DNA of 25,517 bases. Source: a virus. The stretch is from positions 1 through 25,517 of IMG/VR virus record IMGVR_UViG_3300031625_000488. One strand, 5' to 3'. Of this stretch, positions 1 to 25,517 are shown in pieces. The position numbers and the translations under genes are program-made. The first letter of the stretch is position 1, and each line of letters opens with the position of its first letter. Under the pieces are notes generated by a model. The model made no database searches and was not told the origin of the DNA. It saw only the letters and a list, made by a program, of their open reading frames with translations.

Positions 1-589
1 ATTCCATTGGAGTCATAGACAAATACGGGTCCAACGGATGTGGACGACGGATCCAAATAACATTCTTCGGATTGAGATTTTGTTTCTTACCGTTCGGCAG
101 TTCAACCTCAAACGCCGACACGAACTTCTTTTCGTGGGGAATGGGAGCCGTGTTCTGCGGGGGAAGCAAATGCAATGCCACCGGGTCACCGCCGCGGCCA
201 CGAACGATCTCAATAAACACTCCACGGGTACTCATCAACAACTGGGCAGAAAGCCGATACCGAAAAAGGAAAGAATTCTCGCCGTCGTTGGATTGCTGGT
301 TCAGAATTTTCGCAACGTTCGCGTTTTCTTCATCTCGGTCCACCTTCTCCCCAAATGGAGAGTTGTCCTGAAGAAACATGATCGGCAGTCGTGCCTGATT
401 ACTAGCGATAGCATCAATGGCACGATAGACCCAAGTGACTTTAGCGACTCCTTCGCGATAGGCTCGCTCAATATCCCAACCGTCGGTGTATGGTTTACCC
501 ACAAGACCGGCGTTATAGGAAACAGGCGCTCCAATTGAAATAGCCTTTTTCTCGTCAGGTTGAATTGCCTTGTTGTGATTCCATGCCAT
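1..589 (-). CDS. Phage portal protein, N-terminal part (cut by window edge)
   Basis: Portal proteins form the dodecameric ring at one capsid vertex through which DNA is packaged by terminase and later ejected. Reading leftward from the ATG at 589, the frame stays open to base 1 and gives about 196 residues. The start is MAWNHNKAIQ; the part nearest the window edge reads VIWIRRPHPLDPYLSMTPME, which matches the 'R-x-P-x-P-x-D-x-Y-x-G-x-SP' stretch of HK97-type portals (Phage_portal family). An in-frame TGA at 596-598 fixes the ATG as the first possible start, and the preceding small gene ends two bases upstream, so the two are probably co-transcribed. The C-terminal half lies outside the window. 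It runs opposite to terL, which is less usual than the terL-portal collinear order. Family assignment is by motif recognition only. Confidence 0.85.
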   Translation of the reverse strand, partial: MAWNHNKAIQPDEKKAISIGAPVSYNAGLVGKPYTDGWDIERAYREGVAKVTWVYRAIDAIASNQARLPIMFLQDNSPFGEKVDRDEENANVAKILNQQSNDGENSFLFRYRLSAQLLMSTRGVFIEIVRGRGGDPVALHLLPPQNTAPIPHEKKFVSAFEVELPNGKKQNLNPKNVIWIRRPHPLDPYLSMTPME

Positions 590-591
590 GT

Positions 592-759
592 TTATTCAGC
601 ACCTAACAGATAGCCGTATATGCCCAGCCCAAGTCCCCATGCTGTGATCCCCCAGCCGATGTGAAACTGACCCAGTCCTAGACCTAATAGTATTACAGAA
701 GACACCATGCACGCATGAGCAATATTAGAACGTCCCACAGAAGCGATAATCTTTCTCAC
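592..759 (-). CDS. Small hydrophobic membrane protein (55 aa), unknown
   Basis: A 55-residue frame starts at GTG 759 with an AGGA ribosome-binding site about 8 bases upstream and ends at TAA 592-594, two bases before the portal start. The protein has a basic N-terminus (MRKIIASVGR) followed by two hydrophobic stretches (about residues 15-33 and 36-52) rich in Gly, Leu, Ile and Trp, so it probably spans the membrane once or twice. The spacing suggests translational coupling to the portal gene. I recognise no family. It could be a holin-like or virion-associated membrane peptide, but nothing here shows that. The ribosome-binding site and tight packing are the main reasons to accept it as real. 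Confidence 0.6.
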   Translation of the reverse strand: MRKIIASVGRSNIAHACMVSSVILLGLGLGQFHIGWGITAWGLGLGIYGYLLGAE

Positions 760-810
760 ATTCGTATCCTGTCACGTTCCGACGAAGGTTTCAAGGTAGC
801 ATAACCCATT

Positions 811-2115
811 ATGAAAGACTGGTCGGACATCTATGAGTTCCTTCAGCCGAAGGATCCGCTTTTTTGTCCAGAAACTCCATCGCTAACCCAAAAGACCTTT
901 TTACGCTCTCACCATCTTGAAGGTCTGTTCGGTGGAGCCGCTGGAGGTGGTAAGTCGTCGGCCCTACTGATGGCCGCTCTCCAATATGTCGATATCCCCG
1001 CATACTCTGCCATCCTGTTCCGACGTACATATGCCGATCTAGCCCTCCCCGGCGCTCTAATGGATAGATTTCTTTCTTGGGTTAAAGAATACGACGAGAT
1101 TAGGTGGAATGGGTCCACCTATGTTGCGACATTTCCATCTGGTGCAAGAATCACCTTCGGTTACCTAAATAACCAAAACGACTATTTACGGTACAAGTCC
1201 AGCGAATTTCAATTCATTGGAATGGACGAAGTAACTGAAATTCGTGAATTTGACTATCGTTATCTTTTCTCTCGGTTGCGTAAACCAAACTCTGGTGAAC
1301 TCTCCAAAGTACCACTCAGAATGCGTGCGGCATCCAACCCCGCCCCAAACTGGGTGAGACAACGTTTCATCGAAGAGGGAGACAACAGTCCTGACCGAAT
1401 CTTTGTTCCCAGTTTCCTAGACGACAACCCCGGCATCGACCCCATCTCATACCGGCGTGCCCTTCAAGAAATCGACCCCATCGAACGCGCACGACTAGAA
1501 AAAGGCGACTGGTGGGCGGTGTCCTCAGGAAGCCTGTTCGACCGTGAGAACTTCGTCATCATGGAACCAACCGATCTTCCTGATTTCGTGGACGCTCAGT
1601 GGTGTCGGTTCTGGGATCTTGCCGCCACCGAACCATCTCATGTGAACCCGGATCCCGACTGGACCGTCGGCGTCCTTGGAGCATTCGACCAAGGGGTGTT
1701 CTACCTCATCGATGTTCAAAGGGTCAGAGTCAACGGAGCAGACGTAGAAAAACTGGTCGCCCGAACAGCCGAACTGGATGGCCCCCACGTCGCCGTCCGG
1801 ATGGAACAGGAGCCGGGGAGCAGCGGTAAAAGCCTGATCGACCTGTACGCCCGTTACATCCTTCCCGGTATCGACTTCATCGGCATTCGCTCCACGGGCG
1901 ACAAAGTTACCCGTGCCAAACCTCTGTCTGCTGCCGTTGCCAACGGAAACGTCAGACTCGTCAGGGGACCGTACATTTCAGACCTCCTTGATGAAATGGC
2001 AACTTTCCCAGAGTCAGCGTGGCACGACGATCAAGTAGATGCCGCCTCTTCTTGCTTCAACGAGGTGGCCGGTTTAGGCCACCGAATGCGTGGCCGGGTG
2101 TCGATCATCATCTAG
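811..2115 (+). CDS. terL: Terminase large subunit (ATPase-nuclease)
   Basis: TerL is the packaging motor: an N-terminal ATPase pumps DNA through the portal and a C-terminal RNase H-fold nuclease cuts the concatemer. In this 434-residue protein the Walker A motif is GGAAGGGKS (residues 41-49), Walker B is FQFIGMDE (133-140) and the coupling motif is AASNPAP (173-179). The nuclease domain starts near FWDLA (267-271, acidic D269), with a further acidic segment at MEQEPGSSG (331-339) and a C-terminal HDDQVDA (405-411). Length and motif order are normal for TerL, so it looks intact. The start ATG at 811 has a weak AAGG element upstream. No small terminase gene is visible next to it, and the portal gene is divergent rather than downstream. 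Confidence 0.95.
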   Translation: MKDWSDIYEFLQPKDPLFCPETPSLTQKTFLRSHHLEGLFGGAAGGGKSSALLMAALQYVDIPAYSAILFRRTYADLALPGALMDRFLSWVKEYDEIRWNGSTYVATFPSGARITFGYLNNQNDYLRYKSSEFQFIGMDEVTEIREFDYRYLFSRLRKPNSGELSKVPLRMRAASNPAPNWVRQRFIEEGDNSPDRIFVPSFLDDNPGIDPISYRRALQEIDPIERARLEKGDWWAVSSGSLFDRENFVIMEPTDLPDFVDAQWCRFWDLAATEPSHVNPDPDWTVGVLGAFDQGVFYLIDVQRVRVNGADVEKLVARTAELDGPHVAVRMEQEPGSSGKSLIDLYARYILPGIDFIGIRSTGDKVTRAKPLSAAVANGNVRLVRGPYISDLLDEMATFPESAWHDDQVDAASSCFNEVAGLGHRMRGRVSIII

Positions 2116-2118
2116 GGC

Positions 2119-2147
2119 TTGACAAGTTCCGACGGTGGGGTTATGTT
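2119..2147 (+). promoter_or_regulatory. Sigma-A-like promoter upstream of a gene-free, hairpin-rich region
   Basis: TTGACA (2119-2124), a 17-base spacer and TATGTT (2142-2147). The -35 box is a perfect consensus and the -10 matches at 4 of 6 positions. Transcription would start near 2154, just after terL, and read into a gene-free stretch that can form many hairpins. Confidence 0.6.
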
Positions 2148-2149
2148 GC

Positions 2150-2440
2150 CATCTTCCGGTTCTCCGGCGTCGCCTGACCAGCGTCGTTCGCCCGTTAGAG
2201 GGGCTGGAATCTTAACGTCCTGTGGTGGGACGCCCCTGACCTACACTTCATGGTGGAACTCGGCAGCAGTCAGCACCAGCACCAGAACGAAATCGGATGA
2301 AGTGTGGATGCCCGCTGACCGACCGCTTCTGTTCAAAGCGCAAGGTGCCATTTGCGACAGTCCGACTGTGACCGGAGTAAATCTTGGTTCTCCCTTTGGA
2401 GGGCCAAGAACTCTCGCCCTCTTGCTCCCAGAGTAACGAT
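2150..2440 (+). ncRNA. Candidate structured noncoding RNA (about 290 nt)
   Basis: Downstream of the promoter at 2119-2147 the + strand can form a series of stems. They are GGCG 2166-2169 with CGCC 2189-2192; GTTAG plus GGG 2194-2202 with CCC plus CTGAC 2233-2240 around an inner CGTCC 2216-2220 / GGACG 2228-2232; an 11-bp stem CTACACTTCAT 2241-2251 with ATGAAGTGTGG 2297-2307 (one G-U); CGCAA 2339-2343 with TTGCG 2352-2356; ACAGT 2357-2361 with ACTGT 2365-2369; and an 11-bp stem 2383-2393 with 2398-2408 around a CTTT loop. A 105-codon frame overlaps this stretch, but it lacks a ribosome-binding site and any recognisable family. I could not match it to a known RNA family; 5S, tmRNA and RNase P hallmarks were not found. 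Ends are approximate. Confidence 0.45.
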
Positions 2441-2524
2441 TTTGTTAGTTAGTAAGTATTCCTACTTTAAAAGTAACATTAGTAAAAAGGCAAAAAATCG
2501 AACACCTGTTCGCCTGCCCGCCGG

Positions 2525-2553
2525 TTGCGCTTCTCTCACCCCTGTGCTATCTT
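2525..2553 (+). promoter_or_regulatory. Promoter for the recombination operon
   Basis: TTGCGC (2525-2530), a 17-base spacer and TATCTT (2548-2553), placed 30 bases before the GTG start at 2583. The TTGCG -35 variant recurs at several other promoters in the window, which supports it. Confidence 0.6.
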
Positions 2554-2582
2554 GTTTTCAACTGCTACTAGGAGAGGAACCT

Positions 2583-3077
2583 GTGGGCATCCAAGAGGAA
2601 CTTTCAGAAACCCTAAATAAATTAGACGAGTCCGTTCACCTTGAGCGAACGACGGATGATCCAGAACGGACTTACCGTTTGGTGCATTTGGGTTTCATAC
2701 TGTCTGAGGCGAAAAAAATTATCGCCTCTTTGCAGGAGGAAGCCAAGTCGATTTTGTTGGATTCCGATTGGGATCGAACCCCGATTCAGGCCCAACAGTT
2801 CAATATGGAAACCAAGACTGGTGCGCCACGCAAAAAGTGGGACCATGACAAATTGGCGGAATTGGTTGCTCAAAGAATTGCCGACACCGCTATCGACATG
2901 GACACCGGAGAGATAACTAAAAGTCCCCGACAGATGATCAAAGAGTTACTGGATTACGCAGCACCCTCATATTGGAGGGTGCAGGCTTTGCGTGATTTAG
3001 GAATTGATGCCGACGAGTATTGCGATGTCGGAGAACCCAATACCAACCTTATCTATAGGAGCAATGACCGTGGCTGA
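2583..3077 (+). CDS. Conserved-looking phage protein upstream of the Rad52-like gene, unknown
   Basis: 164 residues from the GTG at 2583, chosen because AGGAGAGG lies 6-13 bases upstream and the promoter at 2525-2553 sits just before it; an upstream extension of the frame would run through that promoter. The N-terminal half (about 1-70) is helical and charged. The centre, around residues 78-88 (METKTGAPRKK), and the C-terminal part, with PRQMIKELLDYAAPSYWRVQALRDLG, suggest a small DNA-associated phage protein, but I cannot name a family. It overlaps the next gene by 8 bases, so the two are translationally coupled, and its partner may be the annealing protein. It is the first gene of the rightward DNA-processing operon. 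Function is unknown. Confidence 0.75.
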   Translation: MGIQEELSETLNKLDESVHLERTTDDPERTYRLVHLGFILSEAKKIIASLQEEAKSILLDSDWDRTPIQAQQFNMETKTGAPRKKWDHDKLAELVAQRIADTAIDMDTGEITKSPRQMIKELLDYAAPSYWRVQALRDLGIDADEYCDVGEPNTNLIYRSNDRG

Positions 3078-3717
3078 AAAATCGCAGGCCGATCAACTAG
3101 CAGAACCGTTTGACGAGACACTCATTTATCAGCGCTCTCTTGGGGGGCGTCAGTTTGATTATGTTGCCGTGGCGGAATACATCGCCCGGTTGAACAAGGT
3201 GCTTGGTACGGGTGGATGGAACTATGAAGTTCTCAAGTGTCATGTTCAGCCCGAATACAAAGAGCATGTGATTTCTCATGTCCGGGTTGTCGCAAATGTT
3301 GACGGGGTGACTGCCATCAAGGAAGCGTATGGTGGAACCAAGATCAAGACGCTTAAGGGTGGCGGGGTTATGGATCTTGGAAATGATTTCAAGATCGCAA
3401 CCAGCGATGCCTTTAAAAAGGCATGTCAAGGTCTTGGCATTGCCTTGCATCTGGCACGAAGTGAAGAAGCCTTGACGTTGGAAATCGAAGAGTCCTATCC
3501 TGTTGATGCGGAGAAGTGGAAAGTCTTTGTAGGTAATTTTAAGTCGCTTACCGAAGACCAGAAGAACGAGTTCCGTGCATGGTTCAAGGAGCAGGGCTTT
3601 ACGGGAGAGAAGCCGGGTCGCAATATGAATCCAGACCAGTTTGAGAAGTGTCAGGTTGAAGTCATTCGGCTATCGTTTAGTGCAGAACAAGTAACGGAAG
3701 AAGTAGAGACCTACTAA
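3070..3717 (+). CDS. Rad52/Rad22-like single-strand annealing protein
   Basis: Phage single-strand annealing proteins coat single-stranded ends and pair them with complementary strands, usually with a partner exonuclease. This 215-residue protein carries a Rad52/22-type core: FDYVAVAEYIARLNKVLG (about residues 24-41), GGWNYEV, and the basic glycine-rich block with GGTKIKTLKGGGVMDLGNDF followed by KIATSDAFKKACQGLGIALHL. The C-terminal third is an acidic helical extension. GTG 3070 is preferred over the nearby ATG 3064, because AGGAG (3057-3061) lies 8 bases from the GTG but only 2 from the ATG. It overlaps the upstream gene by 8 bases. A RecB/Cas4-type nuclease is encoded three genes downstream, and ssb is in the next cluster. 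Family assignment is by motif, without a search. Confidence 0.85.
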   Translation: MAEKSQADQLAEPFDETLIYQRSLGGRQFDYVAVAEYIARLNKVLGTGGWNYEVLKCHVQPEYKEHVISHVRVVANVDGVTAIKEAYGGTKIKTLKGGGVMDLGNDFKIATSDAFKKACQGLGIALHLARSEEALTLEIEESYPVDAEKWKVFVGNFKSLTEDQKNEFRAWFKEQGFTGEKPGRNMNPDQFEKCQVEVIRLSFSAEQVTEEVETY

Positions 3718-3863
3718 TGGGTATTGATTCCACGCCAGACACTTACACGCACGGCTACATTATGGCCGAACGTCAAAAGGAATACGATAAGTATCTCCTA
3801 GAGAAGAAAGAAGCCCTTGAGGCGGAGAATGAGAAACACAGAAAGATGCTAGAAAGAAAATGA
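3717..3863 (+). CDS. Small charged helical protein (48 aa), unknown
   Basis: ATG 3717 overlaps the stop codon of the Rad52-like gene (TAATG) and the stop TGA 3861-3863 overlaps the next start (ATGA). That stop-start coupling on both sides is the main reason to accept this short frame. The peptide begins MGIDSTPDTYTHGYIMAERQ. The second half is Lys/Glu-rich with heptad-like spacing (LLEKKEALEAENEKHRKML), so a single coiled-coil helix is likely. I recognise no family; it may be an accessory to the annealing protein or nuclease. Confidence 0.6.
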   Translation: MGIDSTPDTYTHGYIMAERQKEYDKYLLEKKEALEAENEKHRKMLERK

Positions 3864-4300
3864 AAGAAATACTGGATTTAGAGGCCATGGTTCGACGGTT
3901 CAAAGAACGAGCCGATGGAGTGCGACGGCGCAACATGCCTCCGGTTGCTGGCGCTGAACGTAAAGCGTTCATTAGACAAGCCGAAGAAGACTTTCTAGAT
4001 TATGCCCTCATCGCTGATGCTGAGATCAGCCTTGATGGTGGAGTTCTAATGGTTGATTTACGACCTGTCATCTGTGATGCTGTTATCAGCGGTCGAAGTT
4101 TGGAAGTGGAAACAAAAACAGCGATAAAAAATATTGCCGATGCTCTGCCCACTGATGGAGCAAAGATCACTCCTAAGATGCTGGATTCTAAATCTGACCT
4201 TGAAGACTTGATGAAGGGTTCAGAAATGTTCAAGGTGGTCGAAACCGTCGATCCGATTAAGCCTGTAGGTTTTAGTTTCTCGCACGGTTACCTACCATGA
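3860..4300 (+). CDS. Hypothetical protein between annealing protein and nuclease
   Basis: 146 residues. The start ATG overlaps the previous stop (ATGA) and the end overlaps the nuclease start by 4 bases, so it sits in the middle of a coupled recombination operon. The N-terminus (about 1-55) is basic and helical (VRRFKERADGVRRRNMPP), followed by a likely beta segment around ISLDGGVLMVDLRPVI (about 56-71). The C-terminal half is mixed and ends in FSFSHGYLP. No family is recognised and no catalytic motif is visible. Position suggests a role in recombination or end processing, which is inference only. Confidence 0.7.
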   Translation: MKEILDLEAMVRRFKERADGVRRRNMPPVAGAERKAFIRQAEEDFLDYALIADAEISLDGGVLMVDLRPVICDAVISGRSLEVETKTAIKNIADALPTDGAKITPKMLDSKSDLEDLMKGSEMFKVVETVDPIKPVGFSFSHGYLP

Positions 4301-5055
4301 CCGCTCTACCTTTACCTACGCACCTATCGGCATCCAGTATTACGACCTACGAGCAGTGCCCTCTCCGATACAGGTTTTCTCGTATAGATCGAATACCGGA
4401 ACCGACCTCAGAGGCAATGATTTTAGGAACATTCGTTCACGAAATTCTAGAAGGGTTTTATGCGTTGGATTCGGAAGAGCGAACGCTTGCAGAAGCAAGA
4501 CGAATTGCTCGGGAACTGTGGGAAAATAAGTTCATAGAAGAAACCAGCACGGTTCGGATCAAGAATATAAACGACTTTCGTTGGCAGGCATGGTGGTGTG
4601 TCGAAAACGTTTTCGGCATGGAGAACCCACCAGATGTTAAGATCCGCGGGATAGAGGACAAGTTCTCTGCTTCCATCAACGACGTTCCTCTTTTGGGGTT
4701 CATTGATCGTTGGACTGAAGAAGAAGATGGATCGCTAACTGTTACAGATTACAAAAGTGGAAAAGTTTCCAAACCTCAATATGAGGGCGACAAGATTTTT
4801 CAAATCGTTCTTTATGTAGAAATGCTTGAACGTTTGAATGATTTAGAAGTTAGTAACGCTGAAATAATGTATGTAAAATTCAAAGAGTTTAAAAGATACG
4901 CCCCCACACCCAAACGGCGAAAGACGGTTTTAAAACTAATTGATCAAACTTGGGAGGGAGTGACCGCCGGATGTGAGAGCGGTCACTTTGCTACGAAAAC
5001 AGGGCCACTATGCAATTGGTGCGCCTATAAGAAGATTTGTCCAGCATGGAACTAA
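4297..5055 (+). CDS. RecB/Cas4-family PD-(D/E)XK nuclease with Fe-S cluster cysteines
   Basis: 252 residues with the full set of RecB-like/Cas4-like (PDDEXK_1) motifs: C21 in EQCPLRYRF, H48 in GTFVHEILE (motif I), D137 in GFIDRWT, D151 and K153 in TDYKSGK (motif III), Q169 in the following helix, and a C-terminal cysteine triad C239, C242, C248. With C21 these four cysteines match the 4Fe-4S cluster seen in Cas4, AddB and many phage exonucleases. Such enzymes resect DNA ends to give single strands. The Rad52-like annealing protein three genes upstream is a natural partner, giving a pair functionally like lambda Exo-Beta. The start overlaps the previous gene by 4 bases. All key residues are present, so it is probably active. 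Confidence 0.88.
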   Translation: MTALPLPTHLSASSITTYEQCPLRYRFSRIDRIPEPTSEAMILGTFVHEILEGFYALDSEERTLAEARRIARELWENKFIEETSTVRIKNINDFRWQAWWCVENVFGMENPPDVKIRGIEDKFSASINDVPLLGFIDRWTEEEDGSLTVTDYKSGKVSKPQYEGDKIFQIVLYVEMLERLNDLEVSNAEIMYVKFKEFKRYAPTPKRRKTVLKLIDQTWEGVTAGCESGHFATKTGPLCNWCAYKKICPAWN

Positions 5056-5067
5056 GGAATAAAACTA

Positions 5068-5562
5068 ATGGATCAACAAGAATTCGACCGCATCGTTTCC
5101 GAAGATGTCAAGAATATACTTTCTTCTGAAAAGCAGGATTACCTTCGCATTGCTTCCAATTTGGAGAGATGGAAGAAATCACTTCTTAAACTGTTGGACA
5201 ATCTTGACGAACAAGTTGCTGAACTTGCCCATAGTGAGGCAGTGGTTACGGAAGCCCTTCCGACAGATTTGATCACTACATATAAAATCGACGCAGATGA
5301 GAAGAAAACCAAGATTGGCCGGTTTCGTTTTTACGTCACCCAAAGACTTTCAGAGGTAGAAAGAATGCTCGCCTTGGGTGAGGACGGGCAAGAAGAAGAC
5401 CTTCGTCTTGCGAGTTTCTATCGAAACGCCATTCTAGAACATCGCGCCATTATGGAAGAACACGACATTGAATCATCTCCAGTAGATCACGCATTGTGGA
5501 ATTCGATTGATGGTGTGTGGAGTTTCGTAGACCTAGATCAGAAGTTGAGCAAGTGGAACTAA
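5068..5562 (+). CDS. Coiled-coil hypothetical protein
   Basis: 164 residues, starting at ATG 5068 with AAGGAA about 9 bases upstream and 12 bases after the nuclease stop. The sequence is acidic and strongly helical, with long Leu/Lys/Glu-rich stretches: about 12-60 (SNLERWKKSLLKLLDNLDEQ) and 78-130. There are no cysteines, no transmembrane segments and no recognisable enzyme motif. It ends with an aromatic-containing tail (WSFVDLDQKLSKWN). The end overlaps the likely start of the glycosyltransferase gene by 10 bases. Function unknown; a structural or adaptor role is as far as composition allows. Confidence 0.7.
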   Translation: MDQQEFDRIVSEDVKNILSSEKQDYLRIASNLERWKKSLLKLLDNLDEQVAELAHSEAVVTEALPTDLITTYKIDADEKKTKIGRFRFYVTQRLSEVERMLALGEDGQEEDLRLASFYRNAILEHRAIMEEHDIESSPVDHALWNSIDGVWSFVDLDQKLSKWN

Positions 5563-6632
5563 AGGTTGGCTTTGCTTCTGGCGATTGGTCTGAATCGGTC
5601 AACGAACCGGACGGCTCTCCTTGCATGGGAGGATCAGGCTGGATCCGCTTCGGCCAATATACGAGATACCTAACGGTGCCCCACGTTATAGGTGTGCTTG
5701 TGTTCAACAATGATTTGGGAATCTTTGGCGTAACAGATTGGGAAAATAATCACCATTTCGATTGCAACGTTATTTACATGCAACGTTGGATGGTAAAAGG
5801 TATTCCAGAAAATATTAAGATAGCGCAGCAAAACGGTCAAATCATTGTAAATGATTTAGACGATTGGTATTGGGGTCTTCATGATCGCCATCAAGCCAAA
5901 ACAAAAATTGATCCCAAAAATAATAAAGAACAAAATACAGATATTTATAGAAATGTTCTTGCAGCATCCGATTTGGTAATTGTTTCTACACCATTTCTAT
6001 ATGAACGGGCAAAAGATAGACTAAGAGTGTTGAACGTAGAAATGTTGGAAAACCATGTTGATTTTAGTGCCTTCAAGCCACGACAACACAAAAATAACGG
6101 AACAACCGTTATCGGATGGCATGGCTCTACCGGACACAGGAGCGGAGACTTAGAAGAAGTCAAACAAGTTTTTCCGCACTTGCCTAAAGACCGATTTTCT
6201 TTCCACCATACGGGATACTACGGAGGACATCCTAAATTCTGGGAAGAGACTGGAGTTCCGCAAGATCGGGTTAGTTTGTATCCCATGGTGTCACCGACCG
6301 TGATCGGCAAGATGCTTCCATTCGACATAGGTATTGCCCCGCTCAATGACATACCTTTCAATCATGCTAAATCGTGGATTAAACCACTTGAATACGCTGC
6401 GGCTGGCATTCCTTCTATTATGTCCAAGTCTCCTGAATATGTTCGGTTCAAAGAAAAATATGGAGTTGGCAGAATAGCCAAGAGATACAGAGATTGGGTC
6501 AGACACTTTGAAGACCTTTCAGATCCTGAAACAAGGAATGAAGAAGCCGAACGGAATCTCAAAGCATTAGAAGCCCTAGACGCCAAGCACGGCGCACTAA
6601 GGTTGCAGAAAATACTAGAAAGCGTGCGATGA
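5553..6632 (+). CDS. GT-B fold glycosyltransferase (GT4-like)
   Basis: Glycosyltransferases of this fold move a sugar from a nucleotide-sugar donor to an acceptor. From GTG 5553 the protein has 359 residues. Landmarks in that numbering are an N-terminal KVGFASGDWSES plus GGSGWIRF segment, NDLDDWYWG (99-108), VSTPFL (about 144-149), ENHVDFSAF (about 166-174), and the donor-binding EX7E-like region SWIKPLEYAAAGIPSI (274-289) typical of GT4/GT1 enzymes. The GTG at 5553 gives a 10-base overlap with the upstream gene; a longer in-frame start near 5517 cannot be excluded. No signal peptide or membrane segment is seen, so it acts in the cytoplasm. Lying between nuclease, HNH and ParB-like genes, it could modify phage DNA or a virion protein. 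The acceptor is unknown. Confidence 0.82.
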   Translation: MELKVGFASGDWSESVNEPDGSPCMGGSGWIRFGQYTRYLTVPHVIGVLVFNNDLGIFGVTDWENNHHFDCNVIYMQRWMVKGIPENIKIAQQNGQIIVNDLDDWYWGLHDRHQAKTKIDPKNNKEQNTDIYRNVLAASDLVIVSTPFLYERAKDRLRVLNVEMLENHVDFSAFKPRQHKNNGTTVIGWHGSTGHRSGDLEEVKQVFPHLPKDRFSFHHTGYYGGHPKFWEETGVPQDRVSLYPMVSPTVIGKMLPFDIGIAPLNDIPFNHAKSWIKPLEYAAAGIPSIMSKSPEYVRFKEKYGVGRIAKRYRDWVRHFEDLSDPETRNEEAERNLKALEALDAKHGALRLQKILESVR

Positions 6633-6994
6633 GTAATATTTACGGCAAGGGGGCGAAGGGTAAGGCAACGAAACTGCACGCCCTGATTACAAGATCAAAA
6701 GGTAGTTGTGAAAAATGTGGAGCAGGGGAACAAGCCTTTCTTCAATGCGCTCACATTATTAGCCGTAAATACTCATGGACCAGAACGGACTTAGAAAATG
6801 CGTTCTGTTTGTGCGCCTCATGCCACCGGTTCTTTACTGACAATCCGGTCGAATTCGGGATCTTCACAATTGAAAAGATAGGTGACGACAAATTTGACGA
6901 ACTCATTACAAAAAGAAACAGCATTGATAAGTTCGATTGGGATGAAGAAGCAGAACGCTTGAATGTTATAGCGAAAGAAGAAGGACTCATATGA
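6629..6994 (+). CDS. HNH endonuclease-like protein
   Basis: 121 residues. A zinc-binding frame CEKC (C27, C30) and CASCH (C62, C65, H66) brackets CAHIISRKYSW (H42) and DLENAFCLC (N57), which is the usual layout of a small HNH nuclease: first H as general base, central N, final H in the CxxCH element. The C-terminal tail is charged and helical. The start overlaps the glycosyltransferase stop (ATGA) and the end overlaps the next gene start. It may nick DNA during recombination or packaging, or be a free-standing homing-type nuclease, although its coupling within the operon argues for a resident gene. The specificity cannot be read from the sequence. Confidence 0.8.
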   Translation: MSNIYGKGAKGKATKLHALITRSKGSCEKCGAGEQAFLQCAHIISRKYSWTRTDLENAFCLCASCHRFFTDNPVEFGIFTIEKIGDDKFDELITKRNSIDKFDWDEEAERLNVIAKEEGLI

Positions 6995-7326
6995 GGTCAT
7001 CTCCCATAGCGTTAGCCGATATTGAAGACAACATCATCAGGCTGGTAGAAAGTCTAGAAGAACACACCGAAGCCTTTGAGGTTCTTGCCGTAGACCACTC
7101 CAAAAAAGACGCTCGTTTTAAATCTTCTTGGGCTAAAGAATATCTCGCAGCGAACGGCTCCATCAAGGAACGAGAGTCGTGGGCCGATTACAAACTCTCC
7201 GACGAAAATTACGAAGTTAAAGTAGCCGACGCTCTCTTGAAGGCCAAGAAGGAAAAACTGAACTCCATCCGCACGTCGTTGGATTCCCTCAGGACGCTCG
7301 CCGCAAATGTGAGAGCGCAAACATGA
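6991..7326 (+). CDS. Small helical phage protein, unknown
   Basis: 111 residues, coupled to the HNH gene upstream (ATGA overlap) and to the ParB-like gene downstream (4-base overlap). It is predicted almost all helical. The middle carries FKSSWAKEYLAANGSIKERE, followed by ADALLKAKKEKLNSIRTSLDSLRTLAANVRA at the C-terminus. This resembles short helical proteins that I recall near single-strand annealing genes in many siphoviruses, but I cannot give a family name. No catalytic or metal-binding residues stand out. It may be an adaptor in recombination; that is inference from position. Confidence 0.7.
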   Translation: MRSSPIALADIEDNIIRLVESLEEHTEAFEVLAVDHSKKDARFKSSWAKEYLAANGSIKERESWADYKLSDENYEVKVADALLKAKKEKLNSIRTSLDSLRTLAANVRAQT

Positions 7327-8069
7327 ACCATGACGTAAGTCCAGATTTGGAAAACCTGCTCACCCCGATAGAGCAACTGGAGACGCTTCCCAACAATCCA
7401 CGCAAAGGAAGCGTTTCGGCTATAGCGGCTTCGTACAAGGAGTTCGGACAAGTCAAACCAATCGTGGCCGTGGATAACAAAGACGGTACCGGCACGGTCA
7501 TTGCCGGGAATCATCAGTTGGCAGCAGCCAAGCAACTGGGGTGGACTCACATAGCGGTGCTGCATGTTCCGTTCGACCACGACAAAGCCATAGCGTTTGC
7601 CTTGGCCGACAACCGAACCTCAGAATTGGGAGAAGACAATCAGGAACTTCTCCACGACATGCTGATTTCTGTGGTGGAGGACATGCCGGAATTCTTTGAG
7701 GAACTTGGTTGGGACGACTTTGAGATTGCCAGCATCTCAACTCCCACCGCTGGAACGGGTTCCGTCGTGGAGTCCAACGACGGATGGACTGCCCCAACCC
7801 TGATTCAACCGCCTCCAGCGGAAGTAGACGAAGAGACAATGAAGTCTTTAGTAACTCAGGGGGCTACGGCCATTGGTTCTGCCGGAGCAAAAACGGTGGT
7901 TCAATACACTCTGGTATTCAACGATGCCGAACAGCAGGCAGTGTGGTATTCGTTTTTAAGATACTTGAAGGCAAACCCGGCCTATGCAGGTTTAGCCACA
8001 ACATCAGAGCAGGTGACGGCCTTTTTAAACCGTCATGTTAGTCCTGAGGGTTCGACTGCAACTGAATAG
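7323..8069 (+). CDS. ParB/Srx-fold nuclease-like domain protein
   Basis: 248 residues. The N-terminal 130 residues form a ParB-like domain: LTPIEQLETLPNNPRKGS (about 13-30), FGQVKPIVAV (41-50), GTVIAGNHQLAAAKQLGW (57-74) and ALADNRTSELG (93-103). The usual GxxR core (GERR/GNHR) reads GNHQ here (62-65), so the arginine is replaced by glutamine. The C-terminal part (about 170-248) is a separate domain with FNDAEQQAVWYSFLRYLKA, common in phage ParB-like proteins found near methyltransferases. Known relatives act as DNA-binding CTPases or nucleases, and some are found with modification genes. The start overlaps the previous gene by 4 bases. The 3' end overlaps a convergent gene by 32 bases. Confidence 0.82.
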   Translation: MNHDVSPDLENLLTPIEQLETLPNNPRKGSVSAIAASYKEFGQVKPIVAVDNKDGTGTVIAGNHQLAAAKQLGWTHIAVLHVPFDHDKAIAFALADNRTSELGEDNQELLHDMLISVVEDMPEFFEELGWDDFEIASISTPTAGTGSVVESNDGWTAPTLIQPPPAEVDEETMKSLVTQGATAIGSAGAKTVVQYTLVFNDAEQQAVWYSFLRYLKANPAYAGLATTSEQVTAFLNRHVSPEGSTATE

Positions 8070-8265
8070 TGCAGTTGAACGAGGTGAAGTCTTTTGATTC
8101 TTTGGTTTCCGTTACTTTCAAATCCAAAGACTCAATAATCAGATCAACCATCTGTTCAAAATCTTCTTGAACTTCAGCCTCATCTTCTTCGCCAATTTCA
8201 ACTAAATCCATACAGACCTTAATTAGATGTTCCCGAATGACCAGAATGGAATCTGAGTTGCTCAC
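8038..8265 (-). CDS. Small acidic protein (75 aa), unknown
   Basis: The GTG at 8265 is chosen because a strong GGGGAGGAG ribosome-binding site lies 5-13 bases upstream and a leftward promoter candidate is at 8298-8326; the frame extends further upstream but would lack a ribosome-binding site. The protein starts MSNSDSILVIREHLIKVC and is very acidic in the middle (EIGEEDEAEVQEDFEQM), with a short beta-prone C-terminus. It runs against the ParB-like gene and overlaps its 3' end. No family recognised. Acidity and small size could fit a DNA-mimic or a binding partner for a DNA enzyme, which is speculation. Confidence 0.55.
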   Translation of the reverse strand: MSNSDSILVIREHLIKVCMDLVEIGEEDEAEVQEDFEQMVDLIIESLDLKVTETKESKDFTSFNCTIQLQSNPQD

Positions 8266-8278
8266 AATGCTCCTCCCC

Positions 8279-8307
8279 TTGCGGTGGTGTTCTCTCCACG
8301 ATACACT
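8279..8307 (+). promoter_or_regulatory. Promoter for ssb
   Basis: TTGCGG (8279-8284), a 17-base spacer and TACACT (8302-8307), 42 bases before the ssb start. The -10 box TACACT is repeated exactly at three other promoters in this window. Confidence 0.65.
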
Positions 8308-8326
8308 ATGGGCTTCGGGCAATCAA
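8298..8326 (-). promoter_or_regulatory. Leftward promoter overlapping the ssb promoter
   Basis: On the minus strand: TTGATT (8326-8321), a 17-base spacer and TATCGT (8303-8298). Its -10 box overlaps that of the ssb promoter by two bases, so RNA polymerase could not occupy both at once. It would drive the small acidic gene ending at 8038. Confidence 0.45.
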
Positions 8327-8349
8327 CCATTTGGTATTAGGAGAGAATC

Positions 8350-8802
8350 GTGGCTCGTTCAGGAACAGAAGTAACCGTCAAGGGTAACAACGTCATCGAC
8401 GTTGAACTCAAGTACAGCAGCAACGGCAACGGTATGTTGAAGTTGCGGCTGGCAACCGAACGTTGGCGCAAGCAGGGTGATGCTTGGGAAAAGACCAACG
8501 TTTCATTCTTCAACATTCAGGTCTGGGGTGATTTGGCTGAAGCAGCAGCGGGAATCATTCAGAAGGGTCAGCGGATCATCGTTACCGGTTATCTGGAAGA
8601 ACGCAATTGGGAAGACAAGACCACAGGTGAGAAGCGTTATGCCACTCAGGTCGTTGCCAACGATATTTCGATTCCTGTTGAAGATATCGAAAGCCTCGTT
8701 CGGGTGAAGCGCGAGAAGCGTGACGATGCCACCCCGTCGGCAGGGGCTGCGCCTAAGTCTGCTCCCACGACAGACCCCTTCGATGAGGAACTAGACTTCT
8801 GA
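8350..8802 (+). CDS. ssb: Single-stranded DNA-binding protein
   Basis: SSB coats single-stranded DNA during replication and recombination and recruits partners through its tail. The 150-residue protein has the bacterial OB-fold pattern over about 1-110: VTVKGNNVIDVEL, LKLRLATERW, WEKTNVSFFNIQVWGDLAEAA, KGQRIIVTGYLEER and KRYATQVVANDI. A short Pro/Ala/Thr-rich linker follows, then an acidic tip, DPFDEELDF (142-150), similar to the DFDDDIPF tip of bacterial SSB. The start is GTG 8350, with AGGAGAG 4-10 bases upstream. It has its own promoter. Co-location with the annealing protein and nuclease clusters fits a recombination and replication role. Confidence 0.95.
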   Translation: MARSGTEVTVKGNNVIDVELKYSSNGNGMLKLRLATERWRKQGDAWEKTNVSFFNIQVWGDLAEAAAGIIQKGQRIIVTGYLEERNWEDKTTGEKRYATQVVANDISIPVEDIESLVRVKREKRDDATPSAGAAPKSAPTTDPFDEELDF

Positions 8803-8855
8803 CACACATAATTGATGTAAACTCTGAACATTAGCGCCTAGTCTCAGAGGTCAAC

Positions 8856-9572
8856 ATGATTGAAGTCCTTACAGAAATAATGCCTGATGGATTCAAGCGC
8901 GGGCCTGAATTGCCCTTCATAAACCCCAAACTGGTCGTAGAGTCTACGAATACCCAGACGGCGGAACAAGCCATTTGGACATATAAACGAGATCTAGTAT
9001 CCCATCGGCCCCATTACATCCTTGATCCTGACGAGTTTAAAATCCACAAGGTTCTAGACACGGACTACGGGGTCATAGGCGAATTTCATCCTTCTCAGCC
9101 ACAATGGGCATCTCGTTGCGTGTTTGTTTCCATTGTCAAAGAGGACACGATAACGCTGACAGCAGAGCAAGAAGAATCGGTCGGTCGGCTCCTGAGGGTT
9201 TTGTGCGACGTAGAGGCCGTTCCCGCCATCACTTACGAAGGTGGTGGGATGGGAACATCAACCTTTGGCGCTTTTGAGGGAATCGTGTTTTGGTCTTCCA
9301 TGCCAAACGGACGCGCCGCTCCGGGCAAGATCAACTGGACGAATCTAAACAAAGGTTTACAAGACTACAAGACTCCTGAACTGCTGGGTATAGCGGGAGA
9401 AGACACAAAAATCTACGAAGATGAAGAAGAAGCAGCAGTAGAAATCTCAACGGAAGATTTGGATTTGCTGACCATGGCTGAACTTAAAGAGATTGCTTCC
9501 GAAGCAGGCATTGCATACAGCAATTTGCGAAAGGCAGAACTGGTAGAGGCGATTGAAACCGCACGCTCTTAA
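8856..9572 (+). CDS. Unknown protein with C-terminal SAP/Rho-N-like domain
   Basis: 238 residues, starting at ATG 8856 with AGAGGT 5-10 bases upstream. Most of the protein (about 1-180) matches nothing I can name. It is mixed alpha/beta, with WTYKRDLVSHRPHYILDPDEF near residues 42-62 and a glycine-rich YEGGGMGTSTFGAF near 128-141. An acidic linker (EDEEEAAVEISTED) leads to a C-terminal 37-residue module (about 202-238) with LTMAELKEIASEAGIAYSNL and LRKAELVEAIE. That pattern is typical of the SAP or Rho N-terminal-like helix-extended-helix module that binds DNA or RNA. It follows ssb by 53 bases and probably shares its transcript. A nucleic-acid-binding role is likely; the main domain's job is unknown. 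Confidence 0.7.
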   Translation: MIEVLTEIMPDGFKRGPELPFINPKLVVESTNTQTAEQAIWTYKRDLVSHRPHYILDPDEFKIHKVLDTDYGVIGEFHPSQPQWASRCVFVSIVKEDTITLTAEQEESVGRLLRVLCDVEAVPAITYEGGGMGTSTFGAFEGIVFWSSMPNGRAAPGKINWTNLNKGLQDYKTPELLGIAGEDTKIYEDEEEAAVEISTEDLDLLTMAELKEIASEAGIAYSNLRKAELVEAIETARS

Positions 9573-9619
9573 CACTATTAGTTGCAGTAAGCAGTATTTA
9601 TCAACATGGTACGGTTACA

Positions 9620-9703
9620 CCCCCTGCCGGGGGACGGTTAGTGGTTGTGGCGCGGGGCCGGAAGTGGCATGAGGATCATCCCTTTTCCCGTCCCGCGTTA
9701 CAA
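9620..9703 (+). ncRNA. Structured leader in front of the IbrA-like gene
   Basis: Two elements occupy the 144-base gap before the GTG at 9717. The first is a tight hairpin CCCCC 9620-9624 / GGGGG 9629-9633 with a TGCC loop. The second is a 12-bp stem, TTGTGGCGCGGG 9645-9656 with CCCGCGTTACAA 9692-9703 (two G-U pairs), enclosing a further CGG/CCG and GGAT/ATCC fold. The ribosome-binding AGGG (9706-9709) starts right at the base of the long stem. No T-run follows, so these are not simple terminators. This could be a cis-acting translational control element; I could not match it to a known riboswitch. Confidence 0.45.
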
Positions 9704-9716
9704 CTAGGGTAATCCT

Positions 9717-10871
9717 GTGCCGCGTAAGCGTTTATTCTTAGACATGGACGTAGTCGATGCAGCCCGTGAACGGCTCCGACACGTTTATGACACTTTTGAC
9801 ACGGTCTGTGTTCAATTCAGCGGAGGCAAAGATTCCTCTGCCGTGTTGCTTCTTGCAAAAGAAATCCACGAAGAACGCAATTTGGGGCCGGTCAAAGTCA
9901 TCTTCCGTGATGAAGAAATGGTCAGCCCTGCTGTTATCCGCTACATGAAGTGGGTCAGAGATCTTCCATGGGTTGATATGGAATGGTATTGCCTGCCCAT
10001 GGGGCAAGAAATTTGGGTGCTTGGACGCAGAGAGTATGTTCTGCTCTGGTCAAAGCAGCGAGAAGAAGAGGGCCGTCTTGTTCGGGAGATGCCTCCATGG
10101 GCTATCACCGCTAGGGATTTCGGACTAGATAATGGCGTAGTGGTTCCGCAGCCTGTCGATTACTACACGATGCAAGGGAAGGAAGGCCGAACTGCCTTCC
10201 TCACTGGCATCCGGGCAAATGAATCTATGATCCGATATCGGTCTGTTGTTCAGAAACTCCATGAAAACTATATCAATCGCCCATACCGACTTAGCAAAGC
10301 CATTCCGCTGCGGCTTGTTAAACCCATCTATGACTGGATCACGGATGACGTTCTTAAGTATGTGTCCGTGGAGAAGGACTTCCCGTACTGCGAATATTAT
10401 GATTACGCGGCAATGTCTGGAGCAAATACACGGGTGGGAATTCCATTACATTCTGTTGCTGCTCGCAGGCTCAATGATGTAGTTACAACGGAGCCAGAAT
10501 TCTATGACGCTTTGGTAACAGCATTTCCTCACATAGACGCTCAACGTCGATTGTGGAAGGATTTCAATATCGAAGCCCTGATTGCTTCTTACTCTCAGGA
10601 AAGTTGGGACGGGGTTCGTCGTTGCATCAACGAGAACATGCTTTCACCGGGAAAACATAAAGACGCTATGAAATTCGTAGCAGCATTTCGCAAAAAGCGC
10701 AATAACGATCCTTATGGTTATCCGATTGATCACTTGGTTCGGATACTGTTGCTAAACGAGTTCCGCCACACGGCTCCTTCGCCAGTGGGTCCAAAAACGA
10801 AGGCTCATAGAATGCGTGTCGCCGCTTTACGGGAAGCCGACGATTTAGACAAGGTGGATGATCTTTTATGA
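9717..10871 (+). CDS. IbrA-like PP-loop (PAPS-reductase-family) protein
   Basis: 384 residues with an ATP-binding PP-loop SGGKDSS (35-41), VIFRDEE (61-67), the conserved LTGIRANESMIR segment (162-173) and PIYDWITDDV (203-212). Together these match the PAPS reductase superfamily, DUF3440/IbrA branch. The ECGxH-type C-terminal cysteine motif of true sulfonucleotide reductases is not seen, so sulphate reduction is unlikely. In E. coli, IbrA and IbrB together activate prophage eib genes, and related pairs are widespread in phages; the chemistry is not settled. Here an IbrB/ParB-like gene follows with a 4-base overlap (ATGA), strongly supporting the pairing. The start is GTG 9717, with AGGG 8 bases upstream of it and a structured leader before that. 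Confidence 0.85.
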   Translation: MPRKRLFLDMDVVDAARERLRHVYDTFDTVCVQFSGGKDSSAVLLLAKEIHEERNLGPVKVIFRDEEMVSPAVIRYMKWVRDLPWVDMEWYCLPMGQEIWVLGRREYVLLWSKQREEEGRLVREMPPWAITARDFGLDNGVVVPQPVDYYTMQGKEGRTAFLTGIRANESMIRYRSVVQKLHENYINRPYRLSKAIPLRLVKPIYDWITDDVLKYVSVEKDFPYCEYYDYAAMSGANTRVGIPLHSVAARRLNDVVTTEPEFYDALVTAFPHIDAQRRLWKDFNIEALIASYSQESWDGVRRCINENMLSPGKHKDAMKFVAAFRKKRNNDPYGYPIDHLVRILLLNEFRHTAPSPVGPKTKAHRMRVAALREADDLDKVDDLL

Positions 10872-11380
10872 ATCTGGAACTACTTAAAACAGAAAATCTC
10901 AAAGTTCCGGATTGGAGAACCACTCACATTCTCAAACCGAACCTGATCGGACTGGTGAAGTCCATGGAGGAGTTCGGTATTATCAATCCTCTTCTTGTCA
11001 TGACCGACGGCACCATTATCGACGGTTTCGCCCGTTGGGTGGCCGCACAGTCGTTGGGTTTAAATGAGATCCCCGTTCAGAGGCGTGATTGCGGAAAGAC
11101 AGAAGCAATGATGCTTCACATCCAACTTAATAGGGCCAGAGGAGAGGTTGTCCCACATCGTCTTAGCAAAACCATCCGCTTGTTGAATGTGGCTACAGAC
11201 GAGCGAACCATCATGGATGCGTTCAACATGAAAACGGACGAACTGGATGTACTGCTGGACGGATCCCTGATCAAGAAGAGAAAAGTTTCTGAACATTCCT
11301 ACAGCAAGGCGTGGGTTCCCATTGAATCTAACGCCACCGAAGACTTCAGCATAGAGCGGCCACCTACCCCTGACGCATGA
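10868..11380 (+). CDS. IbrB-like ParB-domain protein
   Basis: 170 residues, coupled to the IbrA-like gene by an ATGA overlap. The first 75 residues are a ParB/Srx-like domain: LKVPDWRTTHILKPNLIGLV, FGIINPLLVMTDGTIIDGFARWVAAQSLG (about 36-64) and EIPVQRRDC. The GxxRW core (53-57, R56) is intact, unlike in the other ParB-like gene at 7323. A helical linker and a short C-terminal region follow. In the IbrA/IbrB pairs of enterobacteria the ParB-like partner is needed with IbrA for transcriptional activation of prophage genes. The gene ends just before a strong two-way terminator, so the pair forms its own unit. Confidence 0.83.
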   Translation: MNLELLKTENLKVPDWRTTHILKPNLIGLVKSMEEFGIINPLLVMTDGTIIDGFARWVAAQSLGLNEIPVQRRDCGKTEAMMLHIQLNRARGEVVPHRLSKTIRLLNVATDERTIMDAFNMKTDELDVLLDGSLIKKRKVSEHSYSKAWVPIESNATEDFSIERPPTPDA

Positions 11381-11416
11381 AAAAGCGGGCCGGGAAAGAG
11401 GCCCGACCCGCCTTTT
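11380..11416. terminator. Bidirectional intrinsic terminator
   Basis: GCGGG 11385-11389 pairs with CCCGC 11407-11411, and CGGG 11391-11394 with CCCG 11402-11405, separated by one mismatch and closed by a 7-base loop. TTTT (11413-11416) follows on the + strand, and the AAAAA at 11380-11384 gives TTTTT on the - strand. It can therefore end both the IbrA/IbrB-like transcript and the convergent helicase transcript. Confidence 0.85.
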
Positions 11417-11444
11417 CGGGTAGCGGTCGCACCTCCTTAATCGG

Positions 11445-11465
11445 AGATTCCCTGCCGGGGAATCT
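11445..11465. repeat. Inverted repeat between convergent genes
   Basis: AGATTCCC 11445-11452 and GGGAATCT 11458-11465 form a perfect 8-bp stem with a TGCCG loop, just downstream of the helicase stop. There is no T-run on either side, so it may protect a 3' end or add to termination. Its core CCCTGCCGGGG also occurs in the hairpin at 9620-9633. Confidence 0.5.
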
Positions 11466-11480
11466 GAACCATTGTGACTT

Positions 11481-13421
11481 TTAGATCTTACCTCTTGCGT
11501 CTGCTTCAGAAAGAAAGTCTTCCATCAGACTTGCGGCAGTCATACCCTCTGATTCTTCTATCGTTCCTTCAGTGGCTGCGTTTACCACAGAACGCTTGTG
11601 ATTGATGAGGCTATAGACCGATTCATCAATAGTTCCAACCGCCAAAGCGTGAGTTATCTGTACGCTTCCCTTGGTTCCTATGCGGTGTATTCGCGCAGAG
11701 ACTTGGTCCACATCTGCGGGTGTCCAAGGATGCTCCACAAACAGCATGTCCTGTGCAGCCGTCAGAGTGTGCCCAGCCTTAGAAGCCTGAATGGATAAAA
11801 CGATTACAGGAGCGTCTTCCGCAGACCCCTCCATAAATGCGCTCTTCGCCTTTTCAACATCTTCGATTTTCATGCCGCCTTGGATTTTCAACCCACCGTA
11901 TTCATCCGCCAAGGCATTAACGATTTCACGGTGATGAGCAGCCAGCACCACTTTGCGTCCTTCGTTGATGCGGCTTTCTACCCATTCGTTCACTGCTTTG
12001 AGTTTCGATTTGGCTGCGATTTTCTTTAGGACTGAGAGCCTGACCAGATGTTGATGGGCTTCTGCTTTGAATCTGGCCCGCACCGCAGCACTCCTCGGGT
12101 CTAGACCTAGTTCGGCAGCGAGTTCGGCAGCCCGATCAGCAAGGAACTGAACGATGTCTTCTTCTGCCTGTTTGTATTCCTTTAGGTATTTGGGATCAGG
12201 TTCGATCATCCATTCAGAATGCCGGATGGGTGGAAGATCCTTAAGGACTTGTTCTTTAGTCCTTCTTATGTAGCACGATCCCCTAAGGCGTTCATTGAGT
12301 TCGTCTAGGTTTGTGGCCCCGTCAACGTGCCACTGCTTAAATCGGTCTTGGAAGGCTCCGCAGTATCGTTTGTAGAAGGCCCAGAGTCCTCCGAATTCCT
12401 TGAGTCTTCCGATGATTTCCAGTTGGGGTCCGTACTCAGCCGGACGAGAGGTAATAGGCGTTCCAGTGAGGCAAAAAACCAATCCCGTATCCGGTACTGT
12501 TTTTGCGAGTTTTTGGGCACGCTTTGTTCTCTTCGCTTTGGGATTTTTGAGATAGTGACTTTCATCGAAGATGTAAGACTGGTACCCCTTCAATGCTTCG
12601 GGGTGGTAGTCGATGTTGGAATACCCAATGATAGTGAAGTCTGCTTCTTCCTCTGGAAACTCGCTTCGGTTAATCACGCGTCGCCATGTTCGACTTGGAA
12701 AGAACTTTTCGATTTCCACGGCCCAGTTCAACGCCAAGTTGGGCGGACACACAATGAGACAAGGATACGCATTTTCGACTTGAACAGCGGCCAACGACAT
12801 GACCGTTTTTCCGGTTCCCATTTCATCTGCTAGGAACAGTTTTTTATGATCTACAAGGTATTGAACCCCAGCCTTTTGATAGGGAAGCAACTCACCAACA
12901 AGATCTGGAACTTCGATCTCAGCCGTCACAGAACGGGAAGCGGCAATCTTCTGTGCCTGCTCCTCAATAACCTTTAGTTCCATTGACTCAAGTTCTTCGG
13001 GAACATTCAGTCTGAAATTCCGTGCGAACTGAAGGACTTGAGAAAGGCTGGACTTTGGAGCCTCCCAAATCTTTTCCTTCGTGTTCCATCGTGAACCTGC
13101 GATCTGACGAACAGCAGCAACCTTCACGGAATCGTAGGCAAATCTGATAATCAGATTTTCTCCAAGCAGTTCTATTCCTTGCTCCTCGTAAGGAGGATCT
13201 GGCAGATCCAACACGCGCAGATCGGGATCAAGCCAGTAATCGAACTGAACGGCAAAAATCTTCATGGGCTTCAAACTGGAAACTGGGATTCTCCATACCT
13301 CTGCCAGTCGGTCCCATTTAGCGCCCGGAACTCCCTTGATAGCGGCCACTTCATTGGCCTCATAGGGGCTGTTCAGAACTATTTGGTCATCGTTGAGGCG
13401 AATCGCCTTTTCGGTAGTCAT
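11481..13421 (-). CDS. SNF2-family DNA helicase/annealing-helicase-like ATPase
   Basis: 646 residues. The SF2/SNF2 motor is complete: LLPYQKAGVQYL (178-189), Walker A LADEMGTGKT (197-206), DESH box (286-289), LTGTP (318-322), ASKAGHTLTAA (546-556) and QVSARIHRIG (573-582). Upstream are two similar segments, VAAIKGVPGAKWDRLAEVW (25-43) and VAAVRQIAGSRWNTKEKIW (101-119), an internal duplication like the HARP repeats of SMARCAL1-type annealing helicases. Those enzymes rewind or remodel forks and recombination intermediates, which fits the recombination genes in this phage. The ATG at 13421 has no clear ribosome-binding site. The promoter at 13431-13459 would place the transcript start about 3 bases before it, so the mRNA is probably nearly leaderless. 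Confidence 0.92.
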   Translation of the reverse strand: MTTEKAIRLNDDQIVLNSPYEANEVAAIKGVPGAKWDRLAEVWRIPVSSLKPMKIFAVQFDYWLDPDLRVLDLPDPPYEEQGIELLGENLIIRFAYDSVKVAAVRQIAGSRWNTKEKIWEAPKSSLSQVLQFARNFRLNVPEELESMELKVIEEQAQKIAASRSVTAEIEVPDLVGELLPYQKAGVQYLVDHKKLFLADEMGTGKTVMSLAAVQVENAYPCLIVCPPNLALNWAVEIEKFFPSRTWRRVINRSEFPEEEADFTIIGYSNIDYHPEALKGYQSYIFDESHYLKNPKAKRTKRAQKLAKTVPDTGLVFCLTGTPITSRPAEYGPQLEIIGRLKEFGGLWAFYKRYCGAFQDRFKQWHVDGATNLDELNERLRGSCYIRRTKEQVLKDLPPIRHSEWMIEPDPKYLKEYKQAEEDIVQFLADRAAELAAELGLDPRSAAVRARFKAEAHQHLVRLSVLKKIAAKSKLKAVNEWVESRINEGRKVVLAAHHREIVNALADEYGGLKIQGGMKIEDVEKAKSAFMEGSAEDAPVIVLSIQASKAGHTLTAAQDMLFVEHPWTPADVDQVSARIHRIGTKGSVQITHALAVGTIDESVYSLINHKRSVVNAATEGTIEESEGMTAASLMEDFLSEADARGKI

Positions 13422-13430
13422 GCTGATTCC

Positions 13431-13459
13431 AGTCTACAACAGATCTAAATGGTTGACAA
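13431..13459 (-). promoter_or_regulatory. Promoter for the SNF2 helicase gene, nearly leaderless
   Basis: On the minus strand: TTGTCA (13459-13454), a 17-base spacer and TAGACT (13436-13431). Only 9 bases separate the -10 box from the ATG at 13421. Its -35 box overlaps the -35 box of the divergent DUF932 promoter. Confidence 0.6.
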
Positions 13460-13481
13460 ACGGCTTCGGATAGGATAGTAT
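13453..13481 (+). promoter_or_regulatory. Promoter for the DUF932 gene
   Basis: TTGACA (13453-13458, perfect -35), a 17-base spacer and TAGTAT (13476-13481), 30 bases before ATG 13512. An ideal AGGAGGT ribosome-binding site at 13499-13505 follows, suggesting strong expression. Confidence 0.65.
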
Positions 13482-13511
13482 TATCTCAACGACCTTTGAG
13501 GAGGTAAAAAT

Positions 13512-14516
13512 ATGAGCCACGAATTGGAAATGTCAGGAAGCGGCGAAGCCAGTTTCGCCTATCGAAAAGAAGGTGGTGCGCCATGGCATCGGTTGGGGAT
13601 TTCCCTAACGGGATACCAGACGGCACCAGCCATCCTAGAAGCAGCGAAGGCTGATTACGAGGTTACTCTCCTGCCCGTGAAGTACATCACCCCCAGTGGT
13701 GTTCTGATGGAAATGAAAGACAGGCACATCACGGCCCGTCTGAACGATGACGGTGGTGTTGTTCCGTTTGAGGTTGTGAAAGACCGATACCGGATCGTCC
13801 AGAACAGCACCGTTCTGGAAAAGGCATTGAACGTTGTCGGAGCCTCCGCAGGCGATGCCATCATGGATACAGCAGGCGTTCTTAAGGATGGTCGCGAGTT
13901 CTTCGCTACCATCGACTTGGGAACCCTCGTTTTGGATCCCATGGGTGTGGCCGACAGGATTCAGCGATTCCTCGTCGTTCATACGAGCCACGACGGTACA
14001 ACGCCGATTACATATGCCAATACCGACATTCGGGCCGTCTGTGCAAACACGGTTCGCATGGGGTTGAAGTCTGCGCGATCCGTGGTGACAGCCCGACACA
14101 CAGCCAATTACAACAGGGCATTGGAGGAAGCAAACGAGGTTCTCCAGATCTCACGGGATTGGGCGAGCGAATTCAGCGCCAAGGCGGAGAGGCTGCTTGC
14201 GGCACCTATGCCTGCTTCTAGCAACAAGATTGATGAAGTTCTGAATGGCCTGTGGCCCGAAAGGGACGCAGACACCGACCGTAAGAAGGCGAACCGTGAT
14301 GAAACGATTTCACTGGTTCGTTCCCTGTATGGAAATGCGAAGAACGCAGCCGGTTACGGGTACAACGGTTGGAGTTTGCTGAACGCTGTCGGGGAATTCT
14401 TCGACCACCATTGGTTCGATGACCCGAAGCGCAACGCAATGGCTGCAATGACGATTGGGAACAAGTCCCATCTCATGAAAGCCAAGGCAGCGGATTTGAT
14501 TCTACATACCGTTTAG
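13512..14516 (+). CDS. DUF932 family phage/plasmid-like protein
   Basis: 334 residues, near the usual size of the DUF932 / 'phage/plasmid-like protein' family common on phages and plasmids. Recognised parts are the N-terminal APWHRLGISLTGYQTAPAI (23-41), FEVVKDRYRIVQNSTVLE (about 76-93), then RFLVVHTSHDGTTPITYANT, RAVCANTVRMGLKSARSVVTARHT and the C-terminal GWSLLNAVGEFFDHH. The family's molecular role is not established; members often lie with replication or anti-restriction genes. The promoter and a near-perfect ribosome-binding site suggest high, probably early expression. It is divergent from the SNF2 helicase and shares its control region. Confidence 0.88.
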   Translation: MSHELEMSGSGEASFAYRKEGGAPWHRLGISLTGYQTAPAILEAAKADYEVTLLPVKYITPSGVLMEMKDRHITARLNDDGGVVPFEVVKDRYRIVQNSTVLEKALNVVGASAGDAIMDTAGVLKDGREFFATIDLGTLVLDPMGVADRIQRFLVVHTSHDGTTPITYANTDIRAVCANTVRMGLKSARSVVTARHTANYNRALEEANEVLQISRDWASEFSAKAERLLAAPMPASSNKIDEVLNGLWPERDADTDRKKANRDETISLVRSLYGNAKNAAGYGYNGWSLLNAVGEFFDHHWFDDPKRNAMAAMTIGNKSHLMKAKAADLILHTV

Positions 14517-14527
14517 AATCGCCTCCG

Positions 14528-14857
14528 ATGTCAGCACGAAAGTTCAGAGTTGTTCCCACGAATAATGAGGAACCGAAAAAAACGCAACTTGATTGGATGT
14601 TGGACGACCTCCATGAGTTGAATCCCAAAGCGTTGCGTTTTGTCGATCCAACTTTTGACGAAGCCATCATCGGCATCGGTTGCCAATACTCAAAAGACCC
14701 AGTCCTCGTCTATGACGAAGAAAAAATGGTAGAACATCTCGTCTGGACAGAGGGCTGGGACTTTGAGGAAGCGTATGACTTCCTAAGTTGCAACACATTC
14801 AACGCTTGGTTGGGTGAAGGAACTCCCATCATCCTCAAAGCAATTCACGATTGGTGA
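14528..14857 (+). CDS. Small acidic phage protein, unknown
   Basis: 109 residues from ATG 14528, 11 bases after the DUF932 stop; no clear ribosome-binding site. The central part, FDEAIIGIGCQYSKDPVLVYDEEKMVEHLVW, and the end, EEAYDFLSCNTFNAWLGEGTPIIL, follow a layout I recall from short proteins in many phages ('DEA-IG-G ... V-VYD ... EEA--F-x-N--xAW-GE-TP'), but no function is known to me. It is acidic and has two cysteines (C52, C88) without metal-site spacing. It is followed after 4 bases by a possible nuclease gene, so the two are likely coupled. Confidence 0.7.
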   Translation: MSARKFRVVPTNNEEPKKTQLDWMLDDLHELNPKALRFVDPTFDEAIIGIGCQYSKDPVLVYDEEKMVEHLVWTEGWDFEEAYDFLSCNTFNAWLGEGTPIILKAIHDW

Positions 14858-14861
14858 AATC

Positions 14862-15476
14862 ATGTGGATACCAAAGCAGAAAGTCACTCTGACGGAAGAG
14901 ATGAAAGCAGAAGCCCAACAGATGGCTGACGCTATGGGCGACGGCAAGGGTCGCCGGGGTTCCATCCTGCAAGGCGGAGGCGACTTTGTGGGTTGTCTCG
15001 GAGAAGTGGCCTTTAAACAAATCCTGATACTCAAAAGGGATCTGTCTCTGTGGGAGTTGGAAATCGAACATAAGCCCAATGCCCATTACGATCTGAATGT
15101 CAACGAGGTCAAGATCGACGTAAAAACCAAATGGGCCAAAGGTGTCCCCGGAAAGTTGTGGGAAGGCAGTGTCGCCATGGGCCGTGAAGACACCAGCCAA
15201 CTCCCACAGAACGTAGATGCGTTTGCCTTCATGCGAATCGGTTACTACCCCGAACACACGGTTGACGGAGTGAAGACGCCGGGTCCGGTTGGCTGGTTTA
15301 TAGGCTGGTTGTCAAAGGCCGTCTTCTACGATAAGGCTGTTCCCATAAAGAAGGGTGAAGTGGATCCCCGTTCCTCAAACAACAATCAGTTCAAGTCACA
15401 CAAAGATCAATGGAACGTTTATCATTACCAAATGAATCGCGATTTGGTAGATTTGGTTGAGCCAGAACCTTTTTAG
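14862..15476 (+). CDS. Possible PD-(D/E)XK-fold nuclease
   Basis: 204 residues from ATG 14862, which is preferred because GGTGA lies 4-8 bases upstream and the gene then follows the previous stop without overlap; an in-frame start 48 bases earlier would overlap the previous gene. A glycine-rich GRRGSILQGGGDFVGCLGE (30-48) precedes helix GEVAFKQIL with E48. Then come HYDLNVN (D77) and VKIDVKTK (D86, K88), which together resemble the E...D...(D/E)xK catalytic layout of restriction-like nucleases. The remainder has DAFAFMRIGYY and GWFIGWLSKAVF, typical beta-strands of that fold. Fold and activity are inferred from the motif only. It could act in DNA repair or degradation of host DNA. Confidence 0.6.
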   Translation: MWIPKQKVTLTEEMKAEAQQMADAMGDGKGRRGSILQGGGDFVGCLGEVAFKQILILKRDLSLWELEIEHKPNAHYDLNVNEVKIDVKTKWAKGVPGKLWEGSVAMGREDTSQLPQNVDAFAFMRIGYYPEHTVDGVKTPGPVGWFIGWLSKAVFYDKAVPIKKGEVDPRSSNNNQFKSHKDQWNVYHYQMNRDLVDLVEPEPF

Positions 15477-15531
15477 CAGACTTACAACCTACTATTAGTA
15501 GTAGTGGTATCTTGGTTGTGGGAGGTTAACT

Positions 15532-15705
15532 ATGAACTGCCCCAGATGTCATAACGATTTGAGTTACGAAGTCGAAAGCGGCGCGACAACCGGAATGTGG
15601 TCATTCCAAATTATTTGTGAATGCGGCCAACATCTCCAGTGGCGACAAGGCAGATTACTTATGCGAATTGGGAGTACCCTTTCAACTTCGCTCGCTTCTC
15701 GCTGA
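15532..15705 (+). CDS. Small zinc-ribbon protein (57 aa)
   Basis: ATG 15532 follows an excellent GGGAGG ribosome-binding site 6-11 bases upstream. The peptide has CPRC (C3, C6) and CECG (C29, C31), the arrangement of a minimal zinc ribbon, and ends in a Ser/Leu-rich tail. Its last 47 bases overlap the 3' end of the convergent whiB-like gene, an unusually deep overlap that means the tail codes on one strand and WhiB's C-terminus on the other. Zinc ribbons of this size bind nucleic acid or protein; the target is unknown. Confidence 0.6.
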   Translation: MNCPRCHNDLSYEVESGATTGMWSFQIICECGQHLQWRQGRLLMRIGSTLSTSLASR

Positions 15706-15958
15706 GTGGTGTCCAGTTTCTGCGGATAATCCTGCGTTCTCTATCGGTTGTCCCGCCCCATATGCCTAGTTCGTGGTTGATGACGGCGTAGTCCAAACAT
15801 TCTCGTTGTACCGGACAAGTTTTGCAGATCGCATACGCCTCAATCCTTTTCACCCGCTGTTGCGGGTCACCGCGAAGGATGAAGAAGTTGGCCGTGTTTT
15901 GATTCCGACACGCCGCCTCTGCAATCCAATCGTCTACACCGCTAAGGTTTTCTTCCAT
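15659..15958 (-). CDS. WhiB-family iron-sulphur transcription factor
   Basis: 99 residues with the four WhiB cysteines C17, C45, C48 and C54 (C-x27-C-x2-C-x5-C) that hold a 4Fe-4S cluster, followed by the GIWGG turn (65-69) and the basic C-terminus RERRIIRRNW that contacts DNA. WhiB proteins are essentially limited to actinobacteria and their phages; they bind the primary sigma factor SigA and change promoter choice. Phage copies such as mycobacteriophage TM4 WhiB are known to repress host whiB genes and affect septation and superinfection. The start ATG 15958 has AGAGG 7 bases upstream and lies 9 bases after the primase stop, so it is the last gene of the replication operon. Confidence 0.94.
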   Translation of the reverse strand: MEENLSGVDDWIAEAACRNQNTANFFILRGDPQQRVKRIEAYAICKTCPVQRECLDYAVINHELGIWGGTTDRERRIIRRNWTPLSEKRAKLKGYSQFA

Positions 15959-15967
15959 GTCAATCCT

Positions 15968-17653
15968 CTACATAGTTGTGAATTCAAGAACAATGAACGG
16001 CCATTCGTCTTCATTGCCACGACGCATCCGAACCGGCCATTCCCGCTGGTCCCTCATCCCACGGTAGTGATTGACTTCCATCACATTGGGGTCTGTCGGA
16101 TCAGGACTAATGGCAATACCGAACTCAGACCATCGGCTCCAAACTGCTGAACCGAACGGCCTCAAATCTCTACTGGTACCTGATCCCAATGGGGCGTGGT
16201 GTTCTAACCAGAGAGCGCAGTCGTATTCATATCGGATGTAGTCAAGAAATTTGGCTACTTCTGTGGTGACTGATTCAGAGGTACGTCCACCGGGATCCAA
16301 GAACGCTTTATACAGTGGACCCAAAACGAGAAGTTCTGGTTGAGTCTCATCAATCCAACCAATGAGTTTGTTGCGGTCCTCAACTTTGAGCAAGTCCAAT
16401 CCATCAGGCTTTACGACGAGATGGGCTTCCATCTCTTTCGCCTTTCCGACCATGTCAATCCGATGGTAGATGCGACGGGCTGTTCTACGAATAATTCGTT
16501 CAGGGTTTTCAAGATCAACAAACAAGGTTCTTATGGGAGGCATCTTGTCTCGTTTGAATGGATGGATCCCCGCTGCCGACATCAAAGCAACTTGTCTTGC
16601 TAGGAAGGTTTTTCCTACTCCTTCGGCGGCAACAACGATCACTCGTTCTTGACGTTCCAACAAATTGGGAATCAACCAGTCATACTCATCATCGGTTTCT
16701 TCACCTAGCAGGGTCGCCCAATCAATCAGCCTTCCCGGCTCTTGTAGGGATTTGTCAACATCGAAACCGTCCAGCAATCGCTGAGCCTTGTTGACCCGTT
16801 GAGCCAATGGGAGACTGTGATCTAGATCCATGAGAGATTCGACAAAGTTCGTAAACTCGTCACGGATTTCACCGGCCACAATCTTGAGATCTGAAAGTTC
16901 TGCACCGGATCCGACGTGATCCGAAACGTCTTTGCCGATGGTTGGTTTAAATACCTTGACCTTCGATCCGGCTTCACGAAGTAAGGCAGCAACGTTGCTT
17001 GCGTGAATCTCGCCGGGTTCGTCATTATCGGCAATGATGACAACCTTTGCCCCAGCCAAGGTCTTCGTATGGTTGGACAGCCACTTCTCTTGGCCTTCGG
17101 CTCCTGCCCCACCGGGGTTACAGGTAGCGACTTTTCCTAATCGTTCCAGAGTGGCGACATCTTTTTCACCCTCTACAACATAAACGATTCCATCTTTTTT
17201 GATCTGCTCAATGACTTCTGGCAACCGGTACAGGGGCTTTTCTATTCCTTGCGTTCCCCAAATCCATTCACCATTTTCGTAACGCTGCTGACGAAAAGTT
17301 TTGCCACCATTATCTTCACGAAAACGAAGCACCTGCATCACCGGATCACCGGTAGCGTTCTTATAAACGTATGTATCTTCTAGTTTCATTTTGCCCTTAG
17401 ATTGCTTTTCTCCTGAGTCTGGAAACAACTCATTAGGCTTGATGCTTATCGAATTGCAGATCTCGCTGAAATCACATCCACCGCCACGATGACAGTTGAG
17501 CAGAACCTGCCCTTCACGACCCAACCCGATGGTAAGGGAAGGATTTTGATCATCCTCCCGACAGGGACAGGCTGCATTCCAGCCAGTTCCGGAACTCGTT
17601 ACCTTGTTTAAACGAGAAAGAACCAGATCTATCTCGGGCGTTCTGTCAGCCAC
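15968..17653 (-). CDS. DNA primase-helicase (zinc finger, TOPRIM, RepA-like ATPase)
   Basis: 561 residues in three parts. The N-terminus has a CHC2-like zinc site (C29, C31, C54, C60). A TOPRIM domain follows, with EGEKD (161-165) and DND (209-211) for metal binding and KDVSDH (241-246). The C-terminal half is a RecA-fold ATPase, AEGVGKTF (343-350, Walker A) and LFVDLE (377-382, Walker B), closest in look to AAA_25/RepA-type helicases. Such fused proteins unwind DNA and make primers at phage forks. The start is GTG 17653, overlapping the upstream gene by 8 bases, with ACAGG as ribosome-binding site. A WhiB gene follows. Domain assignment rests on motifs. Confidence 0.9.
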   Translation of the reverse strand: MADRTPEIDLVLSRLNKVTSSGTGWNAACPCREDDQNPSLTIGLGREGQVLLNCHRGGGCDFSEICNSISIKPNELFPDSGEKQSKGKMKLEDTYVYKNATGDPVMQVLRFREDNGGKTFRQQRYENGEWIWGTQGIEKPLYRLPEVIEQIKKDGIVYVVEGEKDVATLERLGKVATCNPGGAGAEGQEKWLSNHTKTLAGAKVVIIADNDEPGEIHASNVAALLREAGSKVKVFKPTIGKDVSDHVGSGAELSDLKIVAGEIRDEFTNFVESLMDLDHSLPLAQRVNKAQRLLDGFDVDKSLQEPGRLIDWATLLGEETDDEYDWLIPNLLERQERVIVVAAEGVGKTFLARQVALMSAAGIHPFKRDKMPPIRTLFVDLENPERIIRRTARRIYHRIDMVGKAKEMEAHLVVKPDGLDLLKVEDRNKLIGWIDETQPELLVLGPLYKAFLDPGGRTSESVTTEVAKFLDYIRYEYDCALWLEHHAPLGSGTSRDLRPFGSAVWSRWSEFGIAISPDPTDPNVMEVNHYRGMRDQREWPVRMRRGNEDEWPFIVLEFTTM

Positions 17654-18131
17654 TTAAATACCTGTTTCTTTCTGTCTTTAAAACTATCGTTTCATAAGCC
17701 CTTAGAAATAGTTCTCTATCAGAATTCGTTCTTAGACCTGCACCATTCTTTGGAAATGAACGCATGGTTTCTCCCACCAAATCGTGGGGCTTGTTGAAAC
17801 CGGTTCCAGATTCAGCCGCATCTATGGCGGCACGAAATTGTGACCAAGCCTGAGGCGCAGTCGGGATGTCATCTCCCAACGAAAGGTCGATAGCCAACCG
17901 CCTGACCTGCCCCACCCGCGGTAGTCGCTGCTGATCTAAAACTATTATCTGGTCAACAGCGTCATTCACCGAATCGGCTGACAGGTCTTCAAGAAACTTC
18001 CACCACAACGCACACCGTTCCTTGAAGGGGGGACCGCCCGTGGCAGCATCCCAATTGATGCTTACCTTTTTTACGATACTGACGAGATCTAACTTTTCCA
18101 TTGCCGGATCAGAACATCGTGTCTTCACCAT
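17646..18131 (-). CDS. Helicase loader/replication-associated protein-like
   Basis: 161 residues. The N-terminal half has the W-x-x-L...D.VNDAVDQII...RLPRVGQVRRLA pattern and the C-terminal half has PQAWSQFRAAIDAA, NKPHDLVGETMRSF and SDRELFLRAYETIV. These are a layout I associate with phage helicase-loader/inhibitor proteins of the SPP1 gp39 type. Next to the primase-helicase gene this fits a replication role. The ATG at 18131 overlaps the upstream gene by 23 bases and has AGAAG about 11 bases before it. An internal ATG at 18101 would remove the overlap but has no better ribosome-binding site. It overlaps the primase start by 8 bases. Family assignment is tentative. Confidence 0.72.
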   Translation of the reverse strand: MVKTRCSDPAMEKLDLVSIVKKVSINWDAATGGPPFKERCALWWKFLEDLSADSVNDAVDQIIVLDQQRLPRVGQVRRLAIDLSLGDDIPTAPQAWSQFRAAIDAAESGTGFNKPHDLVGETMRSFPKNGAGLRTNSDRELFLRAYETIVLKTERNRYLSG

Positions 18132-18456
18132 TGGCGAAGGCTTCTAAGACTTCAAAGCCATCTTCCGCCTTGTCGCAAAGTTCCAAAAACGTTTCAATGT
18201 GCTGCTCGTCTCTCAAGATCAATTCGATGTCGTCGTACTTTTTTCCCTGAGGGTTGTGTCCCATGTGCCACGGAGAGTTGGTGCATCCACGGATAGCATC
18301 CTTGCAGTCTTGAATACCATACATGCTGATGGCCTGCTTGATTTTCCTGCGACGCTTTTCCCCTAGAACCGGTTTACGACCCGTGGAAGAAGTTCGACAG
18401 AGGGACACCCACTCTTGGAAAACCTCAAAGACTTCTTCTGGCGATGGTTCGGACAT
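18109..18456 (-). CDS. Replication-associated phage protein, first gene of the primase operon
   Basis: 115 residues from ATG 18456, chosen over the GTG two codons earlier because AGGAAGGG is properly spaced only to the ATG. The core GEKRRRKIKQAISMYGIQ, DAIRGCTNSPWHMGHNPQGKKY and DDIELILRDEQHIETFLEL matches a conserved phage region, usually the C-terminal part of replication initiator or DnaC-like proteins ('spWhmG-N--gk-yddlelilR'). Here it stands alone with a short N-terminal helix. It leads the leftward replication operon and has its own promoter at 18486-18514. It may be an initiator accessory; how it acts cannot be read from the sequence. Confidence 0.75.
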   Translation of the reverse strand: MSEPSPEEVFEVFQEWVSLCRTSSTGRKPVLGEKRRRKIKQAISMYGIQDCKDAIRGCTNSPWHMGHNPQGKKYDDIELILRDEQHIETFLELCDKAEDGFEVLEAFANGEDTMF

Positions 18457-18485
18457 CGGCACCCTTCCTTCCGTCCTGTCCGCTC

Positions 18486-18514
18486 ATCATAGATCGTAGA
18501 TCCGGGTTCCGCAA
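18486..18514 (-). promoter_or_regulatory. Promoter for the leftward replication operon
   Basis: On the minus strand: TTGCGG (18514-18509), a 17-base spacer and TATGAT (18491-18486), 29 bases before ATG 18456. The -10 box matches consensus at 5 of 6 positions. Confidence 0.7.
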
Positions 18515-18540
18515 ATGGGGGCTGGATCAAGAGGGAGGGG

Positions 18541-18568
18541 TTGACTTTTCGCGAAGACCCTGTATGGT
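18541..18568 (+). promoter_or_regulatory. Promoter for a candidate small RNA and possibly the 18829 gene
   Basis: TTGACT (18541-18546), a 16-base spacer and TATGGT (18563-18568), pointing right and diverging from the replication-operon promoter. The predicted start near 18575 is more than 250 bases before the next gene. Confidence 0.55.
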
Positions 18569-18574
18569 GTCATC

Positions 18575-18738
18575 AACCACATTTGAACGCGGGGATGTGC
18601 TTAGAGACATCCTGCCGAAGACCGCAAGAATACTTCGGCCTCCCCCTTCGCGGACCGTCTGCCTAGGGGAACTCTTAAGGAAGGTTCAGATGTTGGTTTC
18701 ACCTGTTTGAGAAATTCCTAGATCTGCGCGATTTTTTT
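18575..18738 (+). ncRNA. Candidate structured small RNA
   Basis: The transcript from the promoter at 18541-18568 would contain two perfect hairpins: GGATGT 18593-18598 / ACATCC 18607-18612 and GCCGAAG 18614-18620 / CTTCGGC 18633-18639. A partial outer stem, CGCG 18588-18591 with CGCG 18649-18652 plus G-C pairs beyond a TT bulge, would close them into a junction. No protein gene with a ribosome-binding site lies here. A T7 run at 18732-18738 could mark the end, although the hairpin before it is weak. No known RNA family was recognised. It could instead be a long leader for the gene at 18829. Confidence 0.4.
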
Positions 18739-18764
18739 GCAACATTTCTGCATCTACGGACATG

Positions 18765-18786
18765 TGAACCCTGAACACCCTGAACA
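18765..18786 (+). repeat. Short direct repeats upstream of the 18829 gene
   Basis: CCCTGAACA occurs twice in tandem (18769-18777 and 18778-18786), preceded by a third TGAAC at 18765-18769. Located 40-65 bases before the start, it could be a regulator binding site in the DNA or leader. Chance cannot be excluded at this length. Confidence 0.3.
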
Positions 18787-18828
18787 GATGCGACCGTGTC
18801 TCCCATTAGGGGACGCAGGAGGTGAGTT

Positions 18829-19551
18829 ATGGATTTGGAAAAGGAAGTAGATGCTTTCGACACAGATGAGATTGGAGGTGAGTACCTAGCGGATTCCACC
18901 AACTACGGATGGGGCTTTGAGTTGGGAGCCATGCGCCGCGACGGCGAATTGGACAAGATGGATTCCAACATCGAAGCCAAAATCCTCACTCAACTCATTC
19001 CGTGGTTGGAAGACGAAAACCATTCATGGGATCTTGGGGGTTGGAACGATCCCGAAGATTACGACATGCAGAGCGTGTGGTGGCAGATGGGAAAGATTCT
19101 GGAGGAACATTTCAACGACTTTCCACGCTATCTGGTGCTGCTATTGACCAAGGCTGTTACGGAACTCTGTCCCAAGGTCACTCCCCTCGTTGCGGAGAGA
19201 TCTGAGATACGAGAAGAGAGAATCAAGGCCAGAGGAGCGTGCAACTCAAGTGCTGTCGCTGAGAAGATCAGCCAACGCACCGACGAATTGTTCGCTCTAA
19301 AGGTCGAACAGTATTCCGAAATCAGAGAGGAGGTGAACGTGATGGAAGCAACAGAGACATTTCAGGCCACAGGCATGAATCGGTTTGTGCATGGCAGCCC
19401 GGAGCATCGGGCTGCTTTCCAGATGGAGATCGACCATGTCAATCTTCGTTTGGTAGATCTCAACGAGGAGATCAAGCGACTCTCCGATTATGCAGAGCAT
19501 TTGGAGCAGCAGGGAATCTCCTACGAGGAGACAACCGCCGACTCAGAGTAG
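18829..19551 (+). CDS. Acidic, coiled-coil hypothetical protein
   Basis: 240 residues from ATG 18829, with a strong AGGAGGTGA ribosome-binding site about 5 bases upstream. The N-terminal half (1-115) is acidic and Trp-rich (NYGWGFELGAM, HSWDLGGWNDPEDYDMQSVWWQMGKIL). The C-terminal half has two long helical regions, about 118-172 and 190-235 (IDHVNLRLVDLNEEIKRL), likely coiled coils. No family or catalytic motif is recognised. It stands alone, followed by a G/C hairpin at 19568-19591 and by convergent tRNA genes. The strong translation signal suggests a well-expressed, possibly structural or host-interacting protein. Confidence 0.75.
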   Translation: MDLEKEVDAFDTDEIGGEYLADSTNYGWGFELGAMRRDGELDKMDSNIEAKILTQLIPWLEDENHSWDLGGWNDPEDYDMQSVWWQMGKILEEHFNDFPRYLVLLLTKAVTELCPKVTPLVAERSEIREERIKARGACNSSAVAEKISQRTDELFALKVEQYSEIREEVNVMEATETFQATGMNRFVHGSPEHRAAFQMEIDHVNLRLVDLNEEIKRLSDYAEHLEQQGISYEETTADSE

Positions 19552-19567
19552 TCAATCAACAGGGCAA

Positions 19568-19591
19568 GGAGGGGGGCAGATCCCCCCCTCC
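19568..19591. terminator. Strong G/C hairpin between convergent units
   Basis: GGAGGGGGG 19568-19576 and CCCCCCTCC 19583-19591 form a perfect 9-bp stem with a 6-base loop. ACAGGG 19559-19564 and CCCTGT 19603-19608 can extend it outside. There is no T-run, so it is not a classical intrinsic terminator, but it sits where both the 18829 gene and the leftward tRNA unit should end. Confidence 0.5.
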
Positions 19592-19607
19592 AAACCTGCG
19601 TTCCCTG

Positions 19608-19680
19608 TGGGAGCGGCGGGAATCGAACCCGCAACCGTCGGATTAAAAGTCCGCTACTCTGCCAATTGAGTTACGCTCCC
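19608..19680 (-). tRNA. trnK: tRNA-Lys (anticodon TTT)
   Basis: Read leftward: acceptor GGGAGCG with CGCTCCC, D stem ACTC/GAGT with loop AATTGGCA, an anticodon loop CTTTTAA giving anticodon TTT, a T arm GCGGG-TTCGATT-CCCGC and discriminator A; 73 nt in total. One mismatch (G-A) lies at the top of the anticodon stem. CCA is not encoded. Decodes AAA/AAG, which a phage less GC-rich than its host would use more often. Confidence 0.93.
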
Positions 19681-19684
19681 GAAG

Positions 19685-19768
19685 TGGCGATGGCGGGACT
19701 TGAACCCGCATGACCCTAGAGTCGGGAGATTTTAAGTCTCCTGTGTATGCCCGTTCCACCACACCGCC
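19685..19768 (-). tRNA. trnL: tRNA-Leu (anticodon TAA)
   Basis: Read leftward: acceptor GGCGGTG with CATCGCC (one G-U pair), anticodon stem GGAGA/TCTCC with loop CTTAAAA giving anticodon TAA, a long variable arm typical of class II tRNAs, T arm GCGGG-TTCAAGT-CCCGC and discriminator A; 84 nt in total, no encoded CCA. It decodes UUA, the rarest leucine codon in GC-rich actinobacteria. It begins 6 bases after the stop of the gene at 19775, so it is probably on the same leftward transcript as tRNA-Lys. Confidence 0.93.
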
Positions 19769-19774
19769 GTGTGG

Positions 19775-20173
19775 TTACCGTAAGACCTTAAGTTGTCGCC
19801 TCGTCAAAGAGATCGTTGCAGAGTCCACAACCATTTCTCCCCACTGGTTGGATCGAATCACTACGTCAACCTGCTCGGGAAGAACTTTGAACCGGCCAGC
19901 CAAAATCGCTCTCAACTTGGACGCCTCCAACTCGGCACCAGACAACCCGTCGTCGTAAGGACTCTCCACGGGAATGGCAAGAGACTGACTCATCTCTTCA
20001 AACGTTTCAGCGTCGATACATTTGATACACCCAAGAACACCAGTCGGAGACTTGCGTTTTCTAATTACACTGTGTCCACACACCAATTGGTGAACCCATT
20101 GGACATGACCATATTTGCCCAATTTGGTAACAGTGACCGTTTCCCTACGGGGGGCATTACGCGGACTGGCCAT
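19775..20173 (-). CDS. Small protein with CGH...CxxC zinc-ribbon-like motif
   Basis: 132 residues from ATG 20173, which limits overlap with the upstream gene to 17 bases; an earlier in-frame ATG at 20206 would overlap by 50. The N-terminal half has WVHQLVCGHSVIRKRK followed about 10 residues later by LGCIKC, a C-G-H ... C-x-x-C arrangement found in small phage zinc-binding proteins. The C-terminal half is a mixed segment (ELEASKLRAILAGRF, VDVVIRSNQWGEMVVDSATISL). No family name can be given. It lies just upstream of tRNA-Leu on the same strand. Confidence 0.65.
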   Translation of the reverse strand: MASPRNAPRRETVTVTKLGKYGHVQWVHQLVCGHSVIRKRKSPTGVLGCIKCIDAETFEEMSQSLAIPVESPYDDGLSGAELEASKLRAILAGRFKVLPEQVDVVIRSNQWGEMVVDSATISLTRRQLKVLR

Positions 20174-20507
20174 CGCACCACTGGTTAGCAGATTGGATTG
20201 CTTCATTCAGATTAGAAGACCACGGCATACACAACGTCATCCACCAATCAGCAAAAACCCACGGATGCTCATGTCTGTCGTTAGAACCAATGGTGTGCAA
20301 TCTCATAACCGTTGCGTCCACTTCAGGCCATAAGCCTTGTTGAACCTCAATCCATTCTTGAACTTCTTTTTGAAGTTCCTTGTCATCAGGATCCATCAAA
20401 TAGCGATGAATGCAGCGACCACCCTGTTTAGGCAACTGACGCTCAAACGAACAGATTTCAATGGCTTGAATCAAATCTTCTGGAATTGAAAAAGTTGTTT
20501 CTGACAT
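20157..20507 (-). CDS. Hypothetical protein
   Basis: 116 residues from ATG 20507, with AAAGG about 8 bases upstream. The sequence starts MSETTFSIPEDLIQAIEICS and is rich in Trp, Glu and Gln, with DDKELQKEVQEWIEVQQGLW in the middle and HPWVFADWWMTLCMPWSS towards the end. No motif or family is recognised and there is no membrane segment. It is the first gene of a leftward unit that includes the CGH/CxxC protein and probably both tRNAs. I found no convincing promoter; the region between it and the divergent lysin-like gene is 136 bases. Confidence 0.6.
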   Translation of the reverse strand: MSETTFSIPEDLIQAIEICSFERQLPKQGGRCIHRYLMDPDDKELQKEVQEWIEVQQGLWPEVDATVMRLHTIGSNDRHEHPWVFADWWMTLCMPWSSNLNEAIQSANQWCDGQSA

Positions 20508-20543
20508 GTTTTTAAACCTTTACAAAAAACTTTTATGAAATTC

Positions 20544-20572
20544 TTGCGTACCGGACCTCACGATGCTACACT
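20544..20572 (+). promoter_or_regulatory. Promoter for the lysin-methyltransferase unit
   Basis: TTGCGT (20544-20549), a 17-base spacer and TACACT (20567-20572). The predicted start falls at CATCGGCACGG (20579-20589), which is also present at the start site of the promoter at 23563. A 5-bp hairpin GCACG/CGTGC (20584-20588/20592-20596) would sit at the very 5' end of the mRNA. Confidence 0.7.
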
Positions 20573-20643
20573 GTAGAACATCGGCACGGGCCGTGCAACC
20601 CTACTAACAACGACCGTGACCTACCAGCGAGAGGATTTTAACC

Positions 20644-21555
20644 ATGCTTCCCCTACCTTTAACATTCAAAATTGGGATAGCGCTGTGCTGCGCTGCCTTC
20701 GTTTCTCAATGCAACATCAATCAGGCTGGGACTTATGTCCTTCCCGTGGAAACAAATCAGGTGGTGACGACAGACACCCTTCCTGTAATCATATTTTCCA
20801 CAAGCACGACAACCAGTACGACGACGACTACTACTACTACAACAACCATTGTTCACAGTGCCGTCGAATCACGACATGCCTTGAACTTTGCTACTCCGGG
20901 CAAAGAATATGCAGCCCAACTGCCGCCTGCCGGAGCGGCAAGCGATCTTTGGTATCGGGGCGCCTATCCTCCCGGCGGCTCCTTTGATTCAATCCCTTTT
21001 CTCATCGACAACCAGTACGGTTTCTATGAGAAGGGCAACCACATCGTAGAGTTGCAGCGCCTGCTGGGCATGAGATTTGTAGACGGCATCTATGGACCTG
21101 ATACTCGGGAACTTCATATGAACTGGTTCGGATCCACGGAAACGGCTCAGAGATACTTTTACAACCGGGGAAACTGGTGGATGGAAACGCACGATCCAGA
21201 AATGGATTGGAAACACAACTGGATGAATTGGGATGAACCGCCCTCGTTGCAACAATTGGTTGATATCTATTTTCTGCCGGAAGATCGTGCATGGGCATTC
21301 AGGGTTGCTTTCTGTGAGTCCAGTGCGCTACCATCAGACACCTACTCAAATTCTGTTTCGTCGGCTTTGGCCGTGGGCTGGTTTCAGCATCTAAGCAGAT
21401 ACTGGCTAGAGAGGAGTGTCGCATCGGGATGGCAAGGTTATGACATCTTTGATACTGAGCCAAATGTTGCTGTAGCAGCATGGCTATTCTATGAGAGCGG
21501 GGACCATCATTGGAACCCGTCAAAAAAGTGTTGGGGAGGAACCACACATGGCTAA
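20644..21555 (+). CDS. Secreted lysin-like protein: poly-Thr linker, PG-binding domain, transglycosylase-like domain
   Basis: 303 residues. An N-terminal hydrophobic segment (about 6-22, LTFKIGIALCCAAFV) looks like a signal peptide or anchor. A Thr-rich linker (53-68, STSTTTSTTTTTTTTT) follows. Then comes a peptidoglycan-binding-like repeat (about 129-160, GNHIVELQRLLGMRFVDGIY...GPDT), and finally a lysozyme-like domain (about 215-295) with AFCESSALPS, where E225 fits the catalytic Glu of SLT-type lytic transglycosylases, and LAVGWFQHLS plus AVAAWLFYES. It would cut cell wall glycan from outside the membrane. The start is ATG 20644 with AGAGG about 9 bases upstream. It could be the endolysin, a virion-associated hydrolase, or a host-wall remodelling factor. 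The exported form is unusual for a lysin unless it is a SAR or sec-type enzyme. Confidence 0.8.
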   Translation: MLPLPLTFKIGIALCCAAFVSQCNINQAGTYVLPVETNQVVTTDTLPVIIFSTSTTTSTTTTTTTTTTIVHSAVESRHALNFATPGKEYAAQLPPAGAASDLWYRGAYPPGGSFDSIPFLIDNQYGFYEKGNHIVELQRLLGMRFVDGIYGPDTRELHMNWFGSTETAQRYFYNRGNWWMETHDPEMDWKHNWMNWDEPPSLQQLVDIYFLPEDRAWAFRVAFCESSALPSDTYSNSVSSALAVGWFQHLSRYWLERSVASGWQGYDIFDTEPNVAVAAWLFYESGDHHWNPSKKCWGGTTHG

Positions 21556-21742
21556 TGAAATACTTGAACAGGACGACACGAAAATCGTGTACCAGACTTC
21601 CTTCGGAATTGTCACTGTGTTTCTGAAAGACGAACAGGGAGCAAAGGGTGGCAAGGCTGGAACAACCATAACGGTTCCACATGAGGGTCAACCAGCCCCC
21701 CGTCGGATGAAACTAAAAAAGAAGTACCGGGGGCGTTCGTGA
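21548..21742 (+). CDS. Small protein between lysin and methyltransferase genes
   Basis: 64 residues from ATG 21548, which has GGGAGGA 7-13 bases upstream; it overlaps the lysin-like gene by 8 bases and the methyltransferase start by 4 (GTGA). The protein starts MANEILEQDDTKIVYQTSFG, has a short beta-prone stretch (IVTVFLKDEQ) and a basic C-terminus (PRRMKLKKKYRGRS). No family recognised. The tight coupling on both sides makes it likely to be expressed. Confidence 0.62.
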   Translation: MANEILEQDDTKIVYQTSFGIVTVFLKDEQGAKGGKAGTTITVPHEGQPAPRRMKLKKKYRGRS

Positions 21743-22419
21743 TTCCCCACCCAGCGAAGTTCACCTCAAAGCATCTAAACGCAATCACCGAAATCCTTGA
21801 AGATCTTTTTGGACCCGACCACGCCGCTGCGATTTTAGATCCCTTTGCAGGTATCGGTACGATCCATGAACTTCCATATGAAACACGGGGTATCGAACTT
21901 GAACCAGAATGGGCAGACCAACACGAACTAACTAGTGTTGGAAGTGCCCTCAATACCAAATACCCTGACGCATCCTTCGACGCAGTGGTAACTTCACCAT
22001 GTTTTGGCAACCGGATGGCCGACCATCACGAAGCCAAAGACGACAGCAAACGACACACCTACAAACATTATTTAGGCAGACCCCTAACAGATGGCAGTTC
22101 TGCTGCCATGCAATGGGGCGAGGACTACCAGCATTTCCACACAGAAGCATGGTCAGAAGCAAAACGAGTTCTAAAGCCCGGTGGGATTCTGATCATCAAC
22201 ATCAAGGATCACGTTCGGGGTGGAAAAATTCAACATGTAACAAAATGGCATGGCGACACTTGTGCCGGTATCGGCTTTCAACAAGTCGATACAATCATCA
22301 TTCCAGTTACAGGTCTAACCCACGGGGAGAACTTCAACCAGCGAATACCCCATGAGTCATTACTAGTCTTTCAGAAACCCTTGCCTTTAGCAGAAACGGC
22401 TGCTACACTCGCTTCCTGA
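21739..22419 (+). CDS. DNA methyltransferase (N6-adenine/N4-cytosine type)
   Basis: 226 residues with the SAM-binding motif AILDPFAGIGT (31-41, motif I), an acidic residue after the next strand in GIELEPEWA (51-59), and a catalytic motif IV reading TSPCFG (85-90) where (D/N/S)PP(Y/F) is normal. The order I-IV places it in the beta class of amino-methyltransferases (N4/N6_Mtase family). The second proline is a cysteine here, so activity cannot be assumed. Phage methyltransferases protect DNA from host restriction. The start is GTG 21739, overlapping the previous stop. The target site cannot be read from the sequence, and no partner restriction enzyme is visible. Confidence 0.85.
   Translation: MIPHPAKFTSKHLNAITEILEDLFGPDHAAAILDPFAGIGTIHELPYETRGIELEPEWADQHELTSVGSALNTKYPDASFDAVVTSPCFGNRMADHHEAKDDSKRHTYKHYLGRPLTDGSSAAMQWGEDYQHFHTEAWSEAKRVLKPGGILIINIKDHVRGGKIQHVTKWHGDTCAGIGFQQVDTIIIPVTGLTHGENFNQRIPHESLLVFQKPLPLAETAATLAS
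22381..22409 (+). promoter_or_regulatory. Promoter inside the end of the methyltransferase gene
   Basis: TTGCCT (22381-22386), a 17-base spacer and TACACT (22404-22409). It sits in the last codons of the methyltransferase gene, 25 bases before ATG 22435 and its GAGAGGA ribosome-binding site. Confidence 0.6.
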
Positions 22420-22434
22420 AGAGAGGATACTAAA

Positions 22435-22785
22435 ATGAGCATGAAATCTATCCGGGCTAAAATCCGGCACAATAATAGACAAATAGAAATTGGGTATTAC
22501 CAAACCCAAATGCAAGCAACCGCCGCTAAGGCTGGAGCGCACGCGGCTTTGGACAAGTGGGAAGCATTTAATCCCCCCAAGTCCGCGCCAAAACAGAAGT
22601 TGCCTAGCGTCGAAACGTTAAAGCATTTCGTTTCTCAAGGGATTTACGATTCTGAGATTCAAGAACTTGGTGAGATGATCGTGGCTCGGGCAAATCTGAT
22701 ACGCCGAATGAAACAAGCAAGTAAGGCTACACTCGGGCGCTTTGATTTCGTCACTCCGGCGGAAGACTTCGATATTCTAATTTAG
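22435..22785 (+). CDS. Basic, helical hypothetical protein
   Basis: 116 residues from ATG 22435, with GAGAGGA 8-14 bases upstream and a TACACT promoter before it. It is basic at the N-terminus (MSMKSIRAKIRHNNRQIEIG), largely helical, with an Ala-rich first half and a central KSAPKQKLPSVETLKHFVSQ. No family recognised. The first GG-periodic array starts immediately after its stop codon. Basic charge and size would allow nucleic acid binding, but there is no motif to support that. Confidence 0.65.
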   Translation: MSMKSIRAKIRHNNRQIEIGYYQTQMQATAAKAGAHAALDKWEAFNPPKSAPKQKLPSVETLKHFVSQGIYDSEIQELGEMIVARANLIRRMKQASKATLGRFDFVTPAEDFDILI

Positions 22786-23535
22786 ACACGGCAGGCGAGG
22801 TGTGGCGTGGCGTGGCCCGATCAGGCCCGGCATGGCGCGGTAGGGCGAGGCAGGCACGGTTTGGTTTGGCTGGGCACGGCGGGGCGTGGCGAGGCAGGCA
22901 TGGCAGGCTTGGTTTGGTTTGGTCAGGCTAGGCACGGCAAGGCAGGCGCGGCAGGGCAAGGTTGGGATTGGTTAGGCTGGCCTAGGCACGGCAGGCTCGG
23001 TTTGGTTAGTCATGGCGAGGCAGAGTACGGCATGGCAGGCTCGGTTGGGTATGGCAGGGCGTGGCTTGGTCCGGCAGGGCACGGTAAGGCAGGCATGGTC
23101 AGGCTCGGCTCGGCGTGGTCGGGCGGGGTTCGGCACGGTAAGGCAGGCACGGCTCGGCTCGTTCCGGCAGGGTCTGGTACGGCGGGGCATGGTAGGGCGA
23201 GGCAGGCACGGTGTGGTTTGGTTCGGCATGGCAGGCATGGTTGGGCTTGTCTGGGCGAGGTCAGGTCTGGTTAGTCATGGCGAGGCAGGCACGGTGTGGT
23301 TGGGATTGGTTAGGCTGGTCTAGGCATGGCAGGCACGGTTTGGCGCGTCAGGGCTAGGCGTTGCCGGGTTCGGCATGGCAGGCGCGGTGCGGTTTGGCAC
23401 GGCAAGGCAGGGTTCGGCACGGCAGGCTAGGCGCGGCACGGTCGGTTCGGCGCGGTGCGGTGCGGCGCGGCAGGCGCGGTGCGGTATGCCGCGGCAAGGC
23501 ACGGCTCGGCTCGGTTCGGTATGGCAGGCAAGGCT
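22785..23535 (+). repeat. GG-periodic degenerate repeat array 1 (about 750 bp)
   Basis: About 750 bases in which GG recurs nearly every 4-5 bases on the + strand. Units are NNNGG, such as CACGG, CATGG, TTTGG and CGCGG, mixed with shorter CAGG units; GGCAGGCACGG-like strings are frequent. The strand is strongly G-rich over C and low in A outside the NNN positions. It begins with GACACGGCAGGCG right at a stop codon and ends in CAGGCAAGG about 28 bases before a promoter. Longer segments are duplicated within it. Frames through it give only low-complexity Pro-rich or Gly/Arg-rich translations, so it is noncoding. The spacing of GG pairs permits two-tier G-quadruplexes. Function unknown. Confidence 0.85.
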
Positions 23536-23562
23536 TGCAATAGAACTGTAACATTCAAATAC

Positions 23563-23591
23563 TTGACAAAGGCTTACAGTTTCGATACACT
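23563..23591 (+). promoter_or_regulatory. Promoter for the 23658-24790 pair
   Basis: TTGACA (23563-23568, perfect -35), a 17-base spacer and TACACT (23586-23591). CATCGGCACGG follows at 23597-23607, identical to the start region of the promoter at 20544. A 5' hairpin CGGAA/TTCCG (23605-23609/23614-23618) lies in the leader. Confidence 0.72.
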
Positions 23592-23657
23592 ACTTTCATC
23601 GGCACGGAAACCCTTCCGGTCGTTACCGTAAACTAACTAACGAGAGGAATAACTATT

Positions 23658-24293
23658 ATGGCTACATCAGTAGCAACATCATTGACCAAAATCGTTCCTA
23701 CGGTTGTACAGATTGAAATTGAGGGTCTCACACCCCTGATCTGCAACAACTTTTCACAGAAGATGAAGGAAAAGATGAGGTTGGCACAGTCTGGCGGCAA
23801 GCCGCCGAAGGAGCCTAAGGATCCTGCGGCACTGTTTGAGGGTGCGAAGTATCTGCTCCCCGACGGCTCCTACGGTTTCCCGGCTGCCGGATTCAAGGGT
23901 GCTTGTGTAAGCGCCGGTCGTTTCTTCAACGGCATCACCATGACAGCATTGCGTCAGGGTATCTTTGTCCACGGCGAGGGTCCGGACCAGTTGGTTCGCC
24001 TCACCGGGTTCACCGATGAACCCATTATGCGCGAAGATGCTGTCCGCAACGCTACCGGGGTCGCTGACCTTCGGTACCGTCCCATGTTCGAGAATTGGGG
24101 TGCAACCATCAAGGTTGAGTTCATTTCTTCGCTCCTGTCGCTGGACAGTGTTATCAGCATCGTAGATGCAGCCGGTATCGGCGGTATCGGTGAATGGCGT
24201 CCCACGGCTCCGAGAAGCAATGGCGACTATGGTCGTTTCCGGACCGTAGAGGGCGGCGTGTCTATTCTTGAAGAAGCACCGGAGGCCACCTGA
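23658..24293 (+). CDS. Glycine-motif phage protein, possibly RAMP/Cas7-like; function unknown
   Basis: 211 residues from ATG 23658, with a CGAGAGGA ribosome-binding site. Distinctive parts are VQIEIEGLTPLICNNFSQK (17-35), a low-complexity Lys/Pro stretch, GSYGFPAAGFKGACVSAGR (70-88), MREDAVRNATGVADLRYRP (124-142), and the glycine loop GIGGIGEWRP (173-182) with GDYGRF (189-194). The 'GFPAAGFKGA' and late G-rich loop recall RAMP/Cas7-fold RNA-binding proteins; I recall similar uncharacterised proteins in other phages. That link is a resemblance, not an assignment. It shares a strong promoter with the following gene and the pair is bracketed by the two GG-periodic arrays. Confidence 0.75.
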   Translation: MATSVATSLTKIVPTVVQIEIEGLTPLICNNFSQKMKEKMRLAQSGGKPPKEPKDPAALFEGAKYLLPDGSYGFPAAGFKGACVSAGRFFNGITMTALRQGIFVHGEGPDQLVRLTGFTDEPIMREDAVRNATGVADLRYRPMFENWGATIKVEFISSLLSLDSVISIVDAAGIGGIGEWRPTAPRSNGDYGRFRTVEGGVSILEEAPEAT

Positions 24294-24790
24294 TGCGCGA
24301 AGTTGTCGAAGATGAAGACGTTGAGACAACCGGAGAGGTAGAGGTTGTGCCTCGCAAGACAACGGTTGATCACATCAACGATGTCATCACCGACTTGCAG
24401 TCTGATGGGGTTACCCCAGAGGAATTGTTTGAAATGGTGAAGGCGGATGAAAACCATCCGTTGCGTCATCGTTTCACATGGGAACAGGATCATGCTGCCT
24501 ACAAGTACAACATCCTTGAAGCCCGCACGATTCTTCGTCAGGTCGTGTTGATTTCGGCTGGCGGATCAGAAACAATGCGTGCGTTCGTGCCCATTGAGGT
24601 TGTTGAGAATCGCAGGGAGTACGTTCCCACGAACGTCGCCTTAGCGAATCCGACAGGACGGGCACAGTTGTTCAACCGGTACCGTTCCACCTTGCGTGGA
24701 TACCGGCAGGCACTCTCCGCCTTTGAAGAGTTCACACCAGTTCTCTCAGCAATTGAGGATCTGCCAGAACTTTCCGTAGACGTAGAGTAA
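24293..24790 (+). CDS. Hypothetical phage protein paired with the 23658 gene
   Basis: 165 residues; the start ATG 24293 overlaps the previous stop by one base (TGATG), so the two are translationally coupled. The N-terminus is acidic (MREVVEDEDVETTGEVEVV), the centre has HPLRHRFTWEQDHAAYKYNILEARTILRQV (about 55-84), and the C-terminus is helical (RYRSTLRGYRQALSAFEEF) with an acidic end. The 'HPL--xF-W---xAA--Y---xAR' pattern recurs in phage proteins of unknown role, as far as I recall. No catalytic residues are evident. A 9-bp hairpin follows at 24816-24844. Confidence 0.72.
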   Translation: MREVVEDEDVETTGEVEVVPRKTTVDHINDVITDLQSDGVTPEELFEMVKADENHPLRHRFTWEQDHAAYKYNILEARTILRQVVLISAGGSETMRAFVPIEVVENRREYVPTNVALANPTGRAQLFNRYRSTLRGYRQALSAFEEFTPVLSAIEDLPELSVDVE

Positions 24791-24815
24791 CAACAAAATA
24801 ATCAGGGGAATGGTT

Positions 24816-24844
24816 GGGAGAGGGTGGCTTTGCTGCCCTCTCCC
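24816..24844 (+). terminator. Hairpin after the 23658-24790 pair
   Basis: GGGAGAGGG 24816-24824 pairs perfectly with CCCTCTCCC 24836-24844 around an 11-base loop. A C-run rather than a T-run follows, so termination strength is uncertain. It lies between the gene pair and the second GG-periodic array. Confidence 0.5.
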
Positions 24845-24854
24845 TCCCCCCGTT

Positions 24855-25067
24855 GACACGGCAGGCGCGGTCAGGCAGGGCTGGTTTCGGAGCGGTTTGG
24901 CTAGGCACGGTCTGGCAGGGCAGGCGCGGATCGGTTAGGCAGTGCTGGGTTAGGTAGGGCAAGGCATGGCAGGCAAGGCACGGCGCGGCCGCGTGAGGTA
25001 AGGCAGGGTCGGGTTAGGCATGGCAGGCGGGGTAAGGCCGGGTAGGGCAAGGCATGGTCAGGCAAGG
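24855..25067 (+). repeat. GG-periodic degenerate repeat array 2 (about 210 bp)
   Basis: The same kind of repeat as array 1: GG every 4-5 bases, with units CACGG, CATGG, CAAGG, CGCGG, TTAGG, and CAGG. It starts with GACACGGCAGGCG, the same 13 bases that open array 1, and ends in CAGGCAAGG, the same 9 bases that close array 1. It is G-rich on the same strand. It is followed by about 60 bases, with a small inverted repeat GTAGC/GCTAC (25081-25085/25091-25095), before the next gene. Noncoding. Confidence 0.83.
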
Positions 25068-25129
25068 AAATGTTAATGGGGTAGCATAGTCGCTACTCGG
25101 ATAAAACTATCTGAAAGAGGGGAACCAAT

Positions 25130-25517
25130 ATGAAAGAATTTAAACCATTGAACAAAATAATCTACCCCCTACTAACCGGGTTGATTATATTCCTAATCAT
25201 ATTGATTACCACTACAAGATCCGCTGACGCCAGCCACGACACGATCTACACCCCGTGCGACACCGAATACGGGTTCATTCACATGACATACGAAGAATGG
25301 GCCGCGCACATCGCCACAATGGAAGCCAACGGCACAATCCCACCCGGCATGGTGTTCCGTTACTGGGAAGAACTCCACGGAGGCAAAGGTGGCACCGTTC
25401 TAGAAGACGGAACCATCCCAGCATGGGACACATGGGCCTACAACCTCACCGACGGGCAAATACTATCCATAGACGACTGGGCCAACGGACAACACCCAGC
25501 AATCGAAAACCTCATGT
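25130..25517 (+). CDS. Membrane-anchored or secreted protein, N-terminal part (cut by window edge)
   Basis: The frame starts at ATG 25130, with GAGAGG-like GAGGGG 8-13 bases upstream, and stays open to the window end (about 129 residues). A short basic N-terminus (MKEFKPLNK) precedes a strongly hydrophobic stretch (IIYPLLTGLIIFLIILITTT) and then a likely cleavage region, RSADASHD. The exported part is acidic and Trp-rich: MTYEEWAAHIATMEANG, GMVFRYWEELHGGKG and LSIDDWANG. Export or membrane anchoring is likely. No family recognised. Expression would start in the gap after array 2; no clear promoter was found there. Confidence 0.7.
   Translation, partial: MKEFKPLNKIIYPLLTGLIIFLIILITTTRSADASHDTIYTPCDTEYGFIHMTYEEWAAHIATMEANGTIPPGMVFRYWEELHGGKGGTVLEDGTIPAWDTWAYNLTDGQILSIDDWANGQHPAIENLM

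What the first reader, a model, noticed from the sequence alone, without database searches (positions are those of the whole stretch)
22785..25067. Two long GG-periodic repeat arrays of unknown type
Two noncoding stretches (about 750 and 210 bases) have GG on the + strand nearly every 4-5 bases, as degenerate NNNGG pentamers mixed with CAGG tetramers. They are not tandem copies of one unit, not CRISPR, and not coding. The regular GG spacing would allow two-tier G-quadruplexes in the + strand DNA or in RNA. Both lie in intergenic gaps downstream of a stop codon and upstream of the next gene. Possible roles are a fork or transcription barrier, an RNA decoy or protein-binding array, or a recombination site. 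I know of no described family like this.
Basis: partly seen in the sequence, partly recalled or inferred. Interest (0 to 1): 0.85.

Follow-up and report, generated by a model that had tools for sequence, protein, structure and literature searches.

The report
Phage VIPR guide-RNA arrays
The two GG-rich stretches are banks of guide RNAs of a VIPR system, a recently described phage-encoded relative of CRISPR that reads DNA two letters at a time and is thought to let one phage silence competing phages.

Summary
Both stretches (22786-23535, 24855-25069) are YNNGG pentamer arrays, far beyond chance (lag-5 G autocorrelation 0.60; shuffles never exceed 0.10 and 0.24). YNNGG is the guide-RNA (vrRNA) repeat of VIPR systems (2026 preprint PMC13142463). 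The gene between the arrays (23658-24293) is a Vipr: its family profile finds one PDB sequence, "SUSP1 Vipr protein", E=6e-12, and its model matches Csm3/Cas7 RAMPs, Z about 12. The next gene (24293-24790) is a conserved partner, with homologues at 110 of 121 related vipr loci. YNNGG arrays accompany vipr at 111 of 121 loci versus 0 of 43 control stretches. The CAGG tetramers are delimiters cutting the arrays into about 17 guides; the two variable letters carry about 2 bits each across 362 guides. An otherwise unrelated phage carries the same cassette at 81% DNA identity with almost all guides different. Relatives' guides modestly favour the published 1-nt-skip rule; no convincing target was found for this window's guides. 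New member of a known kind; guide function here is inferred.

The parts
22786..23535 (+). vrRNA array 1: 17 CAGG delimiters; 13 CAGG-to-CAGG segments of 7-11 whole YNNGG units, one irregular 44-nt segment, and short segments of 5 and 1 units
   Evidence: same pattern beside vipr at 111 of 121 related loci
22785..22795 (+). leader GACACGGCAGG of array 1 (shared with array 2 and, as GACACGGCAG, with L005)
   Evidence: sequence
22796..22850 (+). guide g1, 11 units; NN code GA GT GT GT CC CA CC AT GC AG GA
23040..23089 (+). guide g6, 10 units; NN code TC TG AT AG GT TT CC AG AC AA
23094..23143 (+). guide g7, 10 units; NN code AT CA TC TC GT CG GG TC AC AA
23148..23202 (+). guide g8, 11 units; NN code AC TC TC CC AG CT AC GG AT AG GA
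23236..23285 (+). guide g10, 10 units; NN code AT TG TT TG GA CA CT TA AT GA
23475..23524 (+). guide g15, 10 units; NN code GC GC AT GC AA AC TC TC TC AT
23563..23591 (+). promoter-like site before vipr: TTGACA - 17 nt - TACACT
   Evidence: consensus match only; 1 found, 1.6 expected by chance; flank conserved in L005
23658..24293 (+). vipr: 211-aa RAMP protein, G-rich loop AGIGGIGEWRP
   Evidence: family profile vs PDB 36pp 'SUSP1 Vipr protein' E=6e-12; AF2 pLDDT 85.8, Csm3/Cas7 matches Z about 12; dN/dS about 0.24 vs L005
24293..24790 (+). vap candidate: 165-aa conserved partner gene, start overlaps the vipr stop
   Evidence: homologue at 110 of 121 vipr loci; phrog_15946; no known fold found
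24816..24844 (+). strong hairpin (13 bp) between vap and array 2, kept in L005
   Evidence: z -4.6 and -4.8
24853..24858 (+). TTGACA just before array 2, possible -35 box of the array
   Evidence: sequence; kept in L005; no -10 box found by the scan
24855..25069 (+). vrRNA array 2: 4 CAGG delimiters, guides of 11, 9, 10 and about 8 units
24866..24920 (+). guide h1, 11 units; NN code GC CA AG TG TC GC TT TA AC CT AG
24974..25023 (+). guide h3, 10 units; its 3' half aligns to the one guide left in L005's array 2, mostly with differences at N and Y positions
23518..25132 (+). extent of the cassette shared at 81-83% DNA identity with the otherwise unrelated phage of L005

Best explanation
This is a phage-borne VIPR locus: array 1 - vipr - vap - array 2, all on the + strand. 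The arrays are DNA templates for short guide RNAs (vrRNAs). In each YNNGG unit the GGY scaffold would be held by a filament of the RAMP protein Vipr, and the exposed NN pair reads two bases of a DNA target, with one target base skipped between units. In-frame CAGG tetramers divide the arrays into about 17 guides of 7-11 units; I take CAGG to be the processing or start/end mark of a guide. The Vipr-vrRNA complex would bind matching genes of competing phages or prophages and silence them, helped by the partner protein. Shown here: the repeat code, the delimiters, Vipr homology and fold, the conserved partner gene, the association at more than 100 related loci, guide turnover in a transferred cassette. 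Inferred from the preprint's SUSP1 and P. fulva experiments: transcription, processing, RNP formation, DNA silencing. Unknown: the targets of these guides.
For: YNNGG with GGY constant and NN variable equals the published vrRNA repeat. Per-position entropy over 362 guides of 82 loci: 1.30, 1.98, 2.00, 0.45, 0.74 bits (guides were selected for G and Y, not for NN). Vipr: E=6e-12 to PDB 36pp SUSP1 Vipr, the only hit; the listed structural matches are CRISPR RAMPs, E down to 4e-6, Z about 12. Locus: arrays at 111/121 vipr loci vs 0/43 controls, 110 of 111 on vipr's strand; vap homologue at 110/121. Guide length mostly 8-14 units, mode 10, against 9-16 published. CAGG is 417 of 522 in-frame tetramers. 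Targets: relatives' guides against held DNA give 10 hits at E<0.01 with a 1-nt skip (2 shuffled) versus 2, 4, 3 with skips 0, 2, 3. Best: a guide of L021 matches 22/24 in L023 with its first 10 units perfect; a guide of L077 matches 16/16 in the vipr gene of L062; by my reading of the codons the skipped base sits at the wobble position in both. Cassette shared between unrelated phages with guides replaced.
Against: No convincing target for this window's own guides in six IMG/VR scans (extension), in itself or in the L005 phage. No structured 3' tail repeats with each guide, unlike the SUSP1 type. Two guides of relatives found nothing in 198 mycobacterial genomes. No expression data. Some of the 10 skip-1 hits come from duplicate elements, and one from a contig fetched for that match, so the excess is modest.
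Confidence: 0.94

Rival explanations
1. Nucleic-acid structure element: the GG spacing forms two-tier G-quadruplexes or an R-loop that blocks a fork or RNA polymerase; base identity at N does not matter.
For: GG every 5 bases on one strand; G-rich RNA that folds more stably than its shuffles (z -3.2).
Against: Does not explain the Y position, the CAGG delimiters at multiples of 5, the fixed strand relative to vipr (110 of 111), or the constant pairing with a RAMP gene. Two-tetrad quadruplexes are weak in general (own knowledge).
Confidence: 0.03
2. Relic: a VIPR cassette that is decaying in this phage, its arrays no longer used.
For: No targets found; some units depart from YNNGG; short segments of 1 and 5 units.
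Against: vipr is open and under purifying selection (dN 0.098, dS 0.409); the arrays hold their 5-nt register for 750 nt.
Confidence: 0.1
3. Low-complexity coding repeat or assembly artefact.
For: Long ORFs cross the arrays, and some public records annotate proteins there (UmaThurman gp40).
Against: The frame shifts at every CAGG and the N letters are free, so no protein is kept; the same structure occurs in isolate phages and bacterial genomes.
Confidence: 0.01

Closest known systems
VIPR (Viral Interference Programmable Repeat), preprint PMC13142463; characterised type II systems of Escherichia phage SUSP1 and a Pseudomonas fulva prophage
   Same: RAMP protein of about 20 kD, one adjacent partner gene, flanking intergenic YNNGG guide repeats with constant GGY and variable NN, phage-encoded
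   Different: Guides here are packed head to tail with only a CAGG tetramer between them; no repeated 3' tail seen. By wording it may be one of the preprint's other array architectures, such as 'staggered arrays with overlapping vrRNAs', but the supplement could not be read, so no type number is assigned.
VIPR-like loci of Mycobacterium phages of genus Cheoctovirus (Quico, Philus and others) and Gordonia phages (UmaThurman, Pipp), annotated as hypothetical proteins
   Same: Vipr 41-49% identical, homologous vap, YNNGG arrays with CAGG delimiters
   Different: Different guides; one main array per locus in those viewed, placed upstream of vipr (Quico, Philus) or between vipr and vap (UmaThurman)
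Class 1 CRISPR effector subunits Csm3/Cas7
   Same: RAMP fold (Z about 12) with a glycine-rich loop
   Different: No CRISPR repeats and no other cas gene seen; the guide code is interrupted rather than contiguous

Membership tests
VIPR | Vipr RAMP-family protein | tested here: met
   Profile vs PDB SUSP1 Vipr E=6e-12; model matches Csm3/Cas7
VIPR | Glycine-rich loop of RAMPs | tested here: met
   AGIGGIGEWRP; G173, G176, R181, P182 invariant in 44 sequences
VIPR | Thumb domain that kinks the guide | not tested
   No guide-bound model was made
VIPR | vrRNA of 9-16 YNNGG repeats, constant GGY, hypervariable NN | tested here: met
   Segments of mostly 7-11 units in the window, mostly 8-14 in relatives; NN entropy about 2 bits
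VIPR | Guides in intergenic DNA flanking vipr | tested here: met
   Upstream of vipr and downstream of vap; arrays at 111 of 121 related loci
VIPR | Adjacent vap gene | tested here: inconclusive
   Conserved partner gene at 110 of 121 loci, but sequences of vap1-6 were not available for comparison; fold search found nothing
VIPR | Conserved structured 3' tail on each vrRNA (shown for the SUSP1 clade) | tested here: inconclusive
   No tail between guides, only CAGG. The preprint reports other array architectures
VIPR | 1-nt-skip target recognition | tested here: inconclusive
   Supported by guides of relatives; no target for the window's guides
VIPR | vrRNA expressed and bound by Vipr | not testable with these tools
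   Needs RNA data
VIPR | Carried mainly by phages or prophages | tested here: met
   Virus record with terminase; relatives in isolate phages and bacterial genomes
CRISPR-Cas | Identical repeats separated by unique spacers, with cas genes | tested here: not met
   No conserved repeat beyond the 5-nt scaffold; no PADLOC or NCBIfam match for the two cassette proteins

The most novel reading that the evidence does not exclude
A compact VIPR variant whose guides are stored head to tail with a 4-nt CAGG mark, so that one locus holds about 17 guides in under 1 kb, and whose vipr-vap cassette moves between unrelated phages while its guide bank is rewritten: a phage-owned, exchangeable guide library with rapid turnover.
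Probability: 0.35. Interest if true: 0.7.

Novelty: new member of a known kind. Interest (0 to 1): 0.5.

Why it matters
It places an unlabelled metagenomic phage locus, and a set of mycobacteriophage and Gordonia phage genes still called hypothetical, in a system proposed as the ancestor of class 1 CRISPR. The Mycobacterium phages with this array type grow on a laboratory strain, so guide processing, the role of CAGG and the unknown partner protein can be tested directly. The two cassettes in unrelated phages show how guide banks change while the machinery stays.

Tried and rejected
Target searches for the window's guides in IMG/VR with 8- or 9-unit cores: g8 0 hits; g6 6, g1 8, g7 5, h1 7, g10 17 contigs. 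Extension to the full guide gave nothing beyond chance. One g10 hit is 20/20 (L175, 920-949), but with 17 core hits that has about a 7% chance, and the skipped base is not at the wobble of the ORF there, so it is not claimed. Guides against the window itself and the L005 phage: nothing. Two guides of mycobacteriophages against 198 mycobacterial genomes: nothing. CRISPR: rejected. G-quadruplex barrier: not needed. Rfam: only the two tRNAs. Partner protein: no significant sequence or fold match in the PDB, so its role stays open. Two earlier queries of the genome collection failed or found nothing; another alignment worked. The host was not identified; terminase and helicase relatives are spread over many hosts.

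Full report
Observation. The two stretches are real and far beyond chance. Array 1 is 22786-23535, array 2 is 24855-25069. GG runs end 5 nt apart in 112 of 143 and 32 of 40 intervals, otherwise mostly 4 nt. Lag-5 autocorrelation of G is 0.605 and 0.595; 1000 dinucleotide shuffles reach at most 0.104 and 0.24, and the best 215-nt window in the first 22.7 kb is 0.20. Seven strict YNNGG units in a row occur 18 times, all in the arrays on the + strand, none expected. The true unit is YNNGG: first base C or T, two variable bases, GG.

Identity. A paper search for pentanucleotide repeats in phages brought up PMC13142463, a 2026 preprint that describes VIPR systems: a RAMP protein, Vipr, an accessory protein, Vap, and guide RNAs (vrRNAs) of 9-16 YNNGG repeats in which GGY is constant and NN specifies a DNA target with one base skipped between pairs. 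The window fits the protein, repeat and locus features; the tail, the vap type and the targets could not be settled.

Vipr. The gene between the arrays, 23658-24293, encodes 211 aa. A profile of it and six relatives finds exactly one sequence in the PDB, 36pp 'SUSP1 Vipr protein', E=6e-12. Its AlphaFold2 model (pLDDT 85.8) matches CRISPR RAMPs: Csm3 of type III-A, type VII and type III-B subunits, Foldseek E down to 4e-6, Z about 12 over about 165 residues. The glycine-rich loop AGIGGIGEWRP is invariant at key positions in 44 relatives. Neither the PADLOC nor the NCBIfam library knows it.

Partner. The next gene, 24293-24790, overlaps the vipr stop. Homologues exist at 110 of 121 vipr loci. 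Its model (pLDDT 83.5) has no significant match in the PDB. It is the vap candidate; which vap it is cannot be told.

Distribution. Relatives of this Vipr occur in 33 phage records, mostly Mycobacterium and Gordonia phages, at 161 or more IMG/VR places, and in genomes of Actinomycetota, Alphaproteobacteria, Bacillota and a few others. Of 121 vipr loci, 111 carry at least 6 of 10 consecutive YNNGG units, against 0 of 43 control stretches; the array is on vipr's strand in 110 of 111 and mostly downstream. More distant loci use a looser repeat and other marks: GTCAGAT in L007, GGCAGTT in L008.

The CAGG tetramers. They are not noise. Across loci 417 of 522 in-frame tetramers are CAGG. In the window the segments between successive CAGGs are whole multiples of 5, with one exception of 44 nt. 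Array 1 so divides into 13 segments of 7-11 units, the irregular one, and short pieces of 5 and 1 units; array 2 into 4 guides. Over 362 distinct CAGG-to-CAGG guides from 82 loci the mode is 10 units, and entropies at the five positions are 1.30, 1.98, 2.00, 0.45 and 0.74 bits: the two N positions are free, the rest is scaffold. The guides were picked for G and Y content, so the low values are partly by selection; the high NN values are not. I read CAGG as the guide border; that it is a processing site is inference.

Guide turnover and cassette transfer. L005 lies in a 53.9-kb phage contig with a Vipr 87% identical. Compared with the window, the only shared DNA is 23518-25132 at 81-83% identity, that is the cassette from the last unit of array 1 to just past array 2; apart from it, one weak 99-aa match is all that is shared at protein level. 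In L005 array 1 is gone and array 2 holds about one guide, whose differences from guide h3 lie mostly at N and Y positions, while leader, hairpin, promoter region and trailer are kept. vipr is under purifying selection (dN 0.098, dS 0.409). So the machinery is stable and moves, the guides change.

Targets. With all guides of the related loci against all DNA held, the 1-nt skip gives 10 hits at E<0.01 (2 in shuffles), the other skips 2, 4 and 3. The best two are a guide of L021 against a coding gene in L023 (22/24, first 10 units perfect) and a guide of L077 against the vipr gene of L062 (16/16), both with the skipped base at the codon wobble. This agrees with the preprint's rule and its remark that some guides aim at other VIPR systems. 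The excess is modest and includes duplicate elements. For the window's own guides six scans of IMG/VR gave only chance-level matches after extension, and the L005 phage and the window itself hold none.

Verdict. A VIPR locus in an uncultivated phage, with two multi-guide arrays. Identity is well supported; expression, processing, silencing and targets are inferred or open. It is a new member of a known kind; whether CAGG-delimited arrays are one of the preprint's seven types could not be checked because its supplement could not be read.

Noticed in passing
L002 3518-3841 (Gordonia phage UmaThurman gp40); L004 3545-4477 (Mycobacterium phage Philus gp52): Public gene calls lie in or start inside vrRNA arrays: gp40 is almost wholly array, gp52 begins in the array and runs into vipr. 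These annotations are probably wrong.
   Followed up: partly
window 23518-25132 vs contig of L005: A vipr-vap cassette is shared by two phages that have nothing else in common at DNA level, which suggests transfer as a module.
   Followed up: yes
window 24816-24844: A strong 13-bp hairpin between vap and array 2, kept with a different loop in L005; no T run follows. Possible RNA-processing or termination signal.
   Followed up: partly
L007 3580-4120 and L008 2857-3300: Degenerate forms of the array (GG scaffold relaxed) with delimiters GTCAGAT and GGCAGTT in place of CAGG.
   Followed up: no
window 22837-22870 and 23188-23220; 22962-22991 and 23300-23329: Pieces of array 1 are near copies of each other, differing mainly at N or Y positions: guides seem to arise partly by duplication within the array.
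   Followed up: no
window 9717-10871 and 19607-19768: A PAPS reductase-like gene and two tRNA genes (Lys, Leu) in the same phage contig.
   Followed up: no
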